A stretch of DNA of 64,000 nucleotides from positions 3,044,987 through 3,108,986 of the forward strand of contig NZ_CP101823.1 in assembly GCF_024498175.1 (NCBI RefSeq), read 5' to 3'. How positions within the stretch are numbered: position 1 is the first letter of the stretch; every line of letters starts with the position of its first letter. Both the position numbers and the translations under genes were made by a program. A model generated the notes under the pieces. That model searched no databases and was not told the origin of the DNA. It saw nothing but the letters and a program-made list of their open reading frames with translations. Below are positions 1-64,000 of the stretch, piece by piece. The DNA is from Haloplanus salinarum. Its GTDB lineage: Archaea; Halobacteriota; Halobacteria; Halobacteriales; Haloferacaceae.

Positions 1-78
1 GTCGTGGTCGTCCTCGTCGACCGCGTCGACGACGACGCTCATCGAGCAGCGGCCGCACGCTTCGGTATCCTTCGCCAT
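1..78 (-). CDS. Small zinc-finger-like protein, N-terminal fragment
   Basis: The reading frame runs off the left edge of the window. It begins with ATG at 78 and codes for 26 visible residues with a Cys-Gly-Arg-Cys pair at residues 8-11, followed by a very acidic stretch. A CxxC knuckle in a short acidic protein is typical of the many small zinc-finger proteins of haloarchaea. A TATA-like TTTAAG at 103-108 lies about 28 bp upstream, which fits a leaderless message and supports this start over the in-frame ATG at 42. The second zinc half-site and the function cannot be seen. Confidence 0.5.
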   Translation of the reverse strand, partial: MAKDTEACGRCSMSVVVDAVDEDDHD

Positions 79-102
79 CGTCCGTGTTTGGGCCGCCAGC
101 GG

Positions 103-109
103 CTTAAAT
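103..109 (-). promoter_or_regulatory. TATA box of the zinc-finger gene at 1-78
   Basis: ATTTAAG read on the minus strand lies about 28 bp upstream of the ATG at 78, the spacing of a leaderless haloarchaeal promoter. Confidence 0.4.
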
Positions 110-201
110 CCCGGCCGCGATGCGCTTTTCACCGTCGCCGGAGTACGCCCCCCCATGCACCGACTCGCGACGCCGACACCGACCCGCCGCCGTCGCCGCC
201 G

Positions 202-903
202 ATGAGCGACGACCCGGCGGCCGCCCCGTCGGGGGCCGACCCCGCGTCCGAATCGCCGGACTCGCCGGACGCCCCCGCCGACGACTGGGGGGCTCCCGAG
301 GAGGCCCGGGCGGCCGACCTCCCCGACGAGGTGGTCGAGGCGATCCCCGACTGGCCCGACGACCCGTATCTCGACCGGGTGAGTGACCGTCTGATGCACA
401 GCTACGACCTGGACAGGGACGCCCACGTCGCGGGCGAACGCTGGGACCTCTACGGCGAACTGCGGGTGGTGAACCAGAAGCAGTTCGTCCACCCCGCGCT
501 CTCCTACGCCGACCACGAGTCCGAGGAGTACCTGTTCGCCCGCCGGGTCGGCCGCCCCACCGTCGCCGAACTCGAACGGCTGGTCGACCTCGGGCACGAC
601 GTGGCCGACGAGCGCGTGACCGGCCACGAGGAACATTACCGGACCGACGTCACCTTCGTCCTCGTCGCCGACGAGATTCCCGACGACGTCCGCGAGTTCG
701 TCTCCGGGTTCCGGGACCGCACCCTGCTGAAGTTCGGCTACTACGGCCACTACGAGGTGAACCTGATCGTCGTCGCGCCGGCACGACGCACCGCCGTCGC
801 CAGCGACGTCGCCGACGCCGTCCAAGCCTTCGCGCTCTGGCGGGACCTCGCCGACCCCGATCCCGGGCTGCTCGACCGGCTCACTCGCCGGTTCTGGAAG
901 TGA
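202..903 (+). CDS. Conserved haloarchaeal protein of unknown function
   Basis: A 233-residue soluble acidic protein. The first 50 residues are a low-complexity Asp/Pro/Ala-rich tail. The remainder looks globular, with a regular pattern of charged and hydrophobic residues, and a motif of the form IPDWPDDPYLDRVSDRL near residues 51-67. No signal peptide or membrane segment is visible. ATG 202 is the first plausible start in frame; the frame stays open upstream, but that part is Arg-rich and looks non-coding. The lipoprotein gene follows after one base, so the two are probably co-transcribed. I do not recognise the family. Confidence 0.7.
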   Translation: MSDDPAAAPSGADPASESPDSPDAPADDWGAPEEARAADLPDEVVEAIPDWPDDPYLDRVSDRLMHSYDLDRDAHVAGERWDLYGELRVVNQKQFVHPALSYADHESEEYLFARRVGRPTVAELERLVDLGHDVADERVTGHEEHYRTDVTFVLVADEIPDDVREFVSGFRDRTLLKFGYYGHYEVNLIVVAPARRTAVASDVADAVQAFALWRDLADPDPGLLDRLTRRFWK

Positions 904-904
904 T

Positions 905-1504
905 ATGCGCCGCCGATCCCTCCTCGCCGGTCTCGCGGGGCTCGCGGGCTGTGGCCTCGTCCCCGAGGAGAGCGAGCCGATCGAGGCGAGCGCGTCGGCG
1001 CCGGCGACCCTCCCCGACGACGCCGCGGCCGCGGCGGGGTACGCGCGGGCCGTCGCCGAGACGGTCACCGTCGAGACGACGGTCGATACGGACCTCGCCG
1101 GCGACGTGGAGCTGAGCGCCAGCCGGGACGTCGTCGCGACGCTGTTCCGCCGGGTCTACCGCGCCGACGCGGGGCGACGGTTCGGCCTGGTGACCGCGCC
1201 AACGGTCCGCATCGTCGAGAACAGCGAGACGCGGTACGATCCGGTTCCGGCGCTCGATCCGTCCCGCGTCGTCGAGTTGGCGACCGATCGGTCGGTCGCG
1301 ACCGTCGCCGACTGGACCGAGTCGGGGAGGGGCACGCTCCTCGGGACCGAGACGTCACGGGAGACGGCGACGGCCGACGACGACGAACTCGCGCTGGTTC
1401 GGGCGCGCGCTCGCGCCGGCGACGACGCCGTCACCGCGATGGCGCTCGCCCCGACGGCCGACGGGACGGTCGCGCCGCTCGCCGACGTCGCGTACGACGG
1501 ATAA
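905..1504 (+). CDS. Tat-type lipoprotein, DUF6517-like
   Basis: A 199-residue secreted lipoprotein. The N-terminus has the twin-arginine run RRR at residues 2-4, a short hydrophobic stretch, and the lipobox LAGC at about residues 13-16, so the mature protein should be lipid-anchored outside the membrane. The body has no further membrane segment. The sequence layout (an ATLPDDAAAAAGY-type start and a central segment rich in beta strands) resembles the haloarchaeal DUF6517 lipoproteins, but I place it there from memory only. ATG 905 lies one base after the stop of the preceding gene, so they look like one operon. Function is unknown. Confidence 0.75.
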   Translation: MRRRSLLAGLAGLAGCGLVPEESEPIEASASAPATLPDDAAAAAGYARAVAETVTVETTVDTDLAGDVELSASRDVVATLFRRVYRADAGRRFGLVTAPTVRIVENSETRYDPVPALDPSRVVELATDRSVATVADWTESGRGTLLGTETSRETATADDDELALVRARARAGDDAVTAMALAPTADGTVAPLADVAYDG

Positions 1505-1522
1505 AAAAGCGCGTCGTCGGCG

Positions 1523-3373
1523 TCAGTCGTCGCTCGGGGCGCCGGCCGCCCCGCCCTCGCCCCGGACGCTCCGGATGTTCGCGTAGCCGATGCGGACGAG
1601 CGACAGCGCGAGGTAGATGAGCACGAACGCCAGCGCGGCCTGGACGGCACTGGAGATCAGCGCCGACGTGCTCTCGGCCCCACCCTGGAGGATGTTCGTG
1701 TAGATGTTCTCGTAGATAGCCAGCCACAGCAGCCCCAGGACCGTGATGACCGTCATGATGGCCATCGGGACGCCGGTGGAGATGAGCTGCTTGGAGTCGT
1801 CCCAGTTGGCGAGCCACACGGTCGCGGTCAGGAGCGCGAGCGCGGCGAGCAGCTGGTTGGCGCCGCCGAACAGCCCCCACAGCACGACCCACTCGCCGGA
1901 CGCGACGAGCGCGTAGGCGGCCAGCGTCTGGATGACGGGGTTGGTGTAGCGACCGCGGGCGAGGTTACCGAGGCTGACGCTCTCCAGCCCGGTGGCGGTC
2001 TGGCCCGCGGGCATTCCGACGATCTCCTCCATCATGTACCGACCGAGGCGGACGGCGGTGTCCGTCGAGGTCAGGAGGAAGCTCACCAGCACGAGCGCCA
2101 TGAAGACGCTGGCGGGCGTCTCGGGCAGGCCGAAGCTGGTGAGGATGATCCCCCCGCCGGAGGCGAAGTTGGGGAGCGCGCCCCCGATGCCGCCGGCGGC
2201 GGCGTCGCCCGCGAAGCCCGCGACCGCGAGCGTCGACAGCGCGACGGCCGCGAGCAAGCCCTCGCCGAGCATCCCGCCGTAGCCGATGAGGCGGGCGTCG
2301 GTCTCCTTGTCGAGTTGCTTCGCGGTCGTCCCCGAGGAGACCAGCGAGTGGAAGCCGCTGATCGTCCCGCAGGCGATGGTGATAAAGAGGAGCGGGAACA
2401 GCGGGAGGAAGACGCCCTCGACCCCCCAGAACCCGTTGTACATGCCGATCGAGGAGTCGATGGTGAGTGGCTGGCTGCTCGTGCCGAAGATGGTCCCGAC
2501 GATCACGGCGAGCAGCGCGCCCCCGACGCCCGTGTACAGCAGGAACGACGAGAGGTAGTCACGCGGCTGGAGCAACACCCACACCGGGAGCGCGCTGGCG
2601 ATGCCGGCGTACACCAGTACGACCGGAATCCACGCCGCGGTGTTGGCGCCGAGCGATCCCGCGGCGGGCACCCAGCTCCCCGCCCCCGAGAGCAGCACGA
2701 ACGTGCCCGCGGGGTGCGAGCCCTCCGCCAGCGGGAACAGCGCGAACGGGTACTGGAGCCCGACCCAGACGCCGCCGAAGACGCCGGCGACGAACAGGAC
2801 CGTCCCCGGGATGAACGGGCCGTCGAGCTGGTAGAGGTAGACGCCGAACACGAGCGCGAGCACCACGTAGACGAAACTCGCCGTCGCCACCTGTGGGAAC
2901 GCGTTGAAGACGATGGCCACCACGAGGGCGAACACCGCCACCACCAGGATGATGGTGAGGAACGCGAACCACAGCAGCATGTTCTTGCCCTTCCGGCCGA
3001 CGTACTGGCCGATGATGTAGCCGATCGACTTCCCCTCGTGCCGGAGCGAGCCGGACAGCGAGACGAAGTCGTGGACCGCACCCATCAGGGGGTTGCCGAT
3101 GGCGATCCACAAAAGCGCCGGCAGCCATCCCCACACGGCCCCCGCGGTGATCGGACCGACGATCGGCGCACCGCCGGCGATGCTCGAGTAGTGATGCCCC
3201 AACAACACCGGTTTCTTCGACGGTACGTACTCCTGTCCGTCTTCGTACTTGTGTGCTGGCGTCTCGGCGTCCTCCTCGAGCCCCACGAACTGCGCGAGGT
3301 AGCGCGAGTACCCGACGTAGCCGAGCGTGAACGTCACCAGCACCGCGAGTACGATCCAGATTACTTGTGTCAT
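1523..3373 (-). CDS. cstA: Carbon starvation protein A family transporter
   Basis: A 616-residue polytopic membrane protein with about 16-18 hydrophobic segments, matching the CstA family in length and pattern. It carries the family's conserved N-terminal region, including the segment HYSSIAGGAPIVGP near residue 63. Family members take up pyruvate or peptides during carbon limitation. The frame remains open for 26 codons upstream, but ATG 3373 starts directly before the first membrane helix (TQVIWIVLAVLVTF), which is the usual N-terminus. The C-terminus ends in a short acidic, Gly/Ala-rich cytoplasmic tail. The gene stands alone between the lipoprotein gene (convergent) and arsA (67 bp upstream). 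Confidence 0.93.
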   Translation of the reverse strand: MTQVIWIVLAVLVTFTLGYVGYSRYLAQFVGLEEDAETPAHKYEDGQEYVPSKKPVLLGHHYSSIAGGAPIVGPITAGAVWGWLPALLWIAIGNPLMGAVHDFVSLSGSLRHEGKSIGYIIGQYVGRKGKNMLLWFAFLTIILVVAVFALVVAIVFNAFPQVATASFVYVVLALVFGVYLYQLDGPFIPGTVLFVAGVFGGVWVGLQYPFALFPLAEGSHPAGTFVLLSGAGSWVPAAGSLGANTAAWIPVVLVYAGIASALPVWVLLQPRDYLSSFLLYTGVGGALLAVIVGTIFGTSSQPLTIDSSIGMYNGFWGVEGVFLPLFPLLFITIACGTISGFHSLVSSGTTAKQLDKETDARLIGYGGMLGEGLLAAVALSTLAVAGFAGDAAAGGIGGALPNFASGGGIILTSFGLPETPASVFMALVLVSFLLTSTDTAVRLGRYMMEEIVGMPAGQTATGLESVSLGNLARGRYTNPVIQTLAAYALVASGEWVVLWGLFGGANQLLAALALLTATVWLANWDDSKQLISTGVPMAIMTVITVLGLLWLAIYENIYTNILQGGAESTSALISSAVQAALAFVLIYLALSLVRIGYANIRSVRGEGGAAGAPSDD

Positions 3374-3440
3374 GTGTCGCCCGATAACAAAGATAATGAA
3401 AGTCCGACTTAAGCGTTGGTGTCCCGTGTGAACGTGCCGG

Positions 3441-4427
3441 TCAGCCGCCACGACCGACGAACGTCGGCGCCTCGGCGCTCGGGTCGATGTCGAGTTCGTC
3501 GGCCACCGCGGCCAGCAGGTCGCCCCGGATCTCCCGCGGTCGGGATTCGATTTCCGCGACCAGCGGCGGGTCGAACCGCTCGCGGACCTGTTCGAGGCGC
3601 TCGCGCTCCGTCTCGATCCGGTCCCGGAGGTAGCGGGCGCCGCGCCCGTCCTCGTCGTCGTCCGGGGCCGGCGTCAGTCGGTTCGCGACCAGTCCCCGGA
3701 CCGACAGGTCCCGCTCGGCCATCCCCTCGATCGATCGCCCGGTCTCGTTGACCGACAGCTGATCCGGGTTGAGCACGAGGAAGAAGGCGGCGTCGTTCCG
3801 GAGGGCGCCGCCCGCGAACTCGAAGAAGTCGCGGCGCTCCTCCAGCCGTTCGAGGACCGGATCGCCCGCCATCACCCGCCGGGGCTCGTTGTTGCCGATC
3901 GCCGCCTTCTCGAAGAGGTCGATGCTCTGTCGGCGCTTGTGGGTCAGGCGATCGATCCAGTCGCGCAGGAACTCCGGCAGGCCGAGCAGTCGGAGCGTCG
4001 ATCCCGTGGGTGCCGTGTCGAACACCACCCGATCGTAGTCCTCGCTCCCGCGCATCACCTCGACGAACCGGTCGAACAGCGCCGCTTCGTACGCGCCGGG
4101 CGTCTGGTGGGCCATCTCCAGCTGTCGGTTGATCTCGTTGACCATCGACGCCGACACCTGTTCGGAGAGCTGTTGGCGGATGCCGTCGAGGTGGTTCGCC
4201 ACCTCCGTCTCCGGATCGATCTCCATCGCCGACAGTCCCTCGATCCCGTCGACCGACTGCGGGGTGTCGTCGAACGACTGGTCGAACACGTCCGACACCG
4301 AGTGGGCGGGATCGGTCGAGACGATCAGCGTCTCCACGCCCGCCGTCGCACACCGCCGGGCGTACCCACAGGAGACGGTCGTCTTGCCGACGCCGCCTTT
4401 GCCGCCGAAGAAGACGAACGGCTCCAT
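3441..4427 (-). CDS. ArsA/Get3 family ATPase
   Basis: A 328-residue P-loop ATPase of the ArsA/TRC40 group. The deviant Walker A GGKGGVGKTT is at residues 8-17, switch I STDPAHS at 37-43 and switch II DTAPTG at 137-142. In eukaryotes Get3 delivers tail-anchored membrane proteins, while bacterial ArsA drives arsenite efflux. There is no arsenic gene nearby and no ArsA-like Cys cluster, so a Get3-like targeting role is the more likely reading. It lies 1 bp downstream of the small gene 4429-4725, which shares its promoter. Confidence 0.88.
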   Translation of the reverse strand: MEPFVFFGGKGGVGKTTVSCGYARRCATAGVETLIVSTDPAHSVSDVFDQSFDDTPQSVDGIEGLSAMEIDPETEVANHLDGIRQQLSEQVSASMVNEINRQLEMAHQTPGAYEAALFDRFVEVMRGSEDYDRVVFDTAPTGSTLRLLGLPEFLRDWIDRLTHKRRQSIDLFEKAAIGNNEPRRVMAGDPVLERLEERRDFFEFAGGALRNDAAFFLVLNPDQLSVNETGRSIEGMAERDLSVRGLVANRLTPAPDDDEDGRGARYLRDRIETERERLEQVRERFDPPLVAEIESRPREIRGDLLAAVADELDIDPSAEAPTFVGRGG

Positions 4428-4428
4428 C

Positions 4429-4725
4429 TCAGAAGTGGTACTGCTGGCCCTTGCGTTCGAGATACGAGTCCCGGTCCCACAGGCGACGCTCCCACGCCTC
4501 GAACTCGTCTTCGAGGTAGGGGAGCAGTTCGGCCGTGTAGTAGGAGACCGGCGAGGGGATGCCGAACGCGTCGGGGAAGCAGGCCAGCAGGAACGCGTCC
4601 TCGCTGTCCTCGGCCTCCTTCTCGATTTTCTCGTACGCCGGATGGGAGATCATGCCGTGGTACAGCCCCCGGAGCCACTCCCGCAGGGTCTCGCGGTAGG
4701 CCGCGATGCGGTCGGCGACTGTCAT
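4429..4725 (-). CDS. Conserved small protein cotranscribed with ArsA/Get3
   Basis: A 98-residue soluble protein of mixed alpha-helical character with many aromatic residues (W18, Y22 and a WERRLWDRDSY stretch near the C-terminus). It has no signal peptide, membrane helix or Cys cluster. It is the first gene of a two-gene operon with the ArsA/Get3 ATPase, whose ATG follows its stop after one base. That arrangement suggests a partner or adaptor of the ATPase. ATG 4725 is supported by a TATA box about 29 bp upstream (4751-4757). I do not recognise the family. Confidence 0.75.
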   Translation of the reverse strand: MTVADRIAAYRETLREWLRGLYHGMISHPAYEKIEKEAEDSEDAFLLACFPDAFGIPSPVSYYTAELLPYLEDEFEAWERRLWDRDSYLERKGQQYHF

Positions 4726-4750
4726 CGTCTCTCATCCAACCGTCGCCGAG

Positions 4751-4757
4751 ATATAAA
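4751..4757 (-). promoter_or_regulatory. TATA box of the small-protein/arsA operon
   Basis: TTTATAT on the minus strand lies 26-32 bp upstream of ATG 4725, which is the spacing of a leaderless haloarchaeal transcript. Confidence 0.65.
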
Positions 4758-4825
4758 CCCCGTGCCGGGTGTGCGCCGCCGCCGAGACGCCGGGCTTCAA
4801 GCCGTCGCGGCCCCCACGTTCCCCC

Positions 4826-6025
4826 ATGACCGACTCGGACCGCATCCCGGTGACCGTCCTGTCCGGGAGCCTCGGCGCGGGCAAGACGACGCTGCTGAAC
4901 CACCTGCTCGCGAACGCCGACCGCGACGTCGCCGTCCTCGTCAACGACATGGGCGAGGTGAACGTCGACGCCGAACTCCTCGCGGAGGGGTCGGCCCCGA
5001 GCGGGGCGGTCGCCGAACTCTCGAACGGCTGTATCTGCTGTGAGCTCCGCGGTGACCTCGAGACGGCGGTCGTCCGCCTCGCCCGCGAACGCGACTTCGA
5101 CGCGCTGGTGGTGGAGTCCTCGGGCATCTCCGAACCCGCGCCGGTGGCGCGCCTGTTCACCACCGACTCCGCCGCCGCCGCCCGCTACCGCGTGAACGCG
5201 CTCGTGACCGTCCTCGACACGCGGCTCTTCCTCGACACCTTCGACGGCGACGGCGTGCCCGAACGCCGCGGGACCGCCGACGACCGCCCGCTTTCGGACC
5301 TCCTCGTCGAACAGGTCGAGGTGTCGACGCTCGTCGTGCTCAACAAGGCCGACCTGTGTACCGACGCGGAACTCGACCGGGCCGAGTCGCTGGTCGCCGG
5401 CCTCCGTCCCGGCGTCGAGACGCTCCGCACGGAGTTCTCCGCGGTCGACCCCGCTCGCCTCCTCGACGCCGGCGGCGTCGACGTCGACGCCCTCGCCGAC
5501 CTCCCCGGCTGGAAGCGGGCCATCGAGGCGGACCACGGCGGCGACCACCACCACGCCCACCCGGACGAGGTGTACGGCGTCTCCTCCGTTACGTACCGCC
5601 GCCGCCGCCCGTTCCACCCCGAGCGGATCGCGTCCGTCCTCCGCGATCTCCCGCCCACTGTCGTCCGCTCGAAGGGAACGATATGGGTCGCCGGCAACGA
5701 GTACAGACAGTCCGTGGGGCAGGCGGGGGCGTCGGTCCGGGTCACCGCCCGGGGGCCGTGGATCGCGTCGCTCCCCGAAATCGACCGCAAGACCTACCGC
5801 GCGAACCGGCCGGACCTCGACTGGCACGAGACGTACGGCGACCGCCGGACCGAGTTCGTCGTCATCGGCACCGACGTCGACGAGTCGGCCCTCCGCGACC
5901 GGCTCGACGACGCGCTCGTCACCGACGAGGAGTGGGGCGACGGCCCGGCGGGCGAGGCCGCCGTCGACGCCACCGAGCCCTTCCCGACGACGGACGGCGA
6001 GACGGCGGTCCTCCGCGAGCCCTGA
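4826..6025 (+). CDS. CobW/G3E family metal-chaperone GTPase
   Basis: A 399-residue GTPase of the G3E (CobW/YjiA/ZNG1) family. The P-loop GSLGAGKT is at residues 14-21, the family's metal-binding CICC at 69-72 and NKAD for guanine specificity at 173-176. A His-rich segment (DHGGDHHHAH) lies at 236-245, and a CobW C-terminal domain follows. Members insert or store Zn, Co or Ni for client metalloenzymes. ATG 4826 places the first beta strand directly before the P-loop; the frame is open further upstream, but that sequence looks like promoter DNA. It is convergent with the zinc-ribbon gene at 6026-6265, and the stops are adjacent. Confidence 0.92.
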   Translation: MTDSDRIPVTVLSGSLGAGKTTLLNHLLANADRDVAVLVNDMGEVNVDAELLAEGSAPSGAVAELSNGCICCELRGDLETAVVRLARERDFDALVVESSGISEPAPVARLFTTDSAAAARYRVNALVTVLDTRLFLDTFDGDGVPERRGTADDRPLSDLLVEQVEVSTLVVLNKADLCTDAELDRAESLVAGLRPGVETLRTEFSAVDPARLLDAGGVDVDALADLPGWKRAIEADHGGDHHHAHPDEVYGVSSVTYRRRRPFHPERIASVLRDLPPTVVRSKGTIWVAGNEYRQSVGQAGASVRVTARGPWIASLPEIDRKTYRANRPDLDWHETYGDRRTEFVVIGTDVDESALRDRLDDALVTDEEWGDGPAGEAAVDATEPFPTTDGETAVLREP

Positions 6026-6265
6026 TCAGCAGGCACACCCGGAGCCGGCCGCCCGCTCGAACCGCATCGGGTCGCCGCAGTCGGGACACTGCGGCGTCCC
6101 CTCCGCCGCCCGGTCGAGCCCCTCGTCGTCGACGTCGACGTCGCGGACGCGGACGCCGCAGTCGTCACACCAGAACGCGCCGGCCGAGCCGTCGTCGCCG
6201 GCGTCGTCGGGCGCGCGGTTCGTCGAGGCCGAGAGCACCGCCGAGACCGTGTCGATGAGTCCCAT
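6026..6265 (-). CDS. Zinc-ribbon protein
   Basis: A 79-residue protein with CxxC pairs at residues 33/36 (CDDC) and 60/63 (CPDC), spaced as in a zinc ribbon, and two more cysteines at the extreme C-terminus (C77, C79). The N-terminus is hydrophobic for about 12 residues, then acidic. The first ATG that leaves a compact protein is at 6265; an upstream extension would add a proline-rich sequence without family character. Its role is unknown. Its stop lies next to that of the CobW GTPase, which is transcribed towards it. Confidence 0.65.
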   Translation of the reverse strand: MGLIDTVSAVLSASTNRAPDDAGDDGSAGAFWCDDCGVRVRDVDVDDEGLDRAAEGTPQCPDCGDPMRFERAAGSGCAC

Positions 6266-6343
6266 ACTCGACGTCACCCCGTCCTCCGGGCTAAATCCAC
6301 GTCGTTCGTGCGGGGCCGGCACACGACCACACGGCCGGCCTCA

Positions 6344-6423
6344 TACGGATTATTGTAACTGGTTACCGGTGGTTCGCCGAGACGTTCCGGCGAACCACCG
6401 GTAATGACTTACGATAAACAGTA
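6344..6423. repeat. 80-bp palindromic insertion element, copy A
   Basis: A nearly perfect inverted repeat of 80 bp. The outer arms are TACGGATTATTGTAA (6344-6358) and TTACGATAAACAGTA (6409-6423), matching at 12 of 15 positions when one is reversed. An inner arm built on ACCGGTGGTTCGCCG pairs with CGGCGAACCACCGGT around an 8-base loop. The direct repeat TCA flanks both ends (6341-6343 and 6424-6426), and the right copy is the stop codon of the SRPBCC gene. It has the same length and layout as the element at 40992-41071, so the two are one family. It carries no coding sequence and could be a MITE-like or REP-like element. Confidence 0.85.
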
Positions 6424-6852
6424 TCAGACCGCCCCCTCCAGCCCGTCGAGCAGTCGGTCGAGTTCGCCGCCCCGCTTCCAGGCCCCGAGGCGGTCGGCCA
6501 GGGGCACGGGCAGGGCGAGCGACACCCGCGACCGGGCCCGGACCCGCGACCCCTCGTCCTCGGCCGTCACCGTCACCCGCGTCTCCATCCGCTCGAAGGG
6601 GCCGTCGCCGACCTGTTCGTACCGGTAGCCGTCCGCCAGTTCTTCGAACCGGAGCCGGAAGGATATCCCCGGTCCCGTGGCGGTGACGAGCGTCGCGTCC
6701 CCGTCCTCGGTCACGGTCGTCGCCTCGAAGCTCCCCTCCCACGCCAGCAGCGCCCGCGGGGAGAGCCGTCGCTCGATTTCGCGGGGACTGGCGGCGACGA
6801 ACCGGTCGCGTTCGACGTCGTGCACGGTACCGATCGGGGCACGGGAAGACAT
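6424..6852 (-). CDS. SRPBCC/polyketide cyclase-like protein
   Basis: A 142-residue single-domain protein with the pattern of the START/SRPBCC ligand-binding fold: an N-terminal VERDRFVAASPREIERRLSP segment, a run of alternating beta strands (including GDATLVTATGPG and RYEQVGDGPFERMETRVTV), and a long C-terminal helix (DRLGAWKRGGELDRLLDGL). This fold binds hydrophobic ligands, and the substrate cannot be told. ATG 6852 is chosen because it gives the standard fold start. The stop codon at 6424-6426 doubles as the flanking repeat of palindromic element A, so the element landed exactly at the end of this gene. Confidence 0.7.
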   Translation of the reverse strand: MSSRAPIGTVHDVERDRFVAASPREIERRLSPRALLAWEGSFEATTVTEDGDATLVTATGPGISFRLRFEELADGYRYEQVGDGPFERMETRVTVTAEDEGSRVRARSRVSLALPVPLADRLGAWKRGGELDRLLDGLEGAV

Positions 6853-6886
6853 AAGCGTCACGTGGGGCGCCCCCGGCGACGACCGA

Positions 6887-7201
6887 TCAGAGCAGGGGGA
6901 GCGACAGGGTGACGAGCACCGCCCCGAGCGCCAGCGCGAGGTAGCGCAGGCGCTCGGCGTCGGCCCGACGGACGTCGACGGCCGCGGGCGTCCCCCGGCG
7001 GACGAACTCGTGGTACGCGCCGCCGCCGATCGCGACGGTGACGACCGCCGACGCCGCGAGCGACGTCCGGAGCGAGAGGCCGTACGCCAGCCCGTAGAGC
7101 GGGCCGACCGAGAGCGCGAGCATCGCGCCCAGCCCGGCGACGACGACGAACGGGATGGGGTCGACCGGCCGGCCGTCCCGGTTCCGGAGGCGACGGTCCA
7201 T
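6887..7201 (-). CDS. Small membrane protein, unknown
   Basis: A 104-residue protein that begins with a basic stretch (MDRRLRNRDGR) and then has three probable membrane segments, at roughly residues 16-34, 47-64 and 84-104. The positive-inside rule would place the N-terminus in the cytoplasm. It lies 34 bp upstream of the SRPBCC gene on the same strand and is divergent from the small membrane gene at 7260. I do not recognise the family. The start at 7201 is the first ATG that leaves a normal basic N-terminus. Confidence 0.6.
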   Translation of the reverse strand: MDRRLRNRDGRPVDPIPFVVVAGLGAMLALSVGPLYGLAYGLSLRTSLAASAVVTVAIGGGAYHEFVRRGTPAAVDVRRADAERLRYLALALGAVLVTLSLPLL

Positions 7202-7259
7202 GGGTGTCGGTGGGGCGCCAGGGACAAGAGGTAAGTGGCGGTCGGACCGCCTCACACGC

Positions 7260-7475
7260 ATGGCCGACGACGCCGAGGGGTTCGACGACGCGGTGGCCGA
7301 CGCCGAGGGCGACCCCCGGGTGATCCTCGCGCTGAACCTGGTGCTGTCCTCGCTGTTCGCGTGGGTCGTCGTCTGGGGGCTCTCGGCCATCGACATCGTC
7401 GCCTACGGCGCCGTCAACGTCGCCACCCTGGCGGCCGTCCTCGTCGGCGTGACCTACCTGATCACGCAGCGGTGA
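7260..7475 (+). CDS. Small two-helix membrane protein, unknown
   Basis: A 71-residue protein with an acidic N-terminal 20 residues and two hydrophobic segments, at about residues 22-43 and 46-67, ending in TQR. The acidic start, short length and hairpin topology are common among small haloarchaeal membrane proteins of unknown function. ATG 7260 is preferred over the longer open frame, whose extra 35 residues are Arg-rich and overlap the divergent gene's promoter region. Confidence 0.6.
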   Translation: MADDAEGFDDAVADAEGDPRVILALNLVLSSLFAWVVVWGLSAIDIVAYGAVNVATLAAVLVGVTYLITQR

Positions 7476-7508
7476 GGGCGGTGTCGGCAACCCACGGGGG
7501 CCGTGCAG

Positions 7509-9830
7509 TCACTCGCCGAGTTCACGCAGGGCGTCCCGGAGGTAGAGGACCGTCTCGTAGCGTTCGGATTTCTCCTTCGCGAGGGCGGTCAGCAACACCC
7601 TGTCCAGGGCTTGGGGCACGTCGGCGACGTCGCTCGGCGGCGTCGGCTCCTCGTCGAGGACGCGACGCATCGCCTTGCTGGGCCGGCCCTCGAACGGCGG
7701 GCGCCCGGTGAACAGCTCGTACAGCACCGCCCCGAGCTGGTAGATGTCGGTGATGTCGTCGGGGTTGCCGTACTGCTCGTCGAACTGCTCGGGGGCGGCG
7801 TACTGTGGGGACAGTCCTTCGATGCTCTTGGAGTGGTCCAGCAGGTGTTTCGAGAGCCCCCAGTCGGCGACCTTCGGTACGTCCCATGCGTCCTCGACCG
7901 ACCGGAAGAGGACGTTTTCGGGTTTGAGATCGAGGTGGGCGACGCCGCGGCGGTGGGCGTGGTGGACGCCCTCGGTAATGCCGAGCGCCGTCCACAGCGC
8001 CCGGTCGAACTCCAGTTCGCCCGCCCGGTCGCCCAAGTCACCGGCGTCCATGTACTCCATGGCGATCCAGGGGACGGGACTGGCGCCGTAGTCGACGACG
8101 CCGACGACGTGGTCGTGGTCGTCGATCTTGTCCCAGGTTTCGGCCTCCTCCATGAGTCGGTCGACGGCGTCGGTGTGCAGCGTCCCCTGCATCCGCGGGC
8201 GCTTGATGGCGAGGATCACGTCGCCGTCGGGGGTCGGCAGGGTCGCTTTGGCGACGTCGGCGTTGCCGCCGCCGCCGAGGGGTTCCTCGTCGGTCAGGGC
8301 GTCGTACTCGACCGAGACCTCAGGTGCCTGCGGAATTCGGTCGGGAGCGCCATCGGGGCGTTCCGGCACGTCGGTGCTTGTCCCGTCCCCGGATGCGGGG
8401 GACGCAGGCTGGTGATCCGGTGTCGATCCCCCTGCCAGTGTCGCGTTTCCTTCGGTTCCGGGGCCGTCGCTGCCCCTCCGCTTCCAGTACCACAGCCCTC
8501 CCGCGCCGGCGCCGGCGGCCCCCACGCCCGCGAGTGGGAGGAGTGGAACGTCGGAGTCACCGCCCTCGGTGCTACCGTCGCCGTCGCCGTCGGACGGATC
8601 GGCCGGCGGTGGCGTGGTGCGTGTGGGCGTGGTCGTCGACGTCGGGTCGGCGGCCGATGTCGGCGTCGCCTCGCCCTCGGAGAGCGCGTACACGGCGTCG
8701 TCGCTCCCGAAATAGACCCTCCCCCCCGCCACCGCCGGCGACGAGCGAACCGATCCCTCCGTCTCGAAGCGCCACCGCTCCTCGCCCGAGGCCGCGTCCA
8801 GCGCGTACACTCCAGTATCGCCGTTCCGGATCCCGACGTGGACGGTGCCGTCGACCACCGCCGGCGACGACCGGACTTGCCCGTCCAGGGAACGCCACCG
8901 GATCTCTCCCGACGCCGCATCAACCGCGTACACGCTGTTTTCGGGACTTATTCGGCCGACGTAGACGGTGCCGTCGGCCACCGCCGGTGACGCGATCACC
9001 GTGCTTTCCATCCCGAGTTGCCACCGCTCTTCGCCCGACGTCGCGTCCAGCGCGTACAACGTCCCGTTCAGGCTCCCGAAATAGACCGCCCCATCGGCCA
9101 CCGCCGGCGATGAAAGCACCACGCCCTCGGTCCCGAAGCGCCACCGCTCTTCACCCGACGTCGCGTCCAGCGCGTACAGGTTGGTGTCGGCGCTCCCGAC
9201 GTAGACGGTGCCGTCGACCACCGCCGGTGAGGAGTTCACCGCGTTCCCCGCCTCGAAGCGCCACCGCTCCTCGCCCGACCCCGTGTCCAGCGCGTACAGG
9301 TTGGCGTCGTCGCTCCCGACGTAGACGGTGCCGTCGACCACCGCCGGCGACGAAAATACGCCGTCCCCCGTCTCGAAGCGCCACCGTTCCTCGCCGGAGT
9401 CGGCGTCCAGCGCGTACAGGTTGGCGTCGTCGCTCCCGACGTAGACGGTGCCGTCGACCACCGCCGGTGGGGAGTTCACCGCGTCTCCCGTCTCGAAGCG
9501 CCACCGCTCCTCGCCGGAGTCGGCATCCAGCGCGTACAGGTTGCTGTTCCCCCTCCCGACGTAGACGGTGCCGTCGACCACCGCTGGCGACGAAACCACC
9601 GGTGCCCCAGTCGCGAACCGCCACCGCTCCCCGACGCTCCTCATCGGAGCCGTGTTCGCCGGTGCGTGTCTCGTGTTCGCGTTCTCGTATCCGAACCGAG
9701 GCCACGCTTCCGCGCTCTGCCCGCTCCCGACACCGGACGTCCCCGACGCCAACACACCGCCGACCGCCACACCGACCGTCCGCACGACGCCGCGTCGAGT
9801 CAACGACCCGACGATCTCCCCCTTCTCCAT
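7509..9830 (-). CDS. Receptor-like Ser/Thr kinase with extracytoplasmic PQQ propeller (paralogue 1)
   Basis: A 773-residue protein with a clear modular order. A Tat-like signal (RR at 12-13) with a hydrophobic core to about residue 36 comes first. Eight PQQ-type beta-propeller repeats of about 40 residues follow (66-386), each built on [26 protein letters not shown]-like elements. Next come a Thr/Pro-rich stalk, one membrane segment (about 428-448) closed by WYWKRRG, and a protein kinase domain from about 509. Kinase features are the glycine loop [12 protein letters not shown], the VAIK-like lysine in LAIKRP, the catalytic loop HLDLKPEN and a DWG in place of DFG. The propeller should face outside and the kinase the cytoplasm. 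The adjacent gene 9903-12173 is a paralogue with an almost identical kinase. Confidence 0.85.
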   Translation of the reverse strand: MEKGEIVGSLTRRGVVRTVGVAVGGVLASGTSGVGSGQSAEAWPRFGYENANTRHAPANTAPMRSVGERWRFATGAPVVSSPAVVDGTVYVGRGNSNLYALDADSGEERWRFETGDAVNSPPAVVDGTVYVGSDDANLYALDADSGEERWRFETGDGVFSSPAVVDGTVYVGSDDANLYALDTGSGEERWRFEAGNAVNSSPAVVDGTVYVGSADTNLYALDATSGEERWRFGTEGVVLSSPAVADGAVYFGSLNGTLYALDATSGEERWQLGMESTVIASPAVADGTVYVGRISPENSVYAVDAASGEIRWRSLDGQVRSSPAVVDGTVHVGIRNGDTGVYALDAASGEERWRFETEGSVRSSPAVAGGRVYFGSDDAVYALSEGEATPTSAADPTSTTTPTRTTPPPADPSDGDGDGSTEGGDSDVPLLPLAGVGAAGAGAGGLWYWKRRGSDGPGTEGNATLAGGSTPDHQPASPASGDGTSTDVPERPDGAPDRIPQAPEVSVEYDALTDEEPLGGGGNADVAKATLPTPDGDVILAIKRPRMQGTLHTDAVDRLMEEAETWDKIDDHDHVVGVVDYGASPVPWIAMEYMDAGDLGDRAGELEFDRALWTALGITEGVHHAHRRGVAHLDLKPENVLFRSVEDAWDVPKVADWGLSKHLLDHSKSIEGLSPQYAAPEQFDEQYGNPDDITDIYQLGAVLYELFTGRPPFEGRPSKAMRRVLDEEPTPPSDVADVPQALDRVLLTALAKEKSERYETVLYLRDALRELGE

Positions 9831-9854
9831 CCTTGCCTCGGTGTATCACACGTC

Positions 9855-9863
9855 AAATATAAA
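9855..9863 (-). promoter_or_regulatory. TATA box of propeller-kinase 1
   Basis: TTTATATTT on the minus strand is centred about 29 bp before ATG 9830. Only 72 bp separate the two kinase genes, so this one has its own leaderless promoter rather than depending on read-through. Confidence 0.65.
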
Positions 9864-9902
9864 TCGTTCGTCCTCGGAACCGACGGGATCGCCCCCGTCG
9901 AA

Positions 9903-12173
9903 TCACTCGCCGAGTTCACGCAGGGCGTCCCGGAGGTAGAGGACCGTCTCGTAGCGTTCGGATTTCTCCTTCGCGAGGGCGGTCAGTAACACCCTGTCCA
10001 GAGCTTGGGGCACGTCGGCGACGTCACTCGGCGGCGTCGGCTCCTCGTCGAGGACGCGACGCATCGCCTTGCTGGGCCGCCCCTCGAACGGCGGACGCCC
10101 GGTGAACAGCTCGTAGAGGACGGTCCCAAGCTGGTAGATGTCGGTGATGTCGTCGGGGTTGCCGTACTGCTCGTCGAACTGTTCGGGGGCGGCGTACTGC
10201 GGGGACAGCCCCTCGACGCTCTTGGAGTGGTCCAGCAGATGTTTCGAGAGTCCCCAGTCGGCGACCTTCGGCACGTCCCAGGCGTCCTCGACCGACCGGA
10301 AGAGGACGTTTTCGGGTTTGAGATCGAGGTGGGCGACGCCGCGGCGGTGGGCGTGGTGGACGCCTTCGACGATCCGAACGGCACTCCACACTGCCTGGTC
10401 GAACGGGAGGTCGCCGGCACGGTCGGCCAGGTGGCCGGCGTCCATGTACTCCATGGCGATCCAGGGGACGGGACTGGCGCCGTAGTCGACGACGCCGACG
10501 ACGTGGTCGTGGTCGTCGATCTTGTCCCAGGTTTCGGCCTCCTCCATGAGTCGGTCGACGGCGTCGGTGTGCAGCGTCCCCTGCATCCGCGGGCGCTTGA
10601 TGGCGAGGATCACGTCGCCGTCGGGGGTCGGCAGGGTCGCTTTGGCGACGTCGGCGTTGCCGCCGCCGCCGAGGGGTTCCTCGTCGGTCAGGGCGTCGTA
10701 CTCGACCGAGACCTCAGGTGCCTGCGGAATTCGGTCGGGGGCGCCGGCCCGTGAGCCACCGCCCGTCCCGCGGGAGTCGGTGGTGGGGCCGCCTGCCGAA
10801 CCGGGGTCGGTGCCCGGGGCGCTCCCGCCGGGCGTGGCGGCGCCCTCGCCGTTCCGTTTCCAGTACCACAGCCCTCCCGCGCCGACGCCCGCAGCGCCCA
10901 CGCCCGCGAGCGGAACGAGGGGCAGGTCGGAGCCGTCGTCGGCACCGGAGCCCCCTGCGTCGCCGCCGCTCCCGGACGGCGCGGTGGTCGTCGCCTCGGG
11001 CGTTGCGGTATCGCCGGCGAACGCGTACACACCGCCGCTTCCGACGTAGACGGTGCCGCCGACCACCGCCGGCGACGAAACGACCGACGCAGGTGACTGA
11101 ACGGCCCACTGCTCCCCGCCCGAGTCGGCGTCCAGTGCGTACGTGACGTCGGCGCTCCCGACGTAGACGGTGTCGCCGGCCACCGACGGCGACGAGTTCA
11201 CCGACGACCCCGTCTCGAAGCGCCAGCGCTCCTCGCCCGACCCCGCGTCCAGCGCGTACACGGTGTTGTCCCGACTCCCGACGTAGACGGTGCCGTCGGC
11301 CACCGCCGGCGTCGCACGGACCGTGTCCCGCGCCGCGAAGCGCCAGCGCTCCTCGCCCGACCCCGCATCCAGCGCGTGGACGACGTTGTCCCGACTCCCG
11401 ACGTAGACGGTGCCGTCGGCCACCGCCGGCGCCGAGAACACGGCCGCCCCTGCATCGAAGCGCCAGCGCTCCTCGCCCGACCCCGCGTCCAGGGCGCTGA
11501 CGCTGGTCGCAGCCGGGACCGCGACGTAGACGGTGTCGTCGACCGCCGCCGGCGCCGTGATCGAACTCACTCCCATCTCGGCGCGCCACCGTTCGTCGCC
11601 CGACGCCGCGTCCAGCGCGTGGACGACGCCGCCGCCCGCCCCGCCGCTTCCGACGTAGACGGTATCCTCGGCCACCGTCGGGGGCGAACTCACCTCCCCC
11701 ACCGTCGCAAAGCGCCACCGCTCCTCGCCCGATTCGGCGTCCAGTGCGTACAGGTTGGAGTTCACACACCCGACGTAGACGGTATCGCCCGCTACCGACG
11801 GCGACGCAACCACCGCATCCCCCGTCTCGAAGCGCCAGCGCTCCTCGCCCGAGGCCGCGTCCAGCGCATAGACGCCGCCGCCGCTCCTCCCGCTTCCGAC
11901 GTAGACGGTGCCGTCGACCACCGACGGCTGATGCTCGACGCTCCCACCGGTCTCGAACTGCCACCGTTCCGTGACGTTCGCCACCGGCCCGGCGTTCTCC
12001 GGTGCGTACCCGTCGTTGGCCGCGTTGAACCCGAACTGCGGCCACGACCCGCCGCTCTGTCCGCTCGCCTGGTCGGTCATCCCCCAGGTCAGCACGCTTC
12101 CGGTGACTGCCGCCCCGAGGGTCCGTAACGCTCCCCGCCGCGTCCACGTGCCACGTACACCCGACCCGTCCAT
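9903..12173 (-). CDS. Receptor-like Ser/Thr kinase with extracytoplasmic PQQ propeller (paralogue 2)
   Basis: A 756-residue paralogue of the downstream kinase, with the same order: Tat-type signal ([10 protein letters not shown] at 10-19), eight PQQ propeller repeats, a stalk, one membrane segment ending WYWKRNG, and a C-terminal kinase with the same HLDLKPEN and DWG motifs. The kinase half is almost base-for-base identical to paralogue 1, while the propeller repeats differ clearly and contain two longer Gly-rich loops ([14 protein letters not shown]). The sensed signals therefore probably differ while the output is shared. ATG 12173 is supported by the signal peptide and by a TATA box 28 bp upstream; the frame is open for another 266 codons, but these overlap upp antisense. 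Confidence 0.85.
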
Positions 12174-12196
12174 CTGTCCAGCGAGTATCACGCGAC

Positions 12197-12206
12197 TCAA
12201 ATAAAC
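12197..12206 (-). promoter_or_regulatory. TATA box of propeller-kinase 2
   Basis: GTTTATTTGA on the minus strand is centred about 28 bp upstream of ATG 12173. It lies back to back with the upp promoter at 12241. Confidence 0.6.
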
Positions 12207-12240
12207 GATTCGCCGAGCGAACGACGACCCGTCGCTGACG

Positions 12241-12250
12241 CTTATTTTAA
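12241..12250 (+). promoter_or_regulatory. TATA box of upp
   Basis: CTTATTTTAA is centred about 31 bp before ATG 12276, so the message has little or no leader. Confidence 0.6.
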
Positions 12251-12275
12251 GTGGCCGCCGGCCGGTTCCCCGACG

Positions 12276-12953
12276 ATGACCATCGAAGACCGCGACGACG
12301 CGTACCTCATCACGCACGCACTCGCGAAGGACACGCTCTCGAAGATCCGCGACGCCGACACCGAGCAGGTCGCCTTCCGGAAGGGACTCGTGAAACTCGG
12401 GCGCATCTGTGGCTACGAGATCATCGACGGCGCGATGGAGACGGAGTACGTCTCCATCGAGACGCCGCTCGCCGAGACGACCGGCGAGCGCGTGAAGGGA
12501 CTCGACGACGTGGTCATCATCAACGTCCTGCGGGCGGCCACGCCGTTCGTCGAGGGGCTGTTGAAGGCCTTCCCGCGCGCCAAGCAGGGCGTCATCAGCG
12601 CCGGCCGCGACGAGGAGGCCGGGATGAACGAGGACGGCGAGTTCCCCATCACGGTCGACTACGTCAAACTCCCCGAGATCAGCGAGGACGACACCGTCAT
12701 CGTCGCCGACCCGATGCTCGCCACCGGATCGACGATGTCGGCCGTCCTCGACTACGTCCTCGAGGGACAGGCGGCCCCCGAGAACCTCTTCGTCCTCTCG
12801 GCGGTCAGCGCCCCGGACGGCCTGCTCCGCGTCTCCGAGGCCGTCCCCGAGGCGGACCTGCTGACCGTCGCCATCGACGACCACCTCGACGAGAACGGCT
12901 TCATCGTCCCCGGCCTCGGCGACGCCGGCGACCGCGCCTTCCGGACGACCTGA
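12276..12953 (+). CDS. upp: Uracil phosphoribosyltransferase
   Basis: A 225-residue enzyme that joins uracil to PRPP to give UMP in pyrimidine salvage. The PRPP loop [14 protein letters not shown] is at residues 141-154 and the region [13 protein letters not shown], typical of uracil PRTases, is at 82-94. Length and motif spacing are standard for archaeal Upp. It has its own promoter and is divergent from the propeller-kinase pair. The following 127 bp hold only inverted repeats before the convergent IMPACT gene. Confidence 0.95.
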
Positions 12954-13080
12954 GACGGGCGGCGCGTCCAACCCCCTCGCTTCACGTCGAAAATCGCCCG
13001 ACGACGAACCGACGAGCGCGGAGAATTCTCCACCGAAGCGGACCCCCCGAGCGCTCCGTATCCCTCCGGAGGGCTCCGGA
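12954..13080. other. Convergent intergenic region with short palindromes
   Basis: This stretch between the converging upp and IMPACT genes has no reading frame of coding character. It holds two perfect palindromes, GAGAATTCTC (13021-13030) and CCCTCCGGAGGG (13062-13073). They may act as a two-way terminator, but no T-run follows, so that is weak. Confidence 0.35.
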
Positions 13081-13686
13081 TCACTCTAGTTCGACACGGC
13101 CGCCCGTCGCGGACCGGAGGCGGTCCCGGAGGCCGTCGGCCTCGGCGACGGGCACGCGCACCTCGAAGGCCACCCGCTCCTCGTAACTCGCCTCGAAGTC
13201 GACGCCCTCGCTCTCGAGGATTCCGCGGACGGTTCCCGAGTCGTCGTAGTCGACGACGGCCGACACGCGCTCGTGGGGTCGCTCCTCGACCACGCCGGCG
13301 GCGTCGACGGCGTCGCTCACGCCGCGGGCGTACGCCCGGGCCAGCCCCCCGACGCCGAGGTTGACGCCGCCGTAGTAGCGGGTCACCACCGCGACGACGT
13401 TCCGCAGGTCGCGCTGGACGAGGACGTTCAGGGCGGGTTTGCCTGCCGACCCCGTCGGCTCGCCGTCGTCGCTCGCCCACTCCCGGAGCATCTCCCCGCC
13501 CGGGGCGGGCACGCGGTAGGCCGGCACGTTGTGGGTGGCGTCGTCGTACGCCGCCCGCACCTCGTCGACGAACGCCTCGGCCTCGTCGACCGACTCGGCG
13601 GGTGCGACGTGGCCGAGGAACTCCGACCCCTTCACCTCGAACTCGGACTCCGCCCGCTCGGCCACCGTGCGGTAGGTCTCGGCCAT
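13081..13686 (-). CDS. IMPACT/YigZ family protein
   Basis: A 201-residue member of the YigZ/IMPACT family. The signature region includes EFLGHVAPAESVDEAEAFV near the N-terminus, DDGEPTGSAGKPALNVL in the middle, and VVAVVTRYYGGVNLGVGGL, followed by the C-terminal YigZ dimerisation domain. Relatives include the eukaryotic translation regulator IMPACT; the bacterial and archaeal function is not established. Its ATG shares one base with the stop of the upstream ACT/HTH gene (TGATG), so the two are translationally coupled. Confidence 0.9.
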   Translation of the reverse strand: MAETYRTVAERAESEFEVKGSEFLGHVAPAESVDEAEAFVDEVRAAYDDATHNVPAYRVPAPGGEMLREWASDDGEPTGSAGKPALNVLVQRDLRNVVAVVTRYYGGVNLGVGGLARAYARGVSDAVDAAGVVEERPHERVSAVVDYDDSGTVRGILESEGVDFEASYEERVAFEVRVPVAEADGLRDRLRSATGGRVELE

Positions 13687-14186
13687 CAGAACTCGACCCG
13701 GCGGACGTACGGCAGTTCGCGGATCTCGACCAGGAGATCGCCCGGAAGGGTGGCGTCGGTGATGACGTACAGTTTCGCGTCGTCGACGAACTCGGGATCC
13801 TCGCTGATGACCTGCCGGATGGAGATATCCCGGTCGGCGATGGCCGTCGTCACGTCGGCGACGATGCCCGATTCGGTCTCGTCGTCGACCCAGACCGTCA
13901 GCACCGAGAGGTCGAGCACCGGTGCCAGATCCATCAGGCTGGGGATGGCCGTGATGTTCTGGAAGATGCGGCGGAGCTCCGGATCGTCGAGGATGGCGTC
14001 GGTCGTCGAGTCGACCACCCGCCGATCGACGCCGATCTCGCGAGCGATCCCCGTGTTGGGGATCTCGATGCCGCCGGAGACGACCCGTCCCTCGTCGTTG
14101 ACGGAGAAGCCCCGTTCGAGCAGGAGTCGGATCACCTCCTGCTGGCTCGGACTCCCCTCGAACTTCTCCATGATCTCGTCGAACAT
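13686..14186 (-). CDS. ACT-domain HTH regulator of amino-acid metabolism (COG2150-like)
   Basis: A 166-residue protein. The N-terminal part (EGSPSQQEVIRLLLERGFSVN, continuing through GIAREIGVDRRVV) looks like a winged helix-turn-helix. The C-terminal part is an ACT domain (VLTVWVDDETESGIVADVTTAI), a small-molecule, usually amino-acid, sensor. The frame is open upstream to 14273, but a TATA element at 14213-14220 would then lie inside the gene. ATG 14186, 30 bp downstream of that box, fits a leaderless start and the usual family length. It is coupled to the downstream IMPACT gene. Confidence 0.82.
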   Translation of the reverse strand: MFDEIMEKFEGSPSQQEVIRLLLERGFSVNDEGRVVSGGIEIPNTGIAREIGVDRRVVDSTTDAILDDPELRRIFQNITAIPSLMDLAPVLDLSVLTVWVDDETESGIVADVTTAIADRDISIRQVISEDPEFVDDAKLYVITDATLPGDLLVEIRELPYVRRVEF

Positions 14187-14212
14187 TCGTCCGACGACTT
14201 GTCCGGGACGGT

Positions 14213-14220
14213 TGATATAC
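14213..14220 (-). promoter_or_regulatory. TATA box of the ACT/HTH-IMPACT operon
   Basis: GTATATCA on the minus strand lies about 30 bp upstream of ATG 14186. It decides that start against the longer open frame that begins at 14273. Confidence 0.55.
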
Positions 14221-14320
14221 CTGCGGCCATCGACCCGGTCCGTCGCCGCCAGCCGCGTGTCGGTCATCCCCATCGACTTCCGTCCAAACGCTTACTACAC
14301 TCCCCCCGCCACCCCTCCCC

Positions 14321-15286
14321 ATGTCCCACACCGTCGTCTTCACCGACCACACCTTCGACGACCTCGATGTCGAACGCCGGATCCTCGACGAAATCGACGC
14401 CGAGTTGATCGACGGCGAGGCGAGCGACGAGCCCCTTCCCGACCTCGTCGCGGACGCCGACGCCGTCATCGCCATGTACGCCGACGTCGACGCCGCCCTG
14501 CTCGATGCGATGCCCGACTGCCGGGTCGTCTCCCGGACCGGCATCGGCGTCGACAACGTCGACATCGACGCCGCGACCGAGCGCGGCGTCTACGTGACGA
14601 ACGTCCCCGACTACTGCATCCCCGAGGTGTCGACGCACACCTTCGCCCTCCTGCTCGCCCTGGCACGGAAGGTCGTCGCCTTCGACGCCCGGGCGGCCCG
14701 CGGGGAGTGGGACGAACACGCCGGCCGACCGATGCACCGCCTCGACGGCCGGACGCTCGGCCTCGTCGCCTACGGCGACATCGCCCGGGCGGTCGCCGAG
14801 AAGGCCCGCGCGTTCGGCATGGAGGTGATCGCCCACGACCCCTACGTCGATCCGGCGGACGTCGGCGACGGCGTGACCCTGGTCGAGGACCTGTCGACCC
14901 TGCTCGCGGCGTCGGACGCCGTCTCCATCCACGCGCCGCTCACCCCGGAGACGGAGGGGATGATCGGCGCCGCCGAACTCGACGCGATGAAGGAATCCGC
15001 GTTCCTCGTCAACGCCGCTCGCGGCGGCATCGTCGACGAGGACGCCCTCGCCGACGCCGTCGAGCGGGGGGCCATCGCGGGCGCCGGCCTCGACACGCTC
15101 GCGGAGGAACCGCCGCCGTCGGACTCGCCGCTGCTGGATCCGGAGGACGTGATCCTCACGCCCCACGCCGCCTACAACTCCGCCGAGAGCGTCCGCGAAC
15201 TGCGGGAGAAGGCCGCCCGGAACGTCCGGCAGACGCTCGCCGGCGAGGTACCCGACTACCTCGTGAACGGCGACGTGATCGAGTAG
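14321..15286 (+). CDS. D-2-hydroxyacid dehydrogenase family protein, CtBP-like
   Basis: A 321-residue NAD-dependent D-isomer 2-hydroxyacid dehydrogenase, closest in layout to the C-terminal-binding-protein branch. The catalytic triad is visible: Arg in NAARGG, Glu in TLAEEPP and His in TPHAAYN. The dinucleotide loop reads LGLVAYGDIA where the family normally has LGIVGFGRIG, so two glycines are replaced by alanine. The active site is intact, so it should be functional. The substrate is not evident; there is no serine-pathway neighbour, so naming it serA would be unsafe. Confidence 0.85.
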   Translation: MSHTVVFTDHTFDDLDVERRILDEIDAELIDGEASDEPLPDLVADADAVIAMYADVDAALLDAMPDCRVVSRTGIGVDNVDIDAATERGVYVTNVPDYCIPEVSTHTFALLLALARKVVAFDARAARGEWDEHAGRPMHRLDGRTLGLVAYGDIARAVAEKARAFGMEVIAHDPYVDPADVGDGVTLVEDLSTLLAASDAVSIHAPLTPETEGMIGAAELDAMKESAFLVNAARGGIVDEDALADAVERGAIAGAGLDTLAEEPPPSDSPLLDPEDVILTPHAAYNSAESVRELREKAARNVRQTLAGEVPDYLVNGDVIE

Positions 15287-15327
15287 CTACGTCCGAACCG
15301 ACGGCTGTGGCCGGCGGGCCCCCCCGA

Positions 15328-15753
15328 TCAAAGGAGGTACGCCCGGAGCAACTCACCGACCGTGTCGGGTATCATCAACATCCCCACGATGACCAGCACG
15401 ATCATAAGCATCAGTACGATGAGGAGAAGGGAGACGACACCCTCGGTCGGGACGGTTACGCTTGGGAGTCCACCCATATCGATCCGCACTTTCTCCGCCT
15501 GTTCGCGTTCCTGACGGGTCCGTTCGTCCTGTGCCTTCACCGTTTCGAGCGCGCTGAACTGTGACTGTATCTCCGAGTACTGCTGCATCAGATCGGAGGT
15601 CTTCTTGAGCAGATCCCGCTGACGTTCGTCCAGTTCGTCCACTCGCTGGGCCAACTCCGAAATCCGATCCTCGTTGGCGTCGATCGAGCCACTCAACTGG
15701 TCGAGTGACTCGACTATCTCGTCGTTCGACTCGGGCGGATCGTCCGAATTCAT
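15328..15753 (-). CDS. Coiled-coil protein with C-terminal membrane anchor
   Basis: A 141-residue protein. Residues 10-95 form a long heptad-rich coiled coil (including SLDQLSGSIDANEDRISEL and LLKKTSDLMQQY). A single strongly hydrophobic helix at about 106-128 (SLLLIVLMLMIVLVIVGMLM) is followed by about 13 residues. That is the layout of a tail-anchored protein, with the coiled coil in the cytoplasm. The window also encodes an ArsA/Get3 ATPase that might insert such proteins, but no direct link is shown. I do not recognise the family. Confidence 0.7.
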   Translation of the reverse strand: MNSDDPPESNDEIVESLDQLSGSIDANEDRISELAQRVDELDERQRDLLKKTSDLMQQYSEIQSQFSALETVKAQDERTRQEREQAEKVRIDMGGLPSVTVPTEGVVSLLLIVLMLMIVLVIVGMLMIPDTVGELLRAYLL

Positions 15754-15983
15754 CGGCGGACGGCCGGCGAATCAGTCCCCATCCGATCCGTCCGGGTGGT
15801 TCCGGTCCGTCCGCCGGTCCTTCCTTCGTTCCCAGTCCCCTGGACTCACTCTCGGGTCCTCCCACGGCGTGCCGGTTTCACGGATACGACTGTCTCGTTA
15901 GTGATTCATATTCAACATTTCTGTTGGCAGGAACCGACCCGAAAAGAACCTCCCCGGAGTCGACCAAGTAGGTTACGGCCTAG

Positions 15984-15993
15984 TTAACTTTAT
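15984..15993 (+). promoter_or_regulatory. TATA box of the winged-helix gene at 16024
   Basis: TTAACTTTAT lies 31-40 bp upstream of ATG 16024. The extra distance leaves room for a short leader carrying a Shine-Dalgarno site, unlike most genes in this window. Confidence 0.5.
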
Positions 15994-16011
15994 GTCCGTA
16001 GCTCTCAACGG

Positions 16012-16017
16012 GGAGGT
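16012..16017 (+). promoter_or_regulatory. Shine-Dalgarno site fixing the start at 16024
   Basis: GGAGGT lies 6 bases before the ATG and matches the CCTCC at the 3' end of the window's own 16S rRNA. Such sites are uncommon here, where most messages look leaderless. Confidence 0.65.
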
Positions 16018-16023
16018 ATAGCC

Positions 16024-16446
16024 ATGATCACGGAAGGGCGGACGCCGGACGACGCCGGCAACGAGGAGTTGGTTCACGAGGTCACACAGCGGACGCGAGG
16101 GCGAATCATCCAGGATATCCTCGGTCACCCCTACAAGAGCCCCTCGTTCGACGAGATCGACTTCATGAACCCCGGGTTGAGTAGCGCCACGCTCAGGGAA
16201 CACCTGAACAAGCTGATCGAATACGGTCTCGTCCGGAAGGTGGAGGCCCCCGAGGACGAGCGAACCCGTGATTTCCCGTTCGTCTTTTACACCCTCTCCG
16301 ACACCGGCCGGGAGTTCCTGGAGACACACAACCTGTACGTCGACGAGGAGGAGGAGATCGAGCGCGAGTACGCCGAGGTGGACAAACCGGAACACATCCT
16401 GAACAAGCAGAACGACGCTCCCCGTCCGACGGCGTTATTCGACTGA
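16024..16446 (+). CDS. Winged-helix transcriptional regulator
   Basis: A 140-residue protein. Its central part (RGRIIQDILGHPYKSPSFDEIDF, then SSATLREHLNKLIEYGLVRKVEAP) has the helix-turn-helix and wing pattern of PadR/ArsR-type regulators, ending with a YTLSDTGREFLE wing strand. The C-terminal 40 residues are highly acidic. No metal or ligand pocket is obvious. It has its own TATA box and Shine-Dalgarno site, and its 3' end overlaps the convergent winged-helix gene by 12 bp. Confidence 0.78.
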   Translation: MITEGRTPDDAGNEELVHEVTQRTRGRIIQDILGHPYKSPSFDEIDFMNPGLSSATLREHLNKLIEYGLVRKVEAPEDERTRDFPFVFYTLSDTGREFLETHNLYVDEEEEIEREYAEVDKPEHILNKQNDAPRPTALFD

Positions 16447-16719
16447 TTCGCGCCCCGGACGGATCCCCCTCTCGCGATCGCTACCCGTCGGCCCCGGCCT
16501 CGACAACCCCCGCCGTCCATCGGTCAGGACGATCCGATCCGACCCCGCCAACCGGCGGACCAGTCCCTCCTCGTCCAGATACCTGACCGTCGCCAACACG
16601 GTCATCAGCGGGAGCCGCAGTCGATCCGCGATCCGATCGGGCGTGGCGTCGCCGACGCGTTGCAGGTACAACACGACGAGTTTCGATGTGTCGCTGTCGA
16701 GGGTCTCCAGCGCCTGCAT
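16435..16719 (-). CDS. Small winged-helix protein
   Basis: A 94-residue protein. Residues 1-55 form a helix-turn-helix (TSKLVVLYLQRVGDATPDRIADRLRL, then VLATVRYLDEEGLVRR), and a Gly/Arg-rich C-terminal tail follows. The frame is open up to a TTG at 16746. The TATA element at 16744-16752 lies 29 bp before ATG 16719 and makes that the better start. It converges on and overlaps the last 12 bp of the regulator at 16024-16446, so the two transcripts are antisense to each other at their ends. Confidence 0.65.
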   Translation of the reverse strand: MQALETLDSDTSKLVVLYLQRVGDATPDRIADRLRLPLMTVLATVRYLDEEGLVRRLAGSDRIVLTDGRRGLSRPGPTGSDRERGIRPGRESVE

Positions 16720-16743
16720 ACGCGAGGCCTCTCCGCCCGCCGA

Positions 16744-16752
16744 CAAATAACT
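16744..16752 (-). promoter_or_regulatory. TATA box of the small winged-helix gene
   Basis: AGTTATTTG on the minus strand is centred 29 bp upstream of ATG 16719. Confidence 0.5.
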
Positions 16753-16795
16753 AACGACGGACGTCGAAAGAGAGTACGACAGCGGTCGTATCGAT

Positions 16796-17380
16796 TTACA
16801 GCTCGCCTTTCGTGCTCGGCGTGTCCGACCGGCGCTCGTCGATCCGGGTCGCGTCGTCGAGCGTGCGCGCGAGCGCCTTGAACAGCGCCTCGACTTCGTG
16901 GTGGGCGTTCTCGCCCGTCACCTCGACGTGACAGGTGAGGCCGGCCGCGGTCGAGAGCGAGCGCGCGAAGTGACGCGCCATGACGCTCGTGAACTCGCCG
17001 ACCCGCTCCTCGGAGAACTCGCCGTCGAAGCGAAAGAGGGGGCGGCCGCTCACGTCGACGACGACGCTCGCCACCGCCTCGTCCAGCGGGACGCGCCGGT
17101 CGGCGAAGCGGCGGATCCCCCGTTTGTCGTCGAGTGCCTCCTCGAACGCCGCGCCGAGGACGAGGGCGACGTCCTCGACGGTGTGGTGGTCGTCGATCTC
17201 CAGGTCGCCGTCGCAGTCGACGGTGAGGTCGAACAGCCCGTGTTTGGCGAACGATTCGAGCATGTGATCGAAGAAGCCGATGCCGGTGTCGACGCGGGCG
17301 TCCCCGTCGCCGTCCACGTCGAGTGTCACCTCGATCGTCGTCTCGGTGGTTTCACGGGTCCGAGCGGCGGTGCGGTCCAT
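16796..17380 (-). CDS. hisB: Imidazoleglycerol-phosphate dehydratase
   Basis: A 194-residue enzyme of histidine synthesis that dehydrates imidazole-glycerol phosphate to imidazole-acetol phosphate. The metal-binding motifs are clear: [26 protein letters not shown], and C-terminally [13 protein letters not shown]. The length is that of the single-domain archaeal enzyme, without the bacterial phosphatase fusion. It follows hisA on the same strand after 39 bp, so the two form an operon. hisI lies 3 kb away; the other his genes are not in the window. Confidence 0.96.
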
Positions 17381-17419
17381 ACACGCCCCTCTCGGGGCGT
17401 GCCTAAGTCGGTTTTGGGC

Positions 17420-18142
17420 CTACGCGTCCATCGCCTCGGCGAGCGTGAACGCGCCCTCGTAGAGCGCGGTGCCGACGACGACCGCCGCGGCGCCCGCCTC
17501 GCGACACGCCCGCACGTCGTCGAGGGTGGCGACGCCGCCGCTGGCGATCACCGGGATCCCCACCGCGTCGGCCAGCCGCTCGATCCGCTCCGTGCGCACC
17601 CCCGACAGCTTCCCCTCGACGTCCACGTCGGTGTAGAGGATGGCGCCCGCGCCCAGCTCCTCGTACCGTCCCGCGGCCTCGACCGGATCGAGTCCCGTCC
17701 CTTCGGTCCACCCCGAGACGACCACCTCGTCGCCCTTCGCGTCGAGGCTCACCACCACGCTCCCCGGCCGCTCCTCGTCGATTTCGGCGACGATCCCCGG
17801 GCGCTCGACGGCCGCCGTCCCGAGGATCACGCGATCCACGCCCCGGTCGAGCAGGTCGGTCGCGTCCCCGACGGTGCGGATGCCGCCCCCCAGCTGGATC
17901 GGCACGTCCACCGCGTCGACGACCGCTTCGACCGCCGCCGCGTTCGCCCGCTCGCCCTCGAACGCGCCGTCGAGGTCGACGAGGTGGAGCGTGCGTGCGC
18001 CGGCGTCGACCCACCGCCGTGCCGCCTCGACGGGGTCGCCGTACCGCTTTTCGGTGCCGCGCTCCCCCTGGACCAGCTGCACCACCTCGCCGTCCTGCAT
18101 GTCCACCGCCGGGATCACCTCGAACTCCGGGAACAGCGTCAT
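17420..18142 (-). CDS. hisA: Phosphoribosylformimino-5-aminoimidazole carboxamide ribotide isomerase
   Basis: A 240-residue TIM-barrel isomerase of histidine synthesis. The N-terminal active-site strand VIPAVDMQDGEVVQLVQG, the phosphate-binding QLGGGIRTVGD and the second half SGGVATLDDV are all present, as is the second catalytic Asp in LYTDVDVEG. It opens the hisA-hisB operon. ATG 18142 is the start matching the family; sequence upstream in frame is non-conserved. It is divergent from glmM. Confidence 0.96.
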   Translation of the reverse strand: MTLFPEFEVIPAVDMQDGEVVQLVQGERGTEKRYGDPVEAARRWVDAGARTLHLVDLDGAFEGERANAAAVEAVVDAVDVPIQLGGGIRTVGDATDLLDRGVDRVILGTAAVERPGIVAEIDEERPGSVVVSLDAKGDEVVVSGWTEGTGLDPVEAAGRYEELGAGAILYTDVDVEGKLSGVRTERIERLADAVGIPVIASGGVATLDDVRACREAGAAAVVVGTALYEGAFTLAEAMDA

Positions 18143-18257
18143 GTCGCCACCGGACGTGGCGGCGGCGTAAATGCCGACCGGTCGGCGGGGCGGACGGCGC
18201 CGGCCGTCGCCCAGCGGTCGCAACGGATTTGTGGACCGGGCGTCCACCTCATCCCGA

Positions 18258-19619
18258 ATGCAACTGTTCGGCTCCAGCGGCACGCGCGGTGTGGTCGGCG
18301 AGGAGTTCACACCCGACCTCGTCAGGCGTGTCGCGAGCGCCGTGGCCACCGTCTGGGACGCCGACCGCGTCGCCGTCGCTCGCGATACCCGCCTCTCCGG
18401 GGGACCGCTCGCGGACGTGGCTGCCGGCACCCTCGCGGCCGCCGGCGCCGACGTCGACCGACTGGGGGTCGTTCCCACGCCGGGGGTCGCCTACTACTGC
18501 GCCCGCGAGGGCGTCCCCGCCGTCCACCTCACCGCCTCACACAACCCGCCGGCGTACAACGGCATCAAACTCCTCGGCGCCGACGGCACGGAACTCTCCG
18601 TCGACGGCTACGACGCCGTCGAGACCCGCGTCGACGCCGACGACGCCGTCCTCGCGTCGTGGGACGGCGTGGGGGAGGCCCGACGGATCGACGGCGTGAA
18701 CGACGACTACCGCGCGGACCTGCTTGCACACGCCGACCGCGAGGCCATCGCGGCCGCGGACCTCACCGTCGCCCTCGACCCCGGTCACGGCGCCGGATCG
18801 CTGGTCTCGCCGGCCTTCCTCCGCGAACTCGGCTGTGCCGTTCGCACCGTCAACGCCGACCCGGACGGCCACTTCCCCGGACGCGACTCCGAACCCGTCG
18901 CCGAGAACCTGGCCGCTCTCCGGCGACTCGTCCGCACGACCGACGCGGACGTGGGGATCGCTCACGACGGCGACGCCGACCGTGCCGTCTTCGTCGACGA
19001 GACGGGTACCTTCGTCGACGGCGACACCTCGCTCGCGGCGCTCGCGGCCGCGGAACTCACCGCCGGCGACGTGGTCGTCTCCGCGGTCAACGTCTCCCAG
19101 CGACTCGTCGACGCCGTGGCCGACGCCGACGCCGAACTCGACGTGACGCCCATCGGCTCGACGCACATCGTCACGCGGGTTCGCGAGCGCCGCCGCGCGG
19201 GCGACCGCGTCCCCATCGCCGGCGAGGGCAACGGCGGCGTCTTCTACCCGGAGTATCGCCTCACCCGCGACGGCGCCTACGTCGCCGCGAAGTTCCTCGA
19301 ACTGCTGGCCGACGCCGACGCGCCGGCGAGCGACGTCGTCGCCCCCTTCACCGACTATCACTTCGTCCGCGAGGACCTCACCTACGACGACGCCGCCGAG
19401 CGGGCCACCCTGCTCGACGCCGCCGAGGCGTACGCCCGCGAGGCCGACGCCGCCCTCGAGACGACCGACGGCTACCGCCTCGACTACGGCGACGCGTGGG
19501 TGCTCGTCCGCCCCAGCGGCACCGAACCGAAGGTCCGCATCTACGCCGAGGCCGGCGACGCCGACCGGGCGGCGGCGCTCGCGACCGACCTGCGTCGCCA
19601 CCTCGACGCGGCGCGCTAG
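18258..19619 (+). CDS. glmM: Phosphoglucosamine mutase
   Basis: A 453-residue alpha-D-phosphohexomutase. The phosphoserine loop TASHNPP has its active Ser at residue 94, the metal-binding DGDADR is at 237-242, a sugar-binding GEGNGG loop follows, and the C-terminal phosphate site is RPSGTEPKVRIY. Archaeal relatives convert glucosamine-6-phosphate to the 1-phosphate for UDP-GlcNAc and glycan synthesis; some also act on glucose or mannose phosphates, so specificity is inferred. ATG 18258 gives the standard LFGSSGTRG start. Its stop overlaps that of the convergent gene at 19616. Confidence 0.88.
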   Translation: MQLFGSSGTRGVVGEEFTPDLVRRVASAVATVWDADRVAVARDTRLSGGPLADVAAGTLAAAGADVDRLGVVPTPGVAYYCAREGVPAVHLTASHNPPAYNGIKLLGADGTELSVDGYDAVETRVDADDAVLASWDGVGEARRIDGVNDDYRADLLAHADREAIAAADLTVALDPGHGAGSLVSPAFLRELGCAVRTVNADPDGHFPGRDSEPVAENLAALRRLVRTTDADVGIAHDGDADRAVFVDETGTFVDGDTSLAALAAAELTAGDVVVSAVNVSQRLVDAVADADAELDVTPIGSTHIVTRVRERRRAGDRVPIAGEGNGGVFYPEYRLTRDGAYVAAKFLELLADADAPASDVVAPFTDYHFVREDLTYDDAAERATLLDAAEAYAREADAALETTDGYRLDYGDAWVLVRPSGTEPKVRIYAEAGDADRAAALATDLRRHLDAAR

Positions 19620-20755
19620 CCGTCCGTCTCGGTCTCCGCGAGCGCCGCCTCGATCCGGTCGCGTTCCTCGCGGGCGGCCGTCAACTCCTCCTCGACGGCC
19701 CCCTGTTCCAGCCGCTCGCGCTCCCGTTCGTCCAGTTCGTCGCGGGCGAGCGCCGACTCACGGAGGCGGTCGTAGTCGATCCGGCCGGGCAGGTCACGGA
19801 GGCGTCGCGCCGCGGCGACGACCGACTCGGGGGCGAAGCGGGCGACGACCGAGACGAGTTCCGAAGCCCGGTACCGCAGTGACTCGGCGTCCGGCGGCGG
19901 CCACGACACCGTCAGCGGGTCGGCGTCGAGGCGTTCGAGGTAGGTCCGGTGGGTGCCGACCCGCGTCCGCAGGGCCGCGGGGTCCTCGACGTAGTGTGAG
20001 AGCTTCGAGTTCGAGTAGTCCGCGTACTCCAGGAGCGTCGGGATGGACTCCTCGCCCGCGGGCGCCTCCATCACGTACGATCGAAGGTCCGGCGGCGTTT
20101 CGGGGAGAGCCGCGAGCGGGTAGGCCCGGCTCGCCTCGACGACGCTGAACACCTCGCGGGCGCTCGCCTCGCGCCGGAACTCGGCCCAGGCCCCGCGTAC
20201 CGCGTCGTTGTACTCCTCGACCGGGTCGCGCAGGCGCTCGACCGGCGCGTCGAGGTCAGCCTCGCCCAACCGCCGCAGGCGCTCCAGCGAGTCGATCCGC
20301 TCCCCCAGATCACGGAGGCGTCGCCGGGCGTCCCGGCGGGCCGCCTCGAAGTCCGCCCGGGCCTCCTCCCGCGCTTCGAGCAGGCCGGCGAGCTCTGCTG
20401 CGGGCGCCAGCTCCGCCCGTGCCCGCTCGAAGTCGTCCTCGCCGAGGCGCCGCTGGTCGAGCAGGTCGTTCGCCGCCTCGAAGGCCGACCGCGCCGGCAG
20501 GTCGTCGTCGAGCCCTTCGGTCAACTGGACGAACGCCTCCTGGAACTCGACGAACGCCGCGAAGTCGCCGGTGCCGGTCGCCCGACCCTCGTACCGGTCG
20601 AGCAGCCCCGTCGCCTCGCGGTGGGCCTCCCGGACCGTCCGGAGTCGCTCCTCGCCGTGGTCCGCGACGGCCGCCCGGGCGTCGTCGAGTTTCGCTCGGG
20701 CCGCCCGCAGGGTGGCGGCCGCGTCCTCGCCCTCGTCCGCGCCCTCCCCGCTCAT
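19616..20755 (-). CDS. Coiled-coil protein of unknown function, coupled to hisI
   Basis: A 379-residue, highly charged, mostly helical protein with Ala, Arg, Glu and Asp runs that suggest long coiled coils at about residues 10-60, 90-180 and 330-379. The middle ([19 protein letters not shown] and [17 protein letters not shown]) looks globular and is the most conserved-looking part. It has no signal or membrane segment. Its ATG overlaps the hisI stop by 4 bp (ATGA), so it is translated with hisI, although nothing in it suggests a histidine-pathway activity. It may belong to a haloarchaea-specific family. Confidence 0.7.
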
Positions 20756-21138
20756 CCGTCGTCGTAGACGTCGTCGGGGTCGAAGACCCGCTCGCCGACC
20801 GTCTCGCCCTCGACGGTCCGGTGGAAACAGGAGCGGTGGCCGGTGTGACAGGCGCCACCCTCTTGGTCGACCAGATAGAGCAGGGCGTCGGCGTCACAGT
20901 CGACCCGCACCTCCTCGACGCGCTGGACGTGCCCGCTGGTCGCTCCCTTCTCCCAGAGTTCGTCCCGGCTCCGGGAGTAGTAGTGTGCCCGTCCCGTCTC
21001 GCGGGTGCGTTCGAGCGCCGTCGGCGAGACGTACGCGAGCATCAACACCTCGCCCGAGTCGGCGTCCTGTGCGACGGCCGGGACGAGGCCGTCGGCTCCG
21101 AAATCAACGTCCACGTCGACGTCGGCGTCGGCGGTCAT
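20752..21138 (-). CDS. hisI: Phosphoribosyl-AMP cyclohydrolase
   Basis: A 128-residue single-domain enzyme that opens the adenine ring of phosphoribosyl-AMP in histidine synthesis. Signatures are [35 protein letters not shown], the metal ligands in [18 protein letters not shown] and the Cys pair in [11 protein letters not shown]. There is no HisE fusion. The start is ATG 21138; the open frame upstream lacks family residues. It overlaps the downstream coiled-coil gene by 4 bp. Confidence 0.95.
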
Positions 21139-21178
21139 GCCCGTCCCTGGGTGCCTCCCCCCGATAGGTCTTGTGTCG

Positions 21179-22180
21179 TCACACGACGCCGAGGGCGCCG
21201 AGCAGGCCGAAGAGGACGTCACCGTAGGTCAGGGCGAGACAGAGCCCCAGAAAGAGCGGGACGATGAAGGGGACGCCGGGCGAGATCCACACCGAGTCGC
21301 GGGTCGTCACCACCCGCAACCCCTCCCGGAGCGTCTCGGGGGTCGTCCCGTAGGCGCTCCCCTCTATCTCGTCGAGGAAGCGCTCGGCCGCCCACGGGTC
21401 GTCATGGTCGGCGTCCGGAGCGGTGTCGCCCTCGCCCGTGCTCCCCGCCGACGTCGGTCGCTCGGCGGCTGTCACATCGGCGTCGACCGCCCCGTCCGTC
21501 GGCTCGAACGTCTCCCCGACGCGTTCGGGGTCGCGGTGGGCTGCCGGCGCCGCCCGGAGCGCGTCCAGCGTGGTGCCCCGCCACCGAAGGTACATCCGCA
21601 GCGCGTCGAGGTCGAGGCCTCCCCGCGTGAACCCCTCGGTCGTCTCGAACAGGCGGCCGTGCTCCGCCGGGAGCGCGGACACCTCGGTCCGGCGGCCGAG
21701 GAACATGACGGTCCCCCGGTCGCCCCGCAGGCCGTTGCGGACGCCGAGGTAGACGGGGTAGGCCAGGCCGACCAGCACCGCGTTCGTCAGGATCGTCATC
21801 GAGAAGACGCCGACGTCCGTGACCACCGCGGGGTAAGCGCCGCTGGCGAGGTAGAAGACCGGGTATGTCGGAAAGAGGACGGCGAGGGTCATCATCGCCT
21901 TGGCGTCGGCGCCGCCGAACCCCCCGATCCACCAGAGACCGTAGGCGAGGGGGACGACGACGAGGAGGCTGATCCCCACCCGGACCAGAAAGAGGCGGTC
22001 GTCGACGCCCGCGACCGGGAGGTGGCCGAGCGCGTCCCACGCGAGCGTCAGGAGGCCGACCACGAGCAACGGATACCAGAGCCAGTTCGGGAGGCGACGG
22101 GTACGCACGTCGCGCCAGGCCGCCCACCCGAGCGCCGGCACCGCGATCAACCGCAGCAGGTCCGTCGTCGCCGCGAGCAT
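21179..22180 (-). CDS. pibD: Archaeal prepilin/prearchaellin peptidase (A24 family)
   Basis: A 333-residue polytopic membrane protease. The two catalytic aspartates of the A24 family are visible, one in [14 protein letters not shown] after the first helix and one in [12 protein letters not shown]. Five or six membrane helices fill the first 150 residues. A hydrophilic acidic domain of about 130 residues follows, then a last hydrophobic pair at the C-terminus, a haloarchaeal layout. The enzyme cleaves class III signal peptides of pilins and archaellins inside the membrane. No pilin gene is in this window. Confidence 0.88.
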
Positions 22181-22300
22181 TACCGAACCCCGAGGCGCGG
22201 GGGAATTAGTGTTTTCGACGGCGCCGCCGCTACCGGGCGTGAAAGAATGGAGGAATCGGAACCGTGCGACCTCGTACGGACTGACGTCCGACAGGCCGTC

Positions 22301-22690
22301 TCAGATGACGCGGTTCTGCAGGTAGTCGAGGTGCTTGGCGTTGTAGACCAGCTTCACCTCGTCGGCCGCCGGGCTACCGATGCAGGTCAGCCGGACGTCC
22401 TTCTCTTCGACTTCCTCGTCGGAGAGGATCTGCTGCATGTCCATGTCGAGGTCGCCCTCCTGGACGATGGCCGCACAGTTCGCACAGGCGCCGGCACGGC
22501 ACGAGAAGGGCCAGTCGTAGCCTTGCGCCTCGGCGGCTTCGAGGACGTACTCGCCCTCGTTGACTTCGAGGGAGCCGTAGTCGACGTCCTCGAGGTCGGC
22601 GTCGGCGGCCTTCTCGAAGAGGTCGTCGTCGTCCATTTCCCAGCCGTGATCGTCCATTACTTCGTAATTGAGGTATTCTACCGTGGGCAT
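22301..22690 (-). CDS. fer: [2Fe-2S] ferredoxin, halophilic plant type
   Basis: A 129-residue ferredoxin almost identical in pattern to the characterised Halobacterium and Haloarcula ferredoxins: it starts [10 protein letters not shown], has the acidic insertion [14 protein letters not shown], the cluster ligands CRAGACANC plus a later C in [11 protein letters not shown], and ends [10 protein letters not shown]. It serves as electron acceptor for 2-oxoacid:ferredoxin oxidoreductases. ATG 22690 reproduces the known N-terminus; a second ATG 27 bp upstream would add nine atypical residues. A small hairpin (CGGAC-GTCA-GTCCG) lies just downstream. Confidence 0.97.
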
Positions 22691-22852
22691 CAAGCGATAG
22701 TTGAGTGGCCACCCCATTAGACTTTGCTGTTCGGCAAAGCGTCGCCGCGTCGTCGTCGACGAACGTGTTCGATTTCGCGGACGTCGCTACCTTCGACCCG
22801 AGTATTGACAGGTGGGATATGTGACGGATCGCCGAGAACACGGCGCCGACGG

Positions 22853-22937
22853 CCCGGTCGTCCGTAACGACTACCGGTTGAACGAGCGGCCGACGATCCG
22901 GGGAGTACACGCCCCCGGTCGTTCCGCCACGTAACGA

Positions 22938-22946
<9 letters not shown>
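22853..22946. repeat. Direct repeat including the 3' end of lpdA
   Basis: A 17-bp sequence, CGTAACGACTACCGGTT, occurs at 22863-22879 and again at 22930-22946, 67 bp apart. Each is preceded on its left by a CCCGGTCGT motif. The right copy contains the last codons and the stop of lpdA. The left copy lies in the non-coding stretch before the ferredoxin gene and looks like a leftover of a local duplication. Confidence 0.6.
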
Positions 22947-24362
<1,416 letters not shown>

Positions 24363-24390
24363 CGTTGGTCACACTCGGGACGCGCCCGAC

Positions 24391-24398
24391 CATAAAGG
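24391..24398 (-). promoter_or_regulatory. TATA box of lpdA
   Basis: GCCTTTATG-type box on the minus strand centred about 32 bp before ATG 24362, inside the short glyA-lpdA gap. Confidence 0.55.
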
Positions 24399-24412
24399 CG
24401 GGCGACGGCGGC

Positions 24413-25666
24413 CTACTCGTAGACCGGGAACTCGGCACAGAGCCGGTCGACCTCGTCTCGCACCTCGCTCGCCACGTCCGGGTCGTCCGGGTGGTTCAAC
24501 CGCTCGACGATGAGTTCGCCCACCGTCTCCATCGCCGCCTCGTCGAAGCCGCGGGTGGTGAGCGCCGGCGTTCCCACCCGGATGCCGCTGGTGACGAAGG
24601 GCGACCGCGTCTCGCCCGGCACCGTGTTCTTGTTGACCGTGATTCCCACGTCGTCGAGGGCGTCCTCGGCGTCCTCGCCGGTCAGGTCGGGGTGGGAGTC
24701 CCGCAGGTCCAGGAGGAGCAGGTGCTTGTCCGTGCCGCCCGAGACGGGCGTGATCCCCGCCGACCGGAACACGTCGGCGAGCGTCTTCGCGTTCGCGACG
24801 ACCCGCTCGGCGTACTCGGTGAACGCGGGGTCGAGCGCCTCGCCGAAGCCCACCGCCTTGCCCGCGATGTTGTGCATCAGCGGCCCGCCCTGTCCGCCGG
24901 GGAAGATGGCCTTGTCCACCGCCTCGGCGTGTTCCTCGGTCGTCATGATCATCCCGCCGCGGCCGGCGCGGATGGTCTTGTGCGTGCTGCCGGTGACGAA
25001 GTCGGCGTCCCCGACGGGGTTGACGTGGACGCCTGCCGCCACCAACCCGGTGACGTGGGCGATGTCGGCGAGGTGGTCGGCCCCGACGTCGTCGGCGATG
25101 GCGCCGAGCCGCTCGAAGTCGAACTCGCGGGGGTACGCCGAGGACCCGCTGACGATCATGTCCGGGTCGAAATCGGCGGCCTGTGCCGCCACCTCGTCGT
25201 AGTCGATGTAGCCCGTATCCGGGTCGACGCCGTACTGTTCGACCTCGTAGAGCTGTCCGGAGAAGTTGACGTGGTGGCCGTGGCTGAGGTGGCCGCCGTG
25301 GTTCAAATCGAGCGAGAGGATGCGGTCGCCCGGCTCCAGGGCCGCGAAGTAGACGCCCATGTTCGCCTGCGTCCCGCTGTGGGGCTGGACGTTGACGTGT
25401 TCGGCGCCGTAGAGCTCTTTCGCCCGCTCGATGGCGAGGTTCTCGACGGTGTCCATGTGCTCGCAGCCGCCGTAGTACCGTTCCCCGGGGTAGCCCTCCG
25501 CGTACTTGTTCGTCATGACGCTCCCCTGGGCCTCCATCACCGCCTCGGAGACGTGGTTCTCCGACGCGATCATCTCGAGGTTGCTCTCCTGTCTGCGCTC
25601 CTCGCCGGCGATGGCCTCCGCGACCGCCGGGTCGGTCTCCCGCAGGTGCGAGTGGTTCGCTGTCAC
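24413..25666 (-). CDS. glyA: Serine hydroxymethyltransferase
   Basis: A PLP enzyme of about 417 residues that interconverts serine and glycine with a one-carbon carrier. The signature [11 protein letters not shown] and the PLP lysine in [12 protein letters not shown] are clear, as are [11 protein letters not shown] and [10 protein letters not shown]. The frame opens with GTG at 25678. The TATA element at 25688-25696 fits a leaderless start at the GTG at 25666 better, giving the usual short N-terminus [12 protein letters not shown]. It neighbours gcvPB, so serine-glycine-C1 genes are clustered. Confidence 0.94.
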
Positions 25667-25687
25667 GGCGTAAACCACGGAAAACAG

Positions 25688-25696
25688 GGAAATAAG
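25688..25696 (-). promoter_or_regulatory. TATA box of glyA
   Basis: CTTATTTCC on the minus strand is centred 26 bp before the GTG at 25666. It is the reason to prefer that start over the GTG at 25678. Confidence 0.55.
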
Positions 25697-25734
25697 TAGC
25701 GTGGTCCGTCACAAACTTTCCCGCGGGTCCCGCC

Positions 25735-27204
25735 CTATTCCAGCGCGTGCCACGACAGCCGCGGGTTCCGGGCCGCGTCCGCCTGGTCGATCCGGCGGGC
25801 GGTCGTCTCCGTCGGCGTCGCCGCCAGGTCCTCGGGATCCGTCGCCGCGACGGCGTCGAACGCCGCCGCCAGGTCGTCCAGTCGCGCCTTCGACTCCGTC
25901 TCCGTCGGCTCCGTCATCAGCGCCTCGTCGACGATTTCGGGCCACTTCGTCGTCGGCGGATGGACGCCCTGATCGAGCATCGCCTTCGCCACGTCCGCGG
26001 CGTCCTCGTCAGCGCTCGCGACGAACTCGTGGTGGAACGGGCCGTAGGGCACCTCGTACTCGATCCGCTCGGCGAGGTAGTTGGCGTTCAGGACCGCCGT
26101 CTCGCTGATCCGCTCCAGCCCCGCGTCCCCGTGCCGGAGGATGTAGGCGTACGCCTTCACGAGCACCAGCCAGTTGCCCGTGAACTCGTGGACCCGGCCG
26201 ATGCTGTGTTCGGGTTCGTAGGCCTCGTAGTCGCCGTCGACTTCCCGCACCTGTGGCGTGGGGAGGAAGGGGGCGAGGTCGGCGTTCACGCCGATGGGTC
26301 CCTGCCCCGGCCCGCCGCCCCCGTGGGGCGTCGCGAACGTCTTGTGCAGGTTGAAATGCATGATGTCGAAGCCCATGTCGCCGGGACGGGCCTTCCCGAG
26401 CAGGGAGTTGAGGTTCGCGCCGTCGTAGTAGAGCAGACCGCCCGCGTCGTGGACGATCTCCGCGATCTCGGCGATGTCGCGCTCGAACAGCCCCAGCGTG
26501 TTGGGGTTGGTGAGCATCAGCAGCGCCGTCTCCTCGCCCGCGGCCGCCTCCAGGGCCGAGACCTCGACCCGGCCGTCCTCGTTGGACGGCAGTTCCACCA
26601 CGTCGTAACCGGCCATCGCCGCGCTCGCGAAGTTGGTCCCGTGAGCCGACTCGGGGACGATCACCTCGCTTCGCTCGCCCTCGCCGTTGGCCTCGTGGTA
26701 GGCCTTTGCCACCTGGATGCCCGTGAACTCGCCGGCCGCGCCCGCCGGCGGCTGGAGCGTCACCGCGTCCATCCCGCCGACCGTCGCCAGCGTCTCCTGC
26801 AGTTCGTACAGCAGGCGCAGGATCCCTTGCTTGTCGTCGTCGCTACGCAGGGGGTGGACCCGGTTGCCCGGGTGGGCCGCCACGTCCTCCGTGAACGCGG
26901 GGTTGTACTTCATCGTACACGACCCCAGCGGGATGGGCCCGGAGTCGATGCCGTAGTTCATCTGCGAGAGCCGGGTGTAGTGGCGCGTCACCTCCGGTTC
27001 CGCGAGGTCCGGCAGCGTCAACTCGTCCCGCGTCAGGTCGTCCGGCAGCGACGACTCGACGGCGACCGTGTCGGTACTCTTCTCGTTCAACAGCGGTTCG
27101 TACCGGTCGCCGTCGTACCACCGCGCCTGCTGGTGGGGGGCCTCGCTCTCCCCGTCGGCGTCGTCGGCCGCTCCCTCGGGACGTTCGTGCTGTTCTTGGC
27201 TCAT
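25735..27204 (-). CDS. gcvPB: Glycine dehydrogenase (decarboxylating) subunit 2
   Basis: A 489-residue subunit of the glycine cleavage P-protein that carries the PLP lysine in [16 protein letters not shown]. Other P-protein blocks are visible: [22 protein letters not shown], and [13 protein letters not shown]. With gcvPA it forms the P-protein that decarboxylates glycine and loads the lipoyl arm of GcvH. ATG 27204 overlaps the gcvPA stop by 4 bp. gcvT and gcvH are not in the window. The N-terminal 25 residues are an acidic extension. Confidence 0.96.
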
Positions 27205-28529
27205 GCGCCACCCCCGTAGCCCGCGAGTGCGTCGAGCAGGTCGTCCACCCGGTCGCGGTTGGCGTCGGTCACACAGACCGCCAGCCGTTCCTCGCCCGCG
27301 TCCTCGACGGTCCGGACGGCCAGCCCCGCGTGCCGGCAGTGATCGACCACGTCCGCCGCCGGCGCCGCCGTGTCGACCAGCGCCTCCCGGAAGTGGTGGC
27401 CGTCGTAGACCGGCGCCTCGAACCCGTCGAGGGCGTCGATCCGCTCGCAGGCCTCCGCGACCCCCGTCACGGACTCCTCGGCGAGGTCGACCAGGCCGTC
27501 GGGGCCGAGCCACGCCGCGTGGATGGCCGCCCGGAGCGCCAGCCACGCCTGGTTGGTGCAGATGTTCGAGGTGGCCCGCTCCCGCCGGATGTGCTGTTCG
27601 CGGGTCTGGAGGGTCAGCGTGTACGCCCGGTTGCCCGCCGTGTCCTCGCCCGCGCCGACGAGACGGCCCGGCACCTGCCGGAGGAAGTCCTCGCGACACG
27701 CGAACAGGCCGAGTCCCATGCCGTAGGTCGTCGGCAGGCCGAGGACGCCAGCGTCGCCGACCACCACGTCGGCGCCGTACGCCGCCGGCGGTTCGAGGAG
27801 CGCGAGGGCGACCGCGTCCGAGCCCACACAGAACAGCGCGTCGTTGTCGTCGGCGAGGTCACCGACGGCGGCCAGGTCCGGTTCGAGGACGCCCCGTGCG
27901 TTCGGCGTCGCGGCGTACACCATCGAGGTGTCCCCGTCGATCCGCTCCGCGAGGCCGTCCACGTCGACCGTTCCCCCGCTCGTCGGGTAGGATTCGACCG
28001 TGATCCCCGGGCCGTCGGTGTAGTTCTCCAGCACCGACCGAACCCGGTCGGGCAGATCCGCGGGCACCAGCACCGTGTCGCCGTCCGTCGCCCGGACGCG
28101 GTCGGCGAGCAACACCGCCTCGCCGAGCGCCGTCGAGCGGTCGTACATCGAACAGTTGGCGACGCCGAGGCCCGTCAACTCGACGACGAGCGACTGGAAC
28201 TCGAAGAGCGCCTGCAGGAAGCCCTGGGTGACCTCGGGCTGGTACTGGGTGTAACTGGTCAGGAACTCCCCCCGGAGGGAGAGGTGATCGACCACCGACG
28301 GGACGTAGTGTTCGTAATGTCCACCGCCGAGGAACTCGGTGAGGTCGGCCGACTCCTCGAGGATCCCCTCGACGGCCGCCCGCGTCTCCCGCTCCGAGTG
28401 TGCTTCGATCCCGTAGTCGCCGTCGAACCGGACGGGGTCGGGGATGTCGAACAGTTCGTCGGGATCGGATACCCCGACCGCGTCGAGCATCTCCGACCGC
28501 TCCGCCTCGGAGTGAGTCACGTACGGCAT
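27201..28529 (-). CDS. gcvPA: Glycine dehydrogenase (decarboxylating) subunit 1
   Basis: A 442-residue partner of GcvPB in the two-subunit P-protein. Conserved stretches are [50 protein letters not shown] and [18 protein letters not shown] 28529 has a strong TATA box 27-34 bp upstream, making it the first gene of the gcvPA-gcvPB operon. In many haloarchaea gcvT and gcvH precede it; here the upstream neighbour is the threonine ammonia-lyase gene. Confidence 0.96.
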
Positions 28530-28555
28530 GGTACTCGTTCTCGGAACGCTCGACG

Positions 28556-28563
28556 TATATATT
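28556..28563 (-). promoter_or_regulatory. TATA box of the gcvPA-gcvPB operon
   Basis: AATATATA on the minus strand lies 27-34 bp before ATG 28529, one of the clearest TATA boxes in the window. Confidence 0.7.
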
Positions 28564-28640
28564 CGGCGCTGTGAGCCGTTTTCCCGGGTCTATCATGTGG
28601 GTTCCCGGCACCGGTCGGGGGCCGACGGGAGCTTCGTCGC

Positions 28641-29858
28641 TCAGTTCACGCGCTCGACTTCGTAGCCCGCGTCCTCGATGGCGCCCATCACGTTCTTGGC
28701 GTGGCCCTCGCCGCTCGTGACCACCTGGAAGACGAGGTAGGCGTCGCCCACCTCCAGGTCGCCGACGGCCCGGTCGTGACGCACCGTCCGGATGTTCGCG
28801 CCCCGGTCGCCGATGATGCCCGAGATCCGCCCCATCTCGCCGGGCTGATCCCGGATGCGGATCCGCAGGCGGAGCAGCTGACTCCGGTCCGTCAGGGCGT
28901 GTGTCAACACCGTCTGGAGCATCGACATGTCGATGTTGCCCCCACAGAGCAGGGGCACGACCGTCTCGCCCTCGACGTCCACGTCGTCGCTCAACAGCGC
29001 CGCGACCGACGCCGCGCCCGCCCCCTCGACCAACTGTTTCGACCGCTCCAGCACGACGAGGATGCTACGGGCGATGTCGTCGTCGCTCACCGTCACCACC
29101 CGGTCGACGTGCTCCTCGATGAGGCCGAGGGTCAACGCCGAGACGCTCCCCGTGGCGATGCCGTCGGCGATGGTCTTCGGCGACTCCTCGTCGACGGGGA
29201 CCCCCTTCTGGAGGCTGTCGGGCACCGTCGCCGCCAGCTCCGCCTGGACGCCGATCACCCGCACGTCGTCGTCGAGCGCCTTCAGCGCCGTGCTGATGCC
29301 GCCGATCAGTCCCCCGCCGCCGATGGGGACGATGACCGTGTCGGCGTCCGGCACCTGTTCGTTGATCTCCAGGCCGAGCGTCCCCTGTCCGGCGACGATG
29401 GCCGGGTCGTCGTACGCGTGGACGAACAGGTTCCCCGGCTCCTCGCCCATCGCCCGGGCGTGGGACATCGCCTCGCCGAAGTTCGCGCCGTGGAGTTCGA
29501 CCGTCGCCCCGTAGCTCCGGGTCGCGTCCACCTTCGCCTGCGGCGCGTTCTCCGGCATCACGATGGTCGAGTCGAGCCCCACCGTCGTCGCCGCCAGCGC
29601 CACCCCCTGAGCGTGGTTCCCCGCGCTCGCCGCGACGACGTGCTTGTCGCTCCCCGACTCGGCCTCCCCCTTCAGTTTGTTGTACGCCCCCCGCGTCTTG
29701 AACGACCCCGTCCGCTGGAGGTGTTCCATCTTCAGGTGGACGTCCGCGCCCGACATCTCGGAGAGCGAGCGGTTCGTCTCGATCGGCGTCTGTCTGACGA
29801 TGGCGGGGTCGTCGAACCGTTCCCGAGCGGCCTCGATGTCCGCGAGTGTGACTGTCAT
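28641..29858 (-). CDS. ilvA: Threonine ammonia-lyase with ACT domain
   Basis: A 405-residue PLP enzyme of the serine/threonine dehydratase fold. The PLP lysine lies in GSFKTRGAYNKL, the phosphate loop reads PIGGGGLIGG, and SAGNHAQGVALAA is typical. The last 80 residues form an ACT domain (LRIRIRDQPGEMGRISGII), which in this family binds regulatory amino acids. It deaminates threonine to 2-oxobutyrate. Serine may also be a substrate, which would fit the glycine and serine genes beside it. It has its own TATA box. Confidence 0.92.
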   Translation of the reverse strand: MTVTLADIEAARERFDDPAIVRQTPIETNRSLSEMSGADVHLKMEHLQRTGSFKTRGAYNKLKGEAESGSDKHVVAASAGNHAQGVALAATTVGLDSTIVMPENAPQAKVDATRSYGATVELHGANFGEAMSHARAMGEEPGNLFVHAYDDPAIVAGQGTLGLEINEQVPDADTVIVPIGGGGLIGGISTALKALDDDVRVIGVQAELAATVPDSLQKGVPVDEESPKTIADGIATGSVSALTLGLIEEHVDRVVTVSDDDIARSILVVLERSKQLVEGAGAASVAALLSDDVDVEGETVVPLLCGGNIDMSMLQTVLTHALTDRSQLLRLRIRIRDQPGEMGRISGIIGDRGANIRTVRHDRAVGDLEVGDAYLVFQVVTSGEGHAKNVMGAIEDAGYEVERVN

Positions 29859-29881
29859 GCCATAGCCTGCGTCGACGGGCT

Positions 29882-29889
29882 GAATAAGT
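29882..29889 (-). promoter_or_regulatory. TATA box of ilvA
   Basis: ACTTATTC on the minus strand is centred 28 bp upstream of ATG 29858. Confidence 0.55.
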
Positions 29890-29933
29890 GCCGTGCTTGG
29901 TGCAAACGGGTGTTTAAGATGGGGTAGGAACGA

Positions 29934-31535
29934 TCAGTCGACCAGCAACCGGCTCGGACTGCGAAGCAGGTCCATCACCCGGTTGGTGAACCGGGCGGCC
30001 ACCGCGCCGTCGACGACGCGGTGATCGACGGAGAGCGAGAGCGGGAGGGTGTACCGTGGGACCACCTCGCCGTCGACGACGCGGGGGCGCTCCGCGACCC
30101 GGCCGAGCGCCAGAATCGCCACCTCGGGGTAGTTGACGATGGGCGTGGCGTACTCCCCGCCGATGACCCCGACGTTCGTGATGGTGAAGGTACCGCCCTG
30201 CATCTCCTCGCGGCCGATCGACCGGTCGCGCGCCCGTTCGACCTTCGTCGCCGTCTCGGCCGCGAGGTCGAGGAGTCCCTTCCCGTCGACGTCCTCGACG
30301 ACGGGAACCATGAGGCCCGCGTCCGTCGCCGTCGCGATGCCGAGGTTGTACTCGTCGTGACAGACGATCTCCTCGGCCGCCTCGTCGAGCGAGGCGTTGA
30401 CCCGCGGGAACTCGCGGAGCGCCCGCGTCACCGCGCGCATGACGAAGGGGAGGTAGGTCAGGGTGACGCCCTCGGCCTCGGCGTAGGCTTCGAGTTCGGC
30501 TTTCGTCTCTACCAGCCGCGTCACGTCCACCTCGTCGGTGTGGGTGGCGTGGGGTGCCGTATACTTCGAGCGCTCCATCTGCTCGCCGATCGAGCGCCTG
30601 ATGCCGCGGTACGGGATCCGGTCGCCCGGCTCCGGACCTCCCTCGGCCGCCGTTTCGTCGTCCCCCGTCGCCTCGCCGACCCCCACGCTCGCCGTCGTCT
30701 CTGCCGTCCCTTCGGTGGCCGCCACCTCGGCTGCGTCCGCCGATTCGGCCGTGTCCGTCGCCTCCCCTACCCGCGCCGCGTACTCGCGGACCATCGCGGC
30801 CGTGACGAACGGGACGCCGTCGCGCTCCCGGTCCGTCGGCACCGTATCGAGGTCGACGCCGAGTTCGTCCGCCAGCCCACGGGTCGCCGGCGCCGCGAGG
30901 GTCCGGTCGCGGGCCGTCCGGTCCCGCTCTCGTTGCCGTTCGACCGCCTCGCTCGCCGTCTCGACCGCTCGAGCCGACTCCCGTCGGGTGCGTCCCTCGG
31001 TCTCCAGCTCGCCCGCCGCCGACAGCACGACCGTCGCGTCGGGGTCGAGCGACCGCGGTTCGGGCCGCCCGGTGGCCGTCGGCTCGCCCGCCTCGTCGTC
31101 GGCCGCCGCCCGCACGTCCGCGTCGGTGACGCGCCCGCCCGGTCCGGACCCCTCGACCCGCGCGACGTCGACACCGAGTTCGCGCGCCAGCCGACGGGTG
31201 CTCGGGGCGGCGAAGGCGCGGCGGGCACCGGTGTCGTCGGTCGCCGCGGCGGCCGCGTCGCCCTCGCTCGCCTCGTCGTCGGCCGTCTCGCCGTCGTCGA
31301 CCTCGACCGAGACGATGCCCGTTCCGACCGGCACCATCTCGCCCTCCGCGACGTGCAGTTCCGTCACCGACCCCGCGTACGGCGACGGGAGGTCGACGAC
31401 CGCCTTGTCCGTCTCCACCTCGGCGAGCGGCTGGTCCTCTTCGATGGTCTCGTCCGGCTCGACGAGCCACCGGAGGAGTTCGCCCTCCGCGACCCCCTCG
31501 CCGACGTCCGGGAGGCGGAACGTCTCGACGGTCAT
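29934..31535 (-). CDS. Dihydrolipoyl acyltransferase (E2) with two peripheral-subunit-binding domains
   Basis: A 533-residue 2-oxoacid dehydrogenase E2. A lipoyl domain occupies residues 1-80, with the lipoyl lysine in VETDKAVVD. Two peripheral-subunit-binding domains follow in series: FAAPSTRRLARELGVDVARV, then LAAPATRGLADELGVDLDTV, separated by an acidic linker. An Ala/Glu/Thr-rich linker leads to the catalytic core, with the active-site SVDHRVVDGA near the C-terminus. Most E2 proteins have one binding domain. Its ATG overlaps the E1-beta stop by 4 bp. The acyl substrate (acetyl or branched-chain) cannot be told. Confidence 0.93.
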   Translation of the reverse strand: MTVETFRLPDVGEGVAEGELLRWLVEPDETIEEDQPLAEVETDKAVVDLPSPYAGSVTELHVAEGEMVPVGTGIVSVEVDDGETADDEASEGDAAAAATDDTGARRAFAAPSTRRLARELGVDVARVEGSGPGGRVTDADVRAAADDEAGEPTATGRPEPRSLDPDATVVLSAAGELETEGRTRRESARAVETASEAVERQRERDRTARDRTLAAPATRGLADELGVDLDTVPTDRERDGVPFVTAAMVREYAARVGEATDTAESADAAEVAATEGTAETTASVGVGEATGDDETAAEGGPEPGDRIPYRGIRRSIGEQMERSKYTAPHATHTDEVDVTRLVETKAELEAYAEAEGVTLTYLPFVMRAVTRALREFPRVNASLDEAAEEIVCHDEYNLGIATATDAGLMVPVVEDVDGKGLLDLAAETATKVERARDRSIGREEMQGGTFTITNVGVIGGEYATPIVNYPEVAILALGRVAERPRVVDGEVVPRYTLPLSLSVDHRVVDGAVAARFTNRVMDLLRSPSRLLVD

Positions 31536-32524
31536 GGGAACGCGACGACCTCCCGGATCCCCTCCTCGATGCGCGTCGGCGACGGGAGGTAGTAATCCTC
31601 CAGGGCGTACAGCGGGACGGGTGCGTCGAAGCCCGCGATCCGCTCGATCGGCGCCTCCTGGTAGAGCAGCGCCTCCTCCTGGAGGATGGCCGTGAGTTCG
31701 CCGCCCAACCCCCCGGTCTTGGGCGCCTCGTGGACCACCGCCGCCCGCCCCGTCTTCTCGAAGGACTCGACGACGGTGTCACGGTCCAGCGGCGAGAGCG
31801 TCCGCAGATCGACCACCTCGCAGTCGATCCCCTCGTCGGCCAGCGTCTCGGCCGCCTCCATCGTCGGCCGGGTCATCGCCCCCCAGGTGTAGACGGACAC
31901 GTCGCTTCCCTCGCGCCGGACCGCGGCCTCGCCCAGCGGGACCGTATGTTCGCCGGCCGGCACCTCCTCGCGAAACGCCCGGTAGATCAGCTTGGGTTCG
32001 AGGAAGATCACCGGGTCGGGGTCACGGATCGCCGACGCCAGCAGCCCCTTGGTGTCGGCCGGCGTCGACGGCACCACGACCTTCAGCCCGGCCTCGTGGA
32101 CGAAGAAGGCCTCCTTCGACTCCGAGTGGTGTTCCGGCGCGCGGATCCCGCCGCCGTACGGCGCCCGGACGACCATCGGGCAGGTGAACCGCCCGCGACT
32201 CCGGGAGCGGATGCGGGCCGCGTGGCTGACGATCTGGTCGAACGCGGGGTAGATGAACCCCATGAACTGGATCTCTGGCACCGGTCGGAGGCCGTAGGCC
32301 GCCATCCCGATCGAGGTGCCGACGATGCCCGACTCCGCCAGCGGCGTGTCGATCACCCGATCCCCGCCGAACGTCTCGTAGAGTCCCTCGGTCGCGCGGA
32401 AGACGCCGCCGTTCCTGCCGACGTCCTCCCCGAGGACGATCACGTCCTCGTCCCGTTGCATCTCGGTTTCGAGCCCGTCCCGTACCGCCTGTACCAGGGT
32501 CAGGTTCCGTGTCTCCGTGCTCAT
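31532..32524 (-). CDS. 2-oxoacid dehydrogenase E1 component, beta subunit
   Basis: A 330-residue transketolase-like E1-beta subunit. Conserved parts are LGEDVGRNGGVFRATEGL, TPLAESGIVGTSIGMA, PVPEIQFMGFIYPAFDQI and RAPYGGGIRAPEHHSES, and the C-terminal ferredoxin-like domain ends in ALEDYYLPSP. It needs an alpha subunit for thiamine diphosphate binding. No E1-alpha gene lies in front of it, where haloarchaeal clusters normally have one; only 147 bp separate it from lipA. ATG 32524 is chosen; the frame is open to a GTG at 32596. Confidence 0.93.
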   Translation of the reverse strand: MSTETRNLTLVQAVRDGLETEMQRDEDVIVLGEDVGRNGGVFRATEGLYETFGGDRVIDTPLAESGIVGTSIGMAAYGLRPVPEIQFMGFIYPAFDQIVSHAARIRSRSRGRFTCPMVVRAPYGGGIRAPEHHSESKEAFFVHEAGLKVVVPSTPADTKGLLASAIRDPDPVIFLEPKLIYRAFREEVPAGEHTVPLGEAAVRREGSDVSVYTWGAMTRPTMEAAETLADEGIDCEVVDLRTLSPLDRDTVVESFEKTGRAAVVHEAPKTGGLGGELTAILQEEALLYQEAPIERIAGFDAPVPLYALEDYYLPSPTRIEEGIREVVAFP

Positions 32525-32631
32525 ATTCGGGCGTTGGTCCGTCGTGTCCGTGGTCGGTTCGAATCCCCGCGCCGTCCGCGCCGTCGATCCGTCCACCCAC
32601 CGCCGCCGGCCGTCGCGGGGTACTCCTCCAT
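32521..32631 (-). other. 36-codon open frame between lipA and E1-beta
   Basis: This open frame begins at ATG 32631 (MEEYPATAGGGGW...), is placed about 26 bp after a TATA-like element, and stops with a 4-bp ATGA overlap on the E1-beta start. The placement looks like a first gene or a leader. Its second half is dominated by arginine, including several CGA codons that the neighbouring genes avoid, so it is probably not a conserved protein. It may be the leader of the operon or the scar of a lost E1-alpha gene. Confidence 0.3.
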
Positions 32632-32652
32632 GGCGGCCCCTCGCTCCCGCGG

Positions 32653-32660
32653 GTCTTATG
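32653..32660 (-). promoter_or_regulatory. Probable TATA box of the E1-beta/E2 operon
   Basis: CATAAGAC on the minus strand lies just downstream of the lipA stop and about 26 bp before ATG 32631, so transcription would begin at the small open frame ahead of E1-beta. Confidence 0.4.
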
Positions 32661-32671
32661 CGTTCGCCCCG

Positions 32672-33601
32672 TCAGGTCGCCGCGTGTGCCTCGCGGCGCG
32701 CCTCGTCGACGCTCCGGCCGTCACGGAGGACGGCGTCGACGAACAGCTCCCCGGCGCGGTACGACGACCGCACCATCGGTCCGCTGGCACAGTAGAGGAA
32801 GCCGAGTTCCTCCTCCGCGACCCGGCGCCACGTCTCGAAGGCGTCCGGGTGGACGTACTCGTAGACGTCGAGGTGCGAGCGCGAGGGTTGGAGGTACTGG
32901 CCGAGCGTCACCACGTCCACCCCCGCCTCGCGGCAGTCCGCGAGCGTGCGGTAGACCTCGTGGTCGTACTCGCCGACCCCGAGCATCAGGCTCGTCTTCG
33001 TGTACACGTCCGCGACGTCGGCGACGTGTTCGAGCACCGACAGCGACTGCTCGTAGCCCGCCCGGCGGTCCCGGACCGGCCACTGCAGGCGCTCGACCGT
33101 CTCGACGTTGTGGGCGATCACGTCCGGCCTGGCGTCGACGATCCGGTCGACGAGGCTCCGATCGCCCCGGAAATCCGGGATCAGCACCTCGACGAGGATC
33201 CCCGGATCGCGCTCCTTGATCGCCTCGATGGTCCGCGCGAAGTGGCCGGCGCCCTGGTCCGGCAGGTCGTCACGGTCCACGCTCGTCAGGACGACGTAGT
33301 CCAGACCGATCTCGGCGACGGCGTCGGCAACCTTCGACGGCTCCTCGGGGTCCAGCGGCTCCATCCCGCCCGTCTCGACGTCACAGAAGTTACAGCCCCG
33401 CGAACACCGGTCGCCCATCAACATGAACGTGGCCGTGCCGGGGCCGTTCCGCCCGCTCCAGCACTCGCCCAGGTTCGGGCAGTTCGCCTCCTCGCATACG
33501 GTGTGGAGGTCCCGGTCCCGGAGCGTCTCCTTGATCTCCGTGAACCGCTGGCCCGACGGCGGCCGCTGCTTCAGCCAGTCGGGCTTGCGCCTGCGTGCCA
33601 T
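32672..33601 (-). CDS. lipA: Lipoyl synthase
   Basis: A 309-residue radical-SAM enzyme that inserts two sulfurs into octanoyl groups on lipoyl domains. The auxiliary cluster cysteines are C36, C41 and C47 (CEEANCPNLGEC), and the radical-SAM cysteines C66, C70 and C73 (CSRGCNFC). The C-terminal serine that ligates the auxiliary cluster fits RSSYRAGE. Its targets here would be the E2 lipoyl domain encoded next to it and GcvH, which lies outside the window. It is divergent from the MATE gene. Confidence 0.96.
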   Translation of the reverse strand: MARRRKPDWLKQRPPSGQRFTEIKETLRDRDLHTVCEEANCPNLGECWSGRNGPGTATFMLMGDRCSRGCNFCDVETGGMEPLDPEEPSKVADAVAEIGLDYVVLTSVDRDDLPDQGAGHFARTIEAIKERDPGILVEVLIPDFRGDRSLVDRIVDARPDVIAHNVETVERLQWPVRDRRAGYEQSLSVLEHVADVADVYTKTSLMLGVGEYDHEVYRTLADCREAGVDVVTLGQYLQPSRSHLDVYEYVHPDAFETWRRVAEEELGFLYCASGPMVRSSYRAGELFVDAVLRDGRSVDEARREAHAAT

Positions 33602-33670
33602 GTTCGCCCTTCGGCCCGCCGGGCAAAAACGTGTGGGCTCCCCGCCCGACGGTTTCCGTGATCGATACGT

Positions 33671-33677
33671 CTATATC
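33671..33677 (+). promoter_or_regulatory. TATA box of the MATE gene
   Basis: CTATATC lies 24-30 bp before ATG 33701. It sets that start in preference to the in-frame GTG at 33686. Confidence 0.55.
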
Positions 33678-33700
33678 GGTCGTTCGTGAACCGGTGCCCG

Positions 33701-35155
33701 ATGAGCGACCGGCGGGCGGCCATCGTCGAGGGCTCCGTACCCCGAACGCTCGTCTCGCTCGCCGTCCCGCTGGTCGCCCAGAACGTCGTCCGCGTCGCCC
33801 AGCAGGTGATCGACACCTTCTGGCTCGGCCGGATCGGCGAGACGGCCGTCGCCGCCGTCGGCCTCACCATCCCCGTCCTCGGCCTGCTCTTTGCCCTCCT
33901 GGTGACTCCCTTCGTCGGCACCCAGATCCTCGTCTCCCAGCGGGTCGGCGCCGAGGACGACGAGGGCGCGCTTCGGCTGGTCGTCCACGGCGTCGCCCTC
34001 GCCCTCGCGCTCGGCGCCCTCGTCGGCGGCGGCGTCGCCACCCTGTCCCGGCCGCTCGTCGCGCTGGTCGGAGCCGGCCCGGACGTGGCGCCCGCCGCCG
34101 CCCTCTACCTCGGCGTCGTCGCCCTCGGCCTCCCGCTCGCCGGCGCCAGCGACGCCCTCGAAGCCGGGTTCGTCGGCCGCGGCGACTCCCGGGCCTCGCT
34201 CTACATCAACGTCGCCACCGTCGCCGTCAACGTCGTCCTCGACCCGCTGTTCATCTTCGGCGGCGGCCCGGTCCCGGGTATGGGGATCCGCGGGGCCGCG
34301 CTGGCGACGGTCGCCGGCTACGCCGCCGGCCTCGCCCTCGCCGTCGCCCTCGCCGTCGGGCCGCGGATGGGCCTCTCTCGCCGTCACCTCTCCCCTGCCC
34401 GGGCCGACCTGCGCGCGCTCCTCTCGGTCGGCGGTCCGATCACGGGTCGGCGGGTGGTCAGCCAGAGCGTCCGCGTCGTACTGGTCGGCGTCGTCGCCGT
34501 CGCCGGCGGCGCCGCCGGCCTCGCGGCCTACACCGTCGGCGCGCGGGTGGCGAGCGTCGCCGTCCTCCCCTCGCGCGGCCTCGCGCAGGCCGCCCAGAGC
34601 ATGGTGGGACAGAACGTGGGCGCGGACCGCCCCGACCGCGCCGTCCGCACGGCCCGCGTCGGCGTCGGCGTCGCCGTCGCCGCCCTCGCCCTCCTCGGGG
34701 TCGTCCAGTGGCTCGTCCCCGGCCCCGTCGCTCGCCTGTTCGTCCCCGACATCTCCGGCGACGGCCTCGCGCTGACGGTCCAGTACCTCCGGATCCTCGC
34801 CTACGGCTACCCCGCCATCGGGGCCGTCGACCTCCTGCTCTCCGGGTTCAACGGCGCGGGCCGCACCCGGACGAGTTTCGTCGCCGACCTGCTGAAATAC
34901 TGGGCGGTGCGCCTGCCGGTCGCGGCGCTCGCCCTACCCGCCACCGCCTCGGCGTCCGTCTTCGGCGTCGCCGTCGCGCCCGGCCTCGACCTGGGGATGC
35001 CCGCCGTCTTCTGGGCGGTCACGGGGTCGAACGTCGCCGCGGCCGTCGGCGTCGGCGCCTACTACGTCCACGCGGTGCGAGGGGGACTGTTCGACGGCGG
35101 TGACGACGGCGGGCGCGAGGATGGCGACGACGACGCCGCGACGCCCACGGACTGA
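33701..35155 (+). CDS. MATE family efflux transporter
   Basis: A 484-residue membrane protein with about twelve hydrophobic segments in two similar halves, the MATE layout. Family-typical parts are VPRTLVSLAVPLVAQNVV at the N-terminus, DTFWLGRIGETAVAAVGLTIP, and the second-half GRTRTSFVADLLKYW. MATE proteins export organic cations or drugs in exchange for Na or H ions; Na coupling is plausible in a halophile but not shown. It has its own promoter, is divergent from lipA, and ends in an acidic cytoplasmic tail. Confidence 0.9.
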   Translation: MSDRRAAIVEGSVPRTLVSLAVPLVAQNVVRVAQQVIDTFWLGRIGETAVAAVGLTIPVLGLLFALLVTPFVGTQILVSQRVGAEDDEGALRLVVHGVALALALGALVGGGVATLSRPLVALVGAGPDVAPAAALYLGVVALGLPLAGASDALEAGFVGRGDSRASLYINVATVAVNVVLDPLFIFGGGPVPGMGIRGAALATVAGYAAGLALAVALAVGPRMGLSRRHLSPARADLRALLSVGGPITGRRVVSQSVRVVLVGVVAVAGGAAGLAAYTVGARVASVAVLPSRGLAQAAQSMVGQNVGADRPDRAVRTARVGVGVAVAALALLGVVQWLVPGPVARLFVPDISGDGLALTVQYLRILAYGYPAIGAVDLLLSGFNGAGRTRTSFVADLLKYWAVRLPVAALALPATASASVFGVAVAPGLDLGMPAVFWAVTGSNVAAAVGVGAYYVHAVRGGLFDGGDDGGREDGDDDAATPTD

Positions 35156-35195
35156 CCACGAAACGCCTTTGCCCACACGGCCCCCGGACACGGAC

Positions 35196-35249
35196 ATGAC
35201 CCGCCACGGCCGCCCGACCGACGCCCGACCGGGGGTGCCGACCGCGTGA
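35196..35249 (+). CDS. 17-codon open frame coupled to the helicase start
   Basis: An ATG at 35196 opens a 17-residue frame (MTRHGRPTDARPGVPTA) whose TGA overlaps the GTG start of the helicase by 4 bp (GTGA). The ATGA/GTGA type of overlap usually means translational coupling. It might therefore be a short leader that delivers ribosomes to the weak GTG start, or mere chance in GC-rich DNA. It has no recognisable product. Confidence 0.3.
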   Translation: MTRHGRPTDARPGVPTA

Positions 35250-37624
35250 AGGTTGCCGACGCCGTTCCGGAGTTCGCCGACGCCTTCGACTTCGAGGAGT
35301 TCAACCGGATGCAACGGGAGGCGTTGCCCGTCCTCGTCGATAGCGACCACAACGTGGTCGCGTCGGCGCCGACGGCCAGCGGCAAGACGGCGCTCGCGGA
35401 ACTCGCCATCTGCAAGACGCTGAGCGAGGGCGGGACCGCCCTCTTTATCGCCCCGATGCGCGCGCTCACCAACGAGAAGGAGAGCGAGTGGGAGCGCTTC
35501 GAGGACCTGGGCTACTCGGTGTACGTCGTCACGGGGGAGCGCGACCTGAACCCACGCCGGGCGCGCCACGCCGACGTGCTCGTGATGACCCCGGAGAAGG
35601 TGGATTCGGCCACCCGCAAACACGGCTCCCGGCGCTACGACTTCGTCACCGACGTGGACTGCTCGATCATCGACGAGGTCCACCTCCTCGATTCGGAGCG
35701 TCGCGGGGGCGTCCTGGAGGTGACCGTCTCCCGCCTGCGACGGCTCTGTGACCCCCGCTTCGTCGCGCTCTCGGCGACGATGCCCAACGTCGGCGACGTG
35801 GCCGACTGGCTGGACGCCCCGCCCGAGGCCACCTTCGCCTTCGGCGACGACTACCGCCCGGTCGACCTCCAGACCGGCGTGAAGACCTACACGCACGGCG
35901 AGAACAGCTTCGCCGACAAGTACCGCCGGCTCTACCGCGCGCTCGACCTGGCCGAACCGCACGTCCGCGAGGACGGACAGGCGCTCGTGTTCGTCGCCTC
36001 GCGACAGGACGCCGTCAGCGCCGCGGCCAAGACCCGCGACGAACTCGCCGAGCGGGACGTCCCCGTCGGCTCTCGCGGGGATTACGACTTCCACCAGGCC
36101 GCCGAGGAACTGGGCGACGACGACCTCCGAAAGGCCGTCCTCGACGGCGTCGCCTTCCACCACGCCGGCCTCTCGAAGGCCGACCGCGACCGGGTCGAAT
36201 CCTGGTTCCGGGAGGGGAAGATCGCGATCCTCTTTTCGACCTCCACCCTCGCCTGGGGCGTCAACCTCCCCGCGCGCTGTGTCATCGTCCGCGACACCAA
36301 GTACCACGATCCGCTGGAGGGCGAGGTCGACATCAGCCCGCTCGACCTCCTCCAGATGCTCGGGCGGGCCGGTCGTCCGGGGTACGACGACGTGGGCTAC
36401 GGCTGGGTCGTCTGTGACCGTTCCGACGCCGATCGCTATCGGCGCCTCCTGCGCGAGGGTACCGAGATCGAATCCCACCTCGCCGCGGATCTCGACGCCC
36501 ACCTCAACGCCGAGATCGCGATGGGGACCGTCGACGACCTCGACGACGTGCTCTCGTGGCTCGAAACGACGTACTACTACGTCCGGGCGTCCTCGGAGCC
36601 GGCCGCCTACGACTTCGACGGTCTCCGCGACCGGGTGCGCGGGACGCTCGAATCGCTCGTCGACCGCGGATTCGTCGCTATGGGCGAGGACCTCGCCATC
36701 GATCCGACGCCGCTCGGCCGCCTCGCCTCGAAGTACTACCTCCGGCTCTCGACCGCCGCGGCCTTCCACGATCTGGCCGAGCGCGACCGGATCGACGCCG
36801 ACGCCGTCCTCGAAACCGTCGCCGCGGCCGCCGAGTTCGACTCCGTCTCGGCCCGACAGTCGGAGGCCGACGCCGTCGACGCGGTGCTCGGGAGCGAGGC
36901 GTCGAAGCCGCCTCGGGGAGGCGGCGAAGCCGCCGACACGGACCACCTGGACGACGGCGGCCGGAAGGTCCTCGCCATCCTCCGTGCGAGCACCAGCGAC
37001 TCCGTGCCAGCCGACCTGCGGAGCGACGCGTGGATCATCCGCCGGAACGCGCTCCGCCTGCTCGCGGCGCTCCGGGAGTTCCTCGACCGCTTTGCCGGCC
37101 CCCGGGCGGCCAACCTCGCCCGACGGCTGGAGGCCCGGATCGAACACGGCGTCAGCCGCGACGCCGTCTCGCTCACCGCCGTGGACGGCGTCGGCGCCGG
37201 CCGGGCGAGCACGCTCGCGACCGGCGGCCACTCCCGCCCCGCCGACCTGGTCGCCGCCGGCGCGGACGAACTCACGGCCGCGGGGCTCTCCGAGGGCGTC
37301 GCCGAACGGATCGTCGACGCGGCCGCCGACCTTCCCGACGTCTCGGTGTCGTGGGCGGACCTCCCCGACGCCGTCGCCGCCGGCGACAGCGAGATGTGCG
37401 AGGTGCGGGTGCGCAACGACGGCGGCGGCGCCCGCGTCGGCGTCCGCGTCACCGTCAACGGCGTCGAGATGCACGAGAAGACGGCTTACCTCTCGGACGT
37501 GACGACCGTGCCGGTCGGGGTGTTCGGGGCGGACGCGGACGAACTCGACTTCCGGGTCGAGGTGTCGTTCCCGGAGTTGCCGATACGGCCGTTCGTGGAC
37601 GGGCAGACGGTACGGGTGGTGTAG
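35246..37624 (+). CDS. Ski2-like DEAD/DEAH-box helicase with C-terminal helix-hairpin-helix
   Basis: A 792-residue superfamily 2 helicase. Motif I APTASGKT is at residues 41-48, followed by APMRALTNEKESEW, motif II IIDEVH, motif III ALSATMPN, and in the second RecA domain FVASRQDA, FSTSTLAWGVNLPAR and motif VI QMLGRAGRPGYDD. A winged-helix and helical-bundle region follows, with an HhH-like segment (VDGVGAGRASTLATGG). It resembles Hel308/Brr2-type helicases but diverges from Hel308 itself, and the C-terminus adds a beta-rich domain. The start is GTG 35246. A 72-bp copy of its 3' end lies just past the stop, and an in-frame hairpin insert lies at 36904-36934. Confidence 0.9.
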   Translation: MKVADAVPEFADAFDFEEFNRMQREALPVLVDSDHNVVASAPTASGKTALAELAICKTLSEGGTALFIAPMRALTNEKESEWERFEDLGYSVYVVTGERDLNPRRARHADVLVMTPEKVDSATRKHGSRRYDFVTDVDCSIIDEVHLLDSERRGGVLEVTVSRLRRLCDPRFVALSATMPNVGDVADWLDAPPEATFAFGDDYRPVDLQTGVKTYTHGENSFADKYRRLYRALDLAEPHVREDGQALVFVASRQDAVSAAAKTRDELAERDVPVGSRGDYDFHQAAEELGDDDLRKAVLDGVAFHHAGLSKADRDRVESWFREGKIAILFSTSTLAWGVNLPARCVIVRDTKYHDPLEGEVDISPLDLLQMLGRAGRPGYDDVGYGWVVCDRSDADRYRRLLREGTEIESHLAADLDAHLNAEIAMGTVDDLDDVLSWLETTYYYVRASSEPAAYDFDGLRDRVRGTLESLVDRGFVAMGEDLAIDPTPLGRLASKYYLRLSTAAAFHDLAERDRIDADAVLETVAAAAEFDSVSARQSEADAVDAVLGSEASKPPRGGGEAADTDHLDDGGRKVLAILRASTSDSVPADLRSDAWIIRRNALRLLAALREFLDRFAGPRAANLARRLEARIEHGVSRDAVSLTAVDGVGAGRASTLATGGHSRPADLVAAGADELTAAGLSEGVAERIVDAAADLPDVSVSWADLPDAVAAGDSEMCEVRVRNDGGGARVGVRVTVNGVEMHEKTAYLSDVTTVPVGVFGADADELDFRVEVSFPELPIRPFVDGQTVRVV
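36904..36934 (+). repeat. In-frame palindromic insert in the helicase gene
   Basis: GCCGCCTC (36907-36914) pairs with GAGGCGGC (36918-36925) around GGG, and GAAGCCGCC occurs both at 36904-36912 and at 36926-36934. It encodes the Gly/Pro-rich stretch KPPRGGGEAA between the helical bundle and the region that follows. It looks like a small palindromic element tolerated in frame. Confidence 0.5.
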
Positions 37625-37631
37625 TCGCCGC

Positions 37632-37703
37632 GTTCGGGGCGGACGCCGACGAGCTCGACTCCCGAGTCGAGGTGTCGTTCCCGGCCGATACGGCCGTTCG
37701 TGG
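37632..37703 (+). pseudogene. Duplicated 3' tail of the helicase gene
   Basis: This 72-bp stretch repeats 37522-37598 of the helicase gene with a 5-bp deletion and scattered substitutions. Both begin GTTCGGGGCGGACGC and end GCCGTTCGTGG. Read in the helicase-like frame it gives FGADADELDSRVEVSFP, the same as the authentic C-terminal strand except for two changes. The copy lies outside the gene and has no start, so it is a fragment left by unequal duplication. Confidence 0.8.
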
Positions 37704-37721
37704 CTGAGCGGCGGGGGTGTC

Positions 37722-40298
37722 TCACTCGGCTTTCGGTAGTTCGACGACGAACGCCGCGCCGCCGGCGTCGCTGTCTTCGACGTCGACCGCTCCTCCGTAG
37801 CCCTCGACGAGCGTGTCGACCAGATACAGGCCGATGCCGGTTCCCTGGCTGTCGAGGCCCTTCTCCCCCTTGCCGAAGATCGTCTCCCGCTGGGCTTCGG
37901 GGATACCCGGCCCGTTGTCCGCGACCCGAACGACGACGGTGGCGTCGCGCTCCGTCACCGAGAGGTTCACCTTCGGCGTCTCCGCGTCGTTGTGCTGGAT
38001 CGCGTTCTTCAGGAGGTTCCTGAAGACGGAGGTCAGCATGTCGTTCGCCTCGACCGTGGTCCGTGGGATGCTCGTCTCGGTGCTGACGACTGCCCGCGAG
38101 TACGTCGATCGCACCTCGTCGAGTTCGTTCCGGAGGACGGCTCGAAGATCGACGGGTCGTGACGCCTCGCCGGTCGAGAGCATCACGTCGGCCATCTCGC
38201 GGGCGACCCTCGTGAGTCCGATCGCGTGATCGGCGGTCTCCTGGACCGTCTCGAAGTGGGCGTCCGTCGCCGCGTCGTCACACTCGTCGGCGAGCATCTC
38301 CACGTAGCCCGTTATCACCTGGAGGTCGTTGCGAATGTCGTGACGAAGTACCCGGTTGAGGACGTCGAGGTTGTCGCGTTGCTCCTCCAACCGACGCTCG
38401 TACTCCTTTCGGGCGGTCACGTCCCGAACCAGCGCGTGCAGCACCGGCTGGCCCTCGTACTCGAATCGGCTGAGCTTCACTTCCGACGGGAACTCCGTCC
38501 CGTCGCTGCGCTGGTGTGTCCACTCGAAGAACGCTTCCCCCTCCTCGAAGGCCGTCTCGACGTGCTCAAGCGCCGCCGCTTTCGAGCCCCGCCCGTTCGG
38601 TTGTCGTGGGGGAGAGAGAGCCCAGGGCGTGTACTCCCGGAACTCCTCGACTGAGTCGACACCGAACAGTTCGAGGGCCCGTTCGTTACAGTCGAGGTAG
38701 CCGTCGCGGTCGAACACCATGAGCGCGTCGCGCGTGTCCTCGAAGAGGCTCCGATATTTCTGCTCCCGCTCCCTGAGCTTCCGCTCCCGATCCTTGCGCT
38801 CGGTGATGTCCCGGGCGACGGCGACGAACTTTCGGACGCCGCCGTCGTCGTCGGTGATCGGCGCGACCGTCTGATTGAGGACGATCCGCTCGTCGTCCGC
38901 CCGCTCGTCGATCATCTCCGCTTCCCACTGCTCTCCCGAGCGGATCGTCTCCCAGAACTCCTCGTAGAACTCGTCGTCGTACTCCCCCGATTTGAGGATG
39001 CGCGGCGTCGCCCCGACGGCCGCTTCCGCGCCGTATCCGGTGATCCGTTCGAAGGCCGGGTTGACGTACTCGATCCGTCCCTCGGCGTCGGTGATGTAGA
39101 TGGCGTGAGCGCTCCGTTCGACGGCCGCTTTGAACTGCTGTAGCTCGCGCTCCCGACGCTTGCGTTCCGTGATGTCGACGAGATACCCGAGAAGGTGCGT
39201 GGTTTCGTTCTCGTTTTCGACCGCTCTGGTGTACTCCTTCACCCATCGAACGTCACCCGACGCCGTGATCACCCGATACGGGTTTAGGGTGATGCTGTCG
39301 ACCGCCTCGGAATCGAGGTCGTTCGCCTCTCGAACGACCCGTGCCCGGTCGTCCTCGTGGACGATGTCGATGTACCTGCTATCCCTCGACCGGAGTTCCT
39401 CCGGCGTGTATCCGAGCACCTCCTCGACGTTCTCCGAGACGTACTCGATGGGCCAGCCTGCCGCGTCTTCCCATTTGAAGACGACCGCTGGGCCCTCTTT
39501 GAACATGTCCCGCTCCTCCTCGAGCGCCAGCTCGGCACGCTTCCGGTCGTCGATATCTTGGTGTATCCCCACGGCCCGTGTCGGGGTTCCGTCCGCGGCG
39601 CGTTCGACGACCGTTCCGATCGTTCGCACCCACTTCCAGTCCCCCGACTTCGTCTTTAGCCGGTGATCACACCAGTAGTACGGCGTCCGATCCGAGATGT
39701 GCGCGGCGAGCGCCTCGTCGTGTCGCTTCCTGTCCTCCGGATGCACCACCCGTTCCCAGCCACGCATTCGGTCACCCATCTCGGCTTGCGTATAACCGAG
39801 CATCTCCGTCAAAAGTTCGTCACGTGACACTTCGTCGGTCCGCATGTCCCAGTCCCAGATCCCCAGGTTCGCCCCTTCGAGTGCCAACTCCATGCGCCGT
39901 TTGGTGGTGACGAGTTCCGACTCGCGCTCCTTGCGCTCGGTGATGTCACGGCCGGTCACGAGGATGCCGTCGATCACGTCGTCGTCGATCCGGTTCTGCA
40001 GGGCCGCCTCGATCCAACGCCACGAGCCGTCGGCCCGTTGGAGTCGGCAGTCGACCCTCCGGGATGTGTCCGGCTCGGTTCGCACCGTTTCGAGCGCGTC
40101 CGTGAGGGTGTCCCGGTCGTCCGGGTGTACGTACGCCGTTCCAGCGTCGCCGATCAGGTCCGCTGGCGCGTATCCCAGCACCCGCCGTACCGCGGCGTTC
40201 ACGTACGTCACGGTCGCGTCGGCGTCGACGACGGCGACGATGTCGTTCGACTCCGCGATGAGTCTTCGACACCGTTCGAAGTCCCCCGAACCCGTCAT
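37722..40298 (-). CDS. Cytoplasmic multi-PAS sensor histidine kinase
   Basis: An 858-residue kinase with no membrane segment. Five PAS domains follow one another from residue 1 to about 630, several closing with the PAC-type sequence DITERK. Then comes the dimerisation domain with the haloarchaeal H-box LRHDIRNDLQ, and an ATPase domain with the N-box FRNLLKNAIQHND, the G1 box DNGPGIP and the G2 box GTGIGLYLV. PAS domains commonly sense redox state, light or small ligands, but no cofactor residue is evident. No response regulator is adjacent. ATG 40298 has a TATA box 30 bp upstream with an inverted repeat between them. Confidence 0.92.
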   Translation of the reverse strand: MTGSGDFERCRRLIAESNDIVAVVDADATVTYVNAAVRRVLGYAPADLIGDAGTAYVHPDDRDTLTDALETVRTEPDTSRRVDCRLQRADGSWRWIEAALQNRIDDDVIDGILVTGRDITERKERESELVTTKRRMELALEGANLGIWDWDMRTDEVSRDELLTEMLGYTQAEMGDRMRGWERVVHPEDRKRHDEALAAHISDRTPYYWCDHRLKTKSGDWKWVRTIGTVVERAADGTPTRAVGIHQDIDDRKRAELALEEERDMFKEGPAVVFKWEDAAGWPIEYVSENVEEVLGYTPEELRSRDSRYIDIVHEDDRARVVREANDLDSEAVDSITLNPYRVITASGDVRWVKEYTRAVENENETTHLLGYLVDITERKRRERELQQFKAAVERSAHAIYITDAEGRIEYVNPAFERITGYGAEAAVGATPRILKSGEYDDEFYEEFWETIRSGEQWEAEMIDERADDERIVLNQTVAPITDDDGGVRKFVAVARDITERKDRERKLREREQKYRSLFEDTRDALMVFDRDGYLDCNERALELFGVDSVEEFREYTPWALSPPRQPNGRGSKAAALEHVETAFEEGEAFFEWTHQRSDGTEFPSEVKLSRFEYEGQPVLHALVRDVTARKEYERRLEEQRDNLDVLNRVLRHDIRNDLQVITGYVEMLADECDDAATDAHFETVQETADHAIGLTRVAREMADVMLSTGEASRPVDLRAVLRNELDEVRSTYSRAVVSTETSIPRTTVEANDMLTSVFRNLLKNAIQHNDAETPKVNLSVTERDATVVVRVADNGPGIPEAQRETIFGKGEKGLDSQGTGIGLYLVDTLVEGYGGAVDVEDSDAGGAAFVVELPKAE

Positions 40299-40322
40299 TT
40301 GCGGACGCTACACAATCCGCAA
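40299..40322 (-). promoter_or_regulatory. Inverted repeat at the histidine-kinase transcription start
   Basis: TTGCGGA (40299-40305) and TCCGCAA (40316-40322) form a perfect 7-bp inverted repeat with a 10-base spacer, immediately before the ATG at 40298 and directly after the TATA box. A protein bound there would block transcription start, so it could be an operator. Confidence 0.4.
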
Positions 40323-40332
40323 CAATATAGTA
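40323..40332 (-). promoter_or_regulatory. TATA box of the histidine-kinase gene
   Basis: TACTATATTG on the minus strand is centred about 30 bp before ATG 40298. Confidence 0.6.
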
Positions 40333-40391
40333 CGGGGATGGAACGTACGCACACTGACGCCTCCCGACCGAGCCGCATCGGCTCCGCGGCC

Positions 40392-41112
40392 CTACGCTAA
40401 GACGTCGAGAGCGACGAACGCCGCCCGCAACGCCTCGGCGTCGGCCGCCTCGTGGTCGGCCAGTTCCGCCGCTTCGGGATCACTGCCGTAGGCGACCGTG
40501 AGAATCCCGGCTCGCGTCGCGGCCCGGACGCCGTTGGGCGAGTCTTCGACGGCCACACAGCCGTCGGGGTCGGCGCCCACCCGATCCGCTGCGACGGTGT
40601 ACACGTCCGGAGCCGGCTTCCCCGGGCCGTCGACGTCTTCGGTGCTCAGCAGCACGTCAACGTCGAGGTCGAATCGCTCGGCGACACGTTCGATCCACGC
40701 CCGCGGACTGGAGGAGACGATGGCGAGTCGGAGCCCTCGCGCCCGCAGGTCGGCGAGCAACTCCCGGAGCCCGGGCATCAGTTCGGCCCGCTGGTAGAGG
40801 TCGGCCGCCGCCGACTCGTAGAGCTCCAGAAACTCCTCGCGGCTCACGGCCATCTCGTAGTTGTCGGACAGGTAGTCGTACGTCTCGCGGTAGTTGATGC
40901 CCCTGATCTCCGCCTGATCGGGGTCGCCGTCGGCCACCGCCGCCGGCAGGATCACGTCCCGCTCGCGGGCGCGCCAGAACCCCTCGGTGTCTACGGACTG
41001 TTGTAAGTCAGTTCCGGCGGTCGCCGATTACGGGAGCGGCGACCGCCGGTACACAGTTACAACAGTCCGTATCGACGATCACCCCGTCCATATCGAAGAG
41101 GACCGCGTCCAT
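40392..41112 (-). pseudogene. HAD-family phosphatase/phosphomutase gene split by a palindromic element
   Basis: The start (ATG 41112) encodes MDAVLFDMDGVIVD, the HAD nucleophile motif DxDG, then runs into an 80-bp palindromic element and reaches a stop after about 35 codons. The remainder of the protein continues in another frame from 40990 to 40392, with GLRLAIVSSSPRAWIE (motif II), GKPAPDVYTVAA (motif III) and CVAVEDSPNGVRAA (motif IV). Deleting 82 bp (the element plus one copy of the flanking TC) restores one frame of 212 codons reading GVIVDTEGFWRARERD, a normal beta-phosphoglucomutase-like HAD. The gene is thus broken unless the RNA is edited or spliced. Confidence 0.88.
40992..41071. 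repeat. 80-bp palindromic insertion element, copy B
   Basis: The outer arms TACGGACTGTTGTAA (40992-41006) and TTACAACAGTCCGTA (41057-41071) are perfect reverse complements over 15 bp. The inner arms CCGGCGGTCGCCG and CGGCGACCGCCGG are also perfect, around a 10-base loop. The dinucleotide TC is repeated on both sides (40990-40991 and 41072-41073). Copy A at 6344-6423 has the same length and arm design. The element has no reading frame of its own and interrupts the HAD gene after codon 14. Confidence 0.9.
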
Positions 41113-41166
41113 ACCTGCCGACCGCTCCCCATCGCCGAAAGGGCTTCGTCCGAGGCTTTTCACCCG

Positions 41167-41916
41167 ATGCCGGCGCCACCGCGCCCCGTGACCGACGCCA
41201 TCCGCGCCTTCGCCGGCGACTGTACCGTCGAGACCGACGACCGGATCCACCGGGGCCGCGTGCTCGTCCTCGTCAAACCCGACCGGACCGTCCTCGTCCA
41301 CGACGCCGACGGCTACCAGCCGGTCGCGTGGCTCACCCGCGCCGACGCCGTCACCGTCGAGTCCGACGGCCCGGGGTTCGGCCTCACCGCCCACCTGGAC
41401 GACCGGACGCTTCGGGTGACCGCCGACCGGATCCGGCGGTCGGTCTACCCCGTCACCGAGGCGGGGGTACCCGTGGGGACGAGCCCCGACTCCGGCGGAC
41501 CGCTGGTCCGAACCGGGGGCGCCGTCGTCGACGTCGTCGACGACACCCGCTACCCGCTCGTCGCCGGCGCGAGCGTCGTCGACGGAACCTGCCCGGACTG
41601 TGGCCTGCCGCGCATGCGTGTCGACCGCGGCGCCACCTTCGAGGTGTGTATCGACCGCGACTGCGAACCGCTCGACGACGCGGTCCGCGAGCGGTTCGAC
41701 CGGGCGTGGACCTGCCCGGACTGCGGCGACGACCTGCGGATCATCCGCCGCCGGGGACGGCTACTCGCGGGGTGTGACGCCTACCCCGACTGCGAGACGG
41801 CGTTCACGGTCCCGGCCGGCGTCGTCGTCGACGACTGCCCGTGTGGCCTGCCCGTCTTCGAGACGGCGACGGGACGCCGGTGTCTCGACGGCACCTGCGA
41901 CCGGCGCTCGGAGTGA
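41167..41916 (+). CDS. Protein with topoisomerase-type C4 zinc fingers
   Basis: A 249-residue protein. The N-terminal 110 residues are a beta-rich domain (AIRAFAGDCTVETDDRIHRG, RVLVLVKPDRTVLVHDADG) reminiscent of the N-terminal domain of NucS-type nucleases. Three Cys clusters follow: CPDCG, CIDRDC; CPDCG, CDAYPDC; and CPCG, CLDGTC, the arrangement of the C4 zinc fingers of DNA topoisomerase I. No nuclease motif is visible. It may bind single-stranded DNA or assist repair. ATG 41167 gives a compact N-terminus; an upstream extension would run into the disrupted HAD gene. Confidence 0.72.
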   Translation: MPAPPRPVTDAIRAFAGDCTVETDDRIHRGRVLVLVKPDRTVLVHDADGYQPVAWLTRADAVTVESDGPGFGLTAHLDDRTLRVTADRIRRSVYPVTEAGVPVGTSPDSGGPLVRTGGAVVDVVDDTRYPLVAGASVVDGTCPDCGLPRMRVDRGATFEVCIDRDCEPLDDAVRERFDRAWTCPDCGDDLRIIRRRGRLLAGCDAYPDCETAFTVPAGVVVDDCPCGLPVFETATGRRCLDGTCDRRSE

Positions 41917-41961
41917 GCGGTCACCGCAGGCCCTTTACCCCCACCGCGCCCCCATCCGGGT

Positions 41962-42999
41962 ATGCAGGGGACCTTCGAGGACGGCGTCGTCCGCGTCGGC
42001 GGCGACGCCAGACAGCGGTTCTACGACGCCCGCGGCTACGGGCGGCCGCTCTCGGGCAACCGGATCGAACTCGCGCCCGTCGAAGCCGCCCACCTCCTCT
42101 TTCGGGGCGACCTCGACGCCGTCGTCGACGGCGACGACCGCCTCGACTTCCGGTCCTTCCTCGTCGCCACCGACGCCGCCCTCGCCTTCGTCGTGTACAA
42201 GGACCTGCGCGACCGGGGGTTCTACCTCTCGCCCGCCCGCGACGGCTGGGTCGATCACCCGGATGGCGCCGACTTCGTCGTCTTCCCCCGCGGGAGCGGC
42301 CCCGAGGACGACGCCGTCGCGTACCGGCTTCGCGTCGCCGGCGAGCGCGAGTCCATCCCCGCCGCCAGCCTCGGCGACGTGACCCTCGCCGTCGTCGACG
42401 AGGAGGGAGAGCTCACGTATCTGGAGACGGCGCGGCCGGACGCGGCCGGCGAGGCGGACGGCGGCGAGCGGTACGACCCGCCGACCGGCCTCGACGCCGC
42501 CCTCCTCGCCGACCGGGCGGTGGTGTGGGAGCCGCCCGAGGCGCTCCACGACCGGGGGTTCTACGGCCAGCGACTCCTCGGACGGAACGCCGAGACGGGA
42601 CCCCTCCAGCTGTCGCTCGTGGAGGCGGCGTACCTCGCTCGCCGCGGCACCCTCGACCTGGCCGAACCCCACGTCGTCGAGCGCGGCCGGGCCGTCGAGG
42701 GCGAGCGGTTCGACCGCCGGCTCCGCGCCTACGCGGCGCTCCGGGCGGCGGGGAGCGTCCCGAAGAGCGGGTTCAAGTTCGGCGCCGACTTCCGCACCTA
42801 CGACGCCTTCACCACCGTCGAGGAGATGGACCACTCGGCGCGTTTGATCCGCGTCGTCGCGCCCGATCACACCTTCCTGCCCCGCGACCTCTCGCTCGAC
42901 GTCCGGCTCGCCGGTGGGGTCCGGAAGCGAATGGTTTTTGCGCTGACCGACGTGAACGAGGGGATAGACTGGCTCTCCGTCGCCCGACTCACGCCCTAA
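41962..42999 (+). CDS. endA: tRNA-splicing endonuclease
   Basis: A 345-residue archaeal splicing endonuclease made of two repeated units, the large form typical of Euryarchaeota. Each half has the family core (NRIELAPVEAAHLLFRGDLDA, and later GPLQLSLVEAAYLARRGTLDL). The C-terminal half carries the catalytic tyrosine, histidine and lysine region (GFKFGADFRTYDAF, then MDHSARLIRVV). It cuts bulge-helix-bulge motifs in intron-bearing tRNAs and in the 16S and 23S rRNA precursor stems, which are also seen in this window. trpS follows after 1 bp; tRNA-Trp is the classic intron-bearing tRNA of haloarchaea. Confidence 0.93.
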   Translation: MQGTFEDGVVRVGGDARQRFYDARGYGRPLSGNRIELAPVEAAHLLFRGDLDAVVDGDDRLDFRSFLVATDAALAFVVYKDLRDRGFYLSPARDGWVDHPDGADFVVFPRGSGPEDDAVAYRLRVAGERESIPAASLGDVTLAVVDEEGELTYLETARPDAAGEADGGERYDPPTGLDAALLADRAVVWEPPEALHDRGFYGQRLLGRNAETGPLQLSLVEAAYLARRGTLDLAEPHVVERGRAVEGERFDRRLRAYAALRAAGSVPKSGFKFGADFRTYDAFTTVEEMDHSARLIRVVAPDHTFLPRDLSLDVRLAGGVRKRMVFALTDVNEGIDWLSVARLTP

Positions 43000-43000
43000 C

Positions 43001-44584
43001 ATGACACGAGACAACCCGGAGAACACGGCGGACTCGACTCAGGCGACCGACGGCGGGAGCGACACCGCAAGCGGCGCGGACGACGTGGCGCTCGACCCCT
43101 GGGGCTCCTCCACCGTCTCCGACTACCGCAAGCTGTTCGAGGAGTTCGGCATCGAGGCCTTCGACGAGGTGCTCGGCGAGGTGCCCGAACCCCACTACCT
43201 GATGCGCCGGGGCGTCATCTTCGGCCATCGCGACTACCGCCCCGTGGCCCGGGCGCTCCGCGAGGGCGAGGACGCGGCCGTCCTCTCGGGCTTCATGCCC
43301 ACCGGCGACCCCCACATCGGCCACAAACTCGTCTTCGACGAGATCATCTGGCACCAGGAGCGGGGTGCCGACGCCTACGGCCTGATCGCCGACCTCGAGG
43401 CCCACAGCGCCCGCGGCCTCTCGTGGGACGAGATCGACGAACACGCCCGCGACTACCTGCTCTCCCTGCTCGCGCTCGGCTTCGACCCCGAGGAGGGCGA
43501 ACTCTACCGGCAGTCGACCAACCGCGAGGTGCAGGACCTCGCGTTCGAACTCGGATCGAACGCTCGCTTCGCGGAGTTCGAGGGCATCTACGGCTTCGAC
43601 GGCGAGACCTCCGTCTCCCACATGCAGTCGGTGGTCACGCAGATGGCGGACATCCTCTACCCCCAGTTGGAGGAGCCGAAGCCGACGGTCATCCCCGTCG
43701 GGCCGGACCAGGACCCACACATGCGCCTCGCGCGGGACGTGGCCGCCCGGATGCGCTACTTCAAGGTGACCGAGGCGTACGCCTCCTTCGAGGCCGACGC
43801 CGGCGAGCGCGACCACCTGGCGGCGGCGTACGCCGCTCTGTCCGACGATTCGGACGCCCCCGTGCGCTGTGTGGACGCCGCCGACTGGCTCGACGCCGAG
43901 ATGGCGCCCGACGCCGACCGCGACGCCGCCATCGAGAAACTCCGGGAGGCCGGCAAGGAACCGCTCCGCCCCCGCGTTCGCTTCCTCGACCGCAACGCCA
44001 CCGACGCGGCCTTCGACGCCCTGATCGAGGCGGTGCCGGGCGAGAAGCGCCGCTACGACGAACACGTCGACGCCTTCGACATGGACCGCGCGGCCGCCGA
44101 GGAACTGGCCCGCGAGGTGGAGGTCGACCACGGCGGCTTCGGTTTCCTGCCGCCCTCATCCATCTACCACCGGTTCATGACCGGGCTGACCGGCGGGAAG
44201 ATGTCGTCGTCGGTACCCGCCTCCCACATCTCCCTGCTCGACGACCCCGAGGACGGCTACGACAAGGTGAAGGCGGCGACGACGGGCGGCCGGGAGACGG
44301 CCGAAAAGCAGCGCGAACTCGGCGGCGAGGCCGACGAGTGTCCCGTCTACGAACTGTACGCCTACCTGCTCGCGGGCGACGACGACGAGTTCGCGACCGA
44401 GGTGTACGAGGAGTGTGTCGGCGGCGAGCGGCTTTGTGGCGGCTGCAAGGAGCAGGCCGCCGAACTCATGCGCGAGTTCCTCGAAGACCACCAGGAGAAA
44501 CGCGCGGAGGTTGCGGACCTGCTCGACGACCTGGATATCGACCTCGACGCCGACCGTCGCGGCGTGCCCGGCGACGGCCACTGA
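43001..44584 (+). CDS. trpS: Tryptophan--tRNA ligase
   Basis: A 527-residue class I aminoacyl-tRNA synthetase. The HIGH motif reads PHIGHK in SGFMPTGDPHIGHKLVFDEI, and the second signature is KMSSS in TGGKMSSSVPASHI. The N-terminal 35 residues are an acidic extension, and an inserted segment of about 70 residues (DAGERDHLAAAYAALSDDSD onwards) is a haloarchaeal feature of the central region. It is co-transcribed with endA, which matures intron-bearing tRNA-Trp, so the pair couples splicing and charging. Confidence 0.94.
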   Translation: MTRDNPENTADSTQATDGGSDTASGADDVALDPWGSSTVSDYRKLFEEFGIEAFDEVLGEVPEPHYLMRRGVIFGHRDYRPVARALREGEDAAVLSGFMPTGDPHIGHKLVFDEIIWHQERGADAYGLIADLEAHSARGLSWDEIDEHARDYLLSLLALGFDPEEGELYRQSTNREVQDLAFELGSNARFAEFEGIYGFDGETSVSHMQSVVTQMADILYPQLEEPKPTVIPVGPDQDPHMRLARDVAARMRYFKVTEAYASFEADAGERDHLAAAYAALSDDSDAPVRCVDAADWLDAEMAPDADRDAAIEKLREAGKEPLRPRVRFLDRNATDAAFDALIEAVPGEKRRYDEHVDAFDMDRAAAEELAREVEVDHGGFGFLPPSSIYHRFMTGLTGGKMSSSVPASHISLLDDPEDGYDKVKAATTGGRETAEKQRELGGEADECPVYELYAYLLAGDDDEFATEVYEECVGGERLCGGCKEQAAELMREFLEDHQEKRAEVADLLDDLDIDLDADRRGVPGDGH

Positions 44585-44637
44585 CCGGCGCCCCGGCTTG
44601 CAGAACGCTTTTGCCCCACGGCCCGAATCGAACGGGT

Positions 44638-44718
44638 ATGGCGACCGAACCCGCCACGACCGACACGCTCGCCCGCGAAGCGACCGCGTCCGGGTTCGGC
44701 TTCTTTTTCGCCCTCTGA
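44638..44718 (+). CDS. Phe-rich leader peptide upstream of pheST
   Basis: An ATG at 44638 opens a 26-residue frame, too short for most gene finders, whose last seven residues are F-G-F-F-F-A-L (codons TTC GGC TTC TTT TTC GCC CTC TGA). It lies 107 bp before pheS, the gene for the enzyme that charges tRNA-Phe. A TATA-like GCTTTTGCC lies about 30 bp upstream. A run of the cognate amino acid just before the stop of a leader peptide is the hallmark of ribosome-mediated attenuation in bacteria. Chance cannot be excluded, but four Phe in five codons next to pheS in GC-rich DNA is very unlikely. Confidence 0.7.
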   Translation: MATEPATTDTLAREATASGFGFFFAL

Positions 44719-44728
44719 GACGGTGGCC

Positions 44729-44777
44729 GGCGGACTCCGCCCGCGGCGGGCGGACGAAATCGGCCCGCTCGGCGGGC
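44729..44777 (+). promoter_or_regulatory. Alternating hairpins between the Phe leader and pheS
   Basis: Just after the leader stop, TCCGCCCG (44736-44743) pairs with CGGGCGGA (44747-44754), and GCCCGC (44763-44768) pairs with GCGGGC (44772-44777). Competing pairings exist: GGCGG (44729-44733) with CCGCC (44737-44741), and the GCGGGC within 44746-44752 with GCCCGC (44763-44768). A ribosome stalled at the Phe codons would favour one set. There is no U-run after either hairpin, so the switch may act on translation or read-through rather than as a classical terminator. Confidence 0.55.
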
Positions 44778-44825
44778 AACGCTTCGGAACCCCTAACTGA
44801 CCGGCTCGGATGCACGTGAACAAGA

Positions 44826-46370
44826 ATGCGACTCCCGGACTCACAGGTCGCGGTGTTGGAAGCCGCGAGCGCGACGGAGGAACTGACGATCGAACGGTTG
44901 AGCGAGGAGACGGGGCTGAAACCGGAGACGGTGACCGGCGCCGCCTTCGACCTCGAGGATGCGGGACTGGTCGCGGTGTCGACCGCCGAAACCGTCTCCC
45001 ACGAGGTGTCCGACGAGGGCGAGACGTACGCCGAGGCCGGCCTCCCCGAGGTCCGCCTCTACCGCGCCGCGCTCTCGGCCGGGGCCGACGACGCCGCCGT
45101 CTCGCTCGGCGAGGTCATCGGCGCGGCGGACCTCGACGGCCCCGAGGTGGACATCGCCCTCGCCAACTACGCCCGCAAGGGGTACGGCGACGTCGACTCG
45201 GGCGAGATCACGGCCGACCCGGACGCCGACCCTGACGCCGACCCGGAGGCGACGGCGCTCGCGTCGCTCGTCGATGGCGAGGAGCCACGCTCCTCGGGAA
45301 GCCGGCCGCAGGCCGGCGAGTCGGTCGAGGCGTCCGATGCGCTCGATCAACTCGTCCGGCGCGGACTCGTCGACCGGCGGGAGCGGGCCGTCCGCTCGGT
45401 CGTCCTCACCGACGAGGGCGTGACCGCGCTGATGGAGGGCGTCGAGGCGGCCGAGACGGTCGACCGCCTCACCCCCGAGATGCTCGCCTCCGGCGAGTGG
45501 CGCGACGCCGAGTTCGCCGACTACAACGTCGAGGCCGACGCCCCCGCGGAGCGTGGCGGCAAGGTCCACATCCTCCGACAGACCGCCGAGCGCGTGAAGG
45601 ACACCCTCGTCGGGATGGGCTTCCGGGAGATGGACGGTCCCCACGCCGACGCGGAGTTCTGGATCAACGACTGTCTGTTCATGCCACAGGACCACCCGGC
45701 GCGCACCCACTGGGACCAGTTCGCGCTCGACGTGCCGCCGATGCGGGACATCCCCGAGGACCTGCTGGATCGCGTCCGCTCGGCCCACCTCGAGGGCGTC
45801 GGCGACGACGGGCAGGGGTACCACTCCCCGTGGACCGAGGAGGTCGCCCGCGAGGTCGACCTCCGGGGTCACACCACCTCGCTGTCCATGCGCTATCTCT
45901 CGGGCAACGAGATCGGCGACCTCGAACCTCCGGAGCGCTTCTTCAGCGTCGAGAAGGTGTATCGCAACGACACGCTCGATCCGACCCACCTGCTCGAGTT
46001 CTTCCAGATCGAGGGCTGGGTGATGGCCGAGGACCTCTCGGTGCGGGACCTGATGGGCACCTTCGAGGAGTTCTACCAGCAGTTCGGGATCACCGACCTG
46101 CAGTTCAAGCCACATTACAACCCCTACACCGAGCCGTCCTTCGAACTGTTCGGCACCCACCCCGAGACCGGGGAGCTCATCGAGATCGGCAACAGCGGGA
46201 TGTTCCGCGAGGAGGTCCTCCGGCCTCTCGGCGTCGAGTGTGACGTGATGGCCTGGGGACTGGCGCTCGAACGACTCCTGATGCTCATGTACGGCTTCGA
46301 CGACATCCGCGACGTCCACGGGACGCTCTGTGACCTCGACCTCCTGCGGAACACGGAGGTGTTGCACTGA
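44826..46370 (+). CDS. pheS: Phenylalanine--tRNA ligase, alpha subunit
   Basis: A 514-residue class II synthetase subunit. The N-terminal 100 residues are a winged-helix (EELTIERLSEETGLKPETVTG) typical of archaeal and eukaryotic PheS. The catalytic core has motif 2 around RFFSVEKVYRNDTLDPTH and motif 3 in VMAWGLALERLLMLMYG. A hairpin-coding insert at 45278-45317 adds a Ser/Gly/Pro-rich loop between the N-terminal region and core. Its stop shares one base with the pheT start (TGATG). Expression is probably controlled by the Phe-rich leader upstream. Confidence 0.96.
   Translation: MRLPDSQVAVLEAASATEELTIERLSEETGLKPETVTGAAFDLEDAGLVAVSTAETVSHEVSDEGETYAEAGLPEVRLYRAALSAGADDAAVSLGEVIGAADLDGPEVDIALANYARKGYGDVDSGEITADPDADPDADPEATALASLVDGEEPRSSGSRPQAGESVEASDALDQLVRRGLVDRRERAVRSVVLTDEGVTALMEGVEAAETVDRLTPEMLASGEWRDAEFADYNVEADAPAERGGKVHILRQTAERVKDTLVGMGFREMDGPHADAEFWINDCLFMPQDHPARTHWDQFALDVPPMRDIPEDLLDRVRSAHLEGVGDDGQGYHSPWTEEVAREVDLRGHTTSLSMRYLSGNEIGDLEPPERFFSVEKVYRNDTLDPTHLLEFFQIEGWVMAEDLSVRDLMGTFEEFYQQFGITDLQFKPHYNPYTEPSFELFGTHPETGELIEIGNSGMFREEVLRPLGVECDVMAWGLALERLLMLMYGFDDIRDVHGTLCDLDLLRNTEVLH
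45278..45317 (+). repeat. Double-hairpin insert inside pheS
   Basis: CGAGGAGC (45278-45285) pairs with GCTCCTCG (45289-45296), and GCCGGCC (45301-45307) pairs with GGCCGGC (45311-45317). Read in frame it gives EEPRSSGSRPQAGE, a low-complexity loop unlike the surrounding sequence. It looks like a palindromic element inserted without breaking the frame. Confidence 0.55.
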
Positions 46371-48082
46371 TGCCGGTCGTCGACGTCGACCCCGACGAAC
46401 TCCGGCAGCTGACGGGTCACGACGAGAAGAGCGACGAGGCGCTCAAGGAGGACCTGTTCGCCCTCGGACTGGAGTTCGAGGGCGAGACGGAGGACGGAAA
46501 GCTCCAACTGGAGTTCGGCCCCGACCGCCTCGACCGCCTCTCCGTCGAGGGGGTCGCCCGCTCGCTGCGCTACCAGTACGGCGACGACCGCGGCGTCTAC
46601 GTCCCGAACACGAACGACCCCGACTGGACGATCGTCGTAGACGACTCGACGCCCGACGAGCGCCCCTACGTCACGGGCGCGGTGATCCGCGGCGTCGACC
46701 TGGACGACGACGCCCTCGACTCCCTGATCCAGCTCCAGGAGAAGCTCCACGCGACGATGGGTCGCAAGCGCGCCAAGGGCGCCATCGGCATCCACGACCT
46801 GACGATGCTGAAAGGCGCGGCCCACGGCGAAGACGGCGGCAACTCCATCACCTACCGCGGGGTCGCCCCCGATGGCGACCGGTTCGTCCCCCTCGATTCC
46901 GACCGGGAGATGACCCCGGCCGACGTCCTCGAGGACCACCCCACCGGCGAGACCTACGCCTCGCTGGTCGAGGAGTACGACCGCTATCCGGCGATCTACG
47001 ACGATATCGGCCTGTTCTCGTTCCCGCCGGTGATCAACGGCCGCCGGACCGAGGTGTCCACCGACTCCCGCGAGCTGTTCGTCGAGCTCACGGGGACCGA
47101 CCAGTGGACCATCGACCGGATGTGCAACGTCATCTGCTACGCGCTCGACGCGCGCGGTGCGACCGTCGAGGAGGTCGAGGTCGAGTACGCCGACGGCCGG
47201 CTGGTCCGCCCGGACTTCGAGGTGGACGAAAAGACCGTCGCCCACGAGCGCATCGAGGGGATGCTCGGCGTCGACCTCTCGGTCGAGGAGACGGTCGACC
47301 TGTTCGAGCGCTCGGGGCTCGGCGCCGAGCCGTCGGACGCCGACGCGGGCGTCACCTACGAGGTGTCGATCCCGCCGTACCGCACGGACGTCCTCCACCC
47401 GCTCGACCTGATCGACGACGTGGGGCGGGCCTACGGGTTCAACGACCTCGATCCCACCTATCCCGACGTCGCGACCGTCGGCGGTCGACACGAGCGCTCG
47501 GTCCACGAGGCTGCGGTCCGCACCTCGCTCGTCGGCCTGGGCTTCGAGGACCTGCTCAACTTCCATATGATCTCCGAGGCCGAGAACTACGACCGGATGG
47601 GCGTCGACTCCGGGACCGACGTCGTCGGCGGGGGCGAGCCGGTCACCATCACCGAGCCGTACAGCGAGGACTACACGATGCTCCGGACGTGGGCGCTCCC
47701 CTCCCTACTGATGGTCCTCGAGAACAACACCCACCGGGCCTACCCGCAGGACCTCGCGGAGGTCGGGCTGGCCGCCGTCGCCGACGACGGCGAGAACACC
47801 GGCGTCGCCGAGCGTCGTACCGTCGCGGGCGTGGTGGCCCGCAACGACGCCACCTACGAGGACGCCAAGGCGCGGCTGGCGGCGCTGTGTCACGACTTCG
47901 ACGCCGACCTGTCGACCCCCGCGACGACCCATCCGACGTTCATCGACGGCCGCGCGGCCGAGGTAGTGATCGACGGCGAGACCGTCGGCGTGATCGGCGA
48001 GGTACACCCGCGCGTGCTCGTCGAACACGACTTGGAGTTGCCCGTGGCGGCCTTCGAGTTCCGGCTGGACGCGCTGGCGTAG
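46370..48082 (+). CDS. pheT: Phenylalanine--tRNA ligase, beta subunit
   Basis: A 570-residue archaeal-type beta subunit, shorter than the bacterial one because the tRNA-binding and anticodon extensions are lacking. It has B3/B4 editing-domain sequences (including TGAVIRGVDLDDDALDSLIQLQEKLH and GRKRAKGAIGIHDL) and B5 (GVDLSVEETVDLFERSGLG) with VSIPPYRTDVLHPLDLIDDV. A C-terminal class II-like domain follows with ENNTHRAYPQDLAEVG. It forms the alpha2-beta2 enzyme with PheS and proofreads mischarged Tyr-tRNA. It is translationally coupled to pheS by TGATG. Confidence 0.96.
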   Translation: MPVVDVDPDELRQLTGHDEKSDEALKEDLFALGLEFEGETEDGKLQLEFGPDRLDRLSVEGVARSLRYQYGDDRGVYVPNTNDPDWTIVVDDSTPDERPYVTGAVIRGVDLDDDALDSLIQLQEKLHATMGRKRAKGAIGIHDLTMLKGAAHGEDGGNSITYRGVAPDGDRFVPLDSDREMTPADVLEDHPTGETYASLVEEYDRYPAIYDDIGLFSFPPVINGRRTEVSTDSRELFVELTGTDQWTIDRMCNVICYALDARGATVEEVEVEYADGRLVRPDFEVDEKTVAHERIEGMLGVDLSVEETVDLFERSGLGAEPSDADAGVTYEVSIPPYRTDVLHPLDLIDDVGRAYGFNDLDPTYPDVATVGGRHERSVHEAAVRTSLVGLGFEDLLNFHMISEAENYDRMGVDSGTDVVGGGEPVTITEPYSEDYTMLRTWALPSLLMVLENNTHRAYPQDLAEVGLAAVADDGENTGVAERRTVAGVVARNDATYEDAKARLAALCHDFDADLSTPATTHPTFIDGRAAEVVIDGETVGVIGEVHPRVLVEHDLELPVAAFEFRLDALA

Positions 48083-48083
48083 C

Positions 48084-48221
48084 TCAATACCGTTCGATAT
48101 CGACGCCGAGGCGTTCGAGCTCCGCGACGTTTCGCGCGGGACCCGGCTCGCCGACCACGCCGACGATGACGTCGCCGTCGGTGTTCGTCGACGCCGGGGG
48201 TGTCCATCCCGTCGAGCCGGC
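48084..48221 (-). pseudogene. Orphan 45-codon coding remnant without start
   Basis: Between pheT and valS, the minus strand is open from an in-frame TAG at 48222-48224 to a TGA at 48084-48086. It reads AGSTGWTPPASTNTDGDVIV, then GVVGEPGPARNVAELERLGV, then DIERY. Composition and codon use are those of a real haloarchaeal protein end, with a regular beta-alpha-beta pattern, but there is no ATG, and the only GTG would leave 24 residues. It looks like the truncated C-terminus of a lost gene. I do not recognise the parent. Confidence 0.5.
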
Positions 48222-48231
48222 CTAACCGAGG

Positions 48232-48239
48232 CGTTTAAC
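48232..48239 (+). promoter_or_regulatory. Probable TATA box of valS
   Basis: CGTTTAAC lies 31-38 bp upstream of ATG 48270, consistent with a very short leader. Confidence 0.45.
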
Positions 48240-48269
48240 ATCGGTCACTCCGGTAGCGTCACGCGAGCA

Positions 48270-50873
48270 ATGCCGAGCGGAGAATACGACCCGGAGACGG
48301 TCGAACGACAGTGGCAGGAGCGGTGGGTCGAGGAGGATCTCTACGCCTACGATGGCGAGGGGGCAGTAGATCCGGACACCGTCTTCTCCATCGACTCGCC
48401 GCCGCCGACGGTCTCCGGGAGCCTCCACTGGGGCCACGTCTACGGCTTCACCCTGCAGGACTTCGTCGCCCGGTACAACCGGATGCAGGGCAACGACGTG
48501 TTCTTCCCGTTCGGCTACGACGACAACGGCATCGCCTCCGAACGCCTCGCCGAGGGCGAACTCGAGGTGCAACACCAGGAGTACGACCGCGACGTCTTCC
48601 AGGAGATGTGTCGCGGCGTCTGTGCGAAATACGAGGCGGACTTCACGGAGAAGATGCAGGCGCTCGGCATCTCCATCGACTGGACCGAGACCTACCAGAC
48701 CATCGAGCCGCGGGTCCAACGTATCTCCCAGCTCTCCTTCATCGACCTCTACGAGCAGGGTCGGGAGTACCGCCAGCGGGCCCCCGCCATCTGGTGTCCG
48801 GACTGCGAGACGGCCATCTCGCAGGTCGAGATGGAGGACTCCGAACAGGATTCCCACTTCCACGACATCGCGTTCGAGGTGGCGGGGCGCGACGAGACTT
48901 TCACCATCTCCACGACCCGGCCCGAACTCCTGCCGGCCTGCGTGGCGGTCTTCGTCCACCCCGACGACGACGAGAACCAGTATCTCGTCGGCGAGGAGGC
49001 CGAGATTCCACTCTTCGGGCAGACCGTTCCGATCATCGCGGACGAACGCGTCGACATGGAGACGGGATCGGGGGTCGTGATGTGCTGTACGTTCGGCGAT
49101 CAGAACGACATCGAGTGGTACCAGGCCCACGACCTCGACCTGCGGATCGCCATCGACGAGTCGGGAACGATGACCGACGTGGCCGGGACGTACGAAGGTC
49201 TCTCGGCCGACGAGGCCCGCGAGGCCATCGTCGCCGACCTCGACGACGCCGGGGCGCTCCTGGACCGCTGGCCCATCTCCCACGTCGTCAACGTCCACGA
49301 GCGCTGCGGGACGGAAGTCGAATTCCTCGTCACCGAGCAGTGGTACGTCAAACTGCTCGACAAGACCGAGGAGTACCTCGAAGCCGGGCGGTCGATGGAC
49401 TGGTTCCCCGAGAAGATGTTCACACGGTACAAAAACTGGATCGAGGGGCTCCAGTGGGACTGGGCCATCTCCCGCCAGCGGTCGTCGGGCATCCCGTTCC
49501 CGGTGTGGTACTGTGAGGCCTGCGACACCGAGGTGATGGCCGACCGCGAGCAGTTGCCGGTCGATCCCCTCTCGGACGACCCACCGGTCGACGACTGTCC
49601 GGAGTGTGGCTGTGAGACGTTCGTCCCCGAGGACGACGTCTTCGACACGTGGGCTACCTCCTCGCTGACGCCGCTGATCAACGCCGGCTGGGAGTGGAAC
49701 GACGAGGCGGGCGAGATGGAGATCGAGCGCCCCGAACTCTATCCGATGGACGTGCGCCCGCAGGGTCACGACATCATCTCCTTCTGGCTGTTCCACACCG
49801 TCGTGAAGTGTTACGAACACACCGGCGAGGTACCCTTCGAGAGCGTCATGATCAACGGGATGGTGCTCGACGAGAACAGGGAGAAGATGTCGAAATCGAA
49901 GGGCAACGTCGTCGCGCCCGACGAGGTGCTGGAGGAGTTCCCGGTCGACGCTGCCCGCTACTGGGCCGCCGGGAGCGCCGTCGGCGACGACCTGCCGTAC
50001 AAGGAGAAGGGACTGCGTGCGGGCGAGCGCCTCATGCGCAAGCTCTGGAACGCGTCGAAACTCGTCGATGACCTCACCCCCGAGAAGCGACTCGGGCGGC
50101 CGGACCTCCGCGAGATCGATCGCTGGATGCTCGCGGAACTCGACGACCGGATCGAGACCGTCACCGAGCATTTCGAGCGTCGGGAGTTCTCGAAGGCCCG
50201 GGACAGCCTCCGCTCGTTCTTCTGGCACACGTTCTGTGACGACTACCTCGAGATCGCTAAACAGCGCCTGCACGACGGCGACGATCCCTCGGCGGCGTAC
50301 ACGCTCCAGGTCGCCCACCGGCGGTTCTGTAAGCTGTTCGCCCCGATCCTCGCACACGTCACCGAGGAGCTGTGGCGCGACATGTACAGCGAGGGCAGCG
50401 TCCACACGGCCGACTGGCCCGAACCGCTGGGCGTGGAGGCCGACCTCGCGGCCGGGGAGCGGGCGATGTCTGTCGTCGCCGCCCTGCGGAAGTACAAGAC
50501 CGACCACCAGCTGTCGATGAACGCCGACGTGGACGCGGTGCGGGTCTACGGCGACGTGGCGGCCTTCGCCGAGGACATCCGACGGGTCATGCACGTCGAC
50601 GAACTGGAGTCCGTCGCCGAGGACCCGCCGGTCGAGTCGGTCGTGACCGGCGTCGACCTCGATTACTCCCTGGTCGGTCCCGAGTTCGGGAACCGCGTCT
50701 CGGACATCGAGGCGGCCATCGCCGACGGCGACTACGAGGTCGTCGACGGCCACCTGCACGCCGCGGACGTCGAACTCGACCCCGAAATGTTCGAACTCGA
50801 AGCGGAACGGCGGTACACCGGCGACGGCGAGATGGTCGAGGCGGGCGAGACGGTCGTCATCGTCCGGAACTGA
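48270..50873 (+). CDS. valS: Valine--tRNA ligase
   Basis: An 867-residue class I synthetase. HWGH, the HIGH variant, is at residues 53-56. The CP1 editing domain follows, with STTRPELLPACVAVFVHP. The WCPDC, CEAC and CPECGC sequences give Cys pairs for zinc. The second signature is KMSKS in DENREKMSKSKGNVV. An anticodon-binding helical domain and a C-terminal beta-rich segment complete it. PPPTVSGSLHWGH marks valyl rather than isoleucyl specificity. Its stop is adjacent to that of the convergent pyrD. Confidence 0.96.
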   Translation: MPSGEYDPETVERQWQERWVEEDLYAYDGEGAVDPDTVFSIDSPPPTVSGSLHWGHVYGFTLQDFVARYNRMQGNDVFFPFGYDDNGIASERLAEGELEVQHQEYDRDVFQEMCRGVCAKYEADFTEKMQALGISIDWTETYQTIEPRVQRISQLSFIDLYEQGREYRQRAPAIWCPDCETAISQVEMEDSEQDSHFHDIAFEVAGRDETFTISTTRPELLPACVAVFVHPDDDENQYLVGEEAEIPLFGQTVPIIADERVDMETGSGVVMCCTFGDQNDIEWYQAHDLDLRIAIDESGTMTDVAGTYEGLSADEAREAIVADLDDAGALLDRWPISHVVNVHERCGTEVEFLVTEQWYVKLLDKTEEYLEAGRSMDWFPEKMFTRYKNWIEGLQWDWAISRQRSSGIPFPVWYCEACDTEVMADREQLPVDPLSDDPPVDDCPECGCETFVPEDDVFDTWATSSLTPLINAGWEWNDEAGEMEIERPELYPMDVRPQGHDIISFWLFHTVVKCYEHTGEVPFESVMINGMVLDENREKMSKSKGNVVAPDEVLEEFPVDAARYWAAGSAVGDDLPYKEKGLRAGERLMRKLWNASKLVDDLTPEKRLGRPDLREIDRWMLAELDDRIETVTEHFERREFSKARDSLRSFFWHTFCDDYLEIAKQRLHDGDDPSAAYTLQVAHRRFCKLFAPILAHVTEELWRDMYSEGSVHTADWPEPLGVEADLAAGERAMSVVAALRKYKTDHQLSMNADVDAVRVYGDVAAFAEDIRRVMHVDELESVAEDPPVESVVTGVDLDYSLVGPEFGNRVSDIEAAIADGDYEVVDGHLHAADVELDPEMFELEAERRYTGDGEMVEAGETVVIVRN

Positions 50874-51929
50874 TCACAGGTCGGCGCCGACGGCCGCCTC
50901 GACGGAGTCGAAGCCGTCCCGTTCCAACAGGTCGCACAGTCCGCGATTGATATCGTGAGCGAGGCTCGGCCCCTCGTAGACCAGTCCCGTGTACAACTGA
51001 ACGACGCTCGCGCCCGCACGGATCTTCCGGTACGCGCCTTCGGCGTCGGTGATCCCGCCGACGCCGACGACCGGGACGTCGGTCCGCTCGGCGATGAACC
51101 CGACCATCCCGGTCGCGCGCTCCTCGATGGGCTTGCCCGAGAGGCCGCCCCGTTCCGCCCGGTTCGGGTTCTGCAGGCCGTCCGGACGGTCGACGGTGGT
51201 GTTGGTCGCGACCACTCCGTCCAGGTCCAGGTCGTCGACGACTGCCAGCGCCTCGTCGATGGCCGGGCCCGCCAGATCCGGGGAGAGTTTCACCAACAGC
51301 GGTGCGGCGCCGGCGTCGACGAGGCCGCCGAGGATGCGCTCCAACGACTCGCGGTGCTGGAGTTCGCGCAGGCCGGGGGTGTTCGGACTGGAGACGTTCA
51401 CGACGAAGTAGTCGCCTGCGTCGGCGACCCGGTCGTAGGTGTAGCGGTAGTCGTCGGCCGCGTCGGCCAGGGGCGTCGACTTCGACTTGCCGATGTTGAT
51501 CCCGACGGGGGCGTCGGGCAGGTCGGCGGTCGCGAGTCGCGCGCCGATCCGGTCGGCGCCCTCGTTGTTGAACCCCATCCGATTGATCAGTGCGCCGTCC
51601 TCGGGGAGCCGAAAGAGCCGCGGTCGGGCGTTGCCCGGTTGCCGTTCGGCCGTGACGCCGCCGACCTCGACGTGGCCGAACCCGAGCGCCGTCAGGATCG
51701 ACGGCAGTTCGGCGTTCTTGTCGAAGCCGGCGGCGACCCCGACCGGGTTGTCGAAGTCGAGTCCGAACGCCTCGGTCCGCAGGCGGTCGTCGTCGACGAC
51801 GTACCGTCCCCGGAGGCGGTCCTCGACGCTCGTTCCCTGGGCGGCGTGGAGCAGTCGGTGCGTGGCCCGGTGTGCCGTCTCCGCGGGCAGCGCGAACAGG
51901 AGCGGCTTACACAGGTCGTAGGCCCTCAT
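50874..51929 (-). CDS. pyrD: Dihydroorotate dehydrogenase (quinone), class 2
   Basis: A 351-residue FMN enzyme of pyrimidine synthesis. The N-terminal helical extension (YDLCKPLLFALPAETAHRAT) that binds membrane and quinone identifies class 2. FMN and orotate sites are visible: NPVGVAAGFDKNAEL, INRMGFNNEGA, NVSSPNTPGLRELQ with the catalytic Ser, and the phosphate loop VVGVGGITDAEGA. It is convergent with valS and follows a small AbrB-like gene after 39 bp. Confidence 0.95.
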   Translation of the reverse strand: MRAYDLCKPLLFALPAETAHRATHRLLHAAQGTSVEDRLRGRYVVDDDRLRTEAFGLDFDNPVGVAAGFDKNAELPSILTALGFGHVEVGGVTAERQPGNARPRLFRLPEDGALINRMGFNNEGADRIGARLATADLPDAPVGINIGKSKSTPLADAADDYRYTYDRVADAGDYFVVNVSSPNTPGLRELQHRESLERILGGLVDAGAAPLLVKLSPDLAGPAIDEALAVVDDLDLDGVVATNTTVDRPDGLQNPNRAERGGLSGKPIEERATGMVGFIAERTDVPVVGVGGITDAEGAYRKIRAGASVVQLYTGLVYEGPSLAHDINRGLCDLLERDGFDSVEAAVGADL

Positions 51930-51968
51930 CGCCCCGTCCTTCCGTTGCCGTCGATGTCGGTCATCGGT

Positions 51969-52166
51969 TCAGAAATCGTGTTCCACGTCGTCCGGATCGG
52001 CCTTCTGGATGATGATCTTCCCATCACGAACCCGAACGAACACTTCGTCGCCGATGTCCATCCCGGCCACGGCGAGTTCGTCTTCGTGTAGATTGACGTG
52101 GACGTTGTGGTACTCGCCGTTCTCGTCCTTGGCGCCGCTTGGACTGAGCTTCTTTTTCCGGACCAT
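51969..52166 (-). CDS. Small AbrB-like haloarchaeal protein
   Basis: A 65-residue acidic protein. After a basic start (MVRKKKLSPSGAKDE) it has a beta-strand pattern, VHVNLHEDELAVAGMDIGDE and VFVRVRDGKIIIQKA, that matches the swapped-hairpin AbrB/SpoVT fold: a strand, a helix with GxxxGD, and a second strand pair. Such proteins are usually dimeric DNA-binding regulators or antitoxin-like, but a toxin partner is not adjacent. It precedes pyrD on the same strand and may share its promoter. Confidence 0.7.
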   Translation of the reverse strand: MVRKKKLSPSGAKDENGEYHNVHVNLHEDELAVAGMDIGDEVFVRVRDGKIIIQKADPDDVEHDF

Positions 52167-52200
52167 CGGGGGTGTCTAGCCCCCTTTCGCCACAGGACAC

Positions 52201-52210
52201 ACATAAGTGT
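52201..52210 (-). promoter_or_regulatory. Probable TATA box of the AbrB-like gene and pyrD
   Basis: ACACTTATGT on the minus strand lies 35-44 bp before ATG 52166. It is divergent from the MC1 promoter. Confidence 0.45.
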
Positions 52211-52304
52211 TGTCTACCGGCCGACGGTGACAGCCGGAGCGGATTCGTGGGCAGTTCGGCCGAATAGTAGCCGCCGAAACCCGTCAGGGCACCCGATTTG
52301 CCGG

Positions 52305-52312
52305 TATATTTA
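52305..52312 (+). promoter_or_regulatory. TATA box of the MC1 gene
   Basis: TATATTTA lies 41-48 bp before ATG 52353, which allows a leader of about 18 bases. Confidence 0.6.
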
Positions 52313-52352
52313 TGTTGTGTCATGTGTTCGATTCCCATAGAGGTCCAAAATC

Positions 52353-52664
52353 ATGGTACGAGAGGACGGTAAGCGGAACTTCGTGATGCGCGAGGAGGGT
52401 GAGGAGGACAGCGTGTTCTCCGGGAACATGCCCCGGCAGGCGGCACTGAAGGCAGCACGTCGCCTCGAACCGGCGGATTCGGAGGAGAAAGCCGAGGCGG
52501 AGGCCGAGGAGATCCGACTCCGGGAGAAGGGGACCGACAAGGTCCACATCTTCGAGGCGTGGGCCTGGGAACAGGAGGCGCCGGACGACAAACCCGACTG
52601 GATGGGCGAGGAGATCACGAAGGGGAACGTCTCGAAGAAGGGTATCGAACACCTCGAGGAGTGA
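52353..52664 (+). CDS. Non-histone chromosomal protein MC1
   Basis: A 103-residue DNA-bending protein of the MC1 family. Diagnostic parts are KRNFVMREEGEEDSVFSGNM, PRQAALKAARRLEP, RLREKGTDKVHIFEAW and DKPDWMGEEITKGNVSKKGI. MC1 binds and sharply bends DNA as a monomer and coats euryarchaeal chromosomes. Compared with methanogen MC1 it has an extra acidic segment (ADSEEKAEAEAEE) at residues 40-53. It stands directly before the rRNA operon leader, with its own promoter. Confidence 0.95.
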   Translation: MVREDGKRNFVMREEGEEDSVFSGNMPRQAALKAARRLEPADSEEKAEAEAEEIRLREKGTDKVHIFEAWAWEQEAPDDKPDWMGEEITKGNVSKKGIEHLEE

Positions 52665-52883
52665 CGCCGACCACGCCGGCGAGCGGGGGCGACGAGTGCC
52701 GACAGGGCTTTGTTCGCTCGCCGATCACGTCCCTGCGCGCGGCCGCTCCCCGGCGGGACCACCCGTACGCGCGGGGGATGACCGACCGGTCTCCAGCCGC
52801 GCGACATTCTACGTCCTCTCGACGACCACGTTCGTGACACGGTGCCGTGTAATCGACTGACGATGCGGCTCCACTTCGACGGC

Positions 52884-52893
52884 CTTATTTATA
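52884..52893 (+). promoter_or_regulatory. rRNA promoter, distal
   Basis: CTTATTTATA follows TTCGACGG, an arrangement seen in haloarchaeal rRNA promoters. It lies about 430 bp upstream of 16S. Confidence 0.5.
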
Positions 52894-52998
52894 CCACCCG
52901 CCTCCACAGTAGTACGCACGTCGTCGGCGCCGATTCGACGTTCGGACCCGATCCGAACGATCCGAAATCGGCGGCCGGCGGCGGAACGCTTCCGACGC

Positions 52999-53010
52999 CC
53001 TTAAGTGTAT
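52999..53010 (+). promoter_or_regulatory. rRNA promoter, middle
   Basis: CCTTAAGTGTAT preceded by TCCGACG is the form of box repeated in haloarchaeal rRNA operons. The sequence is close to that of the spacer promoter at 55022. Confidence 0.65.
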
Positions 53011-53109
53011 GAGGGGGTTCGGTTGTGATGCGAAGGGCGAGGGCGACGGTGCCCTCGGCCTCACTCGGACCGGTCAGACCGACCGGGCGATTCCCGGGCC
53101 CGATCAACG

Positions 53110-53119
53110 GGCTTATGTG
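53110..53119 (+). promoter_or_regulatory. rRNA promoter, proximal
   Basis: GGCTTATGTG preceded by CAACG lies about 200 bp upstream of 16S and just upstream of the processing stem, so transcripts from it would still contain the stem. Confidence 0.5.
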
Positions 53120-53195
53120 GGTCGCCCTCCTCGGTTCAGGTCCGAACGAAACATGAGGATTCCACCCCTGCGGTCCGCCGTAAGCCGGAATCTGA

Positions 53196-53213
53196 TGTGA
53201 GCCTTGGTGGTTC
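53196..53213 (+). other. 16S rRNA processing stem, left arm
   Basis: These 18 bases are perfectly complementary to 54871-54888 beyond the 3' end of 16S. The long helix brings the ends of the 16S precursor together and is cut at bulge-helix-bulge sites by the splicing endonuclease, which is encoded at 41962-42999. Confidence 0.85.
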
Positions 53214-53296
53214 GGTGTCACCCGGTCGATTCGGTGACCCGAACCACGGACCTCAGTGGTCTACACGACGCGGAAACATTACGTTTCCCGCCACCC

Positions 53297-53314
53297 CTCA
53301 CTCGCAAGAGTGAG
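53297..53314 (+). other. Hairpin directly upstream of 16S
   Basis: CTCACTC (53297-53303) and GAGTGAG (53308-53314) form a 7-bp stem with a GCAA tetraloop, three bases before mature 16S. It may help set the 5' end. Confidence 0.55.
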
Positions 53315-53317
53315 CCC

Positions 53318-54787
<1,470 letters not shown>

Positions 54788-54870
54788 ACTGATCGGGACC
54801 ATCCCTCCGGGATGGCCCACCACGTCCACTGCCGTCCACGGTTCGGCCACCGGGCCGACCGGGCGCCGTA

Positions 54871-54888
54871 GAACCACCAAGGCTCACA
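54871..54888 (+). other. 16S rRNA processing stem, right arm
   Basis: Reverse complement of 53196-53213 over 18 bases without a mismatch. It lies between 16S and tRNA-Ala. Confidence 0.85.
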
Positions 54889-54919
54889 CGTCTCGTCTCG
54901 CGTCTCCTCCACGGAGACC

Positions 54920-54991
54920 GGGCCCGTAGCTCAGCGGTAGAGCACCTCCTTTGCAAGGAGGACGCCCTGGGTTCGAATCCCAGCGGGTCCA
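54920..54991 (+). tRNA. tRNA-Ala (TGC)
   Basis: A 72-base cloverleaf in the 16S-23S spacer. The acceptor stem GGGCCCG/CGGGTCC contains the G3-U70 pair that identifies alanine tRNAs. The anticodon arm CCTCC-TTTGCAA-GGAGG gives TGC, the T-arm is CTGGG-TTCGAAT-CCCAG, and the discriminator is A. CCA is not encoded. Ala(TGC) in this spacer is the rule in Euryarchaeota. Confidence 0.97.
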
Positions 54992-55021
54992 TGCCGACTC
55001 ACCCGACGCCCGAATCGCACG

Positions 55022-55031
55022 CCTTAAGTGC
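55022..55031 (+). promoter_or_regulatory. Spacer promoter before 23S
   Basis: CCTTAAGTGC, similar to the middle upstream rRNA promoter, lies between tRNA-Ala and 23S. An internal promoter in this position is known from haloarchaeal rRNA operons. Confidence 0.5.
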
Positions 55032-55138
55032 ACGACGGCGCTCGGTTGAGTCACGCAAGACCGATGCACCATCCCGCGAAAGCGCGGATGGGAAGGGTCG
55101 AACGCGCTCGCATCCACGAGAGCGTAATGAGACCGTAT

Positions 55139-55192
55139 GTACGTGCGATCCAGGCGTCCACTGGACCCGACAGTCAAACCGGGTCACTAGTG
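55139..55192 (+). other. 23S rRNA processing stem, left arm
   Basis: Pairs with 58131-58190: GTACGTGCGATCCAG, TGGACCCGACAGTCAAA and GGGTCAC blocks have exact complements on the other side, separated by short bulges. The bulges fit a bulge-helix-bulge site for the splicing endonuclease. Confidence 0.8.
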
Positions 55193-55206
55193 TGACAAAC
55201 CATCAA

Positions 55207-58121
<2,915 letters not shown>

Positions 58122-58130
58122 TGGATTTCG

Positions 58131-58190
58131 CACTGTGACCCGATTCGATTTGACTGTCGGGTCCAGGCGCTAACTGGATCGCACGTACGT
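58131..58190 (+). other. 23S rRNA processing stem, right arm
   Basis: Complement of 55139-55192 with two internal bulges, immediately past the 3' end of 23S. Confidence 0.8.
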
Positions 58191-58192
58191 AC

Positions 58193-58245
58193 GGTTGGAC
58201 CCTACCGGCATTGGCATCGCGACGGTTCGATTCCGTCGGTCGGCA
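58193..58245 (+). other. tRNA-like element upstream of 5S
   Basis: GACGG-TTCGATT-CCGTC (58221-58237) is a perfect T-arm, and GGTCGGC, which would be an acceptor 3' strand, follows directly before 5S. The partner strand may be GTTGGACC further upstream, with wobble pairs. In Haloferax volcanii a tRNA-like fold at this position lets tRNase Z cut the 5' end of 5S. The element here looks like the same device. Confidence 0.6.
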
Positions 58246-58367
58246 TGAAGGCGGCCAGAGCGGCGGGGAAACACCCGTACCCATCCCGAACACGGACGTT
58301 AAGCCCGCCTGCGTATCGGGCAGTACTGGAGTGGGCGACCCTCTGGGAGTGCCGATTCGCCGCCTCA
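58246..58367 (+). rRNA. 5S ribosomal RNA
   Basis: A 122-base 5S rRNA. The ends GGCGGCC and a matching GCCGCC close helix I, and the loop CCCGTACCCATCCCGAACACGG is the conserved core. TACTGGAGTG follows in helix IV/V. It is the last rRNA of the operon and is followed within 20 bp by a strong hairpin terminator. Confidence 0.97.
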
Positions 58368-58384
58368 CCACTCATACTCACGTT

Positions 58385-58410
58385 GGCGAGCGACGGCACT
58401 GTCGCTCGCC
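58385..58410 (+). terminator. Hairpin terminator after 5S
   Basis: GGCGAGCGAC (58385-58394) and GTCGCTCGCC (58401-58410) form a perfect 10-bp stem with a 6-base loop, followed by GTCTTTCATA. Confidence 0.65.
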
Positions 58411-58489
58411 GTCTTTCATACGTCGACCAGCGACCGCCACGCACGGCCGGTCGCTCCGTTCCGGACACATCACGCGACCGGCGACCGCT

Positions 58490-58498
58490 AGGCTTAAG
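58490..58498 (+). promoter_or_regulatory. Possible promoter of tRNA-Cys
   Basis: GGCTTAAGC lies about 30 bp before tRNA-Cys. It follows the 5S terminator, so tRNA-Cys may be transcribed on its own. Confidence 0.45.
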
Positions 58499-58524
58499 CG
58501 CCGGACACCGATACTACCGACTGC

Positions 58525-58600
58525 GCCAAGGTGGCAGAGTCCGGCCTAACGCAGCGGCCTGCAGAGCCGCCCATCGCCGGTTCAAATCCGGCCCTTGGCT
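58525..58600 (+). tRNA. tRNA-Cys (GCA)
   Basis: A 76-base cloverleaf. The acceptor stem is GCCAAGG/CCTTGGC, and the discriminator T is the identity base for cysteine tRNAs. The anticodon arm GCGGC-CTGCAGA-GCCGC gives GCA, and the T-arm is CCGG-TTCAAAT-CCGG with its flanking pair. It lies downstream of 5S, as in many haloarchaeal rRNA operons. Confidence 0.97.
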
Positions 58601-58620
58601 CTCACACGATCCCCTAAAGC

Positions 58621-58640
58621 CCAAGACGACTACGTCTTGG
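58621..58640 (+). terminator. Hairpin after tRNA-Cys
   Basis: CCAAGACG and CGTCTTGG form an 8-bp stem with an ACTA loop, followed by a pyrimidine-rich stretch CGACTCCTCTTATT. Confidence 0.5.
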
Positions 58641-58704
58641 CGACTCCTCTTATTCCGAGGCGTTATGTACGATTATCGAGAGGAGTTTTCCAGGACGGGA
58701 TCGA

Positions 58705-58950
58705 CTACTCCGAATCGTCGTCGGACTCGTCGCTCGCTTCGAGGATCTCCGCCGCTACATCCGTTACGTGCTGCTGGTGGGCAACCGACGTCTGGACGCT
58801 TTGGGCTGCATCGAGCTGGTCGTTGACGACTGCGTTCTGCTGTGGTCCCCACGTCTCAGGGGGGTTCGGACTCGATGTATTCGGCTCAGCGCTTGACACC
58901 TTCGATGCGCTGCTCACGGTTGCGTTCGTGCTTCGCATCGAGGCGCTCAT
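58705..58950 (-). CDS. Small Ser/Asn/Gln-rich protein, unknown
   Basis: An 81-residue acidic protein rich in Ser, Asn, Gln and Thr, with no hydrophobic segment. The C-terminal half (VVNDQLDAAQSVQTSVAHQQ, then HVTDVAAEILEASDESDDD) should form one long amphipathic helix; the N-terminal half looks disordered. The arrangement loosely recalls RebB/killing-trait proteins, but the similarity is too weak to name it so. It lies alone between tRNA-Cys and a divergent membrane-protein gene. Confidence 0.5.
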   Translation of the reverse strand: MSASMRSTNATVSSASKVSSAEPNTSSPNPPETWGPQQNAVVNDQLDAAQSVQTSVAHQQHVTDVAAEILEASDESDDDSE

Positions 58951-59065
58951 GCGCGTTTGAGTCCGATACCCCGGATTCGATGCCTACGAGGGGATAACGC
59001 GATGGCTACCAGCCCGACGCAGCCGAACAAAAACTGTTAACCATCCGATTGACTATCTTGGACCG

Positions 59066-59803
59066 ATGCAGACGGAATCCGACCTCGTCGCTGCGGTCAG
59101 AGCCGATTTCTTCCGGCTGCTAACTGCTTGGCGTGAGCTTCTGTTCTCGATGCACTCGGCCAACCACCCGGTTCGAAATCAGTGGCGGCCCCGCACGACA
59201 CAGGGTCGCCTCGCGTTCTGGATCTGGAGTGTACTGGGATCCGTGCTGATCGTCGGCGTGTATCCCTTCGCAGTCGTTGGGTTTTGGATTCGATACGTGA
59301 CTCGACGGCTCAATCGCGTCGCGACAGGGCTGGGATTGCTCGCTATCGTCGCTGTCGCGGCCGTCGCCTGGAGTGCGCTGACGGCGCTGGCGTGGGGGAG
59401 TTTTCCGGCCGCCGGATTCAAGGCTGTGCTCACGGCAAGCGCGGTCGCAACGGTCTCGGCCGGGCTCGCGTGGGGAACCGCCCGCGCCGGTAGTCGGCGG
59501 GTGACGCTTCTCGCGGCGTATCCGTTCGCCGTCGCAGCGATCTTTCTCCCGCCCGTGACGGCTGCACTCTTTTCGCCCACGCTGGGTGCGATCATCTTGC
59601 CGAGCAGTACGTCGTTGGCCGAGTGGATCCTCGACAATATCCTAGTGGTCGGTGATCTCAGTGCCGTCATTCGACAGCAGTTCGACTTATCGGGCATCGC
59701 GTTCGTGGGGATGTGGTCCGGGCTTGCCGTCCCGATCGGGTGGGGACTGGGCCTTCTCGTCACGTTCGCGAACGCAGTCCGACCCCGCGACGATGGGGGG
59801 TGA
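59066..59803 (+). CDS. Multi-pass membrane protein, unknown
   Basis: A 245-residue protein with a cytoplasmic N-terminal 48 residues and probably six membrane segments (about 50-75, 86-110, 115-137, 146-171, a hydrophobic stretch near 175-190, and 209-233). The N-terminus carries many Arg and Trp residues (FFRLLTAWRELLFSM). The base composition is somewhat less GC-rich than its neighbours, and TTA/CTA-type codons occur, which may hint at a recent arrival. It converges on the first cetZ gene with a 29-bp gap. The family is not recognised. Confidence 0.6.
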   Translation: MQTESDLVAAVRADFFRLLTAWRELLFSMHSANHPVRNQWRPRTTQGRLAFWIWSVLGSVLIVGVYPFAVVGFWIRYVTRRLNRVATGLGLLAIVAVAAVAWSALTALAWGSFPAAGFKAVLTASAVATVSAGLAWGTARAGSRRVTLLAAYPFAVAAIFLPPVTAALFSPTLGAIILPSSTSLAEWILDNILVVGDLSAVIRQQFDLSGIAFVGMWSGLAVPIGWGLGLLVTFANAVRPRDDGG

Positions 59804-59832
59804 CGGTGGTCGGCCGTCGACGGGCCGGGCGA

Positions 59833-60975
59833 TCAGGTCGACTCTTCGGGTGCCCGAAGTTCGTCAGTATCGCGGTCGTATTCGACCGCCTGTTGCTGTA
59901 TCGCGTCGATCCTGGGCACCTCGGTGACGTTTGCGAGTAACACGACGGCCGCGACGGTCGACGAGTCGGGTCGTGGGTCGTCGCCGGCGAGTACCTCGAC
60001 CGTGTCCGTCTCCTCCTCGAGCCACTGGCGGGCGCTTTCGAAGCCTCGTCGGGAGAGTTCGTCCGGGGGACCGGACAGCACGACGAGCACCCGCTCGGCG
60101 CTCGACACCTCACACGGCAGCGTCAGCTGTGAGTTGAGCGATTGCCGGACGAGGCTCTGGGTCTTTCCCGCGTCGGTCCGCTCGTCCGTCGTCTCGTTCT
60201 CTCGGCTCCCGACGAGGATCGACCGGAGCCACGACAGAAACCCGCCGCCGTCCTCGAGTTCGGTTGCGGCATAGCCGATCGATGCGACTCCCCCCGGCGA
60301 GAGCGTACGGATGATGTCGCTGGAGTCCAAGGTGTTCGCCCCGATCGACGAGGGATCGGCGTCGTCCCTGGCGAACAGCTTCAGGACTCGGGACGCCAGT
60401 TCGCGGTTCGCAGGCTCGTACGGATCTTCGGCGGCCTCGGCCTCGGTGCCGACCCATCGGTCGTTGTCGAATAGGAGGGTGCTGTCGGCCGCCGGTACGA
60501 TCGACCGGAGCGAGCGAGCGGCGTTCAACGCCGCCTCGCCGCCGTCGTTCGCCCCCGGCAGGACGCCGAGGACGTACACCGGTTTGTCGTACATCTCCTG
60601 TAGCCGCTCGACGAGTACGGCGCCGGCGCCGCTTCCGGTGCCCCCGCCGAGGCTCGTCACGACCAGCATCCCGTCCAGTTTGCGCATGGTGATCGAGTCG
60701 AGGGCACGGTGTATCTCGGGAAAGTCGGTACGGGCAATCTCGACTGCCAGGTCCTGGTCGCCGTCGACGCCGTCCTCGACCTCGCGGTGTGTGTCGCCGA
60801 TCGTCACGTGTTGTTCCTGCGGGATGTGATCGAACTCGTCGCCGACCGTTCGCGAGATATCGACGGTCATCAGGTTCCCGTAACACAGTTGTCGGTCGCC
60901 CTCGGCCTCGATACTGCGGATGGTATCGACGAGACGGCTCCCGGTACCGCCGATGCCGACCAGCGCGAGTTTCAT
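59833..60975 (-). CDS. cetZ: CetZ-type tubulin/FtsZ superfamily protein (paralogue 2)
   Basis: A 380-residue member of the haloarchaeal CetZ branch. It starts KLALVGIGGTGSRLVDTI and has the tubulin signature GGGTGSGAG. A C-terminal domain with SLNSQLTLPCEVSSAERVLVVLSGPP is shared with CetZ. The T7-region equivalent SSDIIRTLS is present. CetZ proteins form GTP-dependent filaments that control cell shape and motility. Position 9 has Gly where CetZ usually has Gln or Asn (G-G-T-G-S rather than G-N-A-G-S). It lies 47 bp downstream of a second cetZ on the same strand. Confidence 0.88.
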   Translation of the reverse strand: MKLALVGIGGTGSRLVDTIRSIEAEGDRQLCYGNLMTVDISRTVGDEFDHIPQEQHVTIGDTHREVEDGVDGDQDLAVEIARTDFPEIHRALDSITMRKLDGMLVVTSLGGGTGSGAGAVLVERLQEMYDKPVYVLGVLPGANDGGEAALNAARSLRSIVPAADSTLLFDNDRWVGTEAEAAEDPYEPANRELASRVLKLFARDDADPSSIGANTLDSSDIIRTLSPGGVASIGYAATELEDGGGFLSWLRSILVGSRENETTDERTDAGKTQSLVRQSLNSQLTLPCEVSSAERVLVVLSGPPDELSRRGFESARQWLEEETDTVEVLAGDDPRPDSSTVAAVVLLANVTEVPRIDAIQQQAVEYDRDTDELRAPEEST

Positions 60976-61022
60976 CGCTGCCCTCGTTGCGGGGCCGGAG
61001 CGGGTGCGGTTCGAGACACGGT

Positions 61023-62204
61023 TCAGACGACGGGGTCGAGGTCGTCGTTCTCGTCGGTGATCAGGTCGTTGATCTTTTCCTCGCGGGCCGCCTGCTGTTC
61101 GGCGATCTGTTCCTGCGCGTCGACGGCCTGGTTCTGAAGCGTCTCGATCCGGGAGGCACCCGAGACGTTCGAGAGGAGTACGGCTGCCGCGAGCTGTGAT
61201 GACTTCTCCCGTGGATCGTCGCCGACGAGTACTTCGACCGTTTCGGCTTCCTGTTCGAGCCACTGGCGGGCACTCTCGATCCCCTTTCGGGAGAATTCCT
61301 CTGGCGGTCCGGAAAGGACGACGAGCACCCGCTCGGCGCTCGACACCTCACACGGTAGCGTCAGCCGCGAGTTGGTCGCCCGGCGGACGAGGGACTTGAT
61401 CTTCGTCGCCTGGCTGGCGTCGTCGAGGGGGTCGTCGTCGGCACCGCCGCCGCCCCACCTGTCGAGCAGGCCTTCGGGCTGTGCGTCGACCGCCGTGGCG
61501 GCGTAGCCGATCGAGGACACCCCGTCGGTGGCGAGCGTTCGGATGATGTCACTCGAGTCCATCGCGTTCTCCGCGACGTCCGTGTCGTCGGTCTCACCGG
61601 CTGCCAGCAGCGTCACGATCCGGGCTGCCAGCTCGCGGTTCATCTCCTCGTATCCCTCTTCGATCGTCTGGTCGCGGGCGCGCCAGGCGTCGTTGTCGAA
61701 GCCGATGAAGTTGTCCACCTTGTTGACGAACGACTGGAGGGAGCGGGCGGCGTTCAGCGCCGGGCGTCCACCCTCGTACTCGCCGGGGAGGATACCGAGG
61801 GCGTACACCGGTTCGTCGTACATATCTTGGAGGGCGTCGATGACGACCGGACCGCCGCCGCTCCCCGTACCACCACCGAGGCCTGCGGCGACGAGGATCG
61901 CATCGACGTTGTGGATCTCGATGTCGTCGAAGGCACGACGTATCTCGTCGATATCCGCCGACATGACTTCGGCACCGATCTCCACGTCTCCACCTACTCC
62001 GTGGCCCTTCGATTTCTGGTTCGTATCGCCGACCAGGACGCGCTGCTCTTCGGGGATGTATTCGGGCTTCGCGAGGTCCGTTCGGGCGGTGTTGATGGCA
62101 TGGACGTGGCGACAGAGGTTCCGGTTGGTCTCGGATTCGAACTCGACCATCCGATCCACGACCTTGCTTCCGGCGTTGCCGACACCGATTGTAGCGAGTT
62201 TCAT
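61023..62204 (-). CDS. cetZ: CetZ-type tubulin/FtsZ superfamily protein (paralogue 1)
   Basis: A 393-residue CetZ closer to the canonical type. The N-terminus is KLATIGVGNAGSKVVDRMVE, the tubulin signature is GLGGGTGSGGGPV, and LGILPGEYEGGRPALNAARS and SSDIIRTLATDGVSSIGYA are typical of CetZ. The acidic C-terminal helix (EQIAEQQAAREEKINDLI) extends beyond the GTPase core and may bind partners. The two cetZ genes are about half identical and tandem, so they arose by duplication. The number at the end of the name cannot be assigned without a tree. Confidence 0.9.
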   Translation of the reverse strand: MKLATIGVGNAGSKVVDRMVEFESETNRNLCRHVHAINTARTDLAKPEYIPEEQRVLVGDTNQKSKGHGVGGDVEIGAEVMSADIDEIRRAFDDIEIHNVDAILVAAGLGGGTGSGGGPVVIDALQDMYDEPVYALGILPGEYEGGRPALNAARSLQSFVNKVDNFIGFDNDAWRARDQTIEEGYEEMNRELAARIVTLLAAGETDDTDVAENAMDSSDIIRTLATDGVSSIGYAATAVDAQPEGLLDRWGGGGADDDPLDDASQATKIKSLVRRATNSRLTLPCEVSSAERVLVVLSGPPEEFSRKGIESARQWLEQEAETVEVLVGDDPREKSSQLAAAVLLSNVSGASRIETLQNQAVDAQEQIAEQQAAREEKINDLITDENDDLDPVV

Positions 62205-62336
62205 AACCGTCGGTCGTGTTGACTGTACGGAGGGGTATAGTTAATTTGGTTCGACAGCCGCTGCGCTCGGCGTTTCCGTTCGATCCACCGCACCGTCCGT
62301 GGGGAGACGGCTCCGGACGCGGTACGGACTCCGGTT

Positions 62337-62654
62337 TCAGGCCCGGTTCTCGGTGAGGGCGCGTTCGATACCCCGTTCGATCGCTGCGTCCTCGTCGGTA
62401 CCGTCCTCGACGGCGGCCTCGTAGCCCGCGGTGAAGGAGTCCATCACGTCTTTCGCCAGTTCGCGGACGTCGGTTTCGGAGGGCTGGACGTTGTCGACGG
62501 CGGTCGAGTCGTCCCGTTCCTCGTCGACGATCCACACCTCGAAGGTGCCGTTCCGGTCCGGCGTGGGCTGGAACTTTACCTCGACTTCGACGGTCCGGTT
62601 CTCGTACTCCCGTCGGCCGGTCTTCAGCCAGCCTTCGGGTACTGCTCGGCTCAT
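62337..62654 (-). CDS. Small acidic protein, unknown
   Basis: A 105-residue protein with a beta-rich first half (REYENRTVEVEVKFQPTPDR, then TFEVWIVDE) and a helical second half (TDVRELAKDVMDSFTAGYEA). No signal, membrane helix or Cys. The fold looks compact and one domain. It lies between the cetZ pair and the ABC transporter on the same strand, with gaps of 92 bp and 132 bp, so it is probably separately expressed. I do not recognise the family. Confidence 0.6.
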   Translation of the reverse strand: MSRAVPEGWLKTGRREYENRTVEVEVKFQPTPDRNGTFEVWIVDEERDDSTAVDNVQPSETDVRELAKDVMDSFTAGYEAAVEDGTDEDAAIERGIERALTENRA

Positions 62655-62746
62655 GGTCGCTACTGGGACCGTAACCGGGATAAGCGTATCCGTGCCACAG
62701 GGATCGATCGTCTCGATCTACCGGTGGCCGTAGGCGACCGACGACG

Positions 62747-64000
62747 TCAGTCGTCGGCGGGTGTCCGGGCGTCGGCCTGTGCGTGCCAGAGGGCGGCGTA
62801 GTCCCCCTCGTCCGCCAGGAGGTCCGCGTGGCTCCCCGACTCGACGATCTCGCCGTCCTCGAGGACGACGATCCGATCGGCGTCGCGGATCGTCGAGAGG
62901 CGGTGGGCGATGACGAAGGCGGTGCGGTCCTCGACGAGGCGGTCGAGGCTCTCCTGGATGCGCTCCTCGGTTTCGGTGTCGACGTCGCTGGTCGCCTCGT
63001 CGAAGACGATGATGGCGGGGTCGTTGACCAGGGCCCGCGCGATGGCGAGGCGCTGGCGCTGCCCGCCGGAGAGTTTGACGCCGCGTTCCCCGACGAGCGT
63101 GTCGTAGCCCGCGGGGAGGTCGGTGACGAAGTCGTGGGCTTCGGCGGCTTTCGCGGCCTCGATCACCCGATCCCGGGCGGCGTCGTCGGCGTCCCGTTCG
63201 GCGGCCAGCGCCGCACGGTCCCCGTAGGCGATGTTCTCGGCGACGGTGCCCGAGAAGAGGTAGGGGTTCTGTTCGACGAGCGCGATCTCGTCCCGCAGGG
63301 CGTCGAGGTCGTACTCGCGGACGTCGACGCCGTCGATCCGGACGGCACCCGAGTCGACGTCGTGGAACCGCGGCAGGAGCTTCACCAGCGTCGACTTGCC
63401 CGCGCCGGTGGTGCCCGCCAGCCCGACGGTCGCGCCCGCGGGGACGGAAAGCGAGACGTCCCGGAGCACCGGCGCCCGGTCGCCGTAGCCGAAGGTCACG
63501 TCCTCGAAGGTCACGTCGCCGTCCACGTCGTCGGGGCGGTACGGATCGGGGGGCGAGGTGACCGTCGGCTCCCGCCCGAGGAGGCCGAACACCCGTTCGG
63601 CGCTCGATTTCGCGAGCTGGTACTTGTTCGCGGACTTCCCGACGCGACGCATCGGCGAGTAGAGCCGCCGGAGGTAGAGAAAGAAGAGGGCGAAGCTCCC
63701 GGCGGTGAGCGCCCCCTCGGCCCCGTTGATGTTGTCGAGGCCGCCGACGTAGAGCACGAGGACGAACACGACGCCGGTGAGCAGGCGGAGGCCGGCGAAG
63801 AAGGCCCGCCTGATCCGCAGGGCGCCGACCTTCTCGTCGTGGTAGTCCTGGCTCCGCTCGGCGACCCGGTCGCGCTCGAACCCGTAGCGGTTGAAGCTCT
63901 TGATCACCGCGGCGCCGCCGAGGTTGTTCTCCAGGCGGGTGTTGAGGCGGGCGACCGACTCCCGGATGGACTTGTAGCGTGGCTCGATCCAGGTGAGGAA
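62747..64000 (-). CDS. ABC exporter, fused membrane and ATPase domains (5' end outside the window)
   Basis: The last 417 residues of a type IV ABC exporter (MsbA/MDR type). The visible membrane part includes the coupling region RLNTRLENNLGGAAVIKSFN and two helices near the start. The ATPase domain has Walker A GTTGAGKSTLVK, the Q-loop VEQNPYLFSG, the signature LSGGQRQR, Walker B IIVFDEATSDVD and the H-loop AHRLST. The frame is open through the right edge, so the true start lies beyond 64000. Substrates of this group are lipids or drugs. Confidence 0.92.
   Translation of the reverse strand, partial: FLTWIEPRYKSIRESVARLNTRLENNLGGAAVIKSFNRYGFERDRVAERSQDYHDEKVGALRIRRAFFAGLRLLTGVVFVLVLYVGGLDNINGAEGALTAGSFALFFLYLRRLYSPMRRVGKSANKYQLAKSSAERVFGLLGREPTVTSPPDPYRPDDVDGDVTFEDVTFGYGDRAPVLRDVSLSVPAGATVGLAGTTGAGKSTLVKLLPRFHDVDSGAVRIDGVDVREYDLDALRDEIALVEQNPYLFSGTVAENIAYGDRAALAAERDADDAARDRVIEAAKAAEAHDFVTDLPAGYDTLVGERGVKLSGGQRQRLAIARALVNDPAIIVFDEATSDVDTETEERIQESLDRLVEDRTAFVIAHRLSTIRDADRIVVLEDGEIVESGSHADLLADEGDYAALWHAQADARTPADD

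Follow-up and report, generated by a model that had tools for sequence, protein, structure and literature searches.

Tandem genes for predicted propeller-first receptor-like Ser/Thr kinases in the haloarchaeon Haloplanus salinarum

Background

The reports on prokaryotic kinase architecture consulted here cover kinases with PQQ repeats from Streptomyces and Deinococcus and, for PknD, a propeller outside the cell; they do not describe a layout in which the propeller comes first (PMC1262709, PMC2877116, PMC12599244, PMC11007091). In the part of the literature that we searched, no description of a propeller-first receptor-kinase layout in haloarchaea was found, and for archaea as a whole there are hardly any accounts of receptor-like Ser/Thr kinases that carry a large exported sensor.

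Here we analyze two tandem genes in a 64,000-nucleotide stretch of the Haloplanus salinarum contig NZ_CP101823.1 (hereafter the window, to which all coordinates refer). A first-pass annotation had likened both proteins to eukaryotic receptor Ser/Thr kinases. Our analysis favors reading each gene as coding for a single-span receptor Ser/Thr kinase with an exported propeller, and we assign this reading a probability of about 0.75.

Results

Anatomy of the gene pair

Both genes are complete and lie 72 nt apart on a haloarchaeal chromosome of 3.45 Mb, and their relatives are found in Halobacteria. The mechanical ORF of gene 2 extends to 12971; the ATG at 12173 was chosen because the twin-arginine signal then sits at the N-terminus. 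The genes and the elements in front of them are as follows.

7509..9830, minus strand: receptor-like kinase gene 1 (P0001, 773 aa; ORF from ATG 9830, Pfam, structure model)
9857..9863, minus strand: TATA-like element TTTATAT, 27-33 nt before the ATG of gene 1 (sequence)
9903..12173, minus strand: receptor-like kinase gene 2 (P0002, 756 aa; ORF from ATG 12173, Pfam)
12199..12205, minus strand: TATA-like element TTTATTT, 26-32 nt before the ATG of gene 2 (sequence)

A TATA-like element 26-33 nt before the ATG has the spacing expected for leaderless haloarchaeal transcripts. Its presence upstream of each start agrees with the first-pass assignment of a promoter to each gene, and is consistent with two separate and probably leaderless promoters.

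The order of parts is the same in both proteins: a twin-arginine signal, a propeller, a linker rich in Ser, Thr, Gly and acidic residues, a charge-free segment of 22 residues, a second flexible linker and a C-terminal kinase.

9717..9830, minus strand: putative Tat-type signal region of gene 1, residues 1-38, with TRRGVVRTVG (sequence motif and context)
12054..12173, minus strand: putative Tat-type signal region of gene 2, residues 1-40, with a ten-residue motif (sequence motif and context)
8676..9713, minus strand: gene 1 eight-bladed PQQ/BamB-type propeller, residues 40-385 (Pfam PF13360, structure model, PDB matches)
11013..12059, minus strand: gene 2 eight-bladed propeller, residues 39-387 (Pfam, sequence repeats)
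8484..8549, minus strand: gene 1 predicted membrane segment, residues 428-449, followed by KRR (charge-free run, Kyte-Doolittle peak 1.42)
10860..10925, minus strand: gene 2 predicted membrane segment, residues 417-438, followed by KR (Kyte-Doolittle peak 1.55)
7512..8339, minus strand: gene 1 Ser/Thr kinase domain, predicted cytoplasmic, residues 498-773 (Pfam, alignment, structure model)
9906..10733, minus strand: gene 2 kinase domain, residues 481-756 (Pfam, alignment)

Pfam assigned PQQ_2 to the two proteins with E values of 7e-65 and 1e-65, and Pkinase with E values of 2.5e-28 and 1e-29. The Tat-type signals and eight propeller repeats that had been noted earlier were recovered in both, as a twin-arginine motif at each N-terminus and eight blades in each count. 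An exported-type propeller, a segment and an intact kinase in that order would indeed make up a layout like that of a receptor Ser/Thr kinase.

The propeller

The gene 1 propeller was modeled with a pLDDT of about 97, using an alignment of 27 relatives. Pfam, the model and the PDB search agree on a closed ring of eight blades built from PQQ repeats, that is, a PQQ/BamB-type fold. The closest folds are designed eight-bladed consensus propellers (Cake8, Z 48.1), YxaL (Z 44.6) and BamB (about Z 40), with PQQ dehydrogenases further down the list. The YxaL entry, listed in the PDB as 'membrane associated protein kinase', is a propeller-only chain. Within gene 1, blades 2-4 are 86-90% identical to one another in DNA sequence, so single blades appear to have been copied as well.

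Membrane segment and topology

Each protein contains one charge-free segment of 22 residues that ends in WYWK(R) and is followed by a stretch containing Lys and Arg. The segments are rich in Gly and Ala and, by their Kyte-Doolittle peaks, weakly hydrophobic. The net charge changes from -7 before to +1 after the segment in gene 1 and from -4 to +1 in gene 2. Of the single membrane helix proposed in the first pass, the segment itself stood in both proteins, but the helix remains a prediction, as residues 390-490 of the gene 1 model, membrane segment included, have no resolved structure.

The topology was further assessed by comparing 20 propeller-first kinases from the genus and other haloarchaea with 6 kinase-first ones, a set of related genes that should not be read as 26 independent observations. 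Of the 20 propeller-first relatives, 19 had both an N-terminal twin-arginine motif and, in the stretch that links propeller to kinase, a charge-free segment; the remaining one (L162) had neither. The six kinase-first relatives (L049, L158, L159, L160) had no membrane segment between the two domains. Because the Tat signal and the membrane segment co-occur across the family, a propeller outside the cell and a kinase in the cytoplasm are the predicted topology, which these comparisons back; a cytoplasmic propeller, which the first-pass annotation had named as the finding that would count against its reading, is not what they indicate.

The kinase

HLDLKPEN had been noted in both proteins, and closer alignment, on which the earlier reading was made to depend, revealed no loss of catalytic residues. 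The Hanks-type set (catalytic Lys, C-helix Glu, HxD Asp, Asn, DxG Asp and APE) is complete in both genes, with K543, E562, H632-L-D634, N639, D656-W-G and APE 679-681 in gene 1 and the same residues in gene 2. HRD reads HLD and DFG reads DWG in nine aligned kinases of the H. salinarum genome; since Leu replaces the HRD Arg, activation-loop phosphorylation may regulate these kinases differently. The gene 1 kinase (residues 495-772) was modeled with a pLDDT of about 92 using the same alignment. The best profile matches were of the PrkC/PknB/StkP type, with E values between about 1e-36 and 1e-33, and in them the positions of Lys, HxD, Asn, DxG and APE line up; the next PDB sequence matches were ULK. 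No IRE1 or PERK kinase was among the 21 PDB chains at E 1e-20 or better. Over nine pairs, dN/dS was 0.14-0.29 for the kinase versus 0.42-0.57 for the N-terminal parts, and the kinase is under purifying selection. The genome contains one PP2C phosphatase, located away from the gene pair, and no FHA reader proteins.

Probable kinase copying between the two genes

The kinase N-lobes of the two genes share an identical tract.

8041..8345, minus strand: 305-nt tract in the gene 1 kinase N-lobe, identical to 10435-10739 (sequence comparison)
10435..10739, minus strand: gene 2 partner of the identical 305-nt tract (sequence comparison)

The tract forms the first part of the shared region and includes 56 four-fold sites, all identical, versus about 62% kept in the closest other paralogues. 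Beyond it lies an island of 23 codons in which one base in three differs, and then identity returns to about 92-100%. Overall, the propellers are 59% identical with a dS of 0.57, and the kinases 96% identical with a dS of 0.16. In other pairs (kinase/N-terminal dS of 0.47/0.52, 0.85/0.93, 0.60/0.63, 0.55/0.84 and 0.44/0.79) the gap is smaller. Genes 1 and 2 are sisters in the kinase tree with support of 100/100, while the gene 1 propeller falls nearer the propellers of G003_L092 and L031 in a propeller tree of low resolution, in which 1 of 18 inner branches has good support. Because the 305 nt are identical and the dS of the kinases is so far below that of the propellers, unlike in the other pairs, recent gene conversion that copied kinase sequence between the tandem genes is the simplest reading. 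The first-pass description of the two proteins as having the same cytoplasmic kinase is therefore correct, and the sameness would stem from recent copying between the genes, not from slow conservation.

The family and exchange of the outside part

The H. salinarum genome encodes at least seven propeller-first kinases, the gene pair among them, and about as many further kinases with other N-terminal parts. Elsewhere the kinase module is fused to DnaK-GrpE (in this genome), HEAT repeats, multi-helix membrane domains and a helicase. Judged by these sequences, the haloarchaeal family appears to be one kinase module joined to many N-terminal input domains.

A locus shared by three species illustrates how the inputs change. 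L034 in H. salinarum (G000), L091 in G003 and L100 in G005 have the gene upstream of them in common, at about 90% identity in DNA, and their kinase plus inner linker is 82-86% identical in DNA sequence. The N-terminal part consists of several hydrophobic helices and no propeller in L034, and is a propeller in L091; L100 is a tandem pair in which one gene has a propeller and the other an exported domain without a Pfam match. This comparison shows the outside part exchanged at an orthologous locus while the kinase was kept. The best explanation for the tandem copies is that kinase copying would hold their outputs alike while their inputs diverge or are exchanged.

Distribution and possible insertion site

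The close family is present in 3 of 12 genomes of the genus and, order-wide, in 19 of 293 genomes at E 1e-60. Named carriers include Haloglomus irregulare (L042, also a tandem pair) and Halobacteriales QS_8_69_26 (L045). The nearest sampled relative (G006) has no member.

7478..12244, no strand assigned: 4,767 bp segment containing the pair, with 6 bp at the same site in G006 (comparison with relatives)

The flanking genes are contiguous in G003 and G005 too, where the pair segment is absent from the site, and a gain in the H. salinarum lineage would be simpler than three losses. A search around the segment for mobile-element ends and inverted repeats returned only GC-rich imperfect repeats.

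Two other associations were considered and set aside. No kinase relative was found in viral contigs, and phage records, among the matches listed, matched the propeller repeats only. PADLOC/NCBIfam matches to defense systems (PD-T4-6, MAD6, PglW) cover just the generic kinase domain, and the NCBIfam scores are far below cutoffs.

Discussion

In the best-supported mechanism, the Tat route would export the N-terminal propeller in its folded state, and the single Gly/Ala-rich helix would anchor it while the PknB-like kinase remained in the cytoplasm. An outside ligand may then bind the propeller and alter the association of two receptors via the glycine-rich helix. Kinases brought together in this way could autophosphorylate and phosphorylate cytoplasmic substrates. 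We consider a protein, peptide or surface polymer a more likely ligand than PQQ, which is possible and not favored.

Other readings turn on where the propeller lies and what it does. The protein could be a cytoplasmic propeller-kinase whose signal or membrane segment has no function, as might be suspected from the weak hydrophobicity of the segment, its absence from the kinase-first relatives and the one propeller-first gene without either element; the joint presence of both elements in the other 19 makes this the least probable of the readings considered. Alternatively, the propeller could sense nothing and serve as an adhesin or binding scaffold that holds the kinase at cell-surface sites. 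The fold can act as a scaffold, given that BamB serves the BAM complex as a binding subunit, and an ectodomain dN/dS of about 0.5 suggests weak constraint. However, in many genes the outside part is covalently linked to a kinase that is intact and constrained, and it is exchanged at a fixed kinase locus; both are what would be expected of a signal input, and we regard a scaffold as improbable.

Other readings concern the input that the propeller might sense. The repeats are of the PQQ type and PQQ stimulates the autokinase activity of Deinococcus RqkA (PMC11007091), from which one could picture a quinoprotein kinase that binds PQQ and reports redox or radiation stress. The ranking of folds, with PQQ dehydrogenases below consensus propellers, YxaL and BamB, speaks against it. 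PQQ dehydrogenases typically have a vicinal cysteine pair; the gene 1 ectodomain has no Cys and that of gene 2 has one, so the pair is absent from both, which is weak evidence against PQQ binding. RqkA, with the kinase first and the repeats last, also has the reverse domain order to the gene pair. A PqqC search across the genus gave no match, nor did the control genomes, and hence was uninformative. On balance a quinoprotein kinase seems quite improbable. A sensor of misfolded exported proteins, as an archaeal functional counterpart of IRE1/PERK, would account for the shared order, in which an exported PQQ-like domain is followed by one helix and a kinase, for the phmmer matches between the gene 1 propeller and luminal-domain structures of IRE1 (6shc, E 2.7e-9; 2hz6, E 3.8e-9) and for the fusion of the kinase module to DnaK plus GrpE. 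Those matches may merely reflect common repeats, though, and the kinase is PknB-like with no KEN nuclease after it. The H. salinarum genome has at least seven paralogues while its close relative G006 has none, which fits a dispensable, varied sensor set better than a stress sensor with a housekeeping role, and we rate this counterpart as very improbable.

On a wider and more speculative view, the single-span receptor kinases may form an archaeal repertoire on a plan like that of plant receptor kinases. Many exported sensors would be swapped, duplicated and remodeled one blade at a time, one kinase would be kept uniform by tandem copying, and the whole would recognize other cells, viruses or neighbors. 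This is a tentative proposal that we think rather unlikely in its full form. Independently of it, a single kinase with many inputs, in which the input changes at a fixed locus, amounts to a set of natural experiments on how a Hanks-type kinase is controlled from outside, and the same family offers a way to ask what haloarchaea sense with such kinases.

Comparison with known systems

AfsK of Streptomyces and RqkA (DR2518) of Deinococcus likewise combine a Hanks-type kinase and a PQQ-type propeller in one chain. In AfsK the kinase comes first and the repeats last (20-248 and 637-809 in the NCBIfam profile, whose cutoff neither protein reaches), whereas in the gene pair the propeller comes first, is predicted to be exported and is separated from the kinase by a membrane segment. 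The first-pass remark that a bacterial parallel would be kinase-first holds for the AfsK profile, and kinase-first versions occur in haloarchaea too. By domain order, the gene pair is not of the AfsK/RqkA type.

PknB, PrkC and StkP are closest in kinase sequence and share the single-span receptor plan, which is predicted here. In these kinases and in PknD, whose propeller is extracellular (PMC2877116), the kinase is N-terminal and the sensor, PASTA or a six-bladed propeller, is C-terminal; the gene pair has the reverse order and an eight-bladed PQQ-type propeller with a Tat signal. BamB and YxaL have the eight-bladed fold in common with it (Z about 40-45) and are stand-alone proteins without a kinase. 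The eukaryotic IRE1 and PERK are alike in layout, with an exported PQQ-like domain, one membrane helix and a C-terminal kinase. They were not among the matches listed in the structure search with the propeller, a result we treat as uninformative. The gene pair differs from them in its closed eight-bladed propeller and PknB-like kinase, and both proteins end at the kinase, with no nuclease domain in Pfam; by kinase lineage and the missing nuclease they are not IRE1 or PERK. With an order inverted relative to AfsK/RqkA and a layout like that of IRE1, the gene pair offers a simple comparative system for propeller-gated kinases.

Other contexts of the kinase family

In the Haloplanus salinarum genome, the kinase of the window pair also occurs within a single ORF of 1139 residues (L032:2643-6062, minus strand), where it follows a DnaK-type chaperone and a GrpE-like stretch. 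Orthologues of this chaperone-kinase ORF were found at two further loci, L097 and L104. Its parts are as follows:

Residues 8-484, DnaK-type chaperone
Residues 752-863, GrpE-like stretch
Residues 864-1131, same kinase as in the window pair

Broken or truncated kinase copies are also present in this genome (L032:14397-15068 and following; L037:2868-3587), which suggests ongoing turnover.

Further kinase fusions occur. The ORF at L047:1854-5822 of Haloglomus irregulare joins a putative UvrD-like helicase, as read from its sequence, to a kinase of this family, and the putative order in L035:3888-5480 is kinase, membrane segment and a C-terminus that was called plastocyanin/halocyanin-like on the same kind of reading. 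The 1192-residue protein at L099:6411-9989 combines a propeller, a PKD domain and two consecutive kinase domains.

Halomicrobium plasmids carry islands with at least six Ser/Thr kinases, some containing HEAT repeats, on pHmuk01 (L158, 76.6-102.7 kb) and pLC1Hm-01 (L160). Genes for a Cpn60-like chaperonin, a restriction endonuclease and ParA accompany these kinases, with PP2C and Fic genes additionally present on pHmuk01.

A tandem pair of propeller-first kinases also occurs in Haloglomus irregulare (L042:750-5457), and is far more diverged than the window pair of Haloplanus salinarum.

Follow-up and report, generated by a model that had tools for sequence, protein, structure and literature searches.

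A candidate phenylalanine leader-peptide regulator upstream of pheST in Halobacteria

The phenylalanyl-tRNA synthetase genes pheST of Haloplanus salinarum are preceded by a short open reading frame that ends in a Phe-rich core and probably acts as a cis-acting leader-peptide regulator of the two genes. The frame recurs before pheS through most of the class, a hairpin supported by covariation follows its stop codon, and leaders with Trp codons precede accessory trpS genes in many haloarchaea. On balance, we favor the view that Halobacteria own a form of attenuation that arose within the class, in which leaderless, amino-acid-specific leaders stand before tRNA-synthetase genes (Phe before PheRS, Trp before an accessory TrpRS) and, in place of bacterial terminators, a post-stop hairpin would report the stalling of the lead ribosome.

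Gene Context and Sampled Loci

In the window, which is the whole stretch of 64,000 nucleotides that was analyzed, genes assigned by Pfam place trpS upstream of pheS and pheT, and the 241 nt gap between trpS and pheS houses the leader cassette (Table 1). A tRNA splicing endonuclease gene (positions 41962–42999) directly abuts the start of trpS at 43001, which suggests that these two genes form one transcript upstream of the cassette. The comparison drew on 80 named haloarchaeal pheS loci and on others taken from whole genomes at family and order level, altogether 228 pheS upstream regions, of which 209 were distinct. Methanogen outgroups also have trpS beside pheS, with a spacer of at most a few dozen bases and without the leader, which makes the cassette look like a haloarchaeal addition.

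Table 1. Features of the trpS–pheT region, in window positions
Feature	Position	Strand	Evidence
trpS, gene upstream of the leader cassette	43001..44584	+	PF00579, E 1.2e-42
P1, predicted leader promoter: BRE (cagaacg) and TATA-like box (ctttt)	44601..44612	+	Logo of 164 loci
Leader ORF, 26 codons and TGA, product MATEPATTDTLAREATASGFGFFFAL	44638..44718	+	Kept in 165/209 loci; shuffles 1/2090
Putative sensor core, GGG TTC GGC TTC TTT TTC (G-F-G-F-F-F)	44692..44709	+	Codon counts
Conserved hairpin	44725..44765	+	Covariation, 13/14 pairs
Hairpin lower stem	44725–44730/44760–44765	+	Covariation
Hairpin internal loop, GGA opposite GAA	44732–44734/44756–44758	+	Conserved
Hairpin upper stem	44736–44743/44747–44754	+	Covariation
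BRE/TATA-like motif CGGAACCCCTAACTGACC, putative pheS-proximal promoter P2	44785..44802	+	192/209 loci
pheS, phenylalanyl-tRNA synthetase alpha subunit	44826..46370	+	PF01409, E 2.3e-76
pheT, phenylalanyl-tRNA synthetase beta subunit	46370..48082	+	PF17759, E 5.9e-39; PF03484

Conservation of the Leader Frame

A sequence-only reading of this DNA had described a 26-codon frame with a Phe-rich end 107 nt before pheS. The frame is present (ATG GCG ... GGG TTC GGC TTC TTT TTC GCC CTC TGA), and its product ends with the residues G-F-G-F-F-F-A-L. Its conservation in relatives, on which that proposal hinged, extends across the class. A leader with a Phe-rich core occurs in 165 of the 209 distinct haloarchaeal loci and in one of 2090 dinucleotide-preserving shuffles, and a strict form of the search keeps 135 of the 209 loci and none of 1045 shuffles (the loci are related, so these counts overstate the number of independent events). 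The Phe leader frame is real and far beyond chance, and was seen in every family-level group from which loci were read. The leaders span 23–33 codons, mostly 26–28, with the consensus M-A-(S/P/T)-E-(P/S)... GFGFFFA(A/R)-stop. Within 1.18 Mb of the H. salinarum genome, a leaderless-type promoter was found on 186 short ORFs, among which this leader alone has at least four Phe in eight residues; no further clear amino-acid leader was found in the same 1.18 Mb.

The leader was not recognized in 44 of the 209 loci, and the system is therefore dispensable. Some leaders seem to be decaying, with the ATG missing in loci L044 and L083 and the frame extending beyond the usual stop in L026 and L203. Locus L181 has a remnant of the hairpin and no leader.

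Promoter and Transcript of the Leader

The gap-free logo of the leader promoter P1, built from 164 loci, consists of CGNAACG at −37 to −31, a T-rich TATA box at −30 to −26, and a pyrimidine at −1. P1 sits at a single fixed distance from the leader ATG in these loci; because it is locked to the ATG, the mRNA is expected to begin at the leader start codon, at or near 44638, and the P1 transcript is predicted to be leaderless. The conservation of the frame suggests that the leader is translated.

In Haloferax volcanii, a start site from differential RNA-seq gives pheS (HVO_2948) a leader of 150–250 nt that contains a uORF of 26 amino acids with a pI of 5.9, and the tabulated entry lists no second start site (PMC4983044, Table 2). 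Haloferax relatives have leaders of 26 amino acids, some with a pI of 5.94, and the listed mass of the H. volcanii uORF, known here from its table entry, is 2772 compared with 2792 in the nearest relative, a difference of 20. The HVO_2948 uORF is very probably the orthologue of this leader. A transcript over the leader, which the earlier proposal needs, is indicated for H. volcanii by the tabulated start site (PMC4983044).

Coding Constraint and Codon Use

Across the three codon positions that follow the first Phe-Gly, there are 364 TTN codons (246 TTC, 117 TTT, and 1 TTG), such that Phe is retained in 363 of the 364 while the third base varies. TTT makes up 32% of these core codons and 5.7% of those in the pheS genes, an approximately sixfold excess (Fisher P 2e-38, with the relatedness of loci ignored). 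The pN/pS ratio over the first 15 leader codons is 0.90–1.12 in all but one of four groups, the exception having 0.52, and over the final nine codons it is 0–0.73. Purifying selection over the whole frame, as expected of a stand-alone small protein, was not found, and the profile, with a drifting N-terminal half and a constrained C-terminal end, is that of a leader peptide and not of a functional small protein. A stand-alone leaderless gene for a small functional protein, located before pheS by chance, would account for the leaderless promoter with its ATG and for a C-terminus conserved at the protein level, and such proteins are described as common in haloarchaea (PMC4983044). It is nevertheless very unlikely, given the near-neutral pN/pS of the N-terminal half in most groups, a hairpin that is locked to the leader stop codon, and a composition that fits the downstream enzyme in a design that recurs with Trp before TrpRS.

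The Gly codons of the core are conserved as well, the first mostly as GGG or GGA and the second as GG-any, and the stop codon mostly lies 1–3 codons past the core. This counts against plain Phe sensing, which needs no Gly, and is a point in favor of an arrest peptide, in which the nascent GFGFFF chain itself and not tRNA charging would pause the ribosome in response to free phenylalanine or another cue, as in TnaC. The constraint on the C-terminus at the protein level would also suit an arrest peptide, but in many genera a single position of the core may hold L, V, S, P, or D instead, and we regard this explanation, in view also of the Trp leaders discussed below, as unlikely.

Runs of at least five T occur in 89 of the 165 leaders. 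According to another reading, the U-rich Phe codons (UUCUUUUUC) are an archaeal U-tract that acts as a terminator or pause site in the trpS–pheS gap, where the peptide would be a by-product or translation would only modulate the terminator. Archaeal termination is reported to employ U-tracts (PMC8716108), and the sixfold excess of TTT over pheS points in the same direction, but 36 of the 165 leaders have no run above two T and another 26 have at most three, what is kept is Phe identity and not U content, and conservation extends to the frame, the stop, and the hairpin; we consider this role decidedly unlikely. The raised share of TTT in the core, at 44701–44709 here and likewise in relatives, may reflect slow decoding or a U-tract role.

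Hairpin Downstream of the Leader Stop

Two strong hairpins had been proposed to follow the leader. The first is upheld by covariation, whereas the second (GCCCGC-TCG-GCGGGC, approximately 44764–44778) is not retained among congeners. In an alignment of 46 sequences, 13 of the 14 pairs of the first hairpin have changed on both sides, and 89.1% of its cells are paired, whereas shuffling leaves 62.0% and sliding no more than 50.7%; the rows were partly picked by lower-stem pairing and the lower-stem figure is therefore inflated. In the upper stem, which was unused in picking the rows, all eight pairs have changed on both sides and 85.8% of the cells are paired. The symmetrical GGA/GAA loop between the stems probably forms tandem G-A pairs. 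The GGA lies 4–15 nt past the leader stop, and a ribosome standing on the leader stop codon could reach the RNA structure.

A covariance model of the hairpin (R1) has a single match in the genome, at pheS (E 3e-6), with the next candidate at E 0.48; no other convincing copy was found in the genome with this model. Under stricter filters, R1 missed its own locus in a search of 100 genomes of the phylum, and absence in that search is uninformative. The folding energy of positions 44638–44825 by itself is ordinary (z −0.24), so the claim of structure rests on comparison and not on energy. An argument for structure from stability was rejected on the same value.

Alternative Pairings and the Output Step

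When the strands of the lower stem were paired with those of mismatched loci, own-locus pairing stood out with z −8.3, whereas every alternative pairing examined in this cross-locus test gave z −1.1 to +3.3, and the competing pairings proposed in the sequence-only reading are not supported. As candidates for a mutually exclusive switch, pairings of the leader with the motif before pheS, of the leader with the hairpin strands, and of the hairpin 5′ strand with the motif were discarded, as none had an own-locus excess, and the test found no exclusive antiterminator/terminator pairings above mismatched loci. The same reading had remarked on the missing U-run, and indeed the longest T-run between the leader stop and pheS is at most three in 165 of 165 loci, which excludes a bacterial intrinsic terminator. 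No anatomical correlate of the output step was found, as there is neither a covarying alternative pairing nor a U-run of at least four. An Rfam search of the window stretch and four relatives found no T-box, riboswitch, or other family above chance.

Translational control, in which the hairpin or translation of the leader gates initiation at pheS, was raised by the earlier reading and agrees with the lack of a U-run terminator. Sequestering of the pheS start is not favored, as the distance from the hairpin to pheS is variable and a promoter-like motif lies between them. The leader stop is 37–347 nt from pheS (median 135, 165 loci), which disfavors termination–reinitiation, since this coupling is little or absent above 30 nt in H. 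volcanii (PMC12548453). The cross-locus test detected no covarying partner in the stretch ahead of pheS, and transcripts from P2 would escape such control, which altogether appears improbable.

The motif before pheS has the consensus CGGAACCG(C/T)TAACTGACC in 192 of the 209 loci, with the same BRE-to-TATA register as P1. Its TATA-like part ends 24–82 nt before the pheS ATG, most commonly at approximately 30 nt, and its sole perfect match in this genome is at pheS. The motif persists in loci without the leader and where pheS is detached from trpS and stands beside other genes, on which grounds it was rejected as a part of the leader switch. It is quite likely a second core promoter, P2, a reading weakened by the H. 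volcanii table, whose entry has no second start site (PMC4983044), and by conservation that continues beyond the TATA box. The conserved sequence after the box is TGAC, and its conservation is unusual.

Tryptophan Leaders of Accessory trpS Genes

The H. volcanii table also lists a uORF of 23 amino acids before HVO_A0127, a tryptophan-tRNA ligase (PMC4983044). Trp leaders were found before the accessory trpS in four of four Haloferax genomes (e.g., MVSTSRATCWRWRSTWEVDSIAV), and, across the order, accessory trpS genes are preceded by a W-x-W or WW frame in 19 of 23 readable loci (L316 being doubtful), such as MQSALRTWRWQTPGERTVS and MTTALEWQWRWGWQPSSRADSIVAAADAA. Among the named plasmids, the Trp leader is present in those of Haloferax mediterranei and Natronorubrum aibiense and was not found in those of Natrinema zhouii and Haloprofundus sp. 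MHR1. The Trp leaders, with a WRW core, lie approximately 160–185 nt before the accessory trpS, and many have a leaderless-type promoter (L254–L257, L314–L342). At many loci, they are followed on the 3′ side by a GC-rich inverted repeat with a T-rich stretch behind it, a layout unlike that of the pheS hairpin; the conserved G(C/T)GCTC(A/C)CTC–T-rich stretch after the Trp leaders could be a terminator. The Trp codons of the Haloferax leaders are flanked by CCACTTCC/GGAAGTGG.

Control genes had no leaders beyond background (pheA 0/30, trpD 1/30). Amino-acid sensing is argued for most strongly by two unrelated leaders in which the residue matches the enzyme. The arrest-peptide explanation is at odds with a sensed residue that fits the enzyme twice (Phe with PheRS, Trp with TrpRS) and with a Trp leader that has no similar peptide context.

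Proposed Mechanism

The idea of a bacterial-style sensor of charged tRNA-Phe survives in its class-wide Phe leader, its post-stop hairpin, and its Trp analogue, and fails in its exclusive-pairing switch. The sensor part of the system is very likely, whereas for the output part, where factor-dependent termination is preferred, the chances seem about even. We infer ribosome stalling, the way in which expression responds, and the output as follows. Transcription from P1 would yield an mRNA beginning at the leader AUG, on whose 5′ end ribosomes would load, trail RNA polymerase, and read GFGFFF. With plentiful Phe-tRNA, the ribosome would reach the stop codon and mask the 5′ half of the hairpin, which starts only a few nt away; with Phe-tRNA in short supply, it would stall at the Phe codons, 2–5 codons earlier, and the hairpin would fold behind the polymerase. 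What becomes of the P1 transcript upstream of pheS may then depend on the state of the hairpin. The likeliest output would be a choice between elongation and factor-dependent (FttA/aCPSF1-type) termination of untranslated RNA, preferred here because archaeal polarity is attributed to FttA (PMC12548453), or else an effect on RNA stability. A fall in charged tRNA-Phe would thereby raise pheST expression, while P2 may provide basal, leader-independent expression of pheS.

Comparison With Known Systems

To our knowledge, ribosome-mediated leader-peptide control has no demonstrated case in Archaea, and such supply sensors are experimentally known from bacteria only; none was reported for Archaea in the searchable literature. 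Since the candidate sensor is conserved through most of the class, including the genetically tractable Haloferax, the long-open question of whether archaeal transcription–translation coupling carries regulatory information becomes directly testable. The T-box leaders of Firmicutes are alike in that synthetase genes respond to how far their cognate tRNA is charged. Unlike the leader proposed here, they recognize the tRNA by direct binding and involve no translation, and no Rfam T-box match was found at this locus.

The H. volcanii uORF before HVO_2948 precedes the same gene, has 26 residues, and shares its pI of 5.9 with related Haloferax leaders (PMC4983044, Table 2). It stands there as a table entry, and the table and text consulted are silent on its Phe residues, on a hairpin, on conservation through the class, and on a regulatory role. 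The uORF was already on record as a line of that table; in the part of the literature that was searched, nothing was found on its nature as a Phe sensor, on the hairpin, on how widely the class conserves it, or on the Trp counterpart.

Bacterial ribosome-mediated attenuators of tRNA-synthetase genes include E. coli pheM-pheST and Streptomyces trpS and leuS (PMC5371410; PMC1262725). E. coli pheM-pheST is closest to the present case, with a short Phe-rich leader directly before the same genes and an RNA structure by its end (PMC5371410; PMC1262725). Repeated codons for the cognate amino acid, which characterize the leaders of the bacterial attenuators, likewise occur here, in 165 of the 209 loci. 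The haloarchaeal system would operate in the manner of pheM-pheST attenuation, but two defining features of these attenuators, the alternative pairings and the terminator, fail, and it is for this reason not filed among them. It differs from E. coli pheM-pheST in belonging to Archaea, in the predicted leaderless mRNA of its leader, and in having no intrinsic terminator or U-run and no detectable alternative pairing; in turn, it has a GGA/GAA hairpin past the stop and, ahead of pheS, another promoter-like element. The lack of a terminator suggests that the output is of another kind, which may be factor-dependent termination, and the Phe and Trp cases, if true, would show that attenuation was invented convergently.
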